Part shown: piece by piece, positions 1 to 64,000 of the stretch
Layout: each line of letters begins with the position of its first letter
Numbering within the stretch: the stretch's first letter is position 1
The notes under the pieces: generated by a model
Seen by the model: only the letters and a program-made list of their open reading frames with translations
The model's database searches: none
Told to the model about the DNA's origin: nothing
Position numbers and translations under genes: made by a program
NCBI RefSeq assembly: GCF_016025255.1
Contig: NZ_CP065592.1
Coordinates: 973,122-1,037,121, forward strand
DNA length: 64,000 bases
Source: Sphingosinicella flava
GTDB taxonomy: Bacteria; Pseudomonadota; Alphaproteobacteria; Sphingomonadales; Sphingomonadaceae
Reading direction: 5' to 3'

Positions 1-41
1 AGAAGAGAGGCGGACAGCACGGCTAGCATCTTGGTCTTCAT
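1..41 (-). CDS. N-terminus of a secreted protein, cut by the window edge
   Basis: Only 13 codons are present, beginning MKTKMLAVLSASL. An ATG at 41 is preceded on the minus strand by AGGAG at good spacing. A lysine-containing N-terminus followed by a small/hydrophobic run looks like the start of a signal peptide, so the product is probably exported. It lies downstream of accA on the same strand. The rest of the gene lies outside the window, so no function can be assigned. Confidence 0.55.
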   Translation of the reverse strand, partial: MKTKMLAVLSASL

Positions 42-141
42 GAACCGGCACTCCTGATTCTATTCGGGAAATTTACGATCCGAAATGAACACAGGAATTT
101 GCTTGGGGTTCCGTCCAGCACCGGGCTGGACGCGCCGCCGA

Positions 142-1083
142 TCAGGCGATGTTGAGGAATTTCTGGCGGCGTTCGGTGCGGATTTCGGCCGCGCTCATCG
201 CCGCATAGCGGTCCAGTTCCTCGCCGACCGCCGCGCCTAGAGCGGCGATGGCGCCCGCCCTTTCCCGGTGCGCGCCGCCCACCGGTTCGTCGACGATGCG
301 ATCGATGACGCCCAACGCCTTGAGGTCGCCCGCGGTCACGCGCATGGCTTCGGCGGCGTCCGCCGCTTTTTCGGCGGTGCGCCACAGGATCGAGGCACAA
401 CCTTCGGGCGAGATCACCGCATAGACGGAATGTTCGAGCATCAGCACGCGGTTCGCCGCGGCCAGCGCGATGGCGCCGCCGGACCCGCCCTCGCCGACGA
501 TCACGGCGACGATCGGCACGGACAGGGAAAGACATTCCTCGGTCGACCGCGCGATCGCTTCGGCCTGGCCGCGCTCTTCGGCCTGCACGCCCGGAAAGGC
601 GCCGGGCGTATCGACCAGGGTGACGACCGGAATGCCGAAACGATCGGCGAGCTTCATCAGGCGGATCGCCTTGCGATAGCCTTCCGGCTTCGCCATGCCG
701 AAATTGTGCTTGATGCGGCTCGCCGTGTCATCGCCTTTTTCGTGGCCGATCAGCATGACCTTGCGGCCGCCCAATTTGCCGAGCCCGCCAATGATCGCCT
801 GATCGTCGGCGAAAGCGCGGTCTCCGGCCAGCGGCACGAAATCTTCGATCAAGCCCGCCACATAATCCTTGAAATGCGGCCGTTCGGGATGGCGCGCGAC
901 CTGCGTTTTCTGCCAGGGCGTCAGCCGTCCATAAGTCTCGCGCAGCAATTTCTCGGCTTTCGCCTCGAGCTTGCCGATTTCGGCGTCGATGTTGAGTTCC
1001 CCCGCCGCCGCCGTGTCGCGCAGCTCGGCCACGCGCGCTTCCAGCTCCGCGATCGGCTTTTCGAAATCGAGATAAGTCGCCAT
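142..1083 (-). CDS. accA: Acetyl-CoA carboxylase carboxyltransferase subunit alpha
   Basis: The product (313 aa; the E. coli protein is close to this length) is the alpha half of the carboxyltransferase that moves CO2 from carboxybiotin to acetyl-CoA, giving malonyl-CoA for fatty acid synthesis. It pairs with AccD in the cytoplasm. The N-terminal helical part ([18 protein letters not shown]) and the core with [11 protein letters not shown] followed by [10 protein letters not shown] are characteristic of AccA. The gene lies about 100 bp after xerD on the same strand. Assignment is secure. Confidence 0.97.
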
Positions 1084-1094
1084 GGAGCGCGGGG

Positions 1095-1991
1095 TTACGG
1101 CCGCTTTGTCGTTACGTCAACGAGCGGGTGGCGGCTGTTCACCAGCTCGACCAGATGGCGGCTGTCGACATGGGTGTAGATTTGCGTCGTCGCGATGTCC
1201 GCGTGGCCGAGCAGCATCTGGAGCGCGCGCAGGTCGGCGCCGCCCTCCAGCAGATGAGTCGCGAAGGCATGGCGCAGGACGTGAGGGCTCACCCGGTCGG
1301 GCGGAATTCCGGCGGCTGCCGCCAGATCCTTGAGAAGCTGGTAAAGGCGCACCCGGCTCAAATGGCTCTTGCCGGATGGAAACAGCCAAAGCGAATCCCG
1401 GGGCACGAAGGCGCTCCATTCCGCAACGGCGGCGCGCGCGCGGTCGGACAAAGGCACCAGCCGTTCCCGTCCGCCCTTGCCCTTGAGGATCAGGAACGGC
1501 TTATCCGGCTGCACGGCGTTGCGCGGCAGCGAGACCAGTTCCGTGGCGCGCAAGCCCGATCCGTAGAGCAGCTCAACGAGCGCGATCATGCGGATCGTGC
1601 CGCTGCTTTCCTCTTCCCGCTTGCGCCGCTCCAGCTCGGCGAACAGGGCGTCGACCGAACGATGATCGAGGATTTTCGGCAAGGGCCGCTCGCTTGCCGG
1701 ACGCGGGAGGGCTGCGGACGGGTCGTCCTTCCGATATCCTTCATCCAGCAGGAACCCGTAGAACCGGCGGAGCGCCGCGGCCTTGCGCGCCACGGTCGCC
1801 CGTTTCAGCGCCATCCATTCTCCGCCGAGTTTCGACACATCGCCGGATGTCGCGACGGCGAGCCGTCCCCCCAGCAATTCCGACGCGCCGTGAAGATCGC
1901 GGGCATAAGCGAGCAACGTATTGCGCGCGGCGCCCGCCTCCGCCGCCAGCATTTCCAGGAAGGCGGCGATCTGCTGGCGATCCTCGCTCAT
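1095..1991 (-). CDS. xerD: Site-specific tyrosine recombinase, XerD type
   Basis: This is a 298-aa tyrosine recombinase of the Xer family, which resolves chromosome dimers at dif with its partner XerC. The N-terminal SAM-like DNA-binding domain ([13 protein letters not shown], then [10 protein letters not shown]) is followed by the catalytic domain. The catalytic set is visible: Arg in SGLRATEL, Lys in [10 protein letters not shown]237/R240 in [10 protein letters not shown]263 in LGHAD, and nucleophile Y272 in QIYTHV. The start at 1991 (MSEDRQQ) is preferred over an upstream in-frame start that would run into the preceding gene, which ends at 1996. XerC versus XerD cannot be settled by eye; the accA neighbourhood and [13 protein letters not shown] favour XerD. 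Confidence 0.9.
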
Positions 1992-1995
1992 CCAA

Positions 1996-3801
1996 TCAGG
2001 CCCGGTACAAAGCCTCGGCGGCAATCATGTGGGCTTCATATTCGAGGCCGACCGAGCGCAACGCGCGAACGATGCGGTAAAGATGTTCCGGCGGCACGCC
2101 CGTCCACGCCCCGGTCTGCATGCCGATGCCCGACAGGATCGCGACGGTGCCTTTTTGACGGCGCGAGGCGGCCTCCTCCAACGCCTGCGTCCAGGCGTTT
2201 TGTCGCGTGAATGCGATGCCGAGGTCTTCGCCAAAACGCCCGGCGGTGGCCGCATCGATCCGGCCCAGCCCCGCGAGCGCCGCGACCAGCAGGCGCGACC
2301 GTTTCCGTTCCGCGGTCTCGTCGGCATCGACAATGTCGCCGACCCTGCCCGCGTCCACCGTGACATCCGGCGCGCCGACCGCCAGCAACGTCCAAGCGAG
2401 ATGGCCGCTCTCGCCGTCCATTTCGGCCGCGACCGGCAGCCACCGGGCCGCGCGGCGGTCCATGCCGGCCGTCAGCATCGCGGCGACGAGCCGCCCCGCA
2501 ATGTCCTCCCGATCCTTAGACGGTGCAATGCGCGCGGCGGCGCCCGCCGTCATGATGAGCCGCGCATGACGTTCGGCCGGCGTGTCCCCGCCCTCCCACA
2601 ATTCGCGCAGGGCGGCGATGCGATCGTCGACCGGGCCGGCATAAGCGCGGCCCAGGCGCTGCGCCATGCTGCCCTGCATGTCCGCAGGATCGGTGCGGTC
2701 GCCGATGAGGCTGTATAGCTCGACCAGCGCCGCGCTCGAAAATACGCCGAGAGAAGCGGCGATGTGGGAGGCCGCCAACCTCTGCTCCAGCGGCAGCATC
2801 GGCGCGCGCGCCTGCCAGGCCCAATATCGCGGGCCTGCCCCCTGCATCAGCGTGGCGGGGATTTCCGTGCCCGCCGCCGCCGCGAGGCCGAAACGCCAGG
2901 GCGTCAGGCGGTCGACGCCAGCCCAGTCGAGATTGACGGCGCGGCGCGTATTGGATCCCGCACCGACGATCTTTTCGGCGAGCATCAGATCGATGCCGGA
3001 GCCGTCGCGCCGACGCGCCTGATCGATCAACGTGCTTGCCCGCCCCGATTCGCCGGCGAGCGCGGCGCACATGGCGTCGGCAAGCGGCCAGGTCGATGCA
3101 TCGGACACCGCTTTCGCCGGTTCGACGAGCGGGCAAAGCGCGGCGGGATCGGCGGTGGCGAGCGCGGTTTGCGCGCTCACCTCCATCATGTGCGGCGTGT
3201 AGCGATCGACATCGACCTGCTGCACCAGCATGCGGGCGGCGTCCGCCTCGCCCATGCGAAGCAGCAGCCAAGCCCGTTCCGCCGCCCAGGACGCAGGCTG
3301 CACGCCCGGCGGCGCGGCGGCCTGGGTCAGCAAGGCCCGGCGCAACAGGATCGAAGCCCAGCGTGACGGCAGCGGCGCATCCATCCGCCGCATCAGCGAG
3401 AAGAGGAAGGGGCCGCTCGCGCCCCGGAAGGCGTCGGCGCCGAGCCCCCAATTATCGGGCCCGAGGACACCGACCATCGTTGGATCGCGCCGCGCCCCTT
3501 CGGGCAGGTCGAAGGCGCCGGGTTGCTGGGGCGGACGGGCGGCGAGCTCTTCCGACGCCGCGTCGGGCGTGTCGCTGATCACGACATCCGACGGCGCGGC
3601 CGCGGACGGCGCAGGGGCTTGCGCGGGCGGGCGCTGTCCCTGTGCCGGCGCCTGAACGTTCTGCACTGGCGGAGGCAGGGTTTCCGGATCCTCGAAGCCA
3701 GGCGGCAACAGCGATTCGGGCGTTTCCTGGCTGATCGCGGGGATCGCGGCGGCGAGAGAGATTCCCGCCAGGATCAGGGCCTTATTGCGCCAGCGCTTCA
3801 T
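1996..3801 (-). CDS. Large secreted hypothetical protein, alanine-rich and helical
   Basis: The 601-aa product starts with a clear signal peptide (KRWRNKALILAGISLAAAIPAIS), followed by a proline/glutamine/alanine-rich linker (about residues 25-110) and then a long alanine-rich helical body. The body contains repeated 'AxxxxAR..L' patterns that could be TPR- or Sel1-like, but I do not recognise a named family. The Pro-rich linker suggests a periplasmic protein held away from the membrane. It ends 4 bp before the xerD start and its own start overlaps a tiny upstream membrane-protein gene by 20 bp, so the three may form an operon. Function unknown. Confidence 0.75.
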   Translation of the reverse strand: MKRWRNKALILAGISLAAAIPAISQETPESLLPPGFEDPETLPPPVQNVQAPAQGQRPPAQAPAPSAAAPSDVVISDTPDAASEELAARPPQQPGAFDLPEGARRDPTMVGVLGPDNWGLGADAFRGASGPFLFSLMRRMDAPLPSRWASILLRRALLTQAAAPPGVQPASWAAERAWLLLRMGEADAARMLVQQVDVDRYTPHMMEVSAQTALATADPAALCPLVEPAKAVSDASTWPLADAMCAALAGESGRASTLIDQARRRDGSGIDLMLAEKIVGAGSNTRRAVNLDWAGVDRLTPWRFGLAAAAGTEIPATLMQGAGPRYWAWQARAPMLPLEQRLAASHIAASLGVFSSAALVELYSLIGDRTDPADMQGSMAQRLGRAYAGPVDDRIAALRELWEGGDTPAERHARLIMTAGAAARIAPSKDREDIAGRLVAAMLTAGMDRRAARWLPVAAEMDGESGHLAWTLLAVGAPDVTVDAGRVGDIVDADETAERKRSRLLVAALAGLGRIDAATAGRFGEDLGIAFTRQNAWTQALEEAASRRQKGTVAILSGIGMQTGAWTGVPPEHLYRIVRALRSVGLEYEAHMIAAEALYRA

Positions 3802-3919
3802 TCGTCACGTCCTGCTCCATGCGCGTGGTCGGCACTTCGGTCGCGCTGCGGGACAGATAGACCGCGCCGGCGACGAGCGCGATGAGGATGATGAGGAGAA
3901 GGAGGACGGATCGCGGCAT
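3782..3919 (-). CDS. 45-aa single-span membrane protein
   Basis: A short ORF encodes 45 residues: MPRS, a hydrophobic stretch LLLLIILIALVAGAVYL (about residues 5-22), then a polar tail ending EQDVTNEALAQ. The ATG at 3919 has GGGAAAG upstream. Its stop codon lies 20 bp inside the start of the large secreted hypothetical gene, a typical translational-coupling arrangement. It is therefore probably a real small gene rather than a shadow, and may tether or assist its neighbour. No family is recognised. Confidence 0.6.
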   Translation of the reverse strand: MPRSVLLLLIILIALVAGAVYLSRSATEVPTTRMEQDVTNEALAQ

Positions 3920-4004
3920 CAGCTTTCCCGTAAAATTGGCACAAGGGATTGGACGATGCGGGCCTTTTGCCTCACGATGCGCCCCTATGTATAGCCCCGG
4001 CGGC

Positions 4005-4547
4005 ATGGCGAGACCAATCTCCTCCTTCGACCGCTCGATCGTGCTCGTCGGCCTGATGGGCGCGGGCAAGTCGACGGTCGGGCGACGGCTCGCCCGAAGG
4101 CTCAAAATGCCCTTCGTCGATTCGGACCATGAGATCGAAACCGCCGCCAGCCGAAGCATCGCCGAAATCTTCGAGCAATATGGCGAGGAGAGCTTTCGCG
4201 ACGGCGAGCGGCGGGTGATCGCCCGCCTGATCGAAGGACCGCCCAAGGTGATCGCGACCGGCGGCGGCGCGTTCATGAACGAGCGGACCCGGCGGCTGAT
4301 CCTGTCGCGCTGCATCGCCGTGTGGCTGGACGCCGAGCCCGAAATATTGGCCGAACGAGTCTCGCGCCGCGACACTCGCCCCCTCTTGCGCGACAAGGAA
4401 GCTTTGCCTTTCCTTCGCGACCTCGCCGAGATCCGGAACCCCATTTATGCCGAGGCCCATATCCATATCCGCACCCTCCCCTCACCGCACGACCGCGCGG
4501 TGGCCGATATCCTGAAGGCGCTAAGCGCGCTGCGGAGCGCGGCGTGA
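4005..4547 (+). CDS. aroK: Shikimate kinase
   Basis: The 180-aa product phosphorylates shikimate with ATP in the pathway to chorismate and aromatic amino acids. The P-loop GLMGAGKST is near the N-terminus, followed by the shikimate-binding DSDHEIE, FRDGERRV and ATGGGAF motifs and the lid region RRDTRPLL. The start MARPISSFDRS at 4005 is chosen because it leaves a normal-length N-terminus; an ATG at 3987 is a possible alternative. The stop overlaps the aroB start (GTGA at 4544-4547), so the two are translationally coupled. Confidence 0.95.
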   Translation: MARPISSFDRSIVLVGLMGAGKSTVGRRLARRLKMPFVDSDHEIETAASRSIAEIFEQYGEESFRDGERRVIARLIEGPPKVIATGGGAFMNERTRRLILSRCIAVWLDAEPEILAERVSRRDTRPLLRDKEALPFLRDLAEIRNPIYAEAHIHIRTLPSPHDRAVADILKALSALRSAA

Positions 4548-5671
4548 CGGTCGTGGACGTGGCGGCGGGAGGCAATGCCTATCCCGTGCGGATCGCGGCG
4601 GGGCTGCTGGACCGGGCGGGCGAGCTCCTTGCCCCTTATGCCCGTGGCCGTATCGCGGTGGTGAGCGAAGATGATGTGTGGCGGCTATGGGGCGCACGGC
4701 TGGCGGCGGCGCTGGGGTCTGAGGGGATCGAGGCCTTGCCGATCGTCGTTCCGGCGGGCGAGGCGAGCAAGAATTGGGCGACGTTGGGCGGCGTGCTCGA
4801 CCGGCTGCTCGCGCTCGGCATCGAGCGGAGCGATCATATCGTCGCGTTCGGCGGCGGCATGGTCGGCGACCTTGCGGGCCTCGCGGCGGCGTTGCTGAAG
4901 CGCGGATGCGGGCTGATCCAGATCCCGACTACCTTGCTCGCCCAGGTCGATTCGTCGGTCGGCGGCAAGACGGCGGTGAATGTCGCGGCGGGGAAGAATC
5001 TGGTGGGCGCTTTCCATCAGCCGGACCTCGTCCTCATCGATCCCGCCTTGCTCGACACCTTGCCCGGCCGGCAACTGGCCGCCGGTTATGCGGAGGTCGT
5101 GAAATACGGCCTGATCGACGACGCCGATTTCTTCCGCTGGTGCGAATATGAAGGCGCGGCATTGCTTTCCGGCGACCCGGCGGCGCGGCTTCATGCCATC
5201 GAGACTTCGGTTCGGGCGAAGGCGCGGATCGTCGGCGCGGATGAGAGGGAAACGACGGGGCGGCGCGCCCTGCTCAACTTCGGGCACAGCTTCGCGCATG
5301 CGCTGGAGGCGGAGGCGGGCTATTCCGGCGCATTGCTGCACGGCGAAGCGGTGGCGGCGGGCATGGCGCTCGCCATGCGGCTGTCGGTCGCGGAAGGACT
5401 GTGTCCGGACGAAGATGCGATGCGGGTCGCCGGGCACCTGCGCGTCATGGGCCTGCCGACCGGCATTCCGGGCCAGGCTGCGGACCGGCTGATCGCCCAT
5501 ATGCGGCAGGACAAGAAGAATAAGGACGGGCGCATCACGCTCATCCTGTCGCGCGGGATCGGCCAGGCGTTCGTCACCGATCAGGTACCGGAGGAGCGGC
5601 TGCGCGCCTTTCTCCGAACCGAATGCGCGGGGGAAACGATCACGTCTCCTGCATCGGATTGGCGGGGGTGA
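4544..5671 (+). CDS. aroB: 3-Dehydroquinate synthase
   Basis: The 375-aa product is the second enzyme of the shikimate pathway, converting DAHP to 3-dehydroquinate with NAD+ and a divalent metal. The NAD-binding segment FGGGMVGDLAG, the loop PTTLLAQVDSSVGGKT and metal-ligand region LNFGHSFAHALE are all visible. It begins at a GTG that overlaps the aroK stop (GTGA), which also fits the usual length of the family. aroK-aroB pairing is common in proteobacteria. The 3' end runs past the 3' end of the convergent antiporter gene by about 30 bp. Confidence 0.96.
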   Translation: MTVVDVAAGGNAYPVRIAAGLLDRAGELLAPYARGRIAVVSEDDVWRLWGARLAAALGSEGIEALPIVVPAGEASKNWATLGGVLDRLLALGIERSDHIVAFGGGMVGDLAGLAAALLKRGCGLIQIPTTLLAQVDSSVGGKTAVNVAAGKNLVGAFHQPDLVLIDPALLDTLPGRQLAAGYAEVVKYGLIDDADFFRWCEYEGAALLSGDPAARLHAIETSVRAKARIVGADERETTGRRALLNFGHSFAHALEAEAGYSGALLHGEAVAAGMALAMRLSVAEGLCPDEDAMRVAGHLRVMGLPTGIPGQAADRLIAHMRQDKKNKDGRITLILSRGIGQAFVTDQVPEERLRAFLRTECAGETITSPASDWRG

Positions 5672-7406
5672 ACATCCGTTCCTTCAGCGCATGGAGATCG
5701 CCGGATTTGGACTGAAGCTCCAGCCGTTCGGCATCGCGCTTTCGATATTCGTGCTCAATCGCGGCGGCCTCTTCCTCGCTGCAGCCAAAGCCGATCAGTG
5801 CCTGGCGGCCCATCAGCACCGCCGATTCAAATACTTCGCGATAGGTGCCCGCCACATCGACGCCATCAAGGCTCATGATGTGAACCCGATCGAAGGCGCG
5901 GACGTGGACGGCGGCGTGTGGAAAGGCTTCCAGGATCGGCTCGAGGCGGTGGGCATCGAGACCACGGCCGTCGACGCAGAAGAACAGGGCCTGTGCCTCC
6001 CCTGCCCCGGCCTGGCGCAGCAGGTCGAGCCGCGTCCCGTCGCCATAATAAATCTTTTGGCCGAACGTGCCCGCAATTTCGATCTGGCTCGGCTTGCGGT
6101 CGATGATCGTGACGCTGATGTTCCTGGCCATCAGCATCTGCGCCACCGTCTGCCCGAACCGTCCGTAACCGATGACGATGGCTTTTGTGACCGGCGACGT
6201 TTCCGGTCCGTCGAGATGATCCGTCGCCGGGCGGACGCGACTGTCGCGCCAGGCGTTGAACATCATCAGGAATGGCGTCGTGGCCATCGAAAGGGTGACG
6301 ACGGCGCTGAACAGACTGGCGGCTTCGGGCGCGATCAGGACCGCGCGCTGCGCTTCGGCGAAAAGGACGAACGCGAATTCGCCGCCCTGGCTGAGGAGCA
6401 GGCCGAGCTTCACCGCCTTGCGCCCGTCCATGCCGAACAGCCGTGCGAGGCCGTAGAGGACGCTTGCCTTGATCGCGATCAGGCCGATGGTGAGCGCGAT
6501 GACGAAGAAGGGCCGTTCGGCGATCACGTGCAGGTCCAGCATCATGCCGACCGCGATGAAGAAGAAGCCGAGCAGGATCGAGCGGAAGGGATCGATGTCC
6601 GCCTCCAATTCGTGCCGGTAGGGCGAATCGGCGAGCATCACGCCCGCGACGAAGGCGCCGAGGGCGGTCGAAAGATGGAGCGACTGCATCACGACGGCGG
6701 ATGCCATCACGGTGAACAGTCCCGCGATCACGAACAATTCGCGCTCGCTGACCCGGCCGACGATGCGGAACAGGGGATTGATGATGAAGCGTCCGGCCAG
6801 AACCAGGCCGGCAATCGCGGCGACCGTCAGGAGGCCGAGCTGCCAGCCCGGCGGCGCGGACGGATCGGGATCGGCGCGCGAAAGGGCGGCGATGATCGTG
6901 ATGAGCGGGACGATCGAGAGATCCTGGAACAGGAGGATCGAAAAGGCCCGCTCCCCCGCAGGCGTGTTGATCGCATCCGGGCGGAGGCTGGGCAGCACCT
7001 GCGCGGTCGAGGACAAAGCGAGCGGCAGGCCGATGGCGAGCGCGGCGGCGACGCTGAAACCGGTGGCGACATAGACGAGCGCGCTGATCGCGAGCCCGCT
7101 CACCGCGACCTGAAGCGATCCGAGACCGAACATATCGCGGCGCAGGCGCCAGAGGCGGCTCGGGTTCAGCTCCAGGCCGACGAGGAAAAGAAGGAGGACG
7201 ATGCCGAGATCGGCGATGTGCAGAATGGCCTCCGCCTCGCCCGCAAGGCCGAGCCCATGCGGCCCGACGAGCGCGCCAGCGACAAGATAGCCAAGCACCG
7301 CGCCGAGGCCGAGGCGCCGGAACAAGGTGACGAACACCAAGGCCGCGCCGAGCAGCAGCACGCCGTCGCGCAGCATCAAGGCGGTGGCGCCGCTTCCTTC
7401 CATCAT
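5640..7406 (-). CDS. CPA2-family monovalent cation:proton antiporter with RCK domain (KefB/KefC-like)
   Basis: The 588-aa protein has an N-terminal membrane domain of about twelve to thirteen hydrophobic spans (about residues 8-390), with LVGLELNPSRLW and LLSQGGEFAFVLF typical of the Na+/H+ exchanger fold. A cytoplasmic TrkA-N/RCK domain follows, whose Rossmann motif GYGRFGQTVAQ and YYGDGTR bind NAD(H). Proteins of this family export K+ under electrophile stress, but the substrate here is not determined. Two adjacent ATG codons (7406 and 7403) follow GGAGGAC; the second has better spacing. The start overlaps the stop of the upstream scaffold gene (ATGA), so expression is coupled. Confidence 0.88.
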   Translation of the reverse strand: MMEGSGATALMLRDGVLLLGAALVFVTLFRRLGLGAVLGYLVAGALVGPHGLGLAGEAEAILHIADLGIVLLLFLVGLELNPSRLWRLRRDMFGLGSLQVAVSGLAISALVYVATGFSVAAALAIGLPLALSSTAQVLPSLRPDAINTPAGERAFSILLFQDLSIVPLITIIAALSRADPDPSAPPGWQLGLLTVAAIAGLVLAGRFIINPLFRIVGRVSERELFVIAGLFTVMASAVVMQSLHLSTALGAFVAGVMLADSPYRHELEADIDPFRSILLGFFFIAVGMMLDLHVIAERPFFVIALTIGLIAIKASVLYGLARLFGMDGRKAVKLGLLLSQGGEFAFVLFAEAQRAVLIAPEAASLFSAVVTLSMATTPFLMMFNAWRDSRVRPATDHLDGPETSPVTKAIVIGYGRFGQTVAQMLMARNISVTIIDRKPSQIEIAGTFGQKIYYGDGTRLDLLRQAGAGEAQALFFCVDGRGLDAHRLEPILEAFPHAAVHVRAFDRVHIMSLDGVDVAGTYREVFESAVLMGRQALIGFGCSEEEAAAIEHEYRKRDAERLELQSKSGDLHALKERMFTPANPMQET

Positions 7407-7858
7407 CGTCCTCCGGCTTTGAGAGGGCCGTTCGCTGCCGCCGCTTCCGCAGCCGCAGCCGCGACCGCATCGAACGGCAAGAGGATCGAAGGATGGCGGG
7501 CGGTGTAAGGCAGCGCGTCCTTCAGAATGGCGATGCCCGGCCAATCGCCCGGATCGCCGCGGCGGCGGCCAAAGAAGTCGGCGAGCGCGGCGCGGGCGGC
7601 GGCAAGATCGGCGGCGGTGCGGCCGATGGCTGAAGCGCCCATCAGCGAAGCCGAGGCCTGCCCCAGCGCGCAGGCCTTCACCTCTTGTCCCAGCGCTGCG
7701 ACGCGGCCGTCATGGTCGAGGACAAGGTCGACGACAATCCGGCTGCCGCACACCGGCGATCGGCGTTCTGCACTCGCTTGCGGATCGGCAAGCCGCACAT
7801 GATGCGGGATGGAAGCCGCGAGCCGAAGAATGTCCCGGTTGTAGAGCGCCGTGGTCAT
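7403..7858 (-). CDS. Iron-sulfur cluster assembly scaffold protein, NifU/IscU-like
   Basis: The 151-aa product resembles the IscU/NifU N-terminal scaffold family: MTTALYNRDILRLAASIPHH, then SPVCGSRIVVDLVLD and KACALGQASASLM, which hold two of the conserved Cys positions. Such proteins hold a nascent Fe-S cluster for transfer. The third canonical Cys of IscU (HCS motif) is not obvious in the C-terminal half, so a divergent scaffold role is likely. The start at 7858 is taken from the conserved MTTALYNRDI; longer in-frame starts exist. It is coupled by ATGA overlap to the antiporter gene downstream. Confidence 0.75.
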   Translation of the reverse strand: MTTALYNRDILRLAASIPHHVRLADPQASAERRSPVCGSRIVVDLVLDHDGRVAALGQEVKACALGQASASLMGASAIGRTAADLAAARAALADFFGRRRGDPGDWPGIAILKDALPYTARHPSILLPFDAVAAAAAEAAAANGPLKAGGR

Positions 7859-8015
7859 GCGGAGCATATAGAGCCGCGCGCGGCCCCGCGCCAGCAATGC
7901 GCCATCCGGAGAGTGAAACGGGCGATCTTTCACACTTGAGAAGCGAACTGCCCCAGCTTGCCAGCCTCAGGCTCGGACGAGTGCCGAGCGGAGCTGGGCG
8001 TGAGTTATTGAGAAC

Positions 8016-8408
8016 TCATTTTTTGAACGAGCCCATGCGGACGCCCAGCACGCGAAACTCATATTCCACGATGCCGAGCTTCGGCAGCTGATCGTCCTTG
8101 ATAAGCTCACGCGCCTTCGCTTCGTCCACTCCCTCGGTCCAGATCGTCATGCCCAATACCGGCTGCCCTTCGAAGGCTCCACCCGCGATCGTGTGCCCTT
8201 CGGCTGCGAGGCGCTCGTAGATCGCTTGGTGAGCTTTTGCCTCTTCCATATGGTCACGCAATTTGGCGAAATTCGGCCCGGCTCGCGTCATCATAACCAG
8301 GTGACGAGCAGGCGCGGCAATGGCAGGGCGAGCCGAATTCTGGGCGTCTTGCGCCATCGCGGCAGCCACCGGAGCAAACAGAATGGCAAAAAAGGTCAGT
8401 ACTTTCAT
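8016..8408 (-). CDS. Secreted YciI-like protein
   Basis: The 130-aa product has a signal peptide (MKVLTFFAILFAPVAAAMAQ) and then a small ferredoxin-like domain of the YciI type: RHLVMMTRAGPNF, then the HMEEAKAHQAIYERLAAEGHTI-like helix and IWTEGVDEAKARELIKDD. YciI domains are normally cytoplasmic and of poorly defined function, so the export signal is unusual. The ATG at 8408 is preceded by GAGGAG; an in-frame TTG five codons upstream is rejected. It stands alone between the scaffold gene and cysS. Confidence 0.7.
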   Translation of the reverse strand: MKVLTFFAILFAPVAAAMAQDAQNSARPAIAAPARHLVMMTRAGPNFAKLRDHMEEAKAHQAIYERLAAEGHTIAGGAFEGQPVLGMTIWTEGVDEAKARELIKDDQLPKLGIVEYEFRVLGVRMGSFKK

Positions 8409-8523
8409 AAGACTCCTCACCAATCCAAAATCATGACGGGCATGTCACAAAAAAGAGGTGAATGCCGAATTAATACAGTTTTGACGTTGTGAACTGCGGT
8501 CAGCGCGGCGCGCAAAATGCGCT

Positions 8524-9836
<1,313 letters not shown>

Positions 9837-9840
<4 letters not shown>

Positions 9841-10379
9841 TGACGGTTCTCCACGGCAGCTTCCCGATCCTCGATGTCGGCTTCTCTGCCGCGCCGCGTC
9901 TCGACGAAATCGACGATGGCCCGGCCGCTGGCGTTGAGCAGAGGATAGGTGCGCGAGTTCATCATCCATTCCGGACGCTCGGCATCGCGGCCGTAGAACA
10001 GGTCGTAGGCAAGGCTCGCGGCGAGGAAGAGCAGGGTCGCGCCGATCAAGCCCTTCAGTGCGCCGAAACCGCCGCCGAGTACGCGGTCCACCGGCCCCAC
10101 GATCGACTTGCGGGTCGCGCCGCCGATGCGGTGCGAGACGAGCTTGCCGGTGACGAACACGCCGAGGAAGATGACGGCGAAGGCCAGCACGGACGCGCCC
10201 GACACGGTGCCGACCGGTTCCTCCAGCCGCGCGGCGAGCGGGGTGTGGAAGAGCTTCAGCGCCGCGATGGCCGCGATCCAGGCGGCCAGCGCCAGCACTT
10301 CGGTGACGAAGCCGCGCAGAAAGCCGCGGACGAGGCCGCCGCCGACGAGCAGCAGGGTGATGATATCGAGTGCGGTCAT
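9837..10379 (-). CDS. cvpA: CvpA family membrane protein
   Basis: The 180-aa product has four hydrophobic spans within the first 110 residues or so, beginning [24 protein letters not shown], which is typical of the CvpA family (named for colicin V production; linked to envelope homeostasis). A charged C-terminal tail follows ([20 protein letters not shown]). It overlaps cysS by four bases. In many proteobacteria cvpA precedes purF; here it is coupled to cysS. Confidence 0.87.
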
Positions 10380-10468
10380 GCGGTTCCTGCTAAGGGGTGC
10401 GGAGAAGTTGGGGAAGAGGGGTTTTCGCCTGTTTCATTGTGCTCCTAGGGGCGCAGGAACGCGAGGTG

Positions 10469-11839
10469 CTAGCGCCCCAGCATATGATCCACCAGCTCGC
10501 CCAAGGTGCGGAAGCCCGTGAGGGCAAGCGGCCCCTTCTCACCCTTCAAGGAAGCCGGAACAAGCGCGCGTTCGAAGCCCAGTTTGGCGGCTTCCTTCAT
10601 GCGGAGGGCACCATGGGCGACGGGGCGGAGTTCGCCTGAAAGCGAGACTTCGCCGAACGCGATGGTGTCGGCAGGCACGGGGCGTTCGGACAGCGCGGAG
10701 ACGAGGGCGGCGGCGACGGCGAGATCGGCGGCGGGATCGCCGACCCGGTAGCCGCCCGCGATGTTCAGATAGACTTCGGCCGTCGAGAAGCTGAGGCCGC
10801 AGCGCGCCTCCAGCACGGCGAGGATCATGGCGAGGCGGCCCGAATCCCAGCCGACCACGGCGCGGCGCGGCGTGGCGCCGCTGGCGAGGCGGACGGTGAG
10901 CGCCTGGATTTCAACCAGAACGGGGCGCGTGCCTTCAAGCGCGGGAAAGACGGTGGCGCCGGACACGGCCTCGCCGCGATGGGTGAGGAAGAGGGCCGAG
11001 GGGTTGGCGACCTCCTGCAGCCCCTCTTCCTGCATCGAGAAAACGCCGATCTCGTCGGTGCCGCCGAAGCGGTTCTTCACGGCGCGGAGGATGCGATATT
11101 GGTGGCTGCGCTCGCCTTCGAAGGAAAGGACGGTGTCGACCATATGCTCGAGCACGCGGGGCCCCGCGATGCTGCCGTCCTTCGTGACGTGGCCGACGAG
11201 GATCAGCGCGGTGCCGCTTTCCTTGGCGAAGCGGATCAATTCCTGGGCCGAGGCGCGGACCTGGCTCACCGTGCCGGGGGCGCCCTCGATCAAGTCGGAA
11301 TGCATGGTCTGGATCGAATCGATGACAAGCAAGGCGGGCGGCGCGCCCTCCCCCAAAGTCGTCAGGATGTCGCGGACGGACGTGGCGGCGGCGAGCTGGA
11401 CCGGAGCCTGACCCAGGCCGAGGCGGCGGGCGCGGAGGCGGACCTGATCGGCGGCTTCCTCGCCGGAGATATAGGCGACGGAGAGCCCGCGCGCGGCGAT
11501 GTTGGCCGCGGCCTGGAGGAGCAGGGTCGATTTGCCGATGCCGGGGTCGCCGCCAATGAGCGTCGCCGAACCCGTCACCACGCCCCCGCCGAGCGCGCGG
11601 TCGAATTCGGCGATGCCGGTTTTTGTCCGGTCGGGGAGCGCGATGTCCGCGTCGAGGCCGACGAGAGCGACCGCGCGGCCGCCGGAACGGAGATTGTGCT
11701 TGGCGGAGAAAGGAGTCACGATTTCGGACGCGTCCTCGACCAGCGTGTTCCATTCCGAACAGTCGGCGCACTGGCCCTGCCAGCGGCTGGAGACCGATCC
11801 GCAGGCCTGGCAGACATAACGTTTCCGGGGTTTCGCCAT
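10469..11839 (-). CDS. radA: DNA repair protein RadA
   Basis: The 456-aa protein is a RecA-like branch-migration helicase acting in recombination repair. It has the N-terminal four-cysteine zinc finger (CQACGSVS then CADC), a Walker A GGDPGIGKST, a Walker B region LLVIDSIQT, the RadA-specific KNRFGG motif in VKNRFGGTDEIG, and a C-terminal Lon-protease-like domain (EVYLNIAGGYRVGDPAADL). Length and domain order are normal. It lies about 90 bp upstream of cvpA on the same strand. Confidence 0.96.
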   Translation of the reverse strand: MAKPRKRYVCQACGSVSSRWQGQCADCSEWNTLVEDASEIVTPFSAKHNLRSGGRAVALVGLDADIALPDRTKTGIAEFDRALGGGVVTGSATLIGGDPGIGKSTLLLQAAANIAARGLSVAYISGEEAADQVRLRARRLGLGQAPVQLAAATSVRDILTTLGEGAPPALLVIDSIQTMHSDLIEGAPGTVSQVRASAQELIRFAKESGTALILVGHVTKDGSIAGPRVLEHMVDTVLSFEGERSHQYRILRAVKNRFGGTDEIGVFSMQEEGLQEVANPSALFLTHRGEAVSGATVFPALEGTRPVLVEIQALTVRLASGATPRRAVVGWDSGRLAMILAVLEARCGLSFSTAEVYLNIAGGYRVGDPAADLAVAAALVSALSERPVPADTIAFGEVSLSGELRPVAHGALRMKEAAKLGFERALVPASLKGEKGPLALTGFRTLGELVDHMLGR

Positions 11840-11921
11840 GAAGGCTTGTTAGCAGGATGGGGGAAAGAAGCGAGGGCTGCCGCGTTGCATCGGCGACCGG
11901 CAATCACCACACAGGGGCGTA

Positions 11922-12614
11922 ATGATCCTCGTCGCCAGCTACAATATGCGCAAGGCCGTGGGCACCGACCGGCGGCGGCGGCCGGATCGCATTCTCGACG
12001 TGCTGAACGAAGTGGGGGCGGACGTGGTGGCGCTGCAGGAGGCCGACCGGCGCTTCGGCGAACGGCAGAGCGCCCTCCCCCTCCACATGATCGAAGAGCA
12101 TAGCGATTATCGCCCGGTCCCATTCGGCGCGCGCGACGGCAGCCTCGGCTGGCACGGCAATGCGATCCTGGTGCGGAAGGATGCCGAGGTGACCGGACAT
12201 GCGATGCTCCACCTCCCCTCGCTCGAACCGCGCGGCGCGGTGATGGCGGACGTACGGGTGCATGGCGAGGCGCTGCGGGTCGTCGGCATGCATCTCGATC
12301 TCTCCGGCCTGTGGCGGCGGCGGCAGGCGCATGCGATCCTCCACCGACTGGAGCATGAAGAAAGGGGGCTGCCGACAGTGCTGATGGGCGATCTCAACGA
12401 ATGGAGCGCCAAGGGGGGATGCTTGCGCGATTTCGGGCACCACTATCGCCTTGCCGATTGCGGGAAGAGCTTCCACGCGCGGCGGCCGGTGGCGCAGCTC
12501 GACCGGATCATGGTTTCGGGAGGAGTCGAGATTTTGGAGAGCGGTGCGCACCAGAGCGCGTCGGCGCGGAAAGCCTCGGACCATTTGCCGATTTGGGCGC
12601 GGATACGGCCGTGA
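11922..12614 (+). CDS. Endonuclease/exonuclease/phosphatase family protein
   Basis: The 230-aa product has the EEP fold motifs: ASYNMRKAVG at the N-terminus, ALQEADRRFG (metal-binding Glu), MGDLNEWS (catalytic Asp-Asn), and ASDHLPIWA at the C-terminus (SDH motif). Members hydrolyse phosphodiester or phosphomonoester bonds in DNA, nucleotides or lipids; the substrate cannot be told from sequence. AGGGGCGT precedes the ATG. It is divergent from radA and convergent with the serine hydrolase gene. Confidence 0.82.
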   Translation: MILVASYNMRKAVGTDRRRRPDRILDVLNEVGADVVALQEADRRFGERQSALPLHMIEEHSDYRPVPFGARDGSLGWHGNAILVRKDAEVTGHAMLHLPSLEPRGAVMADVRVHGEALRVVGMHLDLSGLWRRRQAHAILHRLEHEERGLPTVLMGDLNEWSAKGGCLRDFGHHYRLADCGKSFHARRPVAQLDRIMVSGGVEILESGAHQSASARKASDHLPIWARIRP

Positions 12615-12617
12615 TTG

Positions 12618-12646
12618 GATCCCCCCCGGTACGGGGATGATTTTTA
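12618..12646 (+). terminator. Weak hairpin after the EEP-family gene
   Basis: ATCCCC and GGGGAT flank a short C/G-rich loop and are followed by ATTTTTA on the plus strand, directly after the EEP gene stop. It fits an intrinsic terminator, though the stem is short and the gene on the other strand ends here too. Confidence 0.45.
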
Positions 12647-13891
12647 GCTTTCCAGCTTTAGCCAGTCCTTGGGCTCCAGGCCGTAAAGCATGTCGAGCAC
12701 TTCGAATTCGATCCCCGCGGGCTGGCTGGTCGCGCTGTTCCACAGCGCAACGACGCCGCTCTTCTGCTGGGGATCGAAGAGGATCAGCGAGCGGTAGCCG
12801 GTGACGCCGCCGCGATGACCGACGACGCGGTGGCCGGCATAATCGTAGATGCGCCAGCCGAGGCCATATTGCGCCGATTTCAGCCGCTCGCGAGCGATGC
12901 GGAGGCGGCCGAGTTCGCCCGGCGTGGCGGTGAGCGGCGTCTGCACCGCTTCCAGCGCGCCCTCCGGCAGCACGTCCGGCATGCCGCCCATCTGCGCGAT
13001 CATCCAGAGCGCCAGATCCTTGATCGAGCTGTTGATGCCGCCCGCGGCGGGCACGCGATAATAGGAATCGGTGACCTCGACCGGCTTGGACTCCTTGCCG
13101 CCGCGATGCGGCCTGGCCCAGCTTTTCGCGGCATAGAGGCCTTCGCGGGTCGCGGTCGCGCTGGTCATGCCTAGCGGCATGAACAGGCGCTCGCGCACCG
13201 CTTGCGGATAAGGCTGGCCCGTCACCTTCTCGACGATCTCGCTCGCCGCGTCATAGGCGACGTTCTGGTAGGCATGGCATTGGCTGGGCGGGCAGATGAG
13301 GTTGAGGGTGGCCAGTTCGCTGCGAAGGAGGCGCGCGTCCATGCCGTCCTCCAGCTTCGAATCGTTGGCATGGGCGAAAAGGCCGAGACGGTGGGACAGA
13401 ATGTCGGACACCGTCGCCTTTTGCTCGGCCGCGCCCGGCAGGCGGAGCGAGGGCGCATATTTGCCGGCCGGATCGTAGAGCGACAACTCGCCTTCCGCGG
13501 CGAGCTTCGCGACCATATCGGCCGCCACACCCTTCGATACCGAGGCCCAGCGGAACACGGTGCTGGTCGTGACGGGATCGCCGCTGCCCGCGACGGTCTC
13601 CCCATAACCCTTCATGAAGCGGATTTCGCCATTTTCGACCACCGCGACGGCGAGACCGACGACCGGCTTGCGCCCCGCCAATTCGGTAAGAAGCCGGTCG
13701 AGCCGGGCATAATCGACCTTGCTTGGCCGGGGCTCGGCATCAACGATTCGCGTGAGCGCCGCCTTCAGGCCCGATGCTTTCGCCATGCCGCCTTCGGTCC
13801 CGGCCCCCTTTCCGGATCCGCCCGAAGCGACGAGGATGACGAGAATGACGAGCAATATGCCCGCAAGCGCATAATGGATTCGCCGGCTCAG
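12644..13891 (-). CDS. Serine hydrolase of the beta-lactamase / penicillin-binding family
   Basis: The product (about 415 aa) has an N-terminal hydrophobic anchor (HYALAGILLVILVILVAS) and a periplasmic class C beta-lactamase-like domain. The nucleophile motif SVSK lies in FRWASVSKGVAA, the second motif is YQN in HAYQNVAYD, and HRGGVTGYRS near the C-terminus occupies the KTG-box position. Such proteins are esterases or D-aminopeptidases more often than beta-lactamases. The start is uncertain: a CTG at 13891 follows GGGAGAGG; in-frame TTG (13921) and ATG (13786) are alternatives, and the last would lose the anchor. Confidence 0.8.
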   Translation of the reverse strand: MSRRIHYALAGILLVILVILVASGGSGKGAGTEGGMAKASGLKAALTRIVDAEPRPSKVDYARLDRLLTELAGRKPVVGLAVAVVENGEIRFMKGYGETVAGSGDPVTTSTVFRWASVSKGVAADMVAKLAAEGELSLYDPAGKYAPSLRLPGAAEQKATVSDILSHRLGLFAHANDSKLEDGMDARLLRSELATLNLICPPSQCHAYQNVAYDAASEIVEKVTGQPYPQAVRERLFMPLGMTSATATREGLYAAKSWARPHRGGKESKPVEVTDSYYRVPAAGGINSSIKDLALWMIAQMGGMPDVLPEGALEAVQTPLTATPGELGRLRIARERLKSAQYGLGWRIYDYAGHRVVGHRGGVTGYRSLILFDPQQKSGVVALWNSATSQPAGIEFEVLDMLYGLEPKDWLKLES

Positions 13892-13925
13892 CGAACCTCT
13901 CCCTTCACGGCTGAAAAACAAAAGA

Positions 13926-13951
13926 GCGGCGGAGGGGGAAGCCTCCGCCGC
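13926..13951 (-). terminator. Intrinsic terminator of the M13 peptidase relic
   Basis: A ten-base-pair G+C stem (GCGGCGGAGG with CCTCCGCCGC) is followed on the minus strand by TCTTTTGTTTTT. It sits just 3' of the stop codon of the truncated M13 peptidase reading frame, so the 3' end of that old gene, terminator included, is still in place. Confidence 0.75.
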
Positions 13952-13958
13952 TTCATGC

Positions 13959-14129
13959 TTACCAGACTTTCAGCCGTTGTTCAGGGGGCAGATACGGCTT
14001 TCCGTCCTTTACATCGAACGCCCTATGCCATTCGTCGAAGCTGCGGACAGCGAGCAGGCTGCGATGGCCAGGCATGTGCGGGCCGGTCGCGCTCTGCTGC
14101 TGGATAAGCGAGCAATTGACTTTCGCGCA
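13959..14129 (-). pseudogene. C-terminal remnant of an M13-family (neprilysin/PepO-like) metallopeptidase
   Basis: The minus strand encodes about 56 residues that read like the extreme C-terminus of M13 peptidases: CAKVNCSLIQ, then TGPHMPGHRSLL (family pattern TDPHSPGxxR), then SFDEWHRAFDV, and YLPPEQRLKVW followed by a stop (family ending LPPExRVxIW). The catalytic HExxH and the whole upstream part are missing; the reading frame continues without a stop but only as antisense to the regulator gene that begins 21 bp away at 14151. A good terminator follows the stop. I infer that the peptidase gene was truncated by the rearrangement that brought in the GlxA-like gene. Confidence 0.6.
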
Positions 14130-14150
14130 GGATTGCGTCGAAGCGTCCCC

Positions 14151-15149
14151 ATGCAGCAAGCCACGCATCGAGACACGCACCGCATCGTCATGCTGGCTTT
14201 TCCCGACGCGCAGATATTGGATGTGACCGGACCGCTGGAAATCTTCTCCCGCACGGCGCGGTGGACGGAAGAGCATGTCGAAGCGGGATGGACGCCCTAC
14301 AGCGTCGAAATCGTGGCGGAACGGGCGGGTTCGGTCCGCATGTCGAGCGGCCTTGAAATCATGGCGTCGCGATCCTGTTTCGATGTGGATCGGGCCGATA
14401 CGCTGCTTGTCGCCGGGGGCGTCGGCCATCGGCAGGTGGCGGCCAATGCAGCGATCCTGTCCTGGTTGAAGGGTGCGGCCGCCCGCTCGGACCGTGTCGG
14501 ATCGATCTGCACCGGGGCGTTTATCCTGGCGGCGGCGGGACTGCTGGATGGCCGCCGGGCGACGACGCATTGGGCTTATTGCCAGGAGCTGTCCCGCGTC
14601 GCCAATTGTTCGGTATCGGCGGATACGCTCTACGTGCGCGACGGCAATATCTATACGTCGGCAGGGGTAACCGCGGGCATGGATATGGCGCTGGCCCTGG
14701 TGGAAGAGGATATGGGCCGCGCCATCGCCCTTCGCGTCGCCCAGGAGCTTGTCATGTATCTGTTCCGGCCGGGCGGCCAATCGCAATTCAGCCGGCAATT
14801 GGAGGCTCAAAAGCGGGAAGGCCCTTTCGGGGAGCTTCAATTGTGGATGATCGAACATCTCGGCCAGCCGCTGTCCCTCGACGCGCTCGCGGAGAAAGCG
14901 GGCATCAGCAGCCGTCACTTCACCCGGCGCTTCACGGCGGAATTCGGGATGGCGCCTGTCGCCTACCTCACCCATTTGCGGATCGAGCGGGCGCGCTCGT
15001 TGCTCGAAACGTCCCGCCAGTCCGCCAAGGCCATCGCCCGTGAAACCGGGTTCGGGAACGAACAGAATCTCCGTCGCGCATTCCGCAAGGCGCTGGGCGT
15101 GACGCCGGAGGATTATCGCGCGCGTTTCGGGTCTGGTTCGGCCGAATAG
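14151..15149 (+). CDS. GlxA-type transcriptional regulator (DJ-1/PfpI domain plus AraC HTH)
   Basis: The 332-aa protein has an N-terminal DJ-1/PfpI domain (RIVMLAFPDAQILDVTGPLE to about residue 190) with the elbow Cys in GSICTGAFILAAAG, and a C-terminal AraC/XylS double helix-turn-helix (LSLDALAEKAGISSRHFTRRF then AKAIARETGFGNEQNLRRAF). Such regulators respond to small nitrogen- or carbon-containing metabolites. The ATG at 14151 is preferred because it starts right before the conserved domain; upstream DNA is the relic of another gene. No target operon is evident next to it. Confidence 0.88.
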   Translation: MQQATHRDTHRIVMLAFPDAQILDVTGPLEIFSRTARWTEEHVEAGWTPYSVEIVAERAGSVRMSSGLEIMASRSCFDVDRADTLLVAGGVGHRQVAANAAILSWLKGAAARSDRVGSICTGAFILAAAGLLDGRRATTHWAYCQELSRVANCSVSADTLYVRDGNIYTSAGVTAGMDMALALVEEDMGRAIALRVAQELVMYLFRPGGQSQFSRQLEAQKREGPFGELQLWMIEHLGQPLSLDALAEKAGISSRHFTRRFTAEFGMAPVAYLTHLRIERARSLLETSRQSAKAIARETGFGNEQNLRRAFRKALGVTPEDYRARFGSGSAE

Positions 15150-15195
15150 TCGAAAGCCCCTTTCTTTCGTCCTTTCAAGCTGTCAGCGTGAGGAT

Positions 15196-17520
15196 ATGCG
15201 CGAGAAGGAACTTCGCCTGGCGCTCGTCTGCTACGGCGGCATCAGCCTCGCCGTCTACATGCACGGCATCACCAAGGAGGTCTGGCGCCTCGCCCGCGCG
15301 AGCCGCGCCTTTCACGACGGGGATGCCGCGGACAGCACGTCGGATGTCTACCGCACCCTGCTGGAAGCCATTGCCGGCGAATGCGACATCGAGCTGCGGG
15401 TCATCGTCGATATTTTGGCGGGCGCGAGCGCGGGCGGGATCAACGCCATTTTCCTCGCCGAAGCCATCGCGTCGGGCGCCTCGCTCGACCCGGTGACCGA
15501 CCTGTGGCTGGAAACCGCGGATGTCGACAAATTGGTCGATCCGGAGGTGAGCGCGATGTCCCGCTTCGCCAAGGCGGCGGCCGTGCCCTTCGCCTGGATG
15601 CTGTCCGCCAAGCGCGGCGGGACGGTCGACAAGACGGTCGAGGCCGAACATCGCGGCGAAGTGCGGGCCAAGCTCGCCAATTTCGTGCGCGCGCGCTGGT
15701 TCGACCCGCCGTTCGGCGGCACGATCTTCACGAACCTCATCCTCGACGCGCTGGATGCCATGCGAGAGGGACCGAAGGGCAAGCCGCTGCTGCCCGATTA
15801 TCAACCGCTCGACCTGTTCGTCACGGTGACCGACTTCCACGGCTATCCGCAGCGGCTGCGGCTGCACAGCCCGCCGGAGGTCGTCGAGCGCGAGCATCGC
15901 ATCACCCTTTCCTTCCACGATGAGGGCGGGGTTGAACGGCGGCTCGCCGATCCGGCGGAATTGGCCTTCGCCGCGCGTGCCACGGCGAGCTTTCCGGGCG
16001 CTTTTCCGCCGTTTCGCGTGACCGAACTGGATGCGGTGCTGAAGGAACGGGGGCAGGATTGGCCGGGGCGGGCGCAATTTCTGGAGCGCGCCCTTCCCCG
16101 CCACGTCGCGATCGGCGATGCCGACAATGCGACCCTGATCGACGGATCGGTCCTCGCCAACGCGCCTTTCCGTCCTGCGCTCGGCGCGCTGGCGGACCGC
16201 CCGGTGCGGCGCGAGGTGGACCGGCGCTTCGTCTATATCGACCCGACCCCGGGGCATAAGAGCGTCGGCATGCGCGGCGGCGAAGGCGACAAGCCGGGTT
16301 TCTTCGCCACCATTTTCGGCGCGCTGTCCGATATTCCGCGCGAACAGCCGATCCGCGACAATCTGGAGGCGATCGACCAGCGTTCGTCGCGCATCCGGCG
16401 GATGACGCGGATCGTCGCCGCGATGCAGCCGGAAGTGGAAGCGGCGATCGAGCGCGCGTTCGGCCGCACCTTGCTCCTCACACGCCCGACACCCGGCCGC
16501 ATCGCCGGATGGCGTTTCAAGGCGAACACCATCGCGGCCCGGGAATCGGGTTTCGCTTATCCCGCTTACGGCCACCTCAAGCTGTCGGTGGTTGTCGAGG
16601 AAATGGCGGAGACCATTTTCCGCCTTGGCGGCGGTGGCGGTCGCCATCGGCATGAAGCGGTGCGCCAGGCTTTATGGGCACGCGTCCGCGCCATGGGAAT
16701 CGATGCAACCGACGCCCTGACGGCGCGCGGGGCGCGGGCGGACGTCATCGATTTCATGCGGCGCTACGATCTTTCCTATCGAATGCGGCGGCTGCGCTTT
16801 CTGGCCCGGCGATTTGGCGCGCTGGACGAGGGGGGAGAGATGCCGCGCCCGGCCGCGGACGGCGCGCGTGAGACCATCTATCGCCTGATCGGACGCTATC
16901 GCGCCACCCCGGCGACCGCGGATAAGGGAATGACAGCACGCTTCGCGGCGGTCGTCGAGGATCCGGATGGGGCGATGACGGCGCTCGGCGACCTGCTCGA
17001 TCTCCAGGCGCTCGACACGGCGGCGGATACCGCCTTGGCGGAGGCGCTGGGGGCCCTGCCCGGGCCCGAACGGCGGACGTTGATCCTGAGCTATCTCGGC
17101 TTCCCCTTTTACGACATTGCGACCTTGCCCTTGCTGCAAGGCGAAGGGCTGGACGAATTCGACCCCGTCAAGGTCGACCGCATTTCCCCCGACGACGCGA
17201 CCGCGATCCGCGAAGGCGGCGCGGAGGCAACGCTGAAGGGCATCCAGTTCAACAATTTCGGCGCCTTCTTCAGCCGCGCCTATCGCGAGAACGACTATGT
17301 CTGGGGCCGTCTGCACGGCGCGGACCGGCTGATCGACATCGTCGTGTCGGCCCTCCCCGAAGGCGCGCATTTGGCGGCCGGGCGGGTAGCGCAATTCAAA
17401 AAGGACGCGTTCGCGACAATTTTGGAGGAAGAGCGCGGCCGGTGCCTCAGCATCGGCTCCCTGCTGGACGAACTGGCGGTGGAGATTGGGCAGCGCGCGG
17501 CTCCATCACCCGGGACTTGA
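15196..17520 (+). CDS. Patatin-like phospholipase domain protein
   Basis: The 774-aa protein begins with a patatin domain: an oxyanion-hole segment YGGISLAVYMHG, the nucleophile elbow GASAGGIN near residue 80, and the dyad Asp in IDGSVLANAP near residue 317. The remaining half contains long charged helices and a conserved C-terminal region found with patatin domains in actinobacterial and alphaproteobacterial proteins (DUF3376 type). It is expected to hydrolyse acyl lipids. There is no signal peptide, so it is probably cytoplasmic or peripheral. The ATG at 15196 follows GTGAGGAT. Confidence 0.88.
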   Translation: MREKELRLALVCYGGISLAVYMHGITKEVWRLARASRAFHDGDAADSTSDVYRTLLEAIAGECDIELRVIVDILAGASAGGINAIFLAEAIASGASLDPVTDLWLETADVDKLVDPEVSAMSRFAKAAAVPFAWMLSAKRGGTVDKTVEAEHRGEVRAKLANFVRARWFDPPFGGTIFTNLILDALDAMREGPKGKPLLPDYQPLDLFVTVTDFHGYPQRLRLHSPPEVVEREHRITLSFHDEGGVERRLADPAELAFAARATASFPGAFPPFRVTELDAVLKERGQDWPGRAQFLERALPRHVAIGDADNATLIDGSVLANAPFRPALGALADRPVRREVDRRFVYIDPTPGHKSVGMRGGEGDKPGFFATIFGALSDIPREQPIRDNLEAIDQRSSRIRRMTRIVAAMQPEVEAAIERAFGRTLLLTRPTPGRIAGWRFKANTIAARESGFAYPAYGHLKLSVVVEEMAETIFRLGGGGGRHRHEAVRQALWARVRAMGIDATDALTARGARADVIDFMRRYDLSYRMRRLRFLARRFGALDEGGEMPRPAADGARETIYRLIGRYRATPATADKGMTARFAAVVEDPDGAMTALGDLLDLQALDTAADTALAEALGALPGPERRTLILSYLGFPFYDIATLPLLQGEGLDEFDPVKVDRISPDDATAIREGGAEATLKGIQFNNFGAFFSRAYRENDYVWGRLHGADRLIDIVVSALPEGAHLAAGRVAQFKKDAFATILEEERGRCLSIGSLLDELAVEIGQRAAPSPGT

Positions 17521-17615
17521 TCGAGGTGACGAGGATGGAAACGAGGATGTCCTCCTCCCCCTCTCGACACGCGGAGTTTTTGCCGTAAGGCAGAAGGCGC
17601 CGAGGAGGTGAGACG

Positions 17616-17933
17616 ATGCATTTTTTGAAAACCCTGTTCTGGGTCGTGCTCGCGGTCGCCGTCGTGCTGTTTTCAAGCGCGAACTGGAATCCGGTGACGC
17701 TCAATCTCTGGGGCGGGCTGCAGGCGGACGTGAAGCTGCCCGTGCTGATCCTCGCGGCCTTCCTGCTGGGCTTCGTACCGACCTTCGCCTATTTCCGGAC
17801 GCGGCTTTGGACCCTCCACCGCCGCCTCGGCAATTATGAGCGGCAGGCAAAGCTCGACACGCAGGCTTCCGCCTTGTCCGCTCCGGCCGCACCCGCGCCC
17901 GTTTCCGGCGATGAGGAGGGGCCGGTGATATGA
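17616..17933 (+). CDS. LapA family membrane protein (DUF1049)
   Basis: The 105-aa product has two transmembrane segments (LFWVVLAVAVVLFSSANWNP and VLILAAFLLGFVPTFAYF) separated by a short periplasmic loop, as in the LapA/YciS family, which is linked to LPS assembly regulation in E. coli. A cytoplasmic tail with RTRLWTLHRRLGNYERQ follows. AGGAGGTGAG precedes the ATG. The stop overlaps pyrF (ATGA), an order often seen in sphingomonads. Confidence 0.86.
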   Translation: MHFLKTLFWVVLAVAVVLFSSANWNPVTLNLWGGLQADVKLPVLILAAFLLGFVPTFAYFRTRLWTLHRRLGNYERQAKLDTQASALSAPAAPAPVSGDEEGPVI

Positions 17934-18604
17934 GCAGCCCGGTCTATGTCGCCATCGACACGCCGGATATCGAACGCGCGAAATTGCTTGCGCGCCAGGT
18001 CCGGAACCATGTCGGCGGCCTGAAGCTCGGCCTTGAATTCTTTTCCGCCAACGGGCGGCAGGGCATCCGCGAGATGGCGGAGATCGGCCTGCCCATCTTC
18101 CTGGACCTGAAGCTCCACGACATTCCGAACACGGTAGCAAAGGCGGTGCAGGCTCTGCGCCCGCTCGATCCGGCCATCCTCACCGTCCATGCCGCCGGCG
18201 GGCGGGCGATGATGGAGGATGCCAAAGCGGCGGCGCCCGAGGGCACGAAGGTGGTGGCGGTCACCGTCCTCACCAGCCTCGACGCGAGCGATCTCACCGC
18301 CATCGGCGTCGCGTCCGAACCCTATGCCCAGGTGGAGCGGCTGACCGCCCTCGCCCGGGAGGCCGGCCTGGACGGCGTGGTCTGTTCCGGCAATGAGGTC
18401 GCGGCCGCCAAGGCGCTGTGGCCGGACGGCTTCTTCGTCGTGCCCGGCCTGCGCCCCGCCGACGCGCAGGCGGGCGATCAAAAGCGCGTGATGACGCCGC
18501 GCGCGGCGCTGGACAATGGCGCCAGCGTGCTGGTGATCGGGCGGCCGATCACCCAGGCGGACGATCCGGACGGGGCCGCGCGGGCGATCGGCGCCACCCT
18601 TTAA
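17930..18604 (+). CDS. pyrF: Orotidine 5'-phosphate decarboxylase
   Basis: The 224-aa TIM-barrel enzyme catalyses the last step of UMP synthesis. The catalytic tetrad motif lies in FLDLKLHDIPNTV, with PGLRPADAQAGDQKRV and VIGRPIT forming the phosphate-binding loops at the C-terminus. It is translationally coupled to the lapA-like gene by a four-base overlap. It ends three bases before the convergent lipoprotein gene, so no separate terminator is seen. Confidence 0.96.
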   Translation: MSSPVYVAIDTPDIERAKLLARQVRNHVGGLKLGLEFFSANGRQGIREMAEIGLPIFLDLKLHDIPNTVAKAVQALRPLDPAILTVHAAGGRAMMEDAKAAAPEGTKVVAVTVLTSLDASDLTAIGVASEPYAQVERLTALAREAGLDGVVCSGNEVAAAKALWPDGFFVVPGLRPADAQAGDQKRVMTPRAALDNGASVLVIGRPITQADDPDGAARAIGATL

Positions 18605-18607
18605 CAC

Positions 18608-19015
18608 TCAATCGTCGCGGCCGAGCCGGTCCTGCCAGTAACGGCGGGCATCTTCGTCACTGCGAGAACGGCGATCCCGGTCCCGCCGCCAGTCGCGCCG
18701 GTAGCCGGACCAATTTTCGCGGTAATCGCCGCGATGCTCGCGGCGCCATTCGCGGCGGCGGTCTTCCCAATAGCGGCGCTGACGGTCGTTCCAGCGGTGG
18801 CGGTCGCCATGGCGGTTCCAGACATAGGCGCCGCGGCCGGGATAATAATAATCGCCGTACCAGCCGTAATAAGGGCTGGTGCGGTAACCGCTGCCATAGC
18901 CGACCGCGACGCGATTATAGCCATAGCCGTAACGATTATCGTCATAGACGCAGGCCGCGAGGGTCACGGGAATGAGGGCGGCCAAGGTGAGGGTTTTGAT
19001 ACGCGATACAAGCAT
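18608..19015 (-). CDS. Tyr/Arg/Trp-rich lipoprotein of unknown function
   Basis: The 135-aa product has a lipoprotein signal (ILVSRIKTL-like start, lipobox LAAC) and a mature part dominated by Tyr, Gly, Arg, Trp and Asp (RYGYGYNRV, YYGWYGDYYYPG, WNRHGDRHRWNDRQ, RRYWEDRRREW). Such composition occurs in RcnB-like and other envelope proteins of alphaproteobacteria, but I cannot name the family. The ATG at 19015 is preferred to that at 19021 because GGGAG is seven bases upstream. Confidence 0.7.
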   Translation of the reverse strand: MLVSRIKTLTLAALIPVTLAACVYDDNRYGYGYNRVAVGYGSGYRTSPYYGWYGDYYYPGRGAYVWNRHGDRHRWNDRQRRYWEDRRREWRREHRGDYRENWSGYRRDWRRDRDRRSRSDEDARRYWQDRLGRDD

Positions 19016-19105
19016 CGTCATTCTCCCGAATGCCCGCTCACCATCCCGTTAAAAAGATTGCACAATCGGCTTGAACTTGGGCTGAACCGGCAGCGGAGCA
19101 GCCGC

Positions 19106-19144
19106 AAAAAGAAAGGGCGCCGCGGGCCAGCCGCGACGCCCTTT
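19106..19144 (-). terminator. Terminator of the petABC operon
   Basis: On the minus strand an AAAGGGCG(T/C)CGCGG stem closes on CGCGGCGCCCTTT and is followed by CTTTTTG. It lies 24 bp after the cytochrome c1 stop codon, the expected place for termination of the operon. Confidence 0.8.
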
Positions 19145-19167
19145 ACTATGTTCCGGGAAGTCGCGCC

Positions 19168-20004
19168 TCAGCGGTACTTCTTTTCCGCCCAGATGTTGCG
19201 ATATGCCATATAAGCGAGGCCCGTCGCGATGAGCAGGAAGAAGAGAACCGCGATGCCGGTGCGGTGGCGATTCTCCAGCTTCGGCTCCGCCGTCCAGGTG
19301 AGGAAAGCGGCGACATCCTTCGCCATCTGGTCGACCGTGGCGTTGGTGCCGTCGGCATAGGTGACCTGGCCGTCCGACGTGATGGGCGGCGGCATCGCGA
19401 TGTTGAGGTTCGGGAAATAGGGGTTGTAGTGCAGCCCCGTGCCCGGACGATTTTCCGCCGGGAGGTCGGCCGGCGGGTTCTGATATCCGGTCAGCAGCGA
19501 ATAGACATAGGCCGGGCCGTGATGACGCGCCTTGGTGATCAGCGACAGATCGGGCGGCAGCGCATTGTTGTTCGCGGCGCGGGCAGCCGTCTCATTGGCA
19601 TAGGGGCTCGGGAAATTATCCGATGCAATGGCCTTGCGGGTGTTCGGTTCGCCGGTCGCCGGGTCGATCGAGGGAACCTCGATCTGCCATTGGTCGGCGA
19701 TCGCCTTCACTTCCGCTTCGCTGTAGCCGAGATCCGCAAGGTTGCGGAACGCGACGAGGTTCAGGCTGTGGCAGGCGGCGCACACTTCCTTGTAGACCTG
19801 GAAACCGCGCTGAAGCTGCTGGCGGTCGTAATGACCAAGCGGGCCGTCGGAGGCGAAATGCACCTCTTTCACAGGTTTGTGGAAGCGATGCTCGACGCTT
19901 TCCACTTTCTCTTCGGTGGCGAAGGTAACCGCGCCGCTGATGAACGAAATCATCAGGACGCCGACGAAGCCGAGGCCGACCAGGAAACCAATCAAACGAA
20001 CCAT
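19168..20004 (-). CDS. petC: Cytochrome c1 of the bc1 complex
   Basis: The 278-aa product is the haem c subunit of ubiquinol-cytochrome c reductase. It has an N-terminal hydrophobic segment (LIGFLVGLGFVGVLMISF), the covalent haem site CAACHSL near residue 79, the methionine-ligand region NIAMPPPI, and a C-terminal transmembrane anchor (IAVLFFLLIATGLAYMAY) that keeps the haem domain in the periplasm. It is last in petABC and followed by a strong terminator. Confidence 0.96.
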   Translation of the reverse strand: MVRLIGFLVGLGFVGVLMISFISGAVTFATEEKVESVEHRFHKPVKEVHFASDGPLGHYDRQQLQRGFQVYKEVCAACHSLNLVAFRNLADLGYSEAEVKAIADQWQIEVPSIDPATGEPNTRKAIASDNFPSPYANETAARAANNNALPPDLSLITKARHHGPAYVYSLLTGYQNPPADLPAENRPGTGLHYNPYFPNLNIAMPPPITSDGQVTYADGTNATVDQMAKDVAAFLTWTAEPKLENRHRTGIAVLFFLLIATGLAYMAYRNIWAEKKYR

Positions 20005-20020
20005 GATTTTTTAGTCCCCC

Positions 20021-21325
20021 TTAAGCCGTCACGGGCTTCGTGCTGTCGACGCCATAGGGCGCCGCTTCCTGCTTTTCGCCGTGCAGCACCGATTCCGAAA
20101 TCGAATTGGGCAGCTGCAGCGTCCTCTCGAACTTCGAAATGAGCGGCAGGATGATGAGGAAGTGCGCGAAATAATAAGCCGACGCGATCTGGCTGATCAT
20201 GACATAGGGCTCTTCAGCCGGAGCGCCGCCGCAATAGCCGAGGATCAGCACGCACGGGATGAGCCCGAAGAAGAAGAACTTCTTGAACAGCGGCCTGTAA
20301 TTGCCCGAGCGCACCGGCGACTTGTCCAGCCACGGCAGGAAGAACAGCAGCAGGATCGCCGAGAACATGGCGAGCACACCCCAGAGCTTCGCGGGCAGGA
20401 TGAAGTCGACGGTGAAGGCGCGCAGGATCGCGTAGAACGGCCAGAAATACCATTCGGGAACGATATGCGCCGGGGTCGAGAGCGGGTTGGCCGGAATGTA
20501 ATTGTCCGCGTGACCCAGATAGTTGGGCGCGAAGAACAGCACCAGGCTATAGGCGATCAGGAAGATGCCGAGTCCGAAACCGTCCTTTGCGGTATAATAA
20601 GGATGGAAGGGCACGGTGTCCTGCGGCGCCTTCACGTCCACGCCGGTTGGGTTGCTCGAGCCCGGAATGTGCAGCGCCCAGATGTGCAGGATGATGACGC
20701 CCGCGATCACGAACGGCAGCAGATAGTGAAGCGAGAAGAAGCGGTTAAGCGCCGCATTGTCCGGCGCGAAGCCGCCCAAGAGCCATTGCTGGATCGGCTC
20801 GCCGACGAGCGGGATGGCGCCGAACAGGCCGGTGATGACCTTCGCGCCCCAGAAGCTCATCTGGCCCCAGGGAAGGACGTAGCCCATGAACGCCGTCGCC
20901 ATCATCAGCAGGAAGATAACGAGACCGAGGAGCCACACCATTTCCCGCGGTGCCTTGTACGATCCGTAGAAGAGGCCGCGGAAGATGTGGATGTAGACCA
21001 CGATGAAGAAGAAGCTCGCGCCGTTCGCGTGGGCGTAGCGCAAGAGCCAGCCCTGATTGACGTCGCGCATGATATGCTCGACCGACTGGAAGGCGATCGC
21101 GCCCGCCGGTGCATAATGCATGGCGAGGATGATGCCGGTGACGATCTGCAGCATGAGCGCGAATCCCGCCAGCACGCCGAAATTCCAGAAATAATTGAGG
21201 TTGCGCGGAACCGGATAACCGGCGCCGACCGCATTATAGACGAGGCGCGGCAGCGGCAGACGTTCGTCCAGCCAGCGCATCAGCGGCATTTTCGGGGTAT
21301 AATGTTCCGCCCAGGGAAAGCTCAT
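20021..21325 (-). CDS. petB: Cytochrome b of the bc1 complex
   Basis: The 434-aa integral membrane protein carries the two b haems and both quinone sites. Eight or so transmembrane segments, haem His residues in QSVEHIMRD and [10 protein letters not shown] and in [20 protein letters not shown], and the Qo-site PEWY motif in [13 protein letters not shown] are visible. The C-terminal extension past the last span ([15 protein letters not shown]) is short and polar. It follows the Rieske gene by about a dozen bases and precedes cytochrome c1 by 16. Confidence 0.97.
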
Positions 21326-21336
21326 CTCGTTCTTCC

Positions 21337-21906
21337 TCAGCCGATCTGGACAACAGTGTCGGAGGTGAATTCATATTCCGGCACTTCGAGGTTCTTGGGC
21401 GCCGGACCTTTGCGGATGCGGGCGGCCGTATCGTAGTGCGAACCGTGGCAGGGGCAGAAATAGCCGCCGAACTCGCCCTTATTCTCGCCCTCGGCGGCGC
21501 CCAGCGGCACGCAGCCCAAGTGGGTGCAGACGCCCAGGGTGATAAGCCAATTGGCCTTGCCTTCCTTGGTCCGCTCGGCAAGCGTCTGGGGATCGCGCAA
21601 GGAACCGACGCTGACGGCGTTGGCTTCCGCGATCTCCTTTTCCGTCAAATTGCGGATGAAGACCGGCTGCTTGCGCCAGATGGTCTTGATCGCCTGCCCG
21701 GGCTGGATCTGCGACACGTCGACCTCGGCCGAGGCGAGCGCCAGCACGTCGGCGGACGGGTTCATCTGATTGACCAGCGGATAGACCACCGCCGCCGCGC
21801 CGACCCCGGCGAAGCTGACTGCTGCGATATTGATGAAATCGCGGCGGCGAACGCCGTCGGGCGCCCCTCCTGCCGTTCCATCGGTGTTTTCGACCGTCGC
21901 CATCAT
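21337..21906 (-). CDS. petA: Ubiquinol-cytochrome c reductase Rieske iron-sulfur subunit
   Basis: The 189-aa protein carries a twin-arginine type N-terminus ([20 protein letters not shown]) that becomes the membrane anchor, and the [2Fe-2S] ligands in [10 protein letters not shown] and CPCHGSHYD. It takes electrons from ubiquinol to cytochrome c1. Two adjacent ATG codons (21906, 21903) follow GAAGGG; the second has better spacing. It is first in the petABC operon. Confidence 0.96.
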
Positions 21907-22272
21907 CACCCTTCAAGCGATTCAATATGAGGATGCGAATATGCCGCCCCTCCCGAAATCCTTCGGAAACGGCGGTTTTCCGCATGACCGCTCCTGGTTC
22001 CCCCTGTCGCGGCTTGCGGCCTGATAGCCGCCCCCATGCCGCTTTGCCAACAGCGATTTTCGCAGGGAAGCTCCTCCCCCTTGATGGGGGAGGCTGGGTG
22101 GGGGTGATCTACGACGTAAAGCGGAGTGTTTCCGGAGGCATCACCCCCACCCAACCAGCGCCGGGTCGGCCATGCCCCCGGCATGGCCTGAACAGCGCGG
22201 GGCGCTGTTCATCCGACACTTCCATCAAGGGGGAGGGCTTTATGGATCGAAGTTTTGAATTAAGGGCAACAC
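21907..22272. other. Intergenic region between petA and trmL
   Basis: The 366 bp between the divergent petA and trmL genes must contain both promoters. Most of the right-hand part is a family A repeat element (22071-22240), which leaves about 160 bp next to petA and only 32 bp next to trmL. I see no RNA gene or convincing consensus promoter here. Confidence 0.6.
22071..22240. repeat. Family A palindromic element, copy A1 (long form)
   Basis: Left arm CTCCCCCTTGATGGGGGAGG then CTGGGTGGGGGTGAT; the right end mirrors it with ATCACCCCCACCCAA and finally CATCAAGGGGGAGGGC. The centre shares ATCTACGACGTA and TTCCGGAGGCATCACC with copy A3. Compared with A2 and A3 it has an extra segment of about 60 bp near the right end that itself contains two nested palindromes (GGCCATGCC..GGCATGGCC and AACAGCG..CGCTGTT). 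It ends just before trmL. Confidence 0.85.
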
Positions 22273-22722
22273 ATGCGCCTTTCCCTCTACCAGCCCGATC
22301 AAGCGGGCAATGTCGGGACGATCCTGCGGCTTTGCGCGTGCCTTGGCGTGCCGCTGGACGTGATCGAGCCGTGCGGGTTTCCGTTTTCCGACCGGGCGCT
22401 AAAACGGGCGGGGATGGATTATGCCGAAATGGCGAATGTCACGCGTCATGCGAGCTGGGAGGCATTCGAGGCGGCGGCGGGCGGACGGATCGTGCTGCTG
22501 ACCACCAAAGGCGGCGTGCGTCTCGACGAAGCGCAATTCCTGCCCGGCGACATCCTTTTATTGGGGTCCGAAAGCCGAGGGGTGCCGGACGATGTCCACG
22601 CCCGGGCCGACGCGCGGGTGCGGATTCCGCAGGTAGAGGACACCCGGTCCTTGAATATCGCCGTCGCCGCGGGCATCGCGCTCGGCGAGGCGCTGAGACA
22701 GACGGAAGGGTGGCCCCTATGA
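22273..22722 (+). CDS. trmL: tRNA (cytidine/uridine(34)-2'-O)-methyltransferase
   Basis: The 149-aa SPOUT methyltransferase modifies the wobble base of tRNA-Leu species using S-adenosylmethionine. The knot-forming motifs are present: GNVGTILRLCACLG near the N-terminus, GSESRGVPDD in the middle, and IPQVEDTRSLNIAVA at the C-terminus. Length is typical. The ATG has AAGGG upstream. The stop overlaps hemF (ATGA), so the genes are co-translated. Confidence 0.92.
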   Translation: MRLSLYQPDQAGNVGTILRLCACLGVPLDVIEPCGFPFSDRALKRAGMDYAEMANVTRHASWEAFEAAAGGRIVLLTTKGGVRLDEAQFLPGDILLLGSESRGVPDDVHARADARVRIPQVEDTRSLNIAVAAGIALGEALRQTEGWPL

Positions 22723-23561
22723 TCGAGCTCGACGAAGAGCAATTGGCGGCGAAGACCTGGTTCGAATCGCTGCGGGATCGCATCTGCGCGGAATTCGAAG
22801 CGATCGAGCGGGAGGCGGGCAGCGACGCGGCCTTTCAATATCTGCCTTGGGATCGGAAAGACCATAGCGACGCGCCCGGCGGCGGCGGCGTGCGCGGGCT
22901 GATGAAGGGCAAGGTGTTCGAAAAGGTGGGCGTCAACGTCTCCACCGTCGGCGGCACGTTCAGCCCGGAATTCGCGCGCACGATCAACGGCGCCGAAGAG
23001 GATCCCCGCTTCTTCGCGACCGGCATCAGCCTTGTTGCGCACATGGCGAACCCGCATGTGCCCGCGGTGCACATGAACACGCGGTTCCTGTGCACGACCA
23101 AGCGCTGGTTCGGCGGCGGCGCGGACCTCAATCCGCCCCTGCCCTATGACGACGACACCGAGGCCTTTCACGCGCGACTGCGGGCGGCCTGCGCGGCGCA
23201 CGACCCGACTTATTATCCGCGCTTTTCCAAATGGGCGGAGGAATATTTCTTCATCCCGCACCGGGGTGTCCATCGTGGCGTCGGCGGCATTTTCTACGAC
23301 CATCTCGAAGGGCTATTCGATCCGCATTTCGCCTTCACCCGCGAGGTCGGCGAGGCGTTTCTCGACATCTTCCCGGCGATCGTGCGGCGGCGGATGGAAA
23401 CGCCCTTCACGCCGGAGGACAAGGCCCGTCAGCTCGAATGGCGCGGGCGCTATGCGGAGTTCAACCTGATCTACGACCGGGGCACTTTGTTCGGGCTCAA
23501 GACCGGCGGCAATGTCGACGCGATCCTGATGAGCCTGCCGCCGGAGGCGACGTGGAATTGA
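22719..23561 (+). CDS. hemF: Oxygen-dependent coproporphyrinogen III oxidase
   Basis: The 280-aa enzyme oxidatively decarboxylates coproporphyrinogen III to protoporphyrinogen IX in haem synthesis, in the cytoplasm under aerobic conditions. Family signatures are VNVSTVGGTFSPEFA, HMNTRFLCTTKRWFGGGADL, and KWAEEYFFIPHRGVHRGVGG, with a C-terminal LIYDRGTLFGLKTGGNVDAI. The start at 22719 (MIELDEEQLAAKTWF) overlaps the trmL stop. Length is a little under the E. coli protein (299 aa). Confidence 0.96.
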   Translation: MIELDEEQLAAKTWFESLRDRICAEFEAIEREAGSDAAFQYLPWDRKDHSDAPGGGGVRGLMKGKVFEKVGVNVSTVGGTFSPEFARTINGAEEDPRFFATGISLVAHMANPHVPAVHMNTRFLCTTKRWFGGGADLNPPLPYDDDTEAFHARLRAACAAHDPTYYPRFSKWAEEYFFIPHRGVHRGVGGIFYDHLEGLFDPHFAFTREVGEAFLDIFPAIVRRRMETPFTPEDKARQLEWRGRYAEFNLIYDRGTLFGLKTGGNVDAILMSLPPEATWN

Positions 23562-23579
23562 AGGTCGTTCTTCCGAAGC

Positions 23580-23603
23580 CCCTCCCCCTTGATGGGGGAG
23601 GGC
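23580..23603. repeat. Family A solo arm, copy A4
   Basis: A single palindromic arm, CCTCCCCCTTGATGGGGGAG plus GG, without the interior or mirror arm. Its 3' part (GGGGGAGGG) lies just upstream of the next ATG at 23608 and appears to serve as its ribosome-binding site. Confidence 0.8.
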
Positions 23604-23607
23604 TATT

Positions 23608-24207
23608 ATGAGCGGCGAGCAGATCATCGACATCCCGCCGGGTCATGTCGGCACGGTGGTGACTTTCCTTGAAATGACGGAACGGCCGAAGCCGCGGCCA
23701 GTGCCGCCCTCGCCGCTCCGCTTGCAGCGTTGGGCGGAGGCCGATCCGCGCAAATATCGGCTGCTGTTCGAACGCGTCGGAGGCCGCTGGCTCTGGTATT
23801 CGCGGCTGGCGATGGACGATCGGGCGCTCACCGCGGCGATCTGCGAGGTGCATGCCGTGCTCGATCCGCGCGGTGTCGAAGTCGGCATGATCGAGCTCGA
23901 TTTCGCGCAGGAAGGCACCTGCCTCATCCGCTTCCTCGGACTGGTGCCGGAACTGGCGGGCAAAGGGCATGGCCGCTGGCTGTTCGCGCAGGTCGCGCAG
24001 CTTGCGTGGCGGGCGGGGGTCGAACGGGTGATCGTCAACACCTGTACGCTCGATCATCCCGCCGCTTTGCCCGCTTATCTGAAGGCTGGCTTCACCGCCT
24101 GCCGCCGCGCTTTCGAGAGCTTTCCCGATCCGCGTCTTTCCGGCCTGCTGCCGTGCGATATCGCACCTCAGATCCCGCTCGTCGAGCCTTCCGCCAGCTG
24201 CGCATAG
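23608..24207 (+). CDS. GNAT family N-acetyltransferase
   Basis: The 199-aa product has the acetyl-CoA-binding pattern of GNAT enzymes in LVPELAGKGHGRWLF (motif A, usually Q/RxxGxG/A), preceded by a beta-strand FLGLV and followed by VIVNTCTLDHPAALPAYLKAGF (motif B). The substrate is unknown. The N-terminal VVTFLEMTERPKPRP resembles a group of alphaproteobacterial GNATs. The ribosome-binding site is provided by the A4 repeat arm. The 3' end overlaps the convergent membrane-protein gene by 40 bp. Confidence 0.85.
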   Translation: MSGEQIIDIPPGHVGTVVTFLEMTERPKPRPVPPSPLRLQRWAEADPRKYRLLFERVGGRWLWYSRLAMDDRALTAAICEVHAVLDPRGVEVGMIELDFAQEGTCLIRFLGLVPELAGKGHGRWLFAQVAQLAWRAGVERVIVNTCTLDHPAALPAYLKAGFTACRRAFESFPDPRLSGLLPCDIAPQIPLVEPSASCA

Positions 24208-24950
24208 ATGCGGGCGATGGCGACGGTTATGTAGACCGAGAAGACCGCGCTTGCCACGCCGCTGACGATCAGGGTCAGGACATAGGACAGGTTGCGCGGC
24301 TCCGGCGCCCCGAACAGCAGGGCGATGACGGTGCCAAAGATCAGGCTGACCGCGATGAGAATGATCAGGGCGACGATGGTCAGCACGGTGATGAAGCCGA
24401 TCAGCTTGCTGAAATGGCCCCTCGTCAGGTTCCAGCTGCGCTTCAAGAGAGCGACCGGCCCCAGCGGTTCGGCGACCGCGGCGGGCGTGAGCAGGATGAA
24501 ACGAATCCAGAGGAAGGTGAGGATTGCGAGGAAGAGGAGAACCATCAGGATCGTCGTCGTCCGCTCGGCCAAACCAAGGAGGGCGATGAGAATGCTCGCG
24601 GGCAAGGCGATGGTAAAGCTGCCGAGGCCGAGCAAAAAGGCGGCGCCAAGGACGGGAAGGATGCGGCGCATGCCATGCCCGATCGCCTCCTGAACGCTCT
24701 GCGCGGGGCGCAGAGCGAGGGCGGTGATGGCGAGCGAACCGATCAGCGTCAGCAGGATCAGCGGCAGGAGCAAGAACATCCAGGCACCCAATTCCGGTTG
24801 CTGGCCCGGCGCGGCTTCCGGCATGAAAAATTGCACGACGATGCTCGGCAAGGCGAGAAACGCGAGCGCGATGGGGAAAAGCAATCCCGCTTCCCGCTTC
24901 ACGAAGGCGGCGGTTTCGTTCCACGCGGCGGATATCGAAAGCGGTTTCAT
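24168..24950 (-). CDS. Polytopic membrane protein of unknown function
   Basis: The 260-aa product has about six transmembrane segments (for example LLFPIALAFLALPSIVVQFF, LLLPLILLTLIGSLAITALA, LIGFITVLTIVALIILIAV) with a central amphipathic region RSWNLTRGHFSKL that matches the pattern of glycerophosphodiester phosphodiesterase membrane-domain and YciC-like proteins. Function is not known. The start at 24950 (MKPLSISAAWN) has GGGGAG upstream. It lies divergently from lipB. Confidence 0.72.
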   Translation of the reverse strand: MKPLSISAAWNETAAFVKREAGLLFPIALAFLALPSIVVQFFMPEAAPGQQPELGAWMFLLLPLILLTLIGSLAITALALRPAQSVQEAIGHGMRRILPVLGAAFLLGLGSFTIALPASILIALLGLAERTTTILMVLLFLAILTFLWIRFILLTPAAVAEPLGPVALLKRSWNLTRGHFSKLIGFITVLTIVALIILIAVSLIFGTVIALLFGAPEPRNLSYVLTLIVSGVASAVFSVYITVAIARIYAQLAEGSTSGI

Positions 24951-25039
24951 GGCAGCACTCCCCTGTTCGCTCCGGACGATAGCCGCAATAGTTTCGGGCG
25001 CGCAATGCGGCTCTTGCACCGCCGCACCGGGCAGGCCAC

Positions 25040-25708
25040 ATGCCGCGCGTGACCGGAACGGATATCGAATGGCGCGAGACGCCGGGCCTGACGCCTTATC
25101 CCGACGCGCTTGCCGAGATGGAAATGCGGCAGGCGGCGATCCTGGCCGGGGAAGCGCCCGAGCTCATCTGGCTGCTCGAACATCCGCCGCTCTACACGGC
25201 GGGGACGAGCGCCGATCCGGCCGAATTGTTCAATCCGGACGGATTTCCCGTTTATGATGCGGGCCGGGGCGGCCGTTACACGTATCACGGGCCGGGGCAG
25301 CGCGTGGGCTACATCCTCCTCGATCTCAACCGCCGCGGCCGGGACGTGCGCCATTTCGTCCACAGCCTGGAAGGATGGCTGATCGCGGCGCTCGGGCAGT
25401 TGGGCGTCACCGCCCGCCGGGCCGAGGGCCGGATCGGCATCTGGGTGGATCATCGCGGGACGGAAGCGAAGATCGGCGCGATCGGCGTCCGCGTGCGCCG
25501 CTGGATCACGATGCACGGCTTTTCGATCAACGCCGATCCGGAACTTTCCCACTTCTCGGGCATAGTGCCTTGCGGGATCGCCGAATTTCCGGTGACCAGT
25601 CTGAGTGAGCTGGGCGTAAATGAAGGCAAGACGCGTTTCGATGTTGCATTGAAAGACGCGCTGCCCGCCTTCCTTGGATCGTTGGACTTGACGATCAAGG
25701 AGGGTTGA
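25040..25708 (+). CDS. lipB: Octanoyltransferase (lipoate biosynthesis)
   Basis: The 222-aa enzyme moves an octanoyl group from acyl carrier protein to lipoyl domains. It shows [18 protein letters not shown], the catalytic Lys in [11 protein letters not shown], and the catalytic Cys in GIVPCGI. The N-terminal [14 protein letters not shown] is also family-typical. Length fits. It stands alone, divergent from the membrane-protein gene. Confidence 0.95.
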
Positions 25709-25795
25709 GGCCCCTTTCCTTTCGGATTATTAAGCAGTCGATTTGGCAGAAAAGGGGCCACCCCGACCAAATCATCTAACGAGGGAGTTAATTGG

Positions 25796-26095
25796 ATGCG
25801 TGCACTTCTTTCGAAGGTAATGACCGGTTCGATGGTTGCCGGTGCGGCCCTTCTCGTCGCGGCGTGCGGCGGCAGCGAAGACGCTGCTGTCAACAACACC
25901 GCCATGACGGAAATGGACAGCAACGACATGATGATGGACGGCATGACGAACGACATGCAGGCCGTCGATTCCGGCGCGAACATGACCATGGACAGCAACA
26001 TGACCATGGACGCCAACATGTCGGCGACCAACACGACCGGCGCGACTACCGCGACCAACACCACCGCCGATGCGGACATGACCAACGGAATGTAA
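25796..26095 (+). CDS. Small Met/Asn/Thr/Asp-rich lipoprotein
   Basis: The 99-aa product has a lipoprotein signal ending in LVAAC, then a low-complexity mature region built from Asn, Met, Asp and Thr with loosely repeated units such as NMTMDSNMTMDANM and TGATTATNTTAD. There are about 20 methionines, suggesting a possible copper- or silver-binding or oxidant-scavenging role, but this is inference. GAGGGAG precedes the ATG at good spacing and a strong terminator follows, so the gene is monocistronic. No family recognised. Confidence 0.75.
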   Translation: MRALLSKVMTGSMVAGAALLVAACGGSEDAAVNNTAMTEMDSNDMMMDGMTNDMQAVDSGANMTMDSNMTMDANMSATNTTGATTATNTTADADMTNGM

Positions 26096-26120
26096 TTTTC
26101 CGTTGGTTCTTTTTTGGGAA

Positions 26121-26153
26121 GGGGCCGCCCGGCATGCCGGGCGGCCCCTTTTC
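26121..26153 (+). terminator. Intrinsic terminator of the Met-rich lipoprotein gene
   Basis: A fully complementary stem, GGGGCCGCCCGGC with GCCGGGCGGCCCC around an AT centre, followed by TTTTCC. It begins 26 bp after the stop codon. Confidence 0.88.
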
Positions 26154-26291
26154 CATGCTTAAGGCGTCAGGAGGGGATTTCCGGTCCAATCTCCGAAAGG
26201 ATCATTCGTCCTATCGCTCTGGCATTGCGGCATCGCTCCCGTTAAGCATAATGGCAGGAAGAGACGGCTAAACCGCCGTGCGGAGAGTGAA

Positions 26292-26972
26292 ATGGCGTAT
26301 CGGGTCGGAAAAATCCTGTTGGCGGCGGCAACCATGACGGGCCTGACGTTTCCGCAGGCGGCGTCCGCGCAGCTTTTCTTCAACAATCCCGATTTCAAGC
26401 CCGGCGCGATCAGCGCGAGCGATCCGCTGGTCGGCCTTCCCCTTCCCGGCGCGACGGCGCAGGAATATGCCGCCAGCCTGGTCTGGAACCTGCGCGCCGG
26501 CCTCAACGTCGCGGCGCTGCAATGCCAATTCTCGCCTTATCTGCGCGTCGTCGACAATTATAACGACATATTGGCGCATCATTCGAAGGAATTGATGAAC
26601 GCCTACACCACCGTCGGCAGCTATTTTAAGCGCGTCCACGGCGCGAAGCCGGGCCAGAAATTGTTCGACGATTATTCGACCATCACCTACAATAATTTCT
26701 CCACGCTCCACGCGCAGGTCGGCTTTTGCCAGACGGCGGCCGACATCGCGAAGGACGCCCTGCGCCGGCCCAAGGGCGAATTTCACGTCACCGCCGAACA
26801 GCGCATGCGGGAGCTGCGCAACAGCCTGATCCCGGCCGGCGGCGCGCGGACGTGGCAATATAATCCGCATACCATGGTCCGCCAGCTCGTCCTGCCGACC
26901 TTCGATCCCAAATGTTATGACAAGAAGGACCGGCTGCGGAAGAAGTGCCGGGGGCAATACGTCACGGTGTAA
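26292..26972 (+). CDS. Secreted hypothetical protein
   Basis: The 226-aa product has a signal peptide (MAYRVGKILLAAATMTGLTF, cleavage probably after ASAQ) and a compact domain with three cysteines (LQCQF, VGFCQ, PKCYD plus RKKC at the end). Aromatic-rich helices such as VVDNYNDILAHHSKEL and FDDYSTITYNNFST give no match I can name. It is flanked by a terminator upstream and by a family C repeat downstream, so it is a single-gene unit. Function unknown. Confidence 0.72.
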   Translation: MAYRVGKILLAAATMTGLTFPQAASAQLFFNNPDFKPGAISASDPLVGLPLPGATAQEYAASLVWNLRAGLNVAALQCQFSPYLRVVDNYNDILAHHSKELMNAYTTVGSYFKRVHGAKPGQKLFDDYSTITYNNFSTLHAQVGFCQTAADIAKDALRRPKGEFHVTAEQRMRELRNSLIPAGGARTWQYNPHTMVRQLVLPTFDPKCYDKKDRLRKKCRGQYVTV

Positions 26973-26986
26973 CTCGATGCCGCTAC

Positions 26987-27059
26987 CCGGGCGAAAGCCG
27001 GGATTTCCTGTGGGTAGGGCCTTTTCCGTTATGAGATTCCGGCTTTCGCCGGAATGACG
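26987..27059. repeat. Family C mirrored repeat, copy C1
   Basis: CCGGGCGAAAGCCGGGATTT on the left is mirrored by GAGATTCCGGCTTTCGCCGG and AATGACG on the right, with about 30 bp between. Each arm is itself a short hairpin (CCGGCGAAAGCCGG type). It lies between the secreted hypothetical gene and queE. Confidence 0.75.
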
Positions 27060-27105
27060 TGGGGGAGGTAAGAGACGCGGGAGCGTCGAGAATGACGCGG
27101 GGGAG

Positions 27106-27732
27106 TTACGGCAACCCCAGCAATTTATGGGTCTGAAGCGATAGCCGCCAGCGCGGATGGGCCATCACGAAAGCGATCGCCTCGCGCAGCCAAACGTCTC
27201 GATCCATCCCATCTTTCGGCTGGATCAGGAAATGATCGAAGGCCCAGCCTTCCATCGCGCGGGGATCGACGCCGTCCTGCGGCCAGACCAGTTTCAGCTC
27301 GTCGCCATGCGTCTGGACGACCGGGTTATTTCCCTTCGGGCTGACGCAGATCCAGTCGATCCCGTCCGGCGCGTGCTGCGTGCCGTTGGTTTCCACCGCA
27401 ATCTCGAAGCCGCGCGCATGGAGCGCCGCGATCAGGGGGGCATCAACCTGCAAGAGCGGCTCGCCGCCGGTCAGGACGACATAGGGGCGCTCCCCCTCCC
27501 CCCACAGCGCGGCAACCTTCGCCGCCAGCGCATCGGCATCGTAGCGGCCGCCATTTTCGCCATCCATGCCGACGAAATCGGTATCGCAGAAGGTGCAGGC
27601 GGCGCCGGCCCGATCCTGTTCGCGGCCCGTCCACAGGTTGCAGCCCGCAAAGCGCAGGAAGACGGCGCGTCGACCGGCCTGCGCGCCTTCGCCCTGCAGG
27701 GTCAGGAAGATTTCCTTGACCGCGTAGCTCAT
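27106..27732 (-). CDS. queE: 7-Carboxy-7-deazaguanine synthase
   Basis: The 208-aa radical SAM enzyme makes 7-carboxy-7-deazaguanine from 6-carboxytetrahydropterin in queuosine synthesis. It shows the QueE N-terminus [12 protein letters not shown], the cluster Cys in FAGCNLW and [10 protein letters not shown] (spacing longer than the CxxxCxxC of ordinary radical SAM proteins, as known for many QueE), and [11 protein letters not shown]. The start at 27732 overlaps the stop of queC (ATGA). The pair forms a queuosine operon. Confidence 0.95.
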
Positions 27733-28421
27733 GGATGCGCGGCGTAGATCGTGGGATCGGAGAGGCCCGCTTCCTCGAAGCCCTTGGCGCGCAGGCGGCA
27801 GCTGTCGCAATAGCCGCAATGTTCGCCCTTCGGCGTGGGATCGTAACAAGACCAGGAAAGCCCGGCATCCAGGCCGAGACGCGCGGCTTCGGCGGCGATA
27901 TCGGCCTTGCTCATGTGGAGAAGCGGCGCTTCGATCTTGAAGCGGTCGCCTTCGACGCCGGCCTTGGTCGCGATATTGGCCAACCGTTCGAACTGGGCGA
28001 TGAAATCCGGGCGGCAATCGGGATAGCCCGAATAATCGAGCGCATTGACGCCGATATAGAGGGAGCGCGCGCCCGCCGCCTCCGCCCAGCCGAGCGAGAG
28101 GGACAGGAAGATCGTATTGCGGGCGGGGACATAGGTCACCGGCACTTCGCCGTCCACCACGCCGCCCTTCGGCACGGCGATGTCGGCGGTGAGCGCGGAG
28201 CCGCCGAAGCCGGTCAGGTCGAGGGGCAGGACGATGTGCCGCTCCACGTCCAACGCAGCGGCGATGCGGCGGGCGGCGGCGATTTCGATCCGATGGCGCT
28301 GGTTGTAATCGACGGTGAGGGCCAGCACGCGATAGCCGTCCGCCCGCGCGCGGCCAGCGGCGACCATCGAATCGAGGCCGCCGGACAGGAGAACCACGGC
28401 AAGCGGGGACGATGCATTCAT
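27729..28421 (-). CDS. queC: 7-Cyano-7-deazaguanine synthase
   Basis: The 230-aa ATP-dependent enzyme converts 7-carboxy-7-deazaguanine to preQ0. The PP-loop [12 protein letters not shown] is near the N-terminus and the zinc site with four cysteines is near the C-terminus ([18 protein letters not shown]). Length is typical. It is the first gene of queC-queE; the upstream region carries a terminator and a candidate small RNA rather than a recognisable preQ1 riboswitch. Confidence 0.96.
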
Positions 28422-28466
28422 GGCGCGCGGGCTAATCCTGTTGGCCGGTCAGCGCAAGCAAACGCG

Positions 28467-28503
28467 AAAAAGACGGGCCGCCTCTTTTCATTCGAGACGG
28501 CCC
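28467..28503 (-). terminator. Intrinsic terminator upstream of queC
   Basis: On the minus strand GGGCCGTCTC and AGAGGCGGCCC form a stem around GAATGAAA and are followed by GTCTTTTTCG. It ends transcription coming from the secreted-protein gene at 28612-29013 or from the candidate small RNA, 46 bp before queC begins. Confidence 0.78.
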
Positions 28504-28560
28504 AGGTCGGACCTATGGGTCCAAGGGAGGAAAGCGTGCCCTTCTCGGCACGAAAAATGC
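28467..28560 (-). ncRNA. Candidate small RNA with anti-Shine-Dalgarno loop
   Basis: Reading the minus strand, hairpin CGTGCC(GAGAAG)GGCACG (28535-28552) is followed by an unpaired CTTTCCTCCCTT (28523-28534), a second hairpin GGACC(CATA)GGTCC (28509-28522), and the T-tailed terminator at 28467-28503. CCUCC-bearing loops between stems are known in several alphaproteobacterial small RNAs that bind ribosome-binding sites. No clear promoter is visible, so it may be a processed 3' UTR of the upstream gene. The folding is hand-drawn. Confidence 0.4.
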
Positions 28561-28611
28561 TGTACGCTCCGCAGGTTAAACGGGGGCTTAACAATCGGGC
28601 GCCGGGCTGCG

Positions 28612-29013
28612 TCAGCGGCAGGCGCCGGTCCGCCGCGCCTCGGCCCGCATTCCATAAGGAATGCCGTTCAGCACCCCTTGCGAGTCGATTTGCGCCAGCC
28701 GGGGCGTTTCCAAGCGCATCGCGGTACGGCCCGAGCCATTGGGGCAGCTGTAGGTGATGGTCGATTGCCGCGCTTCGTTGCGGATCACTGTCCATTCGCA
28801 TTGCGCGGCGCCATGGCGGATCTGCATGAGCACCCGGCGATCGCCGACGCACAGGGTCTGCGAGGCACCGCTATCGAGATCGCGAATTTGCCAGCGCCCC
28901 GAATCGAGCGCCGATAGAGCGGAAAGATCCCGTGCTGTTTCAGGGCTTGCCGCCGCTGTCGCGGCAAGACCGATCCCCAATCCCAAAGCCGCGCGAAGCA
29001 ACAAGCTCCTCAT
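28612..29013 (-). CDS. Secreted hypothetical protein coupled to hslO
   Basis: The 133-aa product has a signal peptide (MRSLLLRAALGLGIGLAATAAAS) and a small domain with cysteines in QTLCVGD, AAQCEWTV and YSCPNGSG. The pattern of a short beta-rich domain with SGRWQIRDLDSG and RLETPRLAQIDSQG resembles secreted DUF3617-type proteins of sphingomonads, but I am not certain. The start at 29013 overlaps the hslO stop (ATGA), so it is translated with that chaperone gene. Function unknown. Confidence 0.75.
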   Translation of the reverse strand: MRSLLLRAALGLGIGLAATAAASPETARDLSALSALDSGRWQIRDLDSGASQTLCVGDRRVLMQIRHGAAQCEWTVIRNEARQSTITYSCPNGSGRTAMRLETPRLAQIDSQGVLNGIPYGMRAEARRTGACR

Positions 29014-29927
29014 GCATCCAGGTCCGTCATCTTGATCGGGAAAACGCGCGAACAGAATTCGCAATCGACGCTGATGAAACCATCGTCGTCCGCCATGTCC
29101 CCGCGCTCTTCCGCGCCGAAGCGGGAGATGACGCTTTGAATATATTCGAAGCTGCACCGGCATCCCTTGGACAATGCGATTCCATTGGTGACGCGCACCT
29201 CCTCCTCTTCATGGAACAACCGCCAGAGCAGGGTTTCGAGGGGCAGGTCCGCATCGAACAATTCGTGCGCCTTCGTCGTTTCGGCGAGCGCGCGAACATG
29301 CTCCCATTCCGGATGATCGAGACGGGTGTGCAGACGCTCCCGCCCCTCTTCGCCTTCGGGAAGATGCTGGATGAGAATGCCGCCTGCGACATGGCCGGTA
29401 TCGTTCACGGCAAGGCGAACGAGGCTCGGTATCTGCTCCGACTGGCCGAAATAGCTTTCCGCGGCTTCGGCAAGACTCGCGCCTTCGAGCGGCACGATGC
29501 CCTGATAGCGCTCGCCGGTCGCAACCTGGTCGAAGGTGATGGCGAGATAGCCCTCGCCGAACAGCTCCTGCAGATGCGGCACCTGCTGCTGGGCCGCCAG
29601 GCGGTCCTTGTCAAAACGGACATAGCCGCGCAATTCGCCGCCTTTATAGTCGCAGACGAGCAGGTCGACGATGCCGTCCTTGGTCTGCGCCTGAAGCGTC
29701 AATTGCCCGCCCGCATCCTTGAGCATCGCGCCGAGAAGACCGGCCAGCACCAAGGCTTCGGAGAGGATGCGCGCGATCGGCGCCGGATAATCGTGCGCGG
29801 ACAGAATGTCGTCGAGCACCGGGCCCAGCCGCACGACGCGGCCCCGGGCATGACGATCGGGAATCGTGAAGCCGACCGCCTGATCGAGATGGGCGGCGGG
29901 CGAAAGAGTGTCGGAATCGGAAACCAT
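29010..29927 (-). CDS. hslO: Redox-regulated chaperone Hsp33
   Basis: The 305-aa protein is a holdase activated by oxidants. Its C-terminal zinc switch is visible as KGCRCSFE (CxC) and DCEFCSRV (CxxC), about 30 residues apart. The N-terminal domain begins ARGRVVRLGPVLDDIL and contains LVCDYKGGELRGYVRFD. Length is typical. The gene sits downstream of argD on the same strand, but with a gap in which one might expect argF from other sphingomonads. Confidence 0.96.
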   Translation of the reverse strand: MVSDSDTLSPAAHLDQAVGFTIPDRHARGRVVRLGPVLDDILSAHDYPAPIARILSEALVLAGLLGAMLKDAGGQLTLQAQTKDGIVDLLVCDYKGGELRGYVRFDKDRLAAQQQVPHLQELFGEGYLAITFDQVATGERYQGIVPLEGASLAEAAESYFGQSEQIPSLVRLAVNDTGHVAGGILIQHLPEGEEGRERLHTRLDHPEWEHVRALAETTKAHELFDADLPLETLLWRLFHEEEEVRVTNGIALSKGCRCSFEYIQSVISRFGAEERGDMADDDGFISVDCEFCSRVFPIKMTDLDA

Positions 29928-30006
29928 GAGCCTGATTTAGGAAGCGAAGGTGAAGATTTCAGCCCCATTGCGATTTGGCGGCCGAGCCATCCCCTCTTAG
30001 GGCACC

Positions 30007-30025
30007 ACCCCGGACTTGATCCGGG
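30007..30025. repeat. Solo palindrome in the argD-hslO gap
   Basis: CCCGGACTTGATCCGGG, a short hairpin of the type repeated widely in alphaproteobacterial intergenic DNA, in the 113-bp space between argD and hslO. No mirror partner is seen. Confidence 0.6.
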
Positions 30026-30040
30026 AAGTGACGGTATAAG

Positions 30041-31228
30041 TCAGGCAGCCTTTGGCACCTCATATTGCCGGGCGGCCTGGGACAGCTTTTCCACGAATTC
30101 CTGGATATGCGCCTCTTCGATGACGAGCGGCGGCAGGATGCGCATCACATTGTCGCCCGCCGAGACGGTGAGGAGGCCGTGATCGCGCAAATAAGTGACG
30201 AAGGCGCGGCTGTCCGCCTTCATCTTGATGCCGAGCATGAGGCCGATGCCGCGCACGCCTTCGAACAGATCGTCGTGATTGGGGATCATTTGCTCCAGCG
30301 CGCCGCGCAAGCGCTCGCCCATGCGGGTGACATGATCGAGGAATTGCGGAGTGTTCACGACATCCAGCACCGCCTGACCGGCGGCGCAGGCGAGCGGGTT
30401 GCCGCCATAGGTGGAACCGTGGGTGCCGATTACCATCCCCGCCGCGGCCTTTTCGGTCGCAAGGCAGGCGCCCATCGGAAAGCCGCCGCCAATGCCCTTG
30501 GCGACCGCCATGATATCCGGTTCGATGCCGTAATGTTCATAGGCGAAGAGCTTGCCGGTGCGGGCATAGCCGCACTGAACTTCGTCGAACACGAGCATCA
30601 GATCGCGCTCATCGCAAGCCTGGCGGAGGCCCTGAATGAATTCGCGGCTTCCCGGACGGATGCCGCCCTCGCCCTGCACCGGCTCCAGCAGGAAACCCGC
30701 CGTATGATCGTCGACCGCGGCCAGCGCCGCGTCGAGATCGTCGAATTCCACCACCTCGAAACCGGGAAGGAGCGGCGCGAAGCCGTCGCGCAGCTTTTCC
30801 TGATTGGTCGCGCTGATCGTCGCCATCGTCCGGCCGTGGAAGGCGTTGGAAAAGGTGATGAGCTTGTGCTTGTGGGGATTGCCCTTGGCATGATGGTAGC
30901 GGCGCGCGGTCTTGATCGCGCATTCCACCGCCTCCGCGCCGGAGTTGGTGAAGAAGACGGTATCGGCGAAGGTCGCGTCGACCAGCCGCTGCGCCAGCGC
31001 CTCGCCCTGCGGGCTGCCATAGAGGTTCGACACGTGGATCAGGGTTGCCGCCTGATCCTGGATCGCCTTGGTGAGGTGCGGATGACCGTGGCCCAGCAGG
31101 TTCACCGCGATGCCGCTGGCGAAATCCAGATATTTCTCGCCATTCTCGCCATAGAGATAGACGCCCTCGCCGCGCACCGGCCGCACCGGCGAACGCGGGT
31201 AGACGGGCATGAGCGGGGTGATGGCCAT
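30041..31228 (-). CDS. argD: Acetylornithine aminotransferase
   Basis: The 395-aa class III PLP aminotransferase acts in arginine synthesis (and often also as succinyldiaminopimelate transaminase in lysine synthesis). It shows YLDFASGIAVNLLGHGHP, FTNSGAEAVECAIKTAR, FDEVQCGYARTGKLF, and the PLP lysine in VAKGIGGGFPMGA. The ATG at 31228 (MAITPLMPVYPRS) follows AAGGA at good spacing; in-frame ATGs further upstream lie in the leader. A TTGACT/TATAGA promoter and a hairpin precede it. Confidence 0.95.
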   Translation of the reverse strand: MAITPLMPVYPRSPVRPVRGEGVYLYGENGEKYLDFASGIAVNLLGHGHPHLTKAIQDQAATLIHVSNLYGSPQGEALAQRLVDATFADTVFFTNSGAEAVECAIKTARRYHHAKGNPHKHKLITFSNAFHGRTMATISATNQEKLRDGFAPLLPGFEVVEFDDLDAALAAVDDHTAGFLLEPVQGEGGIRPGSREFIQGLRQACDERDLMLVFDEVQCGYARTGKLFAYEHYGIEPDIMAVAKGIGGGFPMGACLATEKAAAGMVIGTHGSTYGGNPLACAAGQAVLDVVNTPQFLDHVTRMGERLRGALEQMIPNHDDLFEGVRGIGLMLGIKMKADSRAFVTYLRDHGLLTVSAGDNVMRILPPLVIEEAHIQEFVEKLSQAARQYEVPKAA

Positions 31229-31255
31229 GGCGAATTCCTTCATCGCAATTGTACA

Positions 31256-31283
31256 AAAAAGGCGACCATGACGGTCGCCTTTC
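31256..31283 (-). terminator. Hairpin with T-run in the argD leader
   Basis: On the minus strand AGGCGACC(GTCAT)GGTCGCCT is followed by TTTTTG, 28 bp before the argD ATG and just downstream of a good promoter. It looks like an intrinsic terminator or attenuator; it could equally stabilise the mRNA 5' end. Confidence 0.65.
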
Positions 31284-31292
31284 ATGCCCCTT

Positions 31293-31322
31293 CTATAGGG
31301 TTTGACGGGAGGGCCAGTCAAT
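31293..31322 (-). promoter_or_regulatory. Predicted sigma-70-type promoter for argD
   Basis: On the minus strand TTGACT (31322-31317) and TATAGA (31298-31293) are separated by 18 bp, a near-consensus housekeeping promoter. Transcription would start near 31286, so the terminator-like hairpin at 31256-31283 would lie in the first 30 nucleotides of the argD transcript. Confidence 0.6.
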
Positions 31323-31360
31323 TACAGGACCGGCCCTCCCCCCAAGCCAGCGGGAAAAAA

Positions 31361-31693
31361 TCAGCCCCGCCGGCCGTCGCGGTCGCGGCGTTCGAAACGC
31401 AGATCCTGACGCAGGTCGTGGATCTGGCGCTGCAACTGCGCCATTTCGCGGCGGTCGAGGCCGTTGCGGGCGTAGCGATCGTGCAGCCGGTCGATCTGGT
31501 CCGCGCGCCGCAGCAACGAAGCGGCTTCACGGCGCGAAATGGCACGGCGCTGTTCGGCGCGCTCGATGCGGTTGGCGATTTCGTCCAACTGACGTTCGAT
31601 GCCCGAGCCGCGATGGCTGTAATGCTGGGCGGAGGCGGGGGCCGCGACGGCCAGCGTCGACACCGCGACGAGAGAAAGAAGAACCTTACGCAT
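31361..31693 (-). CDS. Small secreted hypothetical protein, Arg/Glu/Gln-rich helix
   Basis: The 110-aa product has a signal peptide (MRKVLLSLVAVSTLAVAAPA, cleavage after ASA) and a mature part that is one long charged helix with many arginines and hydrophobic spacing suited to coiled coil: ERQLDEIANRIERAEQRR, ISRREAASLLRRADQIDR, MAQLQRQIHDLRQDLRF. Similar small periplasmic proteins occur in sphingomonads without known function. A strong inverted repeat (GGGAGGGCC with GGCCCTCCC, 31309-31342) follows its stop. Confidence 0.75.
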   Translation of the reverse strand: MRKVLLSLVAVSTLAVAAPASAQHYSHRGSGIERQLDEIANRIERAEQRRAISRREAASLLRRADQIDRLHDRYARNGLDRREMAQLQRQIHDLRQDLRFERRDRDGRRG

Positions 31694-31807
31694 GACACAT
31701 ACTCCTTGCCGTATTCACAAGGAGGCTTTTACCGATTCGCGGCTGTTCGAGTTCTGAACGGACCTGTCAGCCTCGGTTCAGCCGCGTAACAACGTCGCGG
31801 CTTTGTA

Positions 31808-32635
31808 TCAGTTCTTCAATTTCCATCCACTGCGCAGGAGCGTGTAGCAGGCCGCCCAAAGCGCGACGTTGATGCCGAGCAGCAGCAAGGCGCCGAACAA
31901 GACCGGCGAGTCGGCTTCGCTCAGGAATCCGTAGCGGAAACCGGAAATGACGTAGAAGAAAGGATTGGCATGGCTCACCGCCTGGAAGGTGGGATGCAGG
32001 CTTTCGATCGAATAGAAGGTGCCCGACAGCAGCGACAGCGGCGCCACCACGAAATTGGTGACGGCGGCGGCATGGTCGAACTTTTCCGCCCAGATCGAGG
32101 TCAGCACACCGAAGAAAGCGAGCATCATGCTGCCCATCAGGCCGAACCAGATGATCGCGAGCGGATGGACGGGCGCGACATGGACGCCGGGCCAGAGCAG
32201 CATGGCGAGCCAGACGGTGATGCCGACCAGAATGGCGCGGGTGACGGAGGCGCCGACCAGGGCGGCGATCAGCTCCCCGACCGACAGGGGCGGCATGAGA
32301 TAGTCGACGATCGTGCCCTGGATCTTGCCGACCAGCAGGGAGAAGCTGGAATTGGCGAAGGCGTTCTGGATCATGCCCATGATGATGAGGCCGGGCGCGA
32401 TGAAATCGGCGAAGGGCACGCCGAGGACGGTCCGCCCCGCGCCGCCCAGAGCGACGGTGAAAATGATGAGGAACAGCAGGGTCGTGATCGACGGGGCCCA
32501 GATGGTTTGCAGCTGGACCTTGAAGAAACGCCTCACCTCCTTCAAATAGAGAGTCTTGAGGCCGCCCCAGTTCACGCTCCGTATGACGGGGACGCCGGGG
32601 GCGGTCCTAACCCAATTCGAAGGCTGGTCGTTCAT
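31808..32635 (-). CDS. ABC-2 type transporter permease
   Basis: The 275-aa protein has six transmembrane segments arranged as in ABC-2 exporters (drug, polysaccharide or lipid export), starting with a cytoplasmic helix LKTLYLKEVRRFFKVQLQ and including the family motif PLSLLSGTFYSIESLHP and NPFFYVISGFRYGFL. No ATP-binding subunit gene lies beside it on either side (neighbours are a secreted hypothetical and gcrA), so its ATPase must be encoded elsewhere. The cargo is unknown. Confidence 0.86.
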   Translation of the reverse strand: MNDQPSNWVRTAPGVPVIRSVNWGGLKTLYLKEVRRFFKVQLQTIWAPSITTLLFLIIFTVALGGAGRTVLGVPFADFIAPGLIIMGMIQNAFANSSFSLLVGKIQGTIVDYLMPPLSVGELIAALVGASVTRAILVGITVWLAMLLWPGVHVAPVHPLAIIWFGLMGSMMLAFFGVLTSIWAEKFDHAAAVTNFVVAPLSLLSGTFYSIESLHPTFQAVSHANPFFYVISGFRYGFLSEADSPVLFGALLLLGINVALWAACYTLLRSGWKLKN

Positions 32636-32699
32636 CGCGCCGTCGCTACTTTAGGACGCTGTGAGCCGCAAGCCCGTGAAGCCGATTGAAGGATGAGAT

Positions 32700-33374
32700 A
32701 TGTCGTGGACCGATGAACGGATCGATCGCTTGAAGGCCCTGTGGACCAAGGGCATGACGGCGAGCCAGATCGCCGACGAGCTGGGCGGCGTTTCCCGCAA
32801 CGCCGTGATCGGCAAGGCCCATCGCCTCGGCCTGCAGTCGCGCCCGTCGCCGGTCAAGGCGAACGAACCCGCGGCCAAGGCGAAGAAAGCCAAGCCGGAA
32901 GCTGCGCCGAAGCCCGCGGCGGAAACGCCCGCGCCCAAGCCGCGCGTCGAAGCCGCACCTTCTGCTCCCACGCAGCGCGCGGAAGCTCCGGCAGCTGCCG
33001 CCGCCCCCGCCCGTTCGCAGGTTGCACCGGAATCGCAGCCCATCATCCGCTCCATCGGCCCGGGCGGCTTCATCCGTCAGACGCCGAGCGAGCAGCAGGC
33101 GCCGATCCCGCCCGCCCCGCCGCGCCGCCTGGTGCCCGCCAAGCCGAGCGCCGAGGTCGCCGACAAGACGAGTCTCCTCGATTTGAACGAGAAGATCTGC
33201 AAATGGCCGATGGGTCATCCGGGCGAGCCGGATTTCCATTTTTGCGGCAATCCGGCCAATCCCGGCTTTCCCTATTGCGTCGAACATTGCGGCGTCGCCT
33301 ATCAGGCCCAGATGCCGCGCCGCGACCGCCGCCCCCCGCCGCCGCTGCCGTTCGGCGGCCCGCGAATCCGTTAG
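32700..33374 (+). CDS. gcrA: GcrA family cell-cycle regulator
   Basis: The 224-aa protein starts with the GcrA DNA-binding domain (MSWTDERIDRLKALWTKGMT, ASQIADELGGVSRNAVIGKA), then an Ala/Pro/Lys-rich linker (about residues 60-150) and a C-terminal conserved domain with KWPMGHP, FHFCGNPA and PYCVEHCGVAY. In Caulobacter GcrA binds sigma-70 RNA polymerase at promoters methylated by CcrM and drives cell-cycle genes. The protein is longer than Caulobacter GcrA mainly because of the linker. Confidence 0.93.
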   Translation: MSWTDERIDRLKALWTKGMTASQIADELGGVSRNAVIGKAHRLGLQSRPSPVKANEPAAKAKKAKPEAAPKPAAETPAPKPRVEAAPSAPTQRAEAPAAAAAPARSQVAPESQPIIRSIGPGGFIRQTPSEQQAPIPPAPPRRLVPAKPSAEVADKTSLLDLNEKICKWPMGHPGEPDFHFCGNPANPGFPYCVEHCGVAYQAQMPRRDRRPPPPLPFGGPRIR

Positions 33375-33425
33375 AAATCCGGGGAACTGTCCCGGATTCT
33401 CGCCGTTTTAGCGGTCACTCCTGAT

Positions 33426-33449
33426 GCCGGGCCTCAGCGCCCGGCTTCT
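33426..33449 (+). terminator. Terminator after gcrA
   Basis: GCCGGGC(CTCAGC)GCCCGGC followed by TTCTTAA, about 50 bp after the gcrA stop. A second, weaker inverted pair (ATCCGGG/CCCGGAT) lies at 33377-33397. Confidence 0.65.
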
Positions 33450-33477
33450 TAACATTGATGGATTTGGGAATCGGGCG

Positions 33478-35915
<2,438 letters not shown>

Positions 35916-35950
35916 CCGATTGGCGTCCTGATCGCGCCGAAGTAAGGGGG

Positions 35951-35980
35951 AAGCTGACGCCCCGGCCGGGGCGTCAGCTT
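35951..35980. terminator. Bidirectional terminator between parE and apaG
   Basis: A perfect 30-bp palindrome, AAGCTGACGCCCCGG and its complement, serves the convergent parE and apaG transcripts and overlaps the apaG stop codon. Confidence 0.82.
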
Positions 35981-36396
35981 TCCACTATGGACGTTTGCAG
36001 CGGAAAGCGCGGAATGGCGGCGGCGAAGACGGCGCCGTCGGCCGCGATCATATTGTAACGCCCCTCCATCGCGCCGTTGGGCGTGCCGAGGGGGCAGCCG
36101 GAAACATAATCGAACGACCCGCCCGGTTCGATGACCGGCTGCTCGCCGACGACGCCGTCGCCCTTCACCTCGTGGACGATGCCGTCCCCGTCGCTGATCC
36201 GCCATTCGCGGCTGAGGAGTTGAACGGCGTGATCGCCGTCATTTTCGATCCGCACATGATAGGCCCAGAACCAGCGGCCCTTGGCGGGCTCCGACTGATC
36301 GGCGAGAAAGCTCACCGATACCAAGACGGTGACGCCGCGCGTCGTGGCGCTGTGCGGGAAGAGCGATCTCACGGAAAAGAGTTTTCCTGTTTCCAT
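35974..36396 (-). CDS. apaG: ApaG family protein
   Basis: The 140-aa fibronectin-type-III-like protein has ApaG signatures WAYHVRIENDGDHAVQLLSR, VVGEQPVIEPGGSFDYVSGC and PLGTPNGAMEGRYNM. ApaG was linked to Co2+ resistance and Mg2+ efflux in enterobacteria, but its biochemical role is unsettled. The ATG at 36396 is preferred over a TTG four codons upstream. It lies 8 bp after recO on the same strand. Confidence 0.93.
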   Translation of the reverse strand: METGKLFSVRSLFPHSATTRGVTVLVSVSFLADQSEPAKGRWFWAYHVRIENDGDHAVQLLSREWRISDGDGIVHEVKGDGVVGEQPVIEPGGSFDYVSGCPLGTPNGAMEGRYNMIAADGAVFAAAIPRFPLQTSIVES

Positions 36397-36404
36397 TGCC
36401 GCCG

Positions 36405-37136
36405 TCAACGCACGACGCGACGCAAACGATCAATCAGCCTGTCGCGCGCGGCGAGCGCCTCCGCCTGCCGGTCGATCAGGACATCGCGGGCGAGGAAATG
36501 GCCGGTGAGCCTGAAGCCGTCCAGGATCGCGTCCCATCCGCCTTCCCCGCCTCCGACCAAGAAGGGGGGCAAGGGCAGCAGGCGATCGCGATACGCCCCC
36601 GCGCCTTCCCGGCTCACCGCGCGCCCGCTTTTAGGGCTGACGAAAGCGAGGCCGTCCCGAGCGCCTGTCGCCGCGCATTCGGACAGGTCGAGGCCGAAGC
36701 CCAATTCCGACAGCAGCAGCAATTCGTAGCGGACGAACGCCGCCGCCCACCCCTTGGCCGATGGCGCGGCTTCAATGGCGGCGAGAAGGCCGTCAAGCGC
36801 TTGGTAAAGACGCGGATAAGGCTGCCCCTCCGGCAAGGCCGTGGCCGTCAAGGTCGCCGCCCATTCGATGGCGGCGGCAGGCAGCGCTTCGCTGAACAAT
36901 GGCGCACGGCTGGCGACCAGCTCGACGGCGAGCTGGGCCAATTGCTCGTCGGTTCGCGCACGATATTCGGCCTGGACGATATTGCCGGGCACCAGCACCG
37001 GCTTGAGCCGCCGCGACCGCCCGCCCCTTACGTAACCGGCCTGCACCCCTGCTTCGGGTGTGAGAAAGCGCGCGATCGTCCCATGTTCGCCATGCGGGCG
37101 CAGCGAAAGGACGATGGCGGTCGTGGCAAGGTGCAC
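36405..37136 (-). CDS. recO: DNA repair protein RecO
   Basis: The 243-aa protein helps load RecA in the RecF pathway. The N-terminal OB domain reads [20 protein letters not shown] and [20 protein letters not shown], followed by a helical domain with [22 protein letters not shown]. Translation most likely begins at a GTG at 37136, matching the usual N-terminus; a longer ATG-initiated form (37187) would add 17 residues without similarity. The usual C4 zinc site is reduced to one Cys here, as in many alphaproteobacteria. Confidence 0.88.
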
Positions 37137-37721
37137 CGACTTCAGCCACCGTTGCGCCGCATCAGGCGCGCGAGAGAATTCATCCATTGCGATGCGAGGA
37201 TGGACGGCAGCGCAGACCCTGCCGGCCGGGGCGGCTGGCAGAAAGCCCTGGCACCGCGATGTCCCGCTACCATGATTGGCACCCGCCGGCGGGACCGTTC
37301 ATTCATCATCGGACCGAAGAGGCGCGGCTCTGCCATGCCTCTCTCCTTGCGCCCTATCGAAGCGGAACGTTCCCGCGCAGGCCACGGCAACATAGGGTCG
37401 CGACACGGGGCCCAACCGCGCGTCTTGAACCGCAGCGGCGGACGTCTGGATCGCCGCCATTCCGGCGCCCAATGCATCGCCCGGGAAAAGCCGCCTGTTC
37501 ACGCTCATGTTCATCCCTTCGCCCCGCAGTGATGGCCCGTAAGCAGGGCAGTTTCAAGGACGTGTCGCACCCTTGGATTCATTCGCATGCCGCAGCGTTC
37601 CGGCACTTTATGCACCATGCCTGGCTTTGGTCTCAGCCCCTCACTTCCAATCCCCGCATAGCCACGATCCAAGCATCCCAGCCAAGTACTGAATGCACAT
37701 CAGCAGCAGAAACCCGGTGAC

Positions 37722-37760
37722 ATCCTTATAAGGGACCCTTATAAGGATCCCTTATAAGGA
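37722..37760. repeat. Family D array D1: three CCTTATAAGG-type palindromes
   Basis: TTATAA cores at 37726, 37739 and 37752, spaced 13 bp apart, each in a C-rich/G-rich context of the form CCTTATAAGG. The same unit is repeated inside the selO gene (61110-61160). Confidence 0.8.
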
Positions 37761-37801
37761 TAGATGATTAGCTTCGGAGAAGAAGAAGGAGGGAGTGGAG
37801 T

Positions 37802-37840
37802 GATTTGGGGGAATTTGGGGGGATTGGGGGTAGTGGAGGA
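37802..37840 (+). other. G-tract cluster, possible G-quadruplex
   Basis: Runs of five, six and five G at 37807-37811, 37817-37822 and 37826-37830, followed by GGAGG, spaced by 3-6 bases. It lies about 120 bp upstream of ku in an otherwise featureless region. A quadruplex would need the last, shorter tract. Confidence 0.4.
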
Positions 37841-37951
37841 ATGGTGGTAGCGGTGATGGAGAAGAGTTTCGACTGCGGGCGCCGCCCTTGATGGCGGAAC
37901 CCTCCCCCTTCCCCGCTCATTGAATCGCCCGCGTATCATTTGGAGCAGGTC

Positions 37952-38854
37952 ATGGCCGCACGGGCTTATTGGAAGGGACAGATCAGGCTCGCCCTCGTCT
38001 CGATCCCGGTCGAAATCTATTCCGCGACCAAAAGCGGCGCGACCATCGCGTTCAACCAGATTCACGAGCCGACGGGCAAACGCGTCAAATATGAAAAGGT
38101 CGTGCCTGGCGTCGGGCCCGTCGACCCCGACGAGATCGTCAAAGGCTTCCAATATGAGAAAGGCCACTATGTCCTTCTGCAAGAGGATGAAATCGAGGCG
38201 GTGAAGCTCGAGAGCAAGAAGACGCTGGAGCTCACCCAATTCGTCGACCAGAGCGAGATCGACGTCCTTTATTACGAGAAGCCTTATTATGTCGTTCCAG
38301 CCGACGATCTCGCCGAAGAGGCGTTCATCGTGCTGCGCGAGGCATTGCGGCGGACGAAGAAGGTCGGCCTTGGGCAGCTTGCCCTGCGCGGCCGCGAATA
38401 TGTGGTGAGCCTGAAACCGTGCGGGCGCGGTCTGGTGTTGGAGACGCTGCGCTATGCCGACGAGGTCAACAAGGCGCAGAGCTATTTCCGCGACATCGGC
38501 GATGGGAAGCCGGACGAGGAGCTGCTCGACCTCGCCGAGACCTTGATCGAAAAGAAGACGGGCCCCTTCCACCCCGACGAATATCACGACCGCTATATCG
38601 ATGCGCTGAAGGAGCTGATCGACCGCAAGCGCAAGGGCAAGACGATCGAAACCGAGGAGGAAGAAGCGCCGAGCCGGGGATCCAACGTCATCGATCTGAT
38701 GGCGGCGCTCAAGAAATCGCTCGACAAGGGCGGGGGGGACGCGGGGGATGCGAAACCGGCGGCCGAGAAAGCCTCTCCCTCCCGAAAACCCTCCGCGAAG
38801 AAGGCGCCTGCCAAGAAGGCGGCCGCCAAAGCACCGGCGCGGAAGCGGGCATGA
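37952..38854 (+). CDS. ku: Ku protein (non-homologous end joining)
   Basis: The 300-aa DNA-end-binding protein works with LigD in two-component end joining. It starts ARAYWKGQIRLALVSIPVEIY, typical of bacterial Ku, and includes VDPDEIVKGFQYEKGHYVLL and YYVVPADDLAEEAFIVLREAL. The C-terminal tail is Lys/Ala/Pro rich (KKAPAKKAAAKAPARKRA), as in many bacterial Ku proteins that bind DNA through it. The ATG at 37952 follows GGAGCAGG. It is followed by ligD in the same direction. Confidence 0.94.
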   Translation: MAARAYWKGQIRLALVSIPVEIYSATKSGATIAFNQIHEPTGKRVKYEKVVPGVGPVDPDEIVKGFQYEKGHYVLLQEDEIEAVKLESKKTLELTQFVDQSEIDVLYYEKPYYVVPADDLAEEAFIVLREALRRTKKVGLGQLALRGREYVVSLKPCGRGLVLETLRYADEVNKAQSYFRDIGDGKPDEELLDLAETLIEKKTGPFHPDEYHDRYIDALKELIDRKRKGKTIETEEEEAPSRGSNVIDLMAALKKSLDKGGGDAGDAKPAAEKASPSRKPSAKKAPAKKAAAKAPARKRA

Positions 38855-38868
38855 TGCCTCCCCTCTTT

Positions 38869-38948
38869 CGTCATCCCGGCGAAAGCCGGGATCTCAGGAC
38901 GAGAACGTGCCTCTTCCGTAGAGAGACTCCAGCTTTCGCCGGGGCGAC
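38869..38948. repeat. Family C mirrored repeat, copy C2
   Basis: CGTCATCCCGGCGAAAGCCG and GGATCTC on the left is mirrored by AGACTCCAGCTTTCGCCGG and GGCGACG on the right. It fills the ku-ligD gap; immediately after it GGGGAGGG forms the ligD ribosome-binding site. Confidence 0.72.
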
Positions 38949-38959
38949 GGGGAGGGTCC

Positions 38960-41509
38960 ATGGCTAAAAAGGCAGCCGATCCCCTCGCCCGATACAAGGC
39001 CAAGCGCGATTTCACGAAGACCGCCGAGCCCGCGGGCCGGGTGGAGGCGACCGGCAAGAACATCTTCATGGTGCAGAAGCATGACGCGACGCGGCTCCAC
39101 TATGATTTCCGGCTGGAGCTGGACGGGACGCTGAAGAGTTGGGCGGTGACGCGGGGGCCGAGCCTCGACCCCGCCGACAAGCGCCTTGCGGTCAGGACGG
39201 AGGATCATCCGATGTCCTATGCGACGTTCGAAGGCACGATCCCCAAGGGCCAATATGGCGGCGGCACCGTTATGCTGTGGGATCGCGGCACCTGGACGCC
39301 GGAACCCGGCAAGGATCCGCGCGAGACGCTGGAGAAGGGCCATCTCCACTTCAGCCTGGACGGCGAGCGGATGAAGGGCGAGTGGATCCTCATCCGCCTC
39401 AAGCCGCGTCCCGGCGAGCGGAACGAGAATTGGCTGCTGCGCAAGATCGAGGACGTGCATGCGGGCAGCTCGGTCGGGCTGACCGAGAAATATCTGACTT
39501 CCGTCAAGACCGGCCGGACGATGAACGAGATTGCGGAAGGCGACGATCCGCCTTGGAACAGTGATCGGGCGGAAAAGTCTCCTCCCCGGGACGGGGAGGG
39601 GGACCAGCCGAAGGCTGGTGGAGGGGCTGGCCGGAAGTCCGCGAAAACCCCTCCACCGCGCTCCGCGCGGTCCCCCTCCCCGTCCCGGGGAGGATTGAAG
39701 CTCCCGGCCTTTCGCGAGGTGCAGAAAGCCACCCTCGTCGATCATGTGCCGAGCGGCTCGGCCTGGTTGCACGAGATGAAGTTCGACGGCTATCGCTGTC
39801 TCCTCGCCATCGCGGAGGGCCAAGCGAAAATCTACACGCGCACCGGGCTCGACTGGTCGGATAAATTTCCGGAGATCGTCGCGGCCGCGCAGGAACTGGA
39901 AGTCGGCTCCGCACTGATCGACGGCGAGATCGTGAAGGTCGACGACAAGGGCAGTACCAATTTCTCCGCGCTTCAACAGGCGATCAGCGAGGGCGGCAAG
40001 GGCCTGACCCTGTTCGCCTTCGACCTTCTCGAGGTGGACGGCGAAGATTTGACGCGCCTTCCCAATATCGACCGGAAGCAACGGCTGTCCTCCCTGCTCG
40101 GCGAAGGCAAGCCGCCCTTCATCCTCTATGCCGATCACGTTATTGGCGCCGGCGAGAAGCTGTTCGACGCGATGTGCGATGCTGGACAGGAAGGCATCAT
40201 CTCGAAAAAAGCCGACGCGCCCTATCGGGGCACGCGCACGAAGAGCTGGCTCAAGATCAAATGCACGCGGCGCCAGGAGTTCGTGATCGTCGGCTGGACG
40301 CCGAGCGAGAGCAAGGCGCGAGCGCTTCGCGCCTTGCTGCTGGCGGTCCATGAGGTCGGCAAGCTGCGCTATGTCGGCAAGGTCGGCACCGGCTTTTCGA
40401 TGGCGACACTCCAAGACCTGCTCGGCAGGCTGAAAAAGCTGGAGACGAAGGAGGCGCCGGTCGCGGTGCCGCGATCGGAATCGCGTGGGGCGCATTGGGT
40501 GAAACCGGAACTGGTGGCGGAGGTCGCCTTCGCCGAATTTACCGGCGAGGGATCAGTGCGCCACGCGAGTTTCCTCGGCCTGCGCGACGACAAGCCGGCT
40601 GAAGCGGTGGTCGAGGAAAAGCCGCAGCCGATGCCTGAAACAGCGGGCGACGATGTGAAGATCAGCAATCCCGATCGCGTCATCTTCCCCGACGCCAACG
40701 TCACCAAGGGGCAGCTCGCCGATTATTACCGCGCCGTAGCGCCCTTGATGCTCGAATGGGTGAAGGAGCGGCCGATCAGTCTGGTCCGCTGTCCGCAGGG
40801 ACGGGCGAAGAAATGTTTCTTCCAGAAGCATGATGCGGGCACGTTCGGCACCCACGTCCACCATGTGCCGGTGCTGGAAAAACGCGGGAATACGGAAGAT
40901 TATCTTTACGTCACCGACCAGGCCGGGCTGCTCACCTGCGTGCAGATGGGAACGATCGAGTTTCACGGCTGGGGATCGCGCGTTGCCGATATCGAGAAGG
41001 CCGACCGGCTGATCTTCGACCTCGATCCCGACGAAGGATTGGGTTTCGAGGCGGTCAAGAAGGCGGCGGTGGATCTGAAGGGGCACCTTGCCGACATGGG
41101 CCTTCAGACCTTCCCGCTGCTGACAGGCGGTAAGGGGTTGCACATCGTCGTGCCGCTGGCACCCAAAGCGGAATGGCCAGAGGTGAAGGATTTCGCCCAG
41201 CGCTTCGCCCTTGCCTTGTCGGAAGCGGAGCCGGAGCGCTTCACCGCCAACCTCGCCAAGGCGAAACGGAAAGGCCGGATCTTCCTCGATTACCTGCGCA
41301 ACCAACGTGGGGCGACGGCGATCATGCCTTACTCCGCCCGATCACGCGAGCATGCGCCGGTGTCGGCGCCGATCAACTGGAACGAGCTGGACGAAATGGA
41401 TAGCGGCGGGCGCTTCACGGTGAAGGACGTGGACCTGCTGCTGAAGCGCGCGTCGGGGCGCCTGCTCCAAGGCTGGGGCGAGGCGGAGCAGGTGCTGCCG
41501 GACCTTTGA
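38960..41509 (+). CDS. ligD: DNA ligase D (phosphoesterase, ligase and polymerase domains)
   Basis: The 849-aa multidomain enzyme seals Ku-bound breaks. Order here: 3'-phosphoesterase (HYDFRLELDG, about residues 40-190), ATP-dependent ligase with nucleophile K274 in EMKFDGYRCLL, its OB part, and a primase-polymerase (RLIFDLDPDEGLGFEAVK, GGKGLHIVVPLAP). Between the first two domains, residues about 207-245 come from a family B palindromic element read in frame (SPPRDGEGDQPKAGGGAG and PPPRSARSPSPSRGG). The reading frame is open, so the protein is probably functional with a long low-complexity linker. Confidence 0.94.
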   Translation: MAKKAADPLARYKAKRDFTKTAEPAGRVEATGKNIFMVQKHDATRLHYDFRLELDGTLKSWAVTRGPSLDPADKRLAVRTEDHPMSYATFEGTIPKGQYGGGTVMLWDRGTWTPEPGKDPRETLEKGHLHFSLDGERMKGEWILIRLKPRPGERNENWLLRKIEDVHAGSSVGLTEKYLTSVKTGRTMNEIAEGDDPPWNSDRAEKSPPRDGEGDQPKAGGGAGRKSAKTPPPRSARSPSPSRGGLKLPAFREVQKATLVDHVPSGSAWLHEMKFDGYRCLLAIAEGQAKIYTRTGLDWSDKFPEIVAAAQELEVGSALIDGEIVKVDDKGSTNFSALQQAISEGGKGLTLFAFDLLEVDGEDLTRLPNIDRKQRLSSLLGEGKPPFILYADHVIGAGEKLFDAMCDAGQEGIISKKADAPYRGTRTKSWLKIKCTRRQEFVIVGWTPSESKARALRALLLAVHEVGKLRYVGKVGTGFSMATLQDLLGRLKKLETKEAPVAVPRSESRGAHWVKPELVAEVAFAEFTGEGSVRHASFLGLRDDKPAEAVVEEKPQPMPETAGDDVKISNPDRVIFPDANVTKGQLADYYRAVAPLMLEWVKERPISLVRCPQGRAKKCFFQKHDAGTFGTHVHHVPVLEKRGNTEDYLYVTDQAGLLTCVQMGTIEFHGWGSRVADIEKADRLIFDLDPDEGLGFEAVKKAAVDLKGHLADMGLQTFPLLTGGKGLHIVVPLAPKAEWPEVKDFAQRFALALSEAEPERFTANLAKAKRKGRIFLDYLRNQRGATAIMPYSARSREHAPVSAPINWNELDEMDSGGRFTVKDVDLLLKRASGRLLQGWGEAEQVLPDL
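39580..39694. repeat. Family B element, copy B1, in frame inside ligD
   Basis: TCCTCCCCGGGACGGGGAGG and GGGACCAGCCGAAGGCTGG on the left, and the mirrored GGTCCCCCTCCCCGTCCC and GGGGAGGA on the right, with about 20 bp in the middle. Left arm matches the arm beside the DUF559 gene over about 47 bp with one difference. It has no gene inside. Confidence 0.88.
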
Positions 41510-41513
41510 ATAG

Positions 41514-41539
41514 GTGTATTGTAAAAACAATACACTTTT
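41514..41539 (+). terminator. Terminator after ligD
   Basis: GTGTATTGT(AAAA)ACAATACAC followed by TTTTC, starting five bases after the ligD stop. Its low G+C content differs from the other terminators here; it might also act as an operator for the next operon. Confidence 0.7.
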
Positions 41540-41601
41540 CCCCTTGCGCTGAATGGCCCAAAAGCCCCATCTTCACCCTCGAACAACCAAGGGGTTAGCG
41601 C

Positions 41602-42792
41602 ATGGCCACTGAAACCAAGCTGAAACTGGAAGCTCCGGACGTCGTGGCGCCGATCGAGCCCGCCGAGGCCGCGGGTCTGGTGCCGCTGAAGGCGGAGGAA
41701 AAGACCGCGCTTGAATCCAAGGTGGACAGCTTCATCACCGATCTCGTCGCGCTCGACGCCAACAGCCCGGATTTCGGCAAGAAAGTGGATCAGCTGACCA
41801 CCATGGGCCGCAAGGAAATCGCGGAAGCCGCCGGTCATTCCAACCGCTTCCTCGACCGGCCGGTCAAGGCGATCGACAGCGACACCGGCATCGGATCGGA
41901 TCTCACCAAGCTCCGCAAGACGGTGGAGGAATTGGACCCCGGCCGGGGCGGCGCGCTCACCAAGCCGCGCAAGATCCTGGGGATCATTCCGTTCGGCAAC
42001 CGGATGCGCAGCTATTTCATGAAATATCAGTCCGCGCAGACCCATATTTCGTCGATTCTCGCCAGTCTCGCGTCGGGCAAGGACGAGCTTCTGATGGACA
42101 ATGCCGCCATCGACGTCGAGCGGGCAAACCTGTGGAAGACCATGGGCAAGCTCGAGCAGATGATCCACATCTCCAAGACGCTCGACCAGAAGCTTGAGGA
42201 CAAGGCGAACGAGCTCGATGCGACCGAGCCCGCCAAGGCCAAGGCGATCCGGGAAACGGCGCTTTTCTACACGCGCCAGCGGACCACAGACCTGCTGACC
42301 CAGATGGCGGTCAGCGTGCAAGGCTATCTCGCGCTCGACTTGGTCAAAAAGAACAATGTCGAGCTGGTGAAGGGCGTGGATCGCGCATCGACGACGACCG
42401 TCGCGGCACTCCGCACGGCGGTCACGGTGGCACAGGCGCTGACCAACCAGCGGCTGGTGCTCGATCAGATCAGCGCCCTCAATACGACGACCGCGAACAT
42501 GATCGACACGACGGGCACGTTGCTCAAGAGCCAGTCCGGCGAAATCCACAAGCAGGCCGCGTCCGCGACCATACCGCTCGAAACCCTGCAGCGCGCCTTC
42601 CAGAACATCTACGAGACGATGGATACGATCGACCGGTTCAAGGTCGAGGCCCTGGGCAACATGAAGCAGACGGTGAACGTCCTGTCGTCCGAAGTCGAAA
42701 AGAGCCGGGGCTATATCGCCAGGGCGGAAGGCGTGGAGCAGAACAAGCTGGCTGGGCCCGCGGAATCGCCGTTCACGGCGCTTGAGGGGTAA
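41602..42792 (+). CDS. TelA/KlaA-like toxic anion resistance family protein
   Basis: The 396-aa, mostly helical protein belongs to the TelA family (named for tellurite resistance; present in many bacteria without tellurite genes). Family-typical segments are NPDF-like NSPDFGKKVDQLTTMG, SNRFLDRPVKAID, LGIIPFGNRMRSYFMKYQSA and QRTTDLLTQMAVSVQGYLAL. It has no signal or membrane segment. It is the first gene of an apparent three-gene operon with two membrane proteins. Confidence 0.88.
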   Translation: MATETKLKLEAPDVVAPIEPAEAAGLVPLKAEEKTALESKVDSFITDLVALDANSPDFGKKVDQLTTMGRKEIAEAAGHSNRFLDRPVKAIDSDTGIGSDLTKLRKTVEELDPGRGGALTKPRKILGIIPFGNRMRSYFMKYQSAQTHISSILASLASGKDELLMDNAAIDVERANLWKTMGKLEQMIHISKTLDQKLEDKANELDATEPAKAKAIRETALFYTRQRTTDLLTQMAVSVQGYLALDLVKKNNVELVKGVDRASTTTVAALRTAVTVAQALTNQRLVLDQISALNTTTANMIDTTGTLLKSQSGEIHKQAASATIPLETLQRAFQNIYETMDTIDRFKVEALGNMKQTVNVLSSEVEKSRGYIARAEGVEQNKLAGPAESPFTALEG

Positions 42793-42793
42793 A

Positions 42794-43531
42794 ATGGCGC
42801 GCACGCCCCGCCGCGTCGAAGACACCCTCGCCCGCTTCGACGAGATCAGCGCGCGGCTGGACGGCCATGCGCCCTCCACGCGGGCGGCGGCGCGGCGGCA
42901 TTACGGACGGTCGGCGCGATCGCTTGGAAAACGCGTGGGAGCGATGACGGCAGCGATCGGCGCCCTGATCGTCGCGACAATCGGCTTCGGCTGGATCGTC
43001 GGGCCGATCGGCATCGGCGGCCTGTTCCTGGTGGCGCTCGCCATCATCTTCATCCTCATCTTCATGTCGGTCTGGCCGGGCGAGAAGGCGGAGAAGCCCT
43101 ACACGCAGGACATGTCGAACCGGCAAGTGGTGAGCCGCCTCGATTCCATCCTGCACCTGAAGCGCCCTGCCCTTCCCTCTCCCGCCGGGCGCCGGGTCGA
43201 TGCGATCTCCGCGCAGCTGCCGCTGCTCGAATCCCGGCTGGGCGAGCTCGACGCGCTCGATCCGCTGGCGCAGGATGCGCGGCGGCTGATGGGGCAGCAT
43301 CTGCCCGAGCTGATCGAACGCTACGAACGTGTGCCGCCCGCCTACCGTCAGCAGCGCGACGGCGAGGGTCTCACTGTCGACGAGCGGCTGGTCGCGGGTC
43401 TCGACGCCGCCAAGACCGCGCTCGACGATCTCGGCGCCCGGTTGACGCGCGGCGATCTCGACGCCTTCGAGACGCAGGGCCGCTTCATCGAGAGCCGCTA
43501 CAAGGACGACGGAGGCGTCGGGGGCCAGTGA
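42794..43531 (+). CDS. Membrane protein of the telA operon, XpaC-like (first paralogue)
   Basis: The 245-aa product has a basic N-terminus, a hairpin of two transmembrane segments (MTAAIGALIVATIGFGWIVG and GGLFLVALAIIFILIFMSV, residues 51-95) and a cytoplasmic helical C-terminal half. Its C-terminus, from LESRLGELD to FETQGRFIESRYKDD, matches that of the next gene product. This architecture fits the XpaC-type proteins that accompany TelA in other bacteria, but the assignment is by architecture and context only. Its GAGGGG ribosome-binding site lies in the end of the telA-like gene. Confidence 0.72.
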   Translation: MARTPRRVEDTLARFDEISARLDGHAPSTRAAARRHYGRSARSLGKRVGAMTAAIGALIVATIGFGWIVGPIGIGGLFLVALAIIFILIFMSVWPGEKAEKPYTQDMSNRQVVSRLDSILHLKRPALPSPAGRRVDAISAQLPLLESRLGELDALDPLAQDARRLMGQHLPELIERYERVPPAYRQQRDGEGLTVDERLVAGLDAAKTALDDLGARLTRGDLDAFETQGRFIESRYKDDGGVGGQ

Positions 43532-44226
43532 TCGGTCTGGGCGAGGCTTTCGACGCGGCCGAGACGTTCCTTCGGAAGCACATCAAATCCAAAGCGGTTC
43601 GCGCGGCCGAGAAACGGCGCAAGGAACGCAAGCGGCATGAAGCGGCCCGGAAGTTCGGGCGGGCGGCGACCGCTACCGCCGTGTCGGGCGGAAGCATCGC
43701 TGCCTACAGCCTCGCCGTCGCCCCGCTTGCGACGCCGCTCCTGCTGGCTGGCGGCGTGGCGACGGTGGGGCTCGCCGTTCTTGCGGCACGCTGGCAAGGC
43801 CGGACGCTCAAGGGCTTTTCGCGGGAGGAGTTGACCGCTCTTCCCGGCAAGGCCGAAAGCTGGCTGCTCGACCTGCGCGAACGGATGCCGCGCGAAGCCG
43901 GAGACCCTCTCGACCGCGTGCTATCGCGGCTTGGCGACCTGCAGCCGCAATTGGGCGAGATCGACCCCAATTCGACCCTCGCCTGGGACGCGCGGCGGCT
44001 GATCGGCGACCACCTGCCCCGCCTCGTCCGTTCCTATTGCGAGCTGCCCGCGCACGCCCGGGCGGAGGATCCGAGCTTCGCCTACCGCCTTGCCCAGGGC
44101 CTCGACACGCTGGCGGACGAGCTTGGCGACCTGTGCACCCAGGTGAGCCGCGACCGCCGCCTGACCTTCGAGGCGCATCAACGCTTCATCCAGAGCCGCT
44201 ATCGCGACGACATCAAGGCGGAGTGA
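43528..44226 (+). CDS. Membrane protein of the telA operon, XpaC-like (second paralogue)
   Basis: The 232-aa product has a basic helical N-terminus (RAAEKRRKERKRHEAARKFG), two transmembrane segments (AATATAVSGGSIAAYSLAVA and LLLAGGVATVGLAVLAARW) and a C-terminal region similar to the preceding protein: LGEIDPNSTLAWDARRLIGD and FEAHQRFIQSRYRDD align with LGELDALDPLAQDARRLMGQ and FETQGRFIESRYKDD. It starts with GTG overlapping the previous stop (GTGA). Function unknown; probably partner of the TelA-like protein. Confidence 0.7.
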   Translation: MIGLGEAFDAAETFLRKHIKSKAVRAAEKRRKERKRHEAARKFGRAATATAVSGGSIAAYSLAVAPLATPLLLAGGVATVGLAVLAARWQGRTLKGFSREELTALPGKAESWLLDLRERMPREAGDPLDRVLSRLGDLQPQLGEIDPNSTLAWDARRLIGDHLPRLVRSYCELPAHARAEDPSFAYRLAQGLDTLADELGDLCTQVSRDRRLTFEAHQRFIQSRYRDDIKAE

Positions 44227-45061
44227 TCATTAGGCCGAGCGTGCGCCGGGCCTGCACGAGGTGCGGCCGGTCGATCATCTTGCCGTCGAGGGACAGCGCG
44301 CCGACGCCAGGATTGGCGGCGAAGGCGTCGACGATCGCCTGGGCATGGGCGATCTCCACCTCGGACGGGGTGAAGGCGGCGTTGATGACCGGCACCTGCG
44401 CCGGGTGGATCGCCATCATGCCGGTGAAGCCGTCGCGGCGGGCGCGGGCGGCATAGGCGGCAAGGCCGTCGAGGTCGCGGAAGTTCGGATAGACGGTCTC
44501 GATCGGCGCCACGCCCGCCGCCGCCGCGCCGAACAGGCAGAGAGAACGGGCGAGTTCGTAAGGCGGCGTGAGGCTGCCGTCTTCCTCGCGAGAAGTGGCG
44601 GCGCCAATGGCCGCAGGGAGGTCTTCGGCGCCCCAGGTGAGGGCTTCCAGTCTCTTGGCCCCGCCATAGGTGCCGAGCTGGAAAATGGCGGCGGGGGTTT
44701 CGGTCGCGATGGCGAGGATGCGGGCGGTGGCGTTGCCCATCATCGTCAGCCGGTGCGCCAAGGCGTCCACGGAGGCGCCGCCTTCGGCCTTCGGAAGGAC
44801 GACCCCGTTCGGCCGGACAGAGGCGAGCGCGTCGAGATCCTTGTCCGCCTCCCCTCCATCGAGAGGATTGATGCGCACCCAGAGATGGGCGGCAGGGTGA
44901 GCGGAAACGAAATCGGCGACAAGACGACGCGCCTCGGGCTTCTTCTCGGGCGCAACGGCATCCTCGAGATCGAGGATCAGCGCGTCGGCGCCGAGGCCGA
45001 GCGCCTTTTCCATCCGTTCGGGGCGGTCGCCCGGAACGAAGAGGAGGGAGCGGAGCTTCAT
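44213..45061 (-). CDS. HpcH/HpaI aldolase / CitE-like CoA ester lyase
   Basis: The 282-aa TIM-barrel enzyme of the CitE/malyl-CoA lyase family starts LRSLLFVPGDRPERMEKAL and shows ALILDLEDAVAPEKKPEAR (metal-binding Glu/Asp) and the Arg-containing RINPLDGGEADKDL. Family members cleave or condense acyl-CoA substrates such as malyl-CoA, citramalyl-CoA or HMG-like esters. Lying beside MaoC and leucine-degradation genes suggests catabolic use, but the substrate cannot be told. It overlaps the end of the telA operon by 14 bp. Confidence 0.85.
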   Translation of the reverse strand: MKLRSLLFVPGDRPERMEKALGLGADALILDLEDAVAPEKKPEARRLVADFVSAHPAAHLWVRINPLDGGEADKDLDALASVRPNGVVLPKAEGGASVDALAHRLTMMGNATARILAIATETPAAIFQLGTYGGAKRLEALTWGAEDLPAAIGAATSREEDGSLTPPYELARSLCLFGAAAAGVAPIETVYPNFRDLDGLAAYAARARRDGFTGMMAIHPAQVPVINAAFTPSEVEIAHAQAIVDAFAANPGVGALSLDGKMIDRPHLVQARRTLGLMITPP

Positions 45062-45079
45062 TGGCCGCGCTCCAAGAGG

Positions 45080-45188
45080 CCCCTCCCCCTTGATGGGGGA
45101 GGCTGGGTGGGGGTGATGGCTGGGCTAGGTTCGGTGCAGGCGGAGAGATCACCCCCACCCAAGCCTCCCCCATCAAGGGGGAGGGCTT
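45080..45188. repeat. Family A palindromic element, copy A2
   Basis: CCTCCCCCTTGATGGGGGAG then GCTGGGTGGGGGTGAT on the left, mirrored by ATCACCCCCACCCAAGCC and CCCCATCAAGGGGGAGGG on the right, with about 38 bp between. It occupies nearly the whole gap between the lyase and MaoC genes. Confidence 0.85.
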
Positions 45189-45200
45189 TGAAAGGGGGGG

Positions 45201-45653
45201 TCACGCCGGTCTCCTTTGCATCAGGGCAGTACGTTCGCAGATGCAGACGAGTTCGTCGCGCTGGTTGAACATGCGATGCTCGAAGGTCGCGATGCCCGCA
45301 TCCGGGCGGCTTTTGCTGTCCTTCAAGGCGATCACTTCGGTTTCGGCGCGCAAAGTATCGCCGATGAAGACGGGCTTCGGCATCCGCACCTTGTCGTAGC
45401 CGAGATTGGCGACGAGCGTGCCAAGCGTGGTGTCGCCCACGGACAGGCCGATCATCAGCGCGAAGGTGAAGGTGCCGTTGACGACGATCCGGCCGAACTC
45501 CGTCGCGCCCGCATATTCGGCGTCGAGATGCAGCGGCTGCGGATTGTGGGTGAGCGTCGAGATGAGGAGATTGTCGGTTTCCGTCACCGTGCGGTGCGGC
45601 TGGTGCGTCAGCCGGTCGCCGACCTGCCATTCATCGTAAAAGCGCCCTGCCAT
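45201..45653 (-). CDS. MaoC family dehydratase
   Basis: The 150-aa hot-dog-fold protein resembles MaoC-type hydratases: an N-terminal FYDEWQVGDRLTHQPHRT, the catalytic-region NPQPLHLDAEYAGATEFG, and VNGTFTFALMIGLSVGDT. Members hydrate enoyl-CoA esters such as mesaconyl-CoA. It lies between the CitE-like lyase and the carboxylase alpha-subunit gene, all on the minus strand. The substrate is not known; it could stand in for the usual enoyl-CoA hydratase of leucine breakdown. Confidence 0.85.
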   Translation of the reverse strand: MAGRFYDEWQVGDRLTHQPHRTVTETDNLLISTLTHNPQPLHLDAEYAGATEFGRIVVNGTFTFALMIGLSVGDTTLGTLVANLGYDKVRMPKPVFIGDTLRAETEVIALKDSKSRPDAGIATFEHRMFNQRDELVCICERTALMQRRPA

Positions 45654-45783
45654 TGCCTGCTAAATCCCGTGAAGTTGATGAAATTGATGCTGTGGCGAAG
45701 TTTTTCAGTTTCCTTTCCCGCATCACCGGAACCGGCGACGGCCCGATGGTGGCAGGAAGCACGCGTGTAGGACAGCCTTTTTA

Positions 45784-45892
45784 TCCTCCCCGGTACGGGG
45801 AGGTGGCAGCGCATAGCGCTGACGGAGGGGCTGGTAAGAAGTTCCGAGCAACCCCTCCACCATGCTTCGCATGGTCCCCCGTGCCGTGAGGA
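45784..45892. repeat. Family B element, copy B2 (diverged)
   Basis: TCCTCCCCGGTACGGGGAGG on the left, CCCCTCCACCATGCTTCGC and ATGGTCCCCCGTGCCGTG with AGGA on the right, about 109 bp in all, with no gene inside. The right arm has more differences than B1. It ends at the stop codon of the carboxylase alpha-subunit gene. Confidence 0.75.
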
Positions 45893-45893
45893 T

Positions 45894-47818
<1,925 letters not shown>

Positions 47819-47822
<4 letters not shown>

Positions 47823-48229
47823 TCAAAATCCTCCCCGGCACGGGGAGGGGGACCAGCCGCAGGCTGGTGGAGGGGGCCCGAGGCCCGGCACCATTCGATT
47901 ATGCTCGTCACAACACCCTCTATATTCTGCAGCACGTCGCGTGCGGGAAAGCGGATGGTGTTGAAGCCGACTTGGATCAGCTGTTGATCTCTCACCCGGT
48001 CGCGTTCAACCCGATCTTCGCGTTCATGGGCTTCGCCGTCGATCTCAATTCCTAGCCGTGCTTCCAAGCAGGCGAAATCCAGAATGTAGCCGCACTGCGG
48101 GAGCTGGCGGCGAAACTTGAATCCTCCGGGCCGCCGCTTCAGTTCGCGCCAGAGCAGGACTTCGGGAAGGCTCATTTCTTTGCGAAGTGAACGGGCTCTT
48201 TTGACCAGCTTGATTGGGGAAGTGAGCAC
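47819..48229 (-). CDS. DUF559 endonuclease-domain protein inside an inverted-repeat element
   Basis: The product (about 136 aa from a GTG at 48229) carries the Vsr/PD-(D/E)XK-like DUF559 pattern: MSLPEVLLWRELKRRPGGFK, FRRQLPQCGYILDFAC (catalytic-type Asp) and LGIEIDGEAHE (Glu and Asp), then VGFNTIRFPARDVLQN. The reading frame stays open upstream into the left repeat arm (PRNGEGDQPKAGGGG), so the true start is uncertain. Its last residues (PAAGPPPRAGEDFE) are encoded by the other arm and its stop overlaps the next gene. The gene is wholly contained in the element 47829-48284 apart from the stop region. Nuclease activity is predicted from family resemblance only. Confidence 0.72.
47829..47879. 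repeat. Family B arm, copy B3
   Basis: Left inverted arm of the DUF559 element; it includes the 3' end of that gene. Confidence 0.88.
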
Positions 48230-48233
48230 TATA

Positions 48234-48284
48234 GGGCCCCCTCCACCAGCCTTCGGCTGGTCCCCCTCCCCGTTCCGGGGAGGA
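48234..48284. repeat. Family B arm, copy B4
   Basis: Right inverted arm of the DUF559 element, 22 bp before the stop of the carboxylase beta-subunit gene. Confidence 0.88.
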
Positions 48285-48305
48285 TTTCTAGGTTGGCGCT
48301 CATCG

Positions 48306-49901
48306 TCACATCCGGAAGATGCCGAACTGGGCGCGTTCGGGGATGGGGGCGTTGAGGGTGGCGGCGAAAGCGAGACCGAGGACGTCGCGGGTTTGGGCGG
48401 GGTCGATGATGCCGTCATCCCACAGGCGGGCGGTGGCGTAGTATGGGTTGCCTTCGTCTTCATATTTTTGGCGGATCGGGGCTTTAAAGGCTTCGGCTTC
48501 TTCGGCGCCCCAAGTCTCGGCGTCGCGGTGGACGGTGGCGAGCACGCTCGCTGCTTGTTCGCCGCCCATCACGCTGATCCGGCTGTTCGGCCAGGTGAAG
48601 AGGAAGCGCGGGCTATAAGCCCGGCCGCACATGCCGTAATTACCGGCGCCGAAGCTGCCGCCGATCAGCACGGTGATCTTGGGCACCTGCGCGGTGGCGA
48701 CAGCGGTGACGAGCTTGGCGCCATGCTTGGCGATCCCTTCCGCCTCATATTTGCCGCCGACCATGAAGCCCGAAATGTTCTGGAGGAACAGGAGGGGTGT
48801 GCGGCGCTGGCAGGCGAGTTCGATGAAATGGGCGCCCTTTTGCGCGCTTTCGCTGAACAGGATGCCGTTATTGGCGAGGATCGCGACCGGCATGCCCCAG
48901 ATGCGGGCGAAACCGCAGACGAGGGTCGAGCCGTAGAGCGGCTTGAATTCGTGGAATTCGCTGCCGTCGACGATGCGGGCGATGACTTCGTGCACGTCAT
49001 AGGGGGTGCGGACATCGTCGGGGATGATGCCGTACAGGTCTTCGGCGTCGAATTTCGGCGGGACCGGATCGGCGATGTCGATGTCCAGCGCCTTCACCGT
49101 GTTGAGGCGGGCCACGATGTCGCGGACGATGGCGAGGGCGTGCTCGTCATTTTCGGCGAGGTGATCGACCACGCCGGACTTGCGGGCGTGGAGGTCGCCG
49201 CCGCCGAGATCCTCGGCGCTGATCACTTCCCCCGTCGCGGCCTTCACCAGCGGGGGGCCGCCGAGGAAGATCGTGCCCTGATTGCGGACGATCACCGTCT
49301 CGTCCGACATTGCGGGCACATAGGCGCCGCCCGCGGTGCAGCTGCCCATCACGCAGGCGATCTGGGCGATGCCTTGGGAGGACATCTGCGCCTGGTTGAA
49401 GAAGATGCGGCCGAAATGCTCCTTGTCCGGGAAGACTTCCGCCTGGTGAGGAAGGTTCGCGCCGCCTGAATCGACCAGATAGACGCAGGGCAGCAGGTTC
49501 TGGAGGGCGATCTCCTGGGCGCGCAGGTGCTTCTTCACCGTCATCGGGAAGTAGGCGCCGCCCTTCACGGTGGGATCGTTGGCGACGATCATCACCTCGC
49601 GGCCCGACACGCGGCCGATGCCGCAGATCATGCCGGCGCCGGGCGCCTCGTCGCCATACATGCCGCTCGCGGCGAGCTGGCCGATTTCAAGGAAGGGCGA
49701 GCCGGGATCGAGGAGGCGTGTGACTCGGTCGCGCGGCAGCAGCTTGCCGCGCGAGACGTGGCGTTCGCGATGCTTTTCGGGACCACCCTGCGCGGCCTGT
49801 GCCGCCTTGGTCCGGAGTGCGTCCACGAGGCCGCGATTATGTTCGGAGTAGCGTCGGAAGGCGTCGGAGCCTTCGTCCACTTTCGAGGTGAGAGCCGTCA
49901 T
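48306..49901 (-). CDS. liuB: Acyl-CoA carboxylase carboxyltransferase subunit, methylcrotonyl-CoA type
   Basis: The 531-aa beta subunit transfers CO2 from biotin to the acyl-CoA. It shows [37 protein letters not shown] (typical for methylcrotonyl-CoA carboxylase), [17 protein letters not shown] and [20 protein letters not shown]. Length and motifs fit MccB/LiuB. It belongs with isovaleryl-CoA dehydrogenase upstream and with the biotin subunit downstream, from which it is separated by the DUF559 element. Its start overlaps a small membrane-protein gene (ATGA). Confidence 0.93.
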
Positions 49902-50152
49902 GCAGGTTTTTTCCTGATCAGATAGCGGTAGACGCCGACGAGATTGATGCAGAGGAGGATGGCGTTCTGCGTCCAGAGCGCGCCTTCTTCATCGGTGAGC
50001 CCATAGACGATGAAGGCGATGGACGAGGTGCAGAACAGCACCATCGCATAGCCGGTGACCTTGCGGCCGAGGTCGAGCGCGACGAGCAGGGCGGCGAAGG
50101 CCGCGCTTCCGGCCGCATACCATTCGACGATTTCGACGAGTTTCTGGCTCAC
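49898..50152 (-). CDS. 84-aa membrane protein within the leucine cluster
   Basis: Three hydrophobic segments ([58 protein letters not shown]) in a protein of 84 residues, arranged like small PQ-loop-related or SemiSWEET-like proteins, but the diagnostic PQ pair is absent. It is coupled to liuB by a four-base overlap. Function unknown. Confidence 0.7.
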
Positions 50153-50161
50153 ATCTTCCCC

Positions 50162-50231
50162 GTCGCTCCGGCGAAAGCCGGAGTCTCAGTGTCCTTTCCG
50201 TGCCGAGATTCCGGCTGTCGCCGGAATGACG
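50162..50231. repeat. Family C mirrored repeat, copy C3
   Basis: CGTCGCTCCGGCGAAAGCCG then GAGTCTC on the left; GAGATTCCGGCTGTCGCCGG then AATGACG on the right. It lies upstream of the small membrane-protein gene. Confidence 0.72.
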
Positions 50232-50255
50232 CGGAAGGATTGGGGGTGGAAAGCG

Positions 50256-51410
50256 TCATGCGGCCCCGATCAGTTCGCGGCCGATCAGCATGCGGCGGAT
50301 TTCGTTGGTGCCCGCGCCGATGTCGAGGAGCTTGGCGTCGCGCATGTAGCGTTCGACCGGCCAGTCCTTCGTATAACCCGCGCCGCCCAGGGCCTGGATG
50401 GCCTCGAGCGAGGTTTTGACGGCGTTCTCGGACGCGAGCAGGATCGCGCCCGCGGCGTCGAAGCGGGTCGTCTTGCCGGCATCGCAGGCGCGGGCGACGG
50501 CGTAGACGTAGGCGCGGGCGCTGTTCAGCGCGACATACATGTCGGCGACCTTGGCCTGGATGAGCTGGAAGCTGCCGATCGGGTTGCCGAATTGCTTGCG
50601 CTCGCGGACGTAGGGAAGGACGACGTCGAGGCAGGCCTGCATGATGCCGAGCTGGATGCCGGCGAGCACGGTGCGCTCATAATCGAGGCCGGACATGAGG
50701 ACGCCGACACCGCCGTTGAGCGGACCCATGACATTTTCTTCGGGCACCTCGCAGTCGTTGAAGACGAGCTCCGCCGTCGGCGATCCGCGCATGCCCATTT
50801 TCGGGATCTTCTGGCCGATGGAGAAGCCGGGCATGTCCTTTTCGATGATGAAGGTGGTGATGCCCCGGCTCCCCTCGCCCGTCTTGGCGTAGACGACGAG
50901 CGTATCGGCATAGGCCGCATTGGTGATCCAGAATTTGGTGCCGTTAAGGACGTAGCGGTCGCCCTTCTTTTCCGCGCGCATCTTCATGCCGACGACGTCG
51001 GACCCGGCGCCCGCTTCGGACATGGCGAGGGAGCCGATATGTTCGCCGCTGATGAGCTTGGGGAGATATTTCGCCTTCTGCTCCGGCGAGGCCCAGCGAC
51101 GGATCTGGTTGACGCAGAGGTTCGAGTGGGCGCCGTAGCTGAGGCCGATCGAGGCGGAAGCGCGGGCGATCTCCTCTTGAGCGACGACATGTTCGAGATA
51201 GCCGAGTCCGAGCCCGCCAAATTCTTCCTCCACCGTGATGCCGTGGAGGCCGAGCGCGCCCATTTCGGGCCAGAGTTCGACCGGGAACCAGTCTTCCTCG
51301 TCAATGCGGGCCGCGAGCGGCTGGATGCGGTCGGCGGCGAAACGGGCGGTGGTGTCGCGGATGGCATCCGCCATCTCGCCGAGCGCGAAATCGAGTCCGA
51401 AGTCGGACAT
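50256..51410 (-). CDS. liuA: Isovaleryl-CoA dehydrogenase
   Basis: The 384-aa FAD enzyme oxidises isovaleryl-CoA to 3-methylcrotonyl-CoA, the substrate of the carboxylase. It has the acyl-CoA dehydrogenase segments SYGAHSNLCVNQIRRWAS, LAMSEAGAGSDVVGMKMRA, the likely catalytic Glu in MSGLDYERTVLAG (the position used by isovaleryl-CoA dehydrogenases rather than by short-chain enzymes), and QALGGAGYTKDWPVERYMRD. It begins the leucine catabolic gene group on this strand. Confidence 0.92.
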   Translation of the reverse strand: MSDFGLDFALGEMADAIRDTTARFAADRIQPLAARIDEEDWFPVELWPEMGALGLHGITVEEEFGGLGLGYLEHVVAQEEIARASASIGLSYGAHSNLCVNQIRRWASPEQKAKYLPKLISGEHIGSLAMSEAGAGSDVVGMKMRAEKKGDRYVLNGTKFWITNAAYADTLVVYAKTGEGSRGITTFIIEKDMPGFSIGQKIPKMGMRGSPTAELVFNDCEVPEENVMGPLNGGVGVLMSGLDYERTVLAGIQLGIMQACLDVVLPYVRERKQFGNPIGSFQLIQAKVADMYVALNSARAYVYAVARACDAGKTTRFDAAGAILLASENAVKTSLEAIQALGGAGYTKDWPVERYMRDAKLLDIGAGTNEIRRMLIGRELIGAA

Positions 51411-51504
51411 GTGCAGCCTCTCCCTTATTTTGATCCGGCCCTAGCGAAGGGGAAGGATTTGAACAAGGCGGCAAGGCGGCTTATGTGCAGTGCAACATTC
51501 ACTT

Positions 51505-51615
51505 CTCCTCCCCCTTGATGGGGGAGGCTGGATGGGGATGATCTACGACGTAGGGCTCGTTCCTTCCGGAGACATCACCCCCATCCAACCCTCCCCCATC
51601 AAGGGGGAGGGCTTT
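51505..51615. repeat. Family A palindromic element, copy A3
   Basis: CTCCCCCTTGATGGGGGAGG then CTGGATGGGGATGATC on the left; ATCACCCCCATCCAACC and CTCCCCCATCAAGGGGGAGG on the right. The interior shares ATCTACGACGTA and TTCCGGAG.CATCACC with A1. It lies in the divergent promoter region between isovaleryl-CoA dehydrogenase and thiolase. Confidence 0.86.
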
Positions 51616-51633
51616 AGATACGGAGCCTTTCAC

Positions 51634-52818
51634 ATGACCGATCCAGTCGTCATTCTTTCCTATGCCCGCACGCCGATGGGCGCGTTTCAGGGCAGTTTGT
51701 CGAGCGTCAGCGCGCCGGAGCTTGGCGCGGTCGCGGTGAAAGCCGCCGTCGAGCGCGCGGGGATTTCGACCGACGATGTCGAGCGCATCTATATGGGCTG
51801 CGTGCTGTCCGCGGGCCTCGGTCAGGCGCCCGCGCGGCAGGCGGCGATCAAGGCGGGACTGCCGAAGAATGTGGAGGCCGTCACCATCAACAAGATGTGC
51901 GGTTCGGGCATGAAAGCGGCGATGATGGCGGCCGATTCCATCGCGGCGGGATCGAGCGACATCATCATCGCGGGCGGCATGGAGAGCATGACCAACGCGC
52001 CCTACCTCATGAAGAAGCATCGCGGCGGCGCGCGGATCGGCCATGACGCGATTTACGACCATATGATGCTGGATGGTCTGGAAGATGCCTATGAGCCGGG
52101 CCGGGCGATGGGCACTTTCGCCGAGGATACGTCGCGCGAATATCAGTTCACGCGCGAGGCGCAGGATGCCTATGCGATCGAGTCGCTCGCGCGCGCCGTG
52201 AAAGCGCAGGATAGCGGCGGATTCGACAAGGAAATCGTGCCCGTCACCGTCAAGACCCGCGCGGGCGAAGAGGTGGTGAGCCAGGACGAAAGCCCGAAGA
52301 AGGGCAAACCCGAAAAAATCCCGTCGCTGAAGCCCGCTTTCGCCAAGGACGGCACGATCACCGCGGCGACGTCATCGTCGATCAACGATGGCGCGGCCGC
52401 CCTTGTTCTGGCGCGCGAATCCGTCGCGGCAGCCAAGGGGCTGAAGCCGGTGGCGCGAATCGTCGGCCACACCGCCCACGCCCGCGAGCCGGAGAAATTC
52501 ACCACCGCCCCGATCGGCGCGGTCGAGCGGCTGCTGGAAAAGACCGGCTGGAAGGTCGAGGATGTCGACCTGTTCGAGATCAACGAAGCCTTCGCCTGCG
52601 TGTCGATGGCCGCGATGCGCGACCTCGGCATTCCGCACGAAAAGGTGAACGTGCATGGCGGCGCGGTTGCGCTCGGCCACCCGATCGGCGCCTCTGGCGC
52701 GCGCATCCTGTCCACCTTGCTCGCCGCGCTTGAGCGGACCGGGGGCAAGCGGGGCATTGCCAGCCTTTGCATCGGCGGCGGCGAAGCCACCGCGATGGCG
52801 GTTGAGCTGGTGGATTGA
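51634..52818 (+). CDS. Acetyl-CoA C-acetyltransferase (thiolase)
   Basis: The 394-aa thiolase condenses or cleaves acetoacetyl-CoA. The acylated Cys is in INKMCGSGMKAAMMA, the general-base His in GGAVALGHPIGASGAR, and the second Cys in SLCIGGGEATAM. The start at 51634 (MTDPVVILSYARTPMGAFQG) is the usual one; it lies 18 bp after the A3 repeat. Beside leucine-degradation genes it probably handles acetoacetyl-CoA released by that pathway; a role in polyhydroxybutyrate synthesis is also possible. Confidence 0.94.
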   Translation: MTDPVVILSYARTPMGAFQGSLSSVSAPELGAVAVKAAVERAGISTDDVERIYMGCVLSAGLGQAPARQAAIKAGLPKNVEAVTINKMCGSGMKAAMMAADSIAAGSSDIIIAGGMESMTNAPYLMKKHRGGARIGHDAIYDHMMLDGLEDAYEPGRAMGTFAEDTSREYQFTREAQDAYAIESLARAVKAQDSGGFDKEIVPVTVKTRAGEEVVSQDESPKKGKPEKIPSLKPAFAKDGTITAATSSSINDGAAALVLARESVAAAKGLKPVARIVGHTAHAREPEKFTTAPIGAVERLLEKTGWKVEDVDLFEINEAFACVSMAAMRDLGIPHEKVNVHGGAVALGHPIGASGARILSTLLAALERTGGKRGIASLCIGGGEATAMAVELVD

Positions 52819-52828
52819 GCGCGTAACC

Positions 52829-52907
52829 TCGTCATTGCGAGAAGCGTAGCGACGAAGCAATCCAGCGGTACCAGCATCTGGATTGCTTCGCTTCGCTCGC
52901 AATGACG
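52829..52907. repeat. Family C-related mirrored repeat, copy C5
   Basis: CGTCATTGCGAGAAGCGTAG and CGACGAAGCAATCCAG on the left; CTGGATTGCTTCGCTTCGC and TCGCAATGACGA on the right. The GCAATCC/GGATTGC type is a repeat seen in many alphaproteobacterial genomes. It lies between convergent thiolase and otsA genes. Confidence 0.78.
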
Positions 52908-52912
52908 ACAGG

Positions 52913-54325
52913 CTATTTCCCCTCCGGCGGCGGTTCCGGTTCGCGTATTCGCGCCCCTTCGAGCGCCGCGACGAAATCGTGGCGCCATTTGACGACATCC
53001 TCGTCCCGCACGCTTTCCATCATGCTCCGCCAGCGGCGGATGCGCTCTTCACGCGGCATTTCGAGCGCGGTCTTGATCGCGTCGCTCACTTCGTCGGCGC
53101 TGTAAGGATTGACGAGAAGAGCATCCTTCAATTGCAGCGCAGCGCCCGCGAAGCGGGAGAGGATGAGAACGCCGGGATCGTCGGGATCCTGGGCCGCCAC
53201 ATATTCCTTGGCGACGAGATTCATGCCGTCGCGCAGGGGGGTGATGAGCGCGATCTGCGCGGCGCGATAGAAACCGGCGAGGCTGGCGCGGTCATAGCCC
53301 TGGTTGACGTAGCGGACGGGCACCCAGTCGATTTCCGCGAATGCGCCGTTGATGCGCCCCGACAGGCCGTCGAGATTGTCGCGTATCTCCTCGTACGTCG
53401 ACACCTCCTCGCGTGTCGGCGGCGCGATCTGGAGCATGAATAGCTCGCCATGGCGGTCGGGATTGTTTTCCAGAAACCGCTGATAGCCGGTGAAGCGTTC
53501 CTGGAGCCCCTTCGAATAATCGAGGCGGTCGACGCCGATGATGACCTTTCGGTCGGCCGCACTTTCCCGCAGGCGATTGCAGGCTTGATGGGCGAGCGGC
53601 GAGCGGCTCGCTTCCATGAAATCGTCATAATCAATGCCGATCGGGTAGGCCGCGACATGGACCGTGCGGTCGCCGACGTGCAGCGTTCCGTCAGCGTCCA
53701 GGTTGCCGCCAAGTTCGCGCACCACATAATCGCGAAACGCCTCCAGCCACTCGCGAGTCTGAAAGCCGATCAGGTCGTAGGCGAGGAGCGAACGCACCAG
53801 TTTCTGGTGATCGGGTAGCGAGACGAGCAGGCGTCCCGGCGGCCATGGGATATGGAGGAAGAAGCCGATCCGATTCTTCAGGCCCCGGGCCCGCAATTCT
53901 GCACCCAGTGGAATCAGATGGTAATCGTGAACCCAGACGAGATCGTCCTGATCGATGAGCGGCGTCACCGTTTCGGCGAACCGCTCGTTCACCCGCTGAT
54001 AGCCGCTGTCGAAGCTGCGGTCATATTCGGCCAGATCGATGCGGTAGTGGAAGAGCGGCCAGAGGGTGCGGTTGGCGTAACCGTTATAATATTCGTCCAC
54101 GTCCTGATCCTCGAGATCGATGGTCGCGGTGGTGACGCCATGCGCGCGCTGCAGCTCGATATGGCCGGTAAATTCATCGGTGCGGTGGCCGGACCAGCCG
54201 AACCAAAGGCCGCGATATTCGCGCAGAGCGGCGCCCAGGGCGACGGCCAGGCCGCCTTGCGCGCCCGCCCCGCCCTCTCCCGTCGGCGCGGATACGCGAT
54301 TGGAAATGACGACCAGGCGGCTCAT
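52913..54325 (-). CDS. otsA: Trehalose-6-phosphate synthase
   Basis: The 470-aa GT20 glycosyltransferase makes trehalose-6-phosphate from UDP-glucose and glucose-6-phosphate. Typical motifs are VVISNRVSAPTGEG, WVHDYHLIPLGAELRARG, FFLHIPWPP, IIGVDRLDYSKGLQERF, and LRDGMNLVAKEYVAAQ. The start at 54325 (MSRLVVISNR) overlaps the stop of the GH15 gene (ATGA). It is last of otsB-GH15-otsA, so the three products are made together. Confidence 0.95.
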   Translation of the reverse strand: MSRLVVISNRVSAPTGEGGAGAQGGLAVALGAALREYRGLWFGWSGHRTDEFTGHIELQRAHGVTTATIDLEDQDVDEYYNGYANRTLWPLFHYRIDLAEYDRSFDSGYQRVNERFAETVTPLIDQDDLVWVHDYHLIPLGAELRARGLKNRIGFFLHIPWPPGRLLVSLPDHQKLVRSLLAYDLIGFQTREWLEAFRDYVVRELGGNLDADGTLHVGDRTVHVAAYPIGIDYDDFMEASRSPLAHQACNRLRESAADRKVIIGVDRLDYSKGLQERFTGYQRFLENNPDRHGELFMLQIAPPTREEVSTYEEIRDNLDGLSGRINGAFAEIDWVPVRYVNQGYDRASLAGFYRAAQIALITPLRDGMNLVAKEYVAAQDPDDPGVLILSRFAGAALQLKDALLVNPYSADEVSDAIKTALEMPREERIRRWRSMMESVRDEDVVKWRHDFVAALEGARIREPEPPPEGK

Positions 54326-56112
54326 CGGATCGCGCTCCACGGTTTCGACAGCATCACGGCGCAGTTGATGAGCCCGACCAACGAGTAGGTTTGCGGATAA
54401 TTGCCCCACAATTCCCCGGTTTCGAAATCGGTGTCTTCGGATAACAGGCCGGCGGGGGTCAGGCGCTGCAGCATCTTGTCGTACAGCGCGCGCGCTTCCT
54501 CCGTACGGCCGGTGAGGTGCATCGCCTCGATCAGCCAGAAGGTGCAGAAGTTAAAAGCGGTTTCGGGAAGGCCGAAATCATCCTCGTCGGCATAGCGGAG
54601 CATATGTTCGCCGCGGCGAAGGCCCTGCTCCACGACCTCCACGGTGCGGACATAGCGCGGGTCGCGCGGCGCGACGAAGCGGATGTCGGCAAGCTGGAGC
54701 AGGCTCGCATCGAGTTCGCGTCCGCCGAACGTGGCGGCAAAGCGCTCCTCATCCCCCATCCAGGTGTCCGCTTCGATCCGTTCCCGGATTTTTTCGGCGC
54801 GTTCCCGCCAGAGCGCGGTCTTGTCCGGCAGATCCAGCGCCTCGGCGGCGTTGGCGAGCCTGTCGCAAGCCGCCCAGCTCATCGCGGCGCTATAAGTGTG
54901 GACGGACGTGCGGGTCCGGAATTCCCATAGGCCCGCGTCGGGCTGATCGTGCATCGCCCACGCACGTTCGCCGACCTTTTCCAGCGACGTGAAATCGGCC
55001 TTGGTGGCGACGCGGAACAGGCGCTGGTCGAAGAAGGCCTGGGCGTTGGACAGGACGATCTGGCCGTAGGCGTCGTGCTGGACCTGGGTGTAGGCAGCGT
55101 TCCCCACCCGCACCGGGCCCATGCCGCGATAGCCGGCAAGACTGCTCGCTTCCCATTCCTCCAGCTTCGCCTCGCCAGTGACGGCGTAGAGCGGTTGGAT
55201 ATGCCCGCCCTTCGCGTCGTCGACGATGTTGCGCAGATAGCTTAAATAGCCTTCGAGGACGTCGAGAGCGCCGAGGCGGTTCAGGGCCTGCACCGTATAA
55301 TAAGCGTCGCGCACCCAGCAATAGCGATAGTCCCAGTTGCGGCCGCTGTTGGCGGCTTCCGGGATTGAGGTGGTGAGCGCCGCGACGATGGCGCCGGTCT
55401 GTTCATGCTGGCAGAGCTTCAGCGTGATGGCGGCGCGGATCACGACATGCTGCCATTCGAGCGGAATGGCGAGACCGCGCACCCATTCGCGCCAATGGTC
55501 GGCGGTCTGGTGCAGCATCGTCGCGAGGACGTGGCCGACATTGCCCGTGAACGGCTCGTCCGGCCCGAGGAAGAAATGCTGCGCCTTTTCGAGCCGGAAC
55601 CAGCGTCCTTCCAGAATATGGCCGACCGGCGCATCGGTGGTGAGGCGCAGCGGCTGCGGCTTCAGTAGATAGCGGATGTGGTTGGTGCCGCTGGTCCGCT
55701 CCGCATCCTCCTCCCCCCAGAAGGTGGCTGGATTGAGCGTCATCCGCACCCGCGGCGTCCCGGCGACGGGCCGGACGATCCGTGCGAAGGCGACCGGGCG
55801 ATACATGCGGCCCGACCGTTCGAAGCGCGGGCAGAAATCGAAAATCTCCGCGACGCCGCCGTCAGAATCGGTGAGCTTGGTCACCAGGATCGGCGTGTTG
55901 CGCAGGTAACGTTGTTCCGCCTTCACCTGATTTTCGAGCGTGATCCGCCATTCGCCGCGCGGCACGTCGCTCTCCCCCTTGGGATCGAGGAGGGAGCAGA
56001 AGAGCGGATCGCCATCGACCTGCGGCGCGCAGCCCCAAACATAGCCGCCCGCCTCGTCGATGAGCGCGCTAACCTGGCAATTTCCGATCGGCCAGAGATT
56101 GAGGGTCTTCAC
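54322..56112 (-). CDS. Glycoside hydrolase family 15 protein between otsB and otsA
   Basis: The 596-aa protein has a beta-sandwich N-terminal part (MKTLNLWPIGNCQVSALIDE, WGCAPQVDGDPLFCSLLD) and an (alpha/alpha)6 barrel with GH15 motifs RNWDYRYCWVRDAYYTVQAL and the C-terminal GLLSEDTDFETGELWGNYPQ, which contains a likely catalytic Glu. GH15 includes glucoamylases and trehalases; the ots context favours a trehalase or a maltooligosaccharide hydrolase. It is coupled to otsA and to otsB by four-base overlaps. Confidence 0.9.
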   Translation of the reverse strand: MKTLNLWPIGNCQVSALIDEAGGYVWGCAPQVDGDPLFCSLLDPKGESDVPRGEWRITLENQVKAEQRYLRNTPILVTKLTDSDGGVAEIFDFCPRFERSGRMYRPVAFARIVRPVAGTPRVRMTLNPATFWGEEDAERTSGTNHIRYLLKPQPLRLTTDAPVGHILEGRWFRLEKAQHFFLGPDEPFTGNVGHVLATMLHQTADHWREWVRGLAIPLEWQHVVIRAAITLKLCQHEQTGAIVAALTTSIPEAANSGRNWDYRYCWVRDAYYTVQALNRLGALDVLEGYLSYLRNIVDDAKGGHIQPLYAVTGEAKLEEWEASSLAGYRGMGPVRVGNAAYTQVQHDAYGQIVLSNAQAFFDQRLFRVATKADFTSLEKVGERAWAMHDQPDAGLWEFRTRTSVHTYSAAMSWAACDRLANAAEALDLPDKTALWRERAEKIRERIEADTWMGDEERFAATFGGRELDASLLQLADIRFVAPRDPRYVRTVEVVEQGLRRGEHMLRYADEDDFGLPETAFNFCTFWLIEAMHLTGRTEEARALYDKMLQRLTPAGLLSEDTDFETGELWGNYPQTYSLVGLINCAVMLSKPWSAIR

Positions 56113-56858
56113 GCCGTCTCCTCGACAAAATCGGTCAACCAGCGGGCGACGGCCGCGACGCCGTCGAAACGCCAGAGCGCGGCCGTTTCGCGCGGCGGGC
56201 CGACGAGCGCGCCGCCGCCGCCAAGCGCCGCCGCGGCCACGAAGGCGGCCTCGTCGGTCAGGTCGTCACCCACGAATATAGGACGAGCGGACATGAATTT
56301 CGGTTCCGTCATGAAAGCACGGACGGCATCCCCCTTGTCCGCGCCATGGGGGCGAAGCTCGGTCATCATCTTGCCATGCTGAACGGCAAGGCCCGCTTTT
56401 TCGGCGACGCCCCGCATGAAGGAGAGGACGTTCGCCTCCATGTCCGGCGCCTTGCGATAGTGGAGCGCGACGCCCATCGACTTGTTCTCGACGATGATGC
56501 CTTCGGCAACGGCGGCGAAATCCTGAATGGCCTTCACCGCATCGATGAGAGCGGGAGGAAGCGGCGGGGCGACGATCTCCCCGCCCGGCGCGCGGAGCTC
56601 CAGCCCATGCGATCCCGACATGGCGATACTGGCGCAATTCACATATTTCTCAAGATCGGAAATGCCCCGGCCGCTCACCAGCGCCAGGCGCCCATCGAGC
56701 CGTTCCGACAATTGGCCGAGCAATGGCCCCAGGGTTTCGGGCACGGTGATGGCATCCGGCGTATCGGCCAGCTCGACAAGAGTTCCGTCGAAATCGAGAA
56801 ACAAGGCCGCGCCTTCCAGGAGAGAAAGCGGCGGCGGGGGAAGATAAGAAGATGACAT
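56109..56858 (-). CDS. otsB: Trehalose-6-phosphate phosphatase
   Basis: The 249-aa HAD phosphatase releases trehalose from trehalose-6-phosphate. It shows FLDFDGTLVELADTPD (nucleophile Asp), ALVSGRGISDLEKYV, and FVGDDLTDEAAFVAAAAL (metal site). The start at 56858 (MSSSYLPPPPLSLLEG) follows CAGGGG. It is the first gene of the trehalose operon. Confidence 0.94.
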   Translation of the reverse strand: MSSSYLPPPPLSLLEGAALFLDFDGTLVELADTPDAITVPETLGPLLGQLSERLDGRLALVSGRGISDLEKYVNCASIAMSGSHGLELRAPGGEIVAPPLPPALIDAVKAIQDFAAVAEGIIVENKSMGVALHYRKAPDMEANVLSFMRGVAEKAGLAVQHGKMMTELRPHGADKGDAVRAFMTEPKFMSARPIFVGDDLTDEAAFVAAAALGGGGALVGPPRETAALWRFDGVAAVARWLTDFVEETA

Positions 56859-56916
56859 GCGGCCCCTGCATAGCTTTTTCAAGAAAAGCATCAGGCGCCC
56901 GGCTGTTCCACCATCT

Positions 56917-56943
56917 TCTCCTCCCCCTTGATGGGGGAGGGTT
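56917..56943. repeat. Family A solo arm, copy A5
   Basis: TCCTCCCCCTTGATGGGGGA plus GGGTTA, with no partner arm, between otsB and the SH3 protein gene. Confidence 0.78.
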
Positions 56944-56946
56944 ATT

Positions 56947-57432
56947 TTAGTCGAGCGTTTCGCCCCGGTCCGTGCCCCAAAAATGGGCGGCCTGGATGAA
57001 ACCCTGCTTCCCTTTCACCTCAATCCGGCACCATGTCCCGTCGCAGCGGGAGATGCGGCCGACGACCCCCGGTTCGGCCCGGAAGCGGAGGCGGGAAGCT
57101 TCGCTCGGCTTTTCATAGATCGGGCGCGGTTCGTTGCCGGTCACGAGGGCGGTGCGCGTCTCGCTCAATAGATGGACCAGCATCCAGCCGGTCGTGCCGT
57201 CCGGATCCTGCACTTTCCGCCAGCTCGGATAAACTTCCACCACCTTGATCGGCAGATCGGCGCGCCGGTAGAGCCAGGTGCCCGGATAATTGCGCCCCGG
57301 CCCCGTCCGCATCATCGCCTCGCCCGCCGAAATGGACGCCCAATATGGCGTCTTCCGCTCCTCCTGGGCGGAGGCCGCGGTGACCGACAGGGTAACCGCC
57401 AATGCGAAGAGAAGTTTCCCCAATGCGCGCAC
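56947..57432 (-). CDS. Secreted protein with two SH3-like domains
   Basis: The 161-aa product has a signal peptide (RALGKLLFALAVTLSVTAAS) and two bacterial SH3 modules: AMMRTGPGRNYPGTWLYRRA with DLPIKVVEVYPSWRKVQDPD, then RLRFRAEPGVVGRISRCDGT and WCRIEVKGKQGFIQ. Such proteins bind peptidoglycan or act as adaptors in the envelope. It is followed by a family A repeat arm and then by otsB. Confidence 0.88.
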   Translation of the reverse strand: MRALGKLLFALAVTLSVTAASAQEERKTPYWASISAGEAMMRTGPGRNYPGTWLYRRADLPIKVVEVYPSWRKVQDPDGTTGWMLVHLLSETRTALVTGNEPRPIYEKPSEASRLRFRAEPGVVGRISRCDGTWCRIEVKGKQGFIQAAHFWGTDRGETLD

Positions 57433-57445
57433 CCTCCGTCTCCGA

Positions 57446-58852
57446 TCAATCGCCGGTCAGGATGCGGTCGACGAGTTGCTTCACCGACGGCACGAAGCCG
57501 TTCGAATAGAAAGGATCCCTCTTGAAGCGATAAGCGGCGTGGCCGGCGAACATCAGGTTTTCCTCGACCGGGCCGCCATGGGCGATGTCCTGCAGCGTCT
57601 TCTGGATGCAGAAGCTGCGCGGATCGGCGAGACGGCCGGTGCTGTTCTTTTCATTGTCCGCCCAGGACGAGAAGGCGCATTGCGACAGGCAGCCCATGCA
57701 GTCGGCCTGATCCTTGCGAATGATCGCCTTTTCCTCCGGCGTTACGAAAACGAGCGTTTCGTCAGGCGTCTTGAGCGTTTCAGTATAGCCCTGCGCATAC
57801 CATTCGCGGGCATGGAGCAGATCGCCCTTCGTCACCCAGACATTCTTTTTGCCCAAAACGCCGACATCAAGCTGGAAGGCATGATCGCCCAGCTCTTCCT
57901 TGGTGAAGGCGATCTGGCGATGCGAGCGGGCTTCGAGGTTGCGCAGGAACGGATTGCGCACCGCCGAAGAGTAGAAGCCGGTGGGGGAGAAGCGATGGAG
58001 GAGGACGTCGCCTTCCTCCAGCGTCATCAGGCGTGCCTTCCACTCTTCCGGGATCGGGCTTTCCTGCGTCAAGAGCGGGCGGGTGCCGAACTGGAAGGCG
58101 ATCTGGCCAAGCTCCGGATTGTCGATCCAGCCGTCCCATTCCTTCAAATTCCAGACGCCGCCCGCCATGACGATCGGCACATCGTCGGAAATGCCGCCCT
58201 GGCGCATCGTGTCGCGCAGCGCCTTGACGCGCGGATAGGGATCCTGCGGGACGAGCGGGTCTTCGGCATTGGAGAGGCCATTGTGGCCGCCCGCGAGCCA
58301 GGGGTCTTCATAGACCACGGCGGAAAGGTAATCGGCATATTTGGAATAAGCGCGCTTCCAGAGCGCGCTGAACGCGCGGGCCGAGCTGATGATCGGCAAA
58401 TAGGAGACGCCATAGGAAGCGGCGATTTCGGAGAGCTTATACGGCATGCCCGCGCCGCAGGTGACGCCCGCGACCATGCCCTTCGTGCGTTCGAGTACGC
58501 CGTGCAGGATGCGCTGGGCACCGCCCATTTCCCAAAGGACGTTGATGTTGATCGCGCCCTTGCCGTTCGCCAGGTCATAGGCGCGGCGGACCTGTTCGAC
58601 GGCGCCGTCGATGGCATATCGGATCAATTCTTCATGCCGGTCCCGGCGGGTGAGGGCGTTATAGACCTGGGGGATGATGCGGCCTTCAGGGTCGTAGCTA
58701 TCCGCATTGACGGCCGATACGGTGCCGATGCCGCCCGCCGCGGCCCAGGCGCCCGAACTCATGTGATTGGTCGCCGATACGCCTTTGCCGCCTTCCACCA
58801 GCGGCCACACTTCCCGGCCCGCATAAACGATCGGCCTGATACCCTTGAACAT
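57446..58852 (-). CDS. NAD(P)H-dependent flavin oxidoreductase, nitronate monooxygenase-like
   Basis: The 468-aa protein is related to the 2-nitropropane dioxygenase/FMN-dependent TIM-barrel family: VSATNHMSSGAWAAAGGIGT, VTCGAGMPYKLSEIAASYG, PIVMAGGVWNLKEWDGWI and LGQIAFQFGTRPLLTQES. A C-terminal extension contains ADCMGCLSQCAF (CxxCxxxC), unusual for ordinary nitronate monooxygenases and possibly a metal or cluster site. It starts at 58852 after GGAGGATGG. Substrate unknown. Confidence 0.82.
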   Translation of the reverse strand: MFKGIRPIVYAGREVWPLVEGGKGVSATNHMSSGAWAAAGGIGTVSAVNADSYDPEGRIIPQVYNALTRRDRHEELIRYAIDGAVEQVRRAYDLANGKGAININVLWEMGGAQRILHGVLERTKGMVAGVTCGAGMPYKLSEIAASYGVSYLPIISSARAFSALWKRAYSKYADYLSAVVYEDPWLAGGHNGLSNAEDPLVPQDPYPRVKALRDTMRQGGISDDVPIVMAGGVWNLKEWDGWIDNPELGQIAFQFGTRPLLTQESPIPEEWKARLMTLEEGDVLLHRFSPTGFYSSAVRNPFLRNLEARSHRQIAFTKEELGDHAFQLDVGVLGKKNVWVTKGDLLHAREWYAQGYTETLKTPDETLVFVTPEEKAIIRKDQADCMGCLSQCAFSSWADNEKNSTGRLADPRSFCIQKTLQDIAHGGPVEENLMFAGHAAYRFKRDPFYSNGFVPSVKQLVDRILTGD

Positions 58853-58914
58853 CCATCCTCCAAACAATTTCGCGCGGCTATACCGGCGAAATGACATCTT
58901 GCCAAAAAAACCTG

Positions 58915-59781
58915 TCAGGCGCGGGCTAGCACGCGTTCCAGAAGGCGGTCGATCGCCGCCACGGCTTCCGGTTCGTCAAGCAGCGGCGTGTGACCAACGT
59001 TCGGAACGGTCACGCTTTCCATGTCCGGCAGGCGCGCATGCATCTTTTCCAACGTCGTCGCCGACAGGAGGTCGGACCGTTCGCCCCGGACGACCAAAGT
59101 GGGCACATCCTCCAGCCCCGCAAGCGCCATCCACGGATCGAAACCGGCCGTGCCGTCCGGCGCCTTGAACGGTTCGGCGATGCGCATGTCGTAATCGAAG
59201 ACGATACGGCCGTTCTGACCGAGCCGGCACAGGCGCTTCGCCTGCGCAAGCCACTGGTCGAGCGTCCAGCCGGGGTAGATGCCCGCCTGCGCCTCGGCGA
59301 AATAGCGGGCGGCGTGGAGCCAGGTCGGCCAGCTTTGCGACCGCCCGACATAGGAACGGATGCGGGTGAGGCCCGCTGGGTCGAGTTCCGGACCGATATC
59401 GTTGATGAGCGCGCCCTTGAGGCGGCCCTGCTGGCTGTTCGACAAGAGCATGGTGAGGAGCCCGCCGAGCGAGGTGCCGAACAGAATGAAACGGTCCAAG
59501 GCCAGTTCGCGGATCAGCGCCTCGAGATCCTGAAGATAGACGGGCGGCACATAGGTCATCGCGTCCTTGGCATAAGCGCTTTCACCCCGCCCGCGCAGCT
59601 CGACGCAGATGACCCGCCAATCGCCCGCCAGCCGGCCCGCCACGGCTTCGAAATCGCGGGCATTGCGGGTGAGGCCGGGGATGCAGATGATCGGCGGACG
59701 CCCTTCATCTCCCGCATAGTCGCGATAATGGAGCCGCAGTCCGTCATTCGACAACCAATGTCCTTCGGCCCACGCCGCCAT
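58915..59781 (-). CDS. Alpha/beta hydrolase
   Basis: The 288-aa protein has the fold-typical PIICIPGLTRNARDFEAVAG (oxyanion region), nucleophile in LFGTSLGGLLTML, acid in VVRGERSDLLSATTLEKM, and His in VPNVGHTPLLDEPEAVAAI. This pattern suits esterases, lactonases and epoxide or haloalkane hydrolases; the substrate cannot be told. The start at 59781 follows GAGGGTG. It is divergent from selO. Confidence 0.88.
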   Translation of the reverse strand: MAAWAEGHWLSNDGLRLHYRDYAGDEGRPPIICIPGLTRNARDFEAVAGRLAGDWRVICVELRGRGESAYAKDAMTYVPPVYLQDLEALIRELALDRFILFGTSLGGLLTMLLSNSQQGRLKGALINDIGPELDPAGLTRIRSYVGRSQSWPTWLHAARYFAEAQAGIYPGWTLDQWLAQAKRLCRLGQNGRIVFDYDMRIAEPFKAPDGTAGFDPWMALAGLEDVPTLVVRGERSDLLSATTLEKMHARLPDMESVTVPNVGHTPLLDEPEAVAAIDRLLERVLARA

Positions 59782-59818
59782 GCTTGCACCCTCTACGATA
59801 AGCGCCACATATTGACGG

Positions 59819-61483
59819 ATGAACGGACTTCCACAACCCGCAAACTACCGGCCGGAAACGGCGATCCTGTCCCTGGGCACACCCTTTTACGACGCGGTCG
59901 AAGCGGCGGATTTTCCGCAGGCCATCCTGCGCTTCCGCAACGACCGCGCGGCGGCGGCGGTCGGCCTTGAAACCCTGAGCGATACGGAATGGGTTCGTCA
60001 TTTCGGGCGGTTCGAGCCCCTGCCGGACAGTCTGCCGGAGCCGCTGGCGCTCCGCTATCACGGCCATCAATTCCGTACCTACAATCCCGATATCGGCGAC
60101 GGACGCGGCTTCCTGTTCGCGCAATTGCGCGACCGCGAGGGGCGGCTGCTCGACCTGGGCACCAAGGGATCGGGTCAGACGCCCTATAGCCGCTTTGGCG
60201 ATGGGCGGTTGACGCTGAAGGGCGGCGTGCGCGAAATCCTCGCGACGGAAATGCTGGAGGCCTTGGGGGTCGGCACGTCCAAGACCTTTTCCCTCATCGA
60301 AACCGGCGAGGCGCTGCATCGGGGCGACGAACCCTCCCCTGCCCGATCGGCCGTTCTCGTGCGCCTCAGCCACGGCCACATCCGCATCGGCACCTTCCAG
60401 CGCCTGGCCTATCATCAGGACGCGGACGCGATGCGGCGGCTCACCGATTACTGCCTGACGCATTTCTTCGGCGAAGCGGGCGGCGAGGATGGCCCGGCGC
60501 GGCTGTTCGGCCACGTGGCAAGGGGCTGCGCGCGGCTCGCCGCCTCCTACATCGCGGCGGGCTTCGTTCATGGCGTGCTCAACACCGACAATATCAACGT
60601 CACGGCGGAAAGTTTCGATTACGGCCCCTGGCGCTTCACGCCAATGTGGGACGGCCATTTCACCGCCGCTTATTTCGATCAGACCGGCCTCTATTCCTTC
60701 GGCCGCCAGCCCGAGGCCATTCATTGGAACCTGGTCCAGCTGGCCGCCGCGCTTCGCCTCATTGCGGAAGCCGAGGCGTTGACGCCAATGATCGAAGCCT
60801 TCCCGGACCTGTTCCGGAGCGAATTGGCAGGCGCGATGCTGTGGCGGCTGGGGGTCAGCCCGAAGAGCCCCGCGGAGGACGCCGCCCTGCTCATCGCCAT
60901 CGAGCGGGCATTGTCCGAAAAGACGGTGACCATCGACCGCTTCTTCTTCGACTGGCGCGGCGGCCGCCTGCGCAGAGCGAACGGTGGGGCAAGGGAGACG
61001 GGGCCGATGCAGGATCCGGGAGGTGTCGCGGACGAAGCCCAGGCATCAGAGGCGGCGGAGGTTGCGCATAAACCTGGTGCAGCAGGGGAACCCGCGGCTT
61101 TCGCCGCTTCCTCTTATAAGGATACCCCTTATAAGGCGCCTTATAAGGAACACCCTTATGAGAGCGGTGCCTTTGCCGCCTTCCGGGAGGCGGTTGCGGG
61201 TTATGAGGCAGCTTGGGATGATGCGGGCTGGGACAATAGAGCTGCCGGGGCTTATGGGGTTGCCGACAGTGGACCGACCTCAGGACGTGAAACGAGGCCG
61301 GGCCATCCCGCGGCTTCAAGCGTCTGCAGCCATCCTTACTGGTCCGATGCGGAGCCCTGCTCCCTGCATATCGAAGAGGTCGAGGCGATCTGGGCGGCGA
61401 TCAACGAGCAGGACGATTGGAGCCCGCTTCAGGACAAGATCGCCGCGATCCGGCGCATGGGCGAGGCCATGCGCGGCGCTTGA
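59819..61483 (+). CDS. selO: Protein adenylyltransferase SelO with an in-frame repeat array
   Basis: The 554-aa pseudokinase-fold enzyme transfers AMP from ATP to protein Ser/Thr/Tyr. Family signatures are GHQFRTYNPDIGDGRGFLFA, GTKGSGQTPYSRFGDGRLTL, HGVLNTDNINVTAESFDYGP and YSFGRQPEAIHWNLVQL. It is longer than the 478-aa E. coli homologue; the surplus is mainly at about residues 390-500, a low-complexity stretch including SSYKDTPYKAPYKEHPYE from four TTATAA/TTATGA units, before the normal ending HPYWSDAEPCSLHIEEVEAI. The frame stays open, so the enzyme is probably active. Confidence 0.92.
   Translation: MNGLPQPANYRPETAILSLGTPFYDAVEAADFPQAILRFRNDRAAAAVGLETLSDTEWVRHFGRFEPLPDSLPEPLALRYHGHQFRTYNPDIGDGRGFLFAQLRDREGRLLDLGTKGSGQTPYSRFGDGRLTLKGGVREILATEMLEALGVGTSKTFSLIETGEALHRGDEPSPARSAVLVRLSHGHIRIGTFQRLAYHQDADAMRRLTDYCLTHFFGEAGGEDGPARLFGHVARGCARLAASYIAAGFVHGVLNTDNINVTAESFDYGPWRFTPMWDGHFTAAYFDQTGLYSFGRQPEAIHWNLVQLAAALRLIAEAEALTPMIEAFPDLFRSELAGAMLWRLGVSPKSPAEDAALLIAIERALSEKTVTIDRFFFDWRGGRLRRANGGARETGPMQDPGGVADEAQASEAAEVAHKPGAAGEPAAFAASSYKDTPYKAPYKEHPYESGAFAAFREAVAGYEAAWDDAGWDNRAAGAYGVADSGPTSGRETRPGHPAASSVCSHPYWSDAEPCSLHIEEVEAIWAAINEQDDWSPLQDKIAAIRRMGEAMRGA
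61110..61160. repeat. Family D array D2: TTATAAGG units in frame inside selO
   Basis: TTATAA cores at 61114, 61129 and 61141 and a degenerate TTATGA at 61155, spaced 12-15 bp. Each unit translates as (P/S)YK or PYE, giving the peptide SYKDTPYKAPYKEHPYE. Same unit as the intergenic D1 array at 37722-37760. Confidence 0.82.
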
Positions 61484-61531
61484 CCGTCGCCGCCAAACAT
61501 GGTGGGGCAATCCCCGCGCGCAGAGAAAGAT

Positions 61532-62962
61532 ATGATGACCGAAATCCTCGTTTCGACGGAGCCCGCGACCGGCGCGGCAATCTGGGAAAGCCCAATCGGC
61601 GACGTCGAGACCGAAGTCGCCGCGGCGCGCGCCGCCTTCCCGGCTTGGGCTGCCGAACCGCTCGCCGTTCGCACCGAAGCCTTGCGCCGCTTCGCCAACA
61701 CGGTGCGCGCGCACCAGGCCGAATTCGCCGACCTGATCGCACGCGAGACGGGAAAGCCGCTGTGGGAAGCCACGACCGAGGTCGAGGCGGTGGTCAACAA
61801 GGTCGATATTTCGATCAACGCTTATTCGGAGCGGAGCGCGCAGCACCGCTTCGAGGGCGCGATGGGCGCCAAGGTGGCGCTGCGCCATAAGCCGCACGGC
61901 GTGCTCGCGGTGCTTGGGCCGTATAATTTCCCGGCGCACCTGCCCAACGGACATATCGTCCCCGCCTTGCTTGCGGGGAATGCCGTCGTGTTCAAACCGT
62001 CCGAAAAGACGCCCGCGACCGGGCAAATCCTGGTCAAATTGTTTCACGAGGCGGGCATTCCGGAGGGCGTTGTCCGATGCCTGATCGGCGGCGCCGAACA
62101 GGGCAAGGCGCTGGCGGCCCATCCCGGCATCGACGGTCTGCTCTTCACCGGCTCCGCCCGCGCGGGGGTGTCGCTGCACAAGCAGTTCGCGGAAACGCCG
62201 CAGAAGATCCTGGCGCTCGAAATGGGCGGCAACAATCCGATCGCCGTCTGGGATGCGGGCGACATGGAGGCCGCGGCGGCGATCGTCGCGCAATCGGCTT
62301 TCCTGAGCGCGGGGCAAAGGTGCAGCAACGCCCGCCGCCTGATCGTCAAGGACGGGACAGAGGAAAAGCTGTTGAAGCCGCTCCTCAAGATCGTCGACCG
62401 GATCATTGTCGGCGATCCGCACGCCAAGCCCGCGCCGTTCATGGGCCCGGTGATCGACAATCAAGCCGCCGAGCAGCTGCAAGCCGCTTATGCGAGCCTG
62501 GTGGCGAAAGGTGCCACGGTGATTCGTGCCCTGGAGCGTCGCGATCCCGCCCTCCCCTTCCTCAGTCCCGCCATCCTGGATGTGACCGATGTCGCGGACC
62601 GGCCGGACGAGGAATTGTTCGGCCCGGTCCTCCAGATCATCCGCGTTCCCGATTTCGACGCGGCCCTCGCGGAAGCGAATAACACCGCTTACGGCCTGTC
62701 CGCCGCCTTGATCGGCGGCGGCCCCGAATTGTTCGAGCGATTCTGGACCTTCGTCCATGCGGGCGTCATCAATTGGAACAAGCCGACCAACGGCGCCCCG
62801 TCCAACGCGCCGTTCGGCGGCGTCGGCCTGTCGGGCAATCATCGCCCGAGCGCCTATTACGCCGCCGATTATTGCGCCTATCCGGTCGTGTCGTCGGAAG
62901 CCGAGCAGATTCGGGGCGCGATCACCACCGGCCTTCGCGATCCGGTAACGCTGGAAGGCTGA
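61532..62962 (+). CDS. astD: N-succinylglutamate 5-semialdehyde dehydrogenase
   Basis: The 476-aa NAD-dependent aldehyde dehydrogenase acts in the arginine succinyltransferase pathway. It shows VLGPYNFPAHLPNGHIVPAL, GLLFTGSARAGVSLHKQF, the general-base Glu in LALEMGGNNPIAVWDA, the catalytic Cys in SAGQRCSNARRLIVKDG, and NWNKPTNGAPSNAPFGGVG, which is typical of AstD. The start at 61532 follows AGAGAAAG; the rest of an ast operon is not in the window. It follows selO in the same direction with a 48-bp gap. Confidence 0.93.
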   Translation: MMTEILVSTEPATGAAIWESPIGDVETEVAAARAAFPAWAAEPLAVRTEALRRFANTVRAHQAEFADLIARETGKPLWEATTEVEAVVNKVDISINAYSERSAQHRFEGAMGAKVALRHKPHGVLAVLGPYNFPAHLPNGHIVPALLAGNAVVFKPSEKTPATGQILVKLFHEAGIPEGVVRCLIGGAEQGKALAAHPGIDGLLFTGSARAGVSLHKQFAETPQKILALEMGGNNPIAVWDAGDMEAAAAIVAQSAFLSAGQRCSNARRLIVKDGTEEKLLKPLLKIVDRIIVGDPHAKPAPFMGPVIDNQAAEQLQAAYASLVAKGATVIRALERRDPALPFLSPAILDVTDVADRPDEELFGPVLQIIRVPDFDAALAEANNTAYGLSAALIGGGPELFERFWTFVHAGVINWNKPTNGAPSNAPFGGVGLSGNHRPSAYYAADYCAYPVVSSEAEQIRGAITTGLRDPVTLEG

Positions 62963-62974
62963 GGGCGCCACCAC

Positions 62975-63058
62975 TCGTCATTCCAGCGCAAGCTGGAATC
63001 TCCCTTCTTTCGCTCGGCAGTAAGGGGAAGTGAGATTCCAGCTTGCGCTGGAATGACG
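62975..63058. repeat. Family C mirrored repeat, copy C4
   Basis: CGTCATTCCAGCGCAAGCTG then GAATCTC on the left; GAGATTCCAGCTTGCGCTGG then AATGACG on the right. It lies between the convergent astD and sensor-kinase genes. Confidence 0.8.
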
Positions 63059-63086
63059 GGAGAGAGGAAGGAGGGATGGAAGCCGC

Positions 63087-64000
63087 TTAAAGGGGCGCGT
63101 CTCGCGCCTCTTTCGCCAGCGACTCCGCCCCCTGCCGCTCGTCGGCCTGCCGGTAGGGCAAGCGAATGGTGGCGCGAAAGCCCTTTTCCAGCTTTTCCGT
63201 TTCGAGTGACGCATCGCCGTCGAAGATGAGGCTCAAACGGGCACGGACGTTGGCGAGGCCGACGCCGCCGCCCTCGCCACTTTGCCTCGGCGCGACATTC
63301 TCCTCGCCTTCGTTCCTGACCTCCAGAACCAGATCGCCGCCATCGCGCTTCGCGGTCACGCGAATTTCCGCCCAACCGCGATTGCGGTGCACGCCATATT
63401 TCACGGCGTTTTCGACGAGCGGCTGGAGGATGAAATTGGGCACCGCCGCATGTTCGACCGCATCGTCATAATCGATGGCGACATCGAGCCGGTCGCCGAA
63501 ACGGGCGGTTTCGATGTTCAGATAGGATTCGAGCACTTCGAACTCTTCGCCCAGCTCCCATTGATCGTCCGCCGCCGTCGCGGCGCGCAGAAAGCCGGCG
63601 AGATTGTCGCTCATCCGGCGTGCCTCGTCCGTGCGGTTGTCCACGATCAGGCTGGAAATGACGTTCAGCGAATTGCACATGAAATGCGGATTGAGCTGCA
63701 TGCGCAGCATGCTGAGCTCGTTTTGCAGCGCCGCGGCGCGCGCGTCGGCAAGCTCGGTCTCGCGCAGCCTGATCTTGCGGGCGGAGGACGCGACCCACAG
63801 CAAGGCTAGGACGCAGGCGAGCTGTATCCAATAAAAGGAGCCCACGATCACCATGAAACGCGGCACGAGGGGGAGCGGCCGGTGGCTGGGGATGATCAGG
63901 TGAATGGAATTCTGGATGCCGTAATCGAGGAAGGTCTGGACTGCTGCCGCGACGGTCAAGGCAAGCGGAATGAGAAGAAGCCCGAGCCAAAGCGGCCGTC
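63087..64000 (-). CDS. LytS/YehU-type sensor histidine kinase, C-terminal part
   Basis: The gene continues past the window edge, and the visible 304 codons include part of the N-terminal membrane domain (LLLIPLALTVAAAVQTFLDY, MVIVGSFYWIQLACVLALLW). The phosphoacceptor region reads LNPHFMCNSLNVISSL (family motif NPHFxxNxLN), and the ATP-binding N-box reads ILQPLVENAVKYGVHRN, with a G-box in GEGGGVGLANVRARL. Such kinases act with LytTR response regulators, whose gene may lie just beyond the window. The frame is open to position 64000. Confidence 0.9.
   Translation of the reverse strand, partial: RPLWLGLLLIPLALTVAAAVQTFLDYGIQNSIHLIIPSHRPLPLVPRFMVIVGSFYWIQLACVLALLWVASSARKIRLRETELADARAAALQNELSMLRMQLNPHFMCNSLNVISSLIVDNRTDEARRMSDNLAGFLRAATAADDQWELGEEFEVLESYLNIETARFGDRLDVAIDYDDAVEHAAVPNFILQPLVENAVKYGVHRNRGWAEIRVTAKRDGGDLVLEVRNEGEENVAPRQSGEGGGVGLANVRARLSLIFDGDASLETEKLEKGFRATIRLPYRQADERQGAESLAKEARDAPL

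Follow-up and report, generated by a model that had tools for sequence, protein, structure and literature searches.

Genes for DUF559 nucleases are usually flanked by inverted copies of a repeat that belongs to their own nuclease clade. This pairing of arm and nuclease is real, clade-specific and widespread, and it concerns the DUF559 family at large, beyond the one element found in the window (the whole stretch of 64,000 nucleotides analysed here). With a probability of roughly 60%, the unit is a self-flanked selfish element with a homing-like mechanism: a system resembling REPIN/RAYT that uses a homing-like nuclease, with gene-free arm pairs as its derivatives.

The window element has two inverted arms of 54 nt with 2 mismatches (52/54 or 96% complementary) and a spacing of 354 nt. 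A single ORF lies between them on the minus strand, from a GTG at 48229 to a stop at 47819. Its product of 136 aa is a Pfam DUF559 protein (PF04480, E 4.8e-28). The gene start adjoins the right arm and the last ~18 codons lie inside the left arm; the arm-encoded C-terminal tail is a low-confidence part of the structure model. A first-pass annotation of the sequence had described near-identical inverted ends of 51 bp with two differences, one DUF559 gene between them, a gene 3' end encoded in one arm and two gene-free arm relatives elsewhere in the window. Each of these observations was confirmed, the arms being 54 nt long and the relatives comprising one close pair and one diverged single unit. 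The features are:

47826-47879, plus strand: left arm, read from outside to inside; inverted repeat with 48234-48287
47830-47848, plus strand: left-arm hairpin with pyrimidine stem CCTCCCC, loop and purine stem GGGGAGG (hairpin scan and sequence)
47852-47868, plus strand: second hairpin of the left arm, forming the linker, ACCAGCC-GCA-GGCTGGT (sequence reading)
47869-47875, plus strand: left-arm tail GGAGGGG, a candidate third strand that mirrors the purine stem GGGGAGG (sequence reading and mirror statistics of 262 arms)
47819-48229, minus strand: DUF559 nuclease gene, PD-(D/E)XK type (translation, Pfam PF04480 and fold)
48234-48287, minus strand: right arm, read from outside to inside on the minus strand; inverted repeat with the left arm
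48265-48283, minus strand: right-arm hairpin (hairpin scan)
48238-48244, minus strand: right-arm tail, GGAGGGG on the minus strand (sequence reading)
39581-39693, unstranded: gene-free inverted pair of the arm family of the window element, inside an ORF
45785-45803, plus strand: hairpin of the single diverged arm relative (hairpin scan)

An Rfam search of window positions 39400-51700 gave nothing at gathering score. The flanking genes (45894-47822 and 48306-49901) are carboxylase-like, by analogy with annotated genes in a similar locus on a plasmid. On a Sphingobium plasmid (L304, 1462-1896), an arm-flanked DUF559 gene adjoins a carboxyltransferase gene, much like the window site, and a carboxylase alpha gene is one gene away.

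PF04480 matches occur in 25 of the 26 genus genomes, at 1-10 per genome. Flanks were compared by scoring the inverted similarity of the two 180-bp zones that border each DUF559 domain, and a score of at least 34 was taken as a pair of arms. In a first genus batch, 83 of 93 testable domains (95 in all) reached this score, as did 5 of 1865 windows slid along these loci and none of 465 dinucleotide shuffles. Together with 20 further regions, the genus set comprised 116 domain hits at 114 loci (a split gene at L114 is counted twice), and arms were present at 96 of 111 testable domains; the test covers all but a few genus matches, mostly short or near an included one. The gene frame enters or passes the downstream arm in 86 of these 96 elements, and the stop codon lies inside the arm in 38. 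Among named genomes, the best 80 of 296 matches to the window protein were taken, with close relatives ranking first; 69 of 79 testable loci had arms, compared with 3 of 2899 slides, and at least three of the loci (L175, L188 and L195) are apparently already in the genus set. Judged by record titles, nine loci of this set are outside Alphaproteobacteria; six have arms (L199, L206, L208, L212, L213 and L214) and three do not (L205, L207 and L211). A class-wide sample of 29 loci from one genome each and five more from a single genome (G037) had arms at 22 of 34 loci, and none of 322 slides passed. The possibility, raised in the first-pass annotation, that DUF559 genes of the same clade usually lack such arms did not materialise in any of these sets.

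Seven plasmid loci were taken from 34 records with a DUF559 match and four passed, including one of Deinococcus (score 114) and one of the cyanobacterium Pseudanabaena (74); two further cyanobacterial loci scored 24 and 25. The pairing is also seen in other Alphaproteobacteria, Chloroflexota, Deinococcus and one cyanobacterium, and one-sided at ycjD of Escherichia coli. A phage collection yielded a single match (E 7e-7). The arms of an alphaproteobacterial DUF559 gene (L242, flanks of 1488-1821) are long, rich in AT and share a CCCCCTTTGAAAAAGGGGG core; they score 137.

The arms were clustered by similarity and mapped on the nuclease tree, which is built on 112 columns and has many unresolved forks. 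Eight groups with at least three members comprise 85 of the 96 arms and were mapped; the other 11 arms fall into smaller groups. The arm family changes 13 times on the tree, with a possible minimum of 7. The lowest numbers among shuffles were 49 changes (300 free shuffles) and 44 changes (300 within-genome shuffles). Sharing of a locus could make related genes share arms, so pairs without flank homology were examined. Arm and nuclease similarity correlated with a rho of 0.50 over 4309 such pairs, and with a rho of 0.46 over the 191 pairs from the same genome. At 60-70% identity, 56 of 113 pairs are in unrelated surroundings, with some flanks cut by contig ends. The nuclease and its matching arm therefore stay together across different places. 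Arms unassociated with DUF559 genes in other genomes had been considered at the outset as well; instead, arm and nuclease co-vary. A repeat family that matches the enzyme clade is a trait of REPIN/RAYT systems which DUF559 and its arms share.

Ordinary intergenic repeats or terminators might gather around any small spacer gene, and gene-free arm repeats are common in these genomes. We consider this passive neighbourhood barely credible: such arms surround only 1 of 250 neighbouring genes (ORFs of at least 100 aa), they turn up in 5 of 1865 slid windows, and within-genome shuffles fail to reproduce the match of clade and arm.

The number of gene-distant repeats was followed across the 26 genus genomes, after copies beside a nuclease gene had been removed by coordinates. 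One exact arm core was used for each of families C, D, E and G, which are four of the eight families A to H; family A is that of the window element. Copy number tracks the cognate nuclease in two of the four. At least one gene-distant core of family C was present in 8/8 genomes with the cognate clade vs 2/18 without it (p 2.9e-5); for family D, the numbers are 7/8 vs 7/18 (p 0.028). Core presence was not linked to the cognate clade for family E (3/7 vs 9/19, p 0.74) and family G (5/9 vs 6/17, p 0.28). G008 alone in the genus gave no DUF559 match, and none of the four cores occurs there as an exact copy.

The arms have a common order. From outside to inside, a pyrimidine stem is followed by a loop and a purine stem; next comes either a short linker or another hairpin, and finally a tail. 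The tail is the reversed purine stem, not its reverse complement, with A kept or replaced by T: GGGGAGG..GGAGGGG in the window, and GGGGGAGGG..GGGTGGGGG and GGGGAGAGGG..GGGAGAGGGG in other arms. Stem and tail were scorable in 262 of 330 arms, and 206 of the 262 are perfect mirrors. Shuffled tails gave a mean of 16 (maximum 26) and swapped tails a mean of 98 (maximum 115). Among 241 asymmetric stems, of which 122 are one and the same stem of family A, the mirror was better in 168, the direct order in 19, and 54 were ties. A direct repeat in place of the mirror was rejected; it is perfect in only 63/262 arms, and over 87 distinct combinations the mirror wins 45 to 11. A G-quadruplex as the common structure was also dropped, because the mirror fits more arms than the four G-tracts, which occur in 45/96 arms with short loops and 69/96 with long loops. 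On a Deinococcus plasmid (L302, flanks of 1512-1836) the arms are reversed, with the tail outside the hairpin.

A hairpin with a tail that mirrors its purine strand could fold, as a single strand, into a purine-motif intrastrand triplex. Judged by sequence, the arm families share this predicted layout, which is the published PIT/TMECO repeat type. The window arms have the purine-type order of pyrimidine stem, purine stem and purine tail in mirror order. They do not follow the exact TMECO pattern with 9-nt stems and a 3-nt second loop; the stem has 7 bp and a hairpin replaces the second loop. Intrastrand-triplex motifs are also associated with the names of Hoyne and Maher. Holder et al. (2015) described such motifs, with 23 TMECO copies in E. 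coli MG1655 and five inverted pairs; the accessible text reports that their surroundings contain no mobility genes and that a stable triplex was not supported in vivo (PMC4666352). The arms resemble these PIT elements in hairpin and mirrored purine tail, in their intergenic position and inverted pairing, and in the occurrence of motifs at E. coli ycjD. They differ from that account, which in its accessible part names no enzyme partner, in that every major arm family has a cognate DUF559 clade. The first-pass annotation knew of no description of the element. The repeat type had in fact been published; a link between DUF559 and such repeats was not found in the literature searched, which was largely without subscription papers.

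Four candidate catalytic residues, D51, E62, D64 and H68, are suggested by the family, and 105 of 108 genus DUF559 domains retain all of them. The invariant GGFKFRRQ in the alignment is partly an artefact of the search peptides. The model of the window protein has a mean pLDDT of 84. Foldseek ranked another DUF559 protein (3hrl) first, followed by I-Bth0305I, PvuRts1I, two mitoribosome chains and Vsr. I-Bth0305I (3r3p) is matched by profile (E 2.2e-4) and by structure (Foldseek E 5.4e-4, TM 0.77 by target); PDB profile rows at E of at least 0.47 were unrelated chains and were treated as chance. I-Bth0305I is intron-encoded, and we take it to be a member of the EDxHD family. It shares with the window protein the fold, a weak sequence relation and the situation of a lone nuclease gene in a unit that moves or, in the window, is predicted to move. 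Unlike I-Bth0305I, the window gene is a stand-alone spacer ORF with repeat arms and is not part of an intron or intein. Vsr may have a related fold (1vsr, Foldseek E 0.049, below the two mitoribosome chains); the window gene differs from it by having no adjacent methyltransferase gene and by the repeats on both sides.

PvuRts1I in the PDB searches, together with PADLOC matches that are weak and partial (DpdF at E 1.3e-4 is the best of them), might point to a defence or restriction nuclease that is flanked by repeats through coincidence. This is very improbable, as the PADLOC matches cover parts of much longer proteins and the window gene has no companion between its two carboxylase-like neighbours.

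The window and 24 relatives were compared at the host site, the spacer between mccB and mccA. The element is present in ten genomes (the window, G001, G002, G003, G007, G009, G010, G011, G014 and G022). G016 and G017 have a gene-free pair, and G018 and G024 have a single or decayed arm. Spacers of 8 and 13 nt without an insert were found in G004 and G012. Other DNA occupies the site in the remaining nine genomes, three of which lack the second gene in the compared stretch. In three of the ten genomes with the element (G002, G014 and G022) the nuclease gene is opposite to mccB. This orientation suggested repeated insertion, which was dropped, since the AU test does not reject a single clade of mccB-mccA nucleases (p-AU 0.599). 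The states of mccB-mccA can thus be explained by a single insertion together with inversion across the arms and loss of the gene. The comparison of empty sites proposed in the first-pass annotation gave a divided answer. Arm-free states exist, namely the short spacers of G004 and G012; a base-exact insertion edge or a target-site duplication was not seen at the compared sites, where the relatives are strongly diverged.

A possible single clade at mccB-mccA, as under vertical descent, would also be expected if DUF559 were a resident, immobile nuclease of host repair, Vsr-like or structure-specific, with the arms as binding sites or regulators that spread by other means. The fold matches include Vsr, which the YcjD profile is also reported to detect (PMC1189080), and Caulobacter VsrA has a DUF559 domain and a proposed role in very-short-patch repair (PMC12907096); the accessible parts of these accounts of YcjD and VsrA contain no link to repeats. 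We regard a resident repair enzyme as quite unlikely, given the 1-10 diverged copies per genome with an arm family each, and given the related pairs in unrelated surroundings.

In the homing-like reading, the unit is selfish and consists of a single DUF559 nuclease gene that has its cognate repeat on both sides, in inverted orientation. The nuclease would recognise the cognate arm, folded or single-stranded, and would nick or cut there. Repair would then copy arms into other sites, frequently in inverted pairs, and at times the gene as well. Gene-free arm pairs would be the non-autonomous derivatives, in a relation like that of REPINs to RAYTs. What was observed is the flanking association, the co-variation of arm and nuclease, the mirror layout, the conserved candidate residues, related units in non-homologous surroundings and presence or absence at one host site; recognition of the arm, cutting, a triplex in cells, movement and homing are inferred. 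The palindromic extragenic repeats, their inverted pairs, the single dedicated enzyme gene next to the repeat family that belongs to it and the co-variation are all REPIN/RAYT-like. The window enzyme is a PD-(D/E)XK-type nuclease, unlike the Y1/HUH transposase of REPIN/RAYT; a mirror tail is present in the arms here, and several DUF559 genes per genome are usual. The unit is thus not a REPIN/RAYT member, though working alike, because the defining transposase is absent. A GTAG/CGTC tag beside the palindrome is a published REP/RAYT trait (PMC3733652, in the accessible text). The first-pass reading, in which an element codes for a nuclease of another protein family, resembles RAYT/REP in layout and has gene-free derivatives, is supported by the usual presence of arms, their co-variation with the nuclease and the arm-free host sites.

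DUF559 might itself excise a folded-strand arm pair and insert it elsewhere, as in RAYT-like transposition, with no copying left to repair. Close gene-free inverted pairs with starts ~88 nt apart are REPIN-like, and one enzyme per repeat family has been described for RAYTs (PMC3116915, as far as accessible). The PD-(D/E)XK fold, with its relation to a homing endonuclease and a possible one to Vsr, makes such transposition unlikely. We know of no covalent strand-transfer chemistry for PD-(D/E)XK enzymes alone.

Several results count against the homing-like reading. They include families E and G without a copy-number link, the sufficiency of a single mccB-mccA insertion, the missing exact edges and the DUF559 domains without arms at score 34 (15/111, 10/79 and 12/34). 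From E. coli, they include the one-sided motif at ycjD, the matching places in strains without the gene (below) and a motif that has no in vivo triplex signal in the accessible account (PMC4666352).

TMECO-like motifs occur at the 3' end of ycjD, the DUF559 gene of MG1655, and again ~200 bp further on. With 23 copies per genome, the chance of a TMECO within 300 bp of ycjD is ~0.005. An inverted arm pair around ycjD was not found (inverted score 16). A ycjD match is present in 3365 of 5426 genomes. A set of 60 records spread evenly down the ranking was selected and 58 were used, after removal of a partial replicon (H212) and a 154-kb record (H245). Matching places had a median of 12 (5-23) in 37 genomes with ycjD and of 3 (1-11) in 21 genomes without it (p 8e-9, with lineages that are not independent). 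O157:H7 strains without ycjD still have ~10 matching places. Between fabI and sapF (compared in L284, 5204-5761, and L285-L292), E. coli has the gene and its motifs where other lineages have a TetR gene and efflux genes, which are also described in the accessible text of PMC12817139. As the eight regions compared have a TetR and an efflux gene at this place, ycjD-less E. coli were rejected as clean empty sites.

A wider proposal is more tentative and falls somewhat short of even odds: DUF559 may be the missing partner of bacterial intrastrand-triplex repeats, in a bacteria-wide, RAYT-independent replicator whose homing-type nuclease would read and spread a triplex arm. The results suggest that triplex-prone repeats, long unexplained, would gain a dedicated enzyme partner. 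With a matched nuclease, it would become directly testable in E. coli K-12 how these repeats arose, how they spread and how they affect genome stability, and a role would be suggested for a widespread family whose label is still 'unknown function'. Enzyme-linked palindromic repeats would then have arisen with two unrelated enzyme folds.

The 2.42-Mb genome of the window has five DUF559 genes. Four of them, including the window gene, have inverted palindromic arms, each of another family; the fifth (L002) has palindromes only downstream. DNA of the window element matches ~12 genome sites, itself in or out, as grouped by hand from the listed match places, and five of the others are close pairs without the window gene. 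Gene-free copies in inverted pairs, a REPIN/RAYT trait, are represented by 39581-39693 and by pairs of families C and D. The pair 39581-39693 is in frame within an 849-aa ORF (38960-41509, plus strand) that looks like a LigD-type DNA ligase. It is missing at that place in G012 and G022, and G004 has one. Units of family F, the arm family of DUF559 gene L004, occur in the window as pairs and singles at 22073, 23580, 45082-45184, 51507-51611 and 56920. The pair at 45082-45184 is absent in four of five relatives, the four with both flanks matched.
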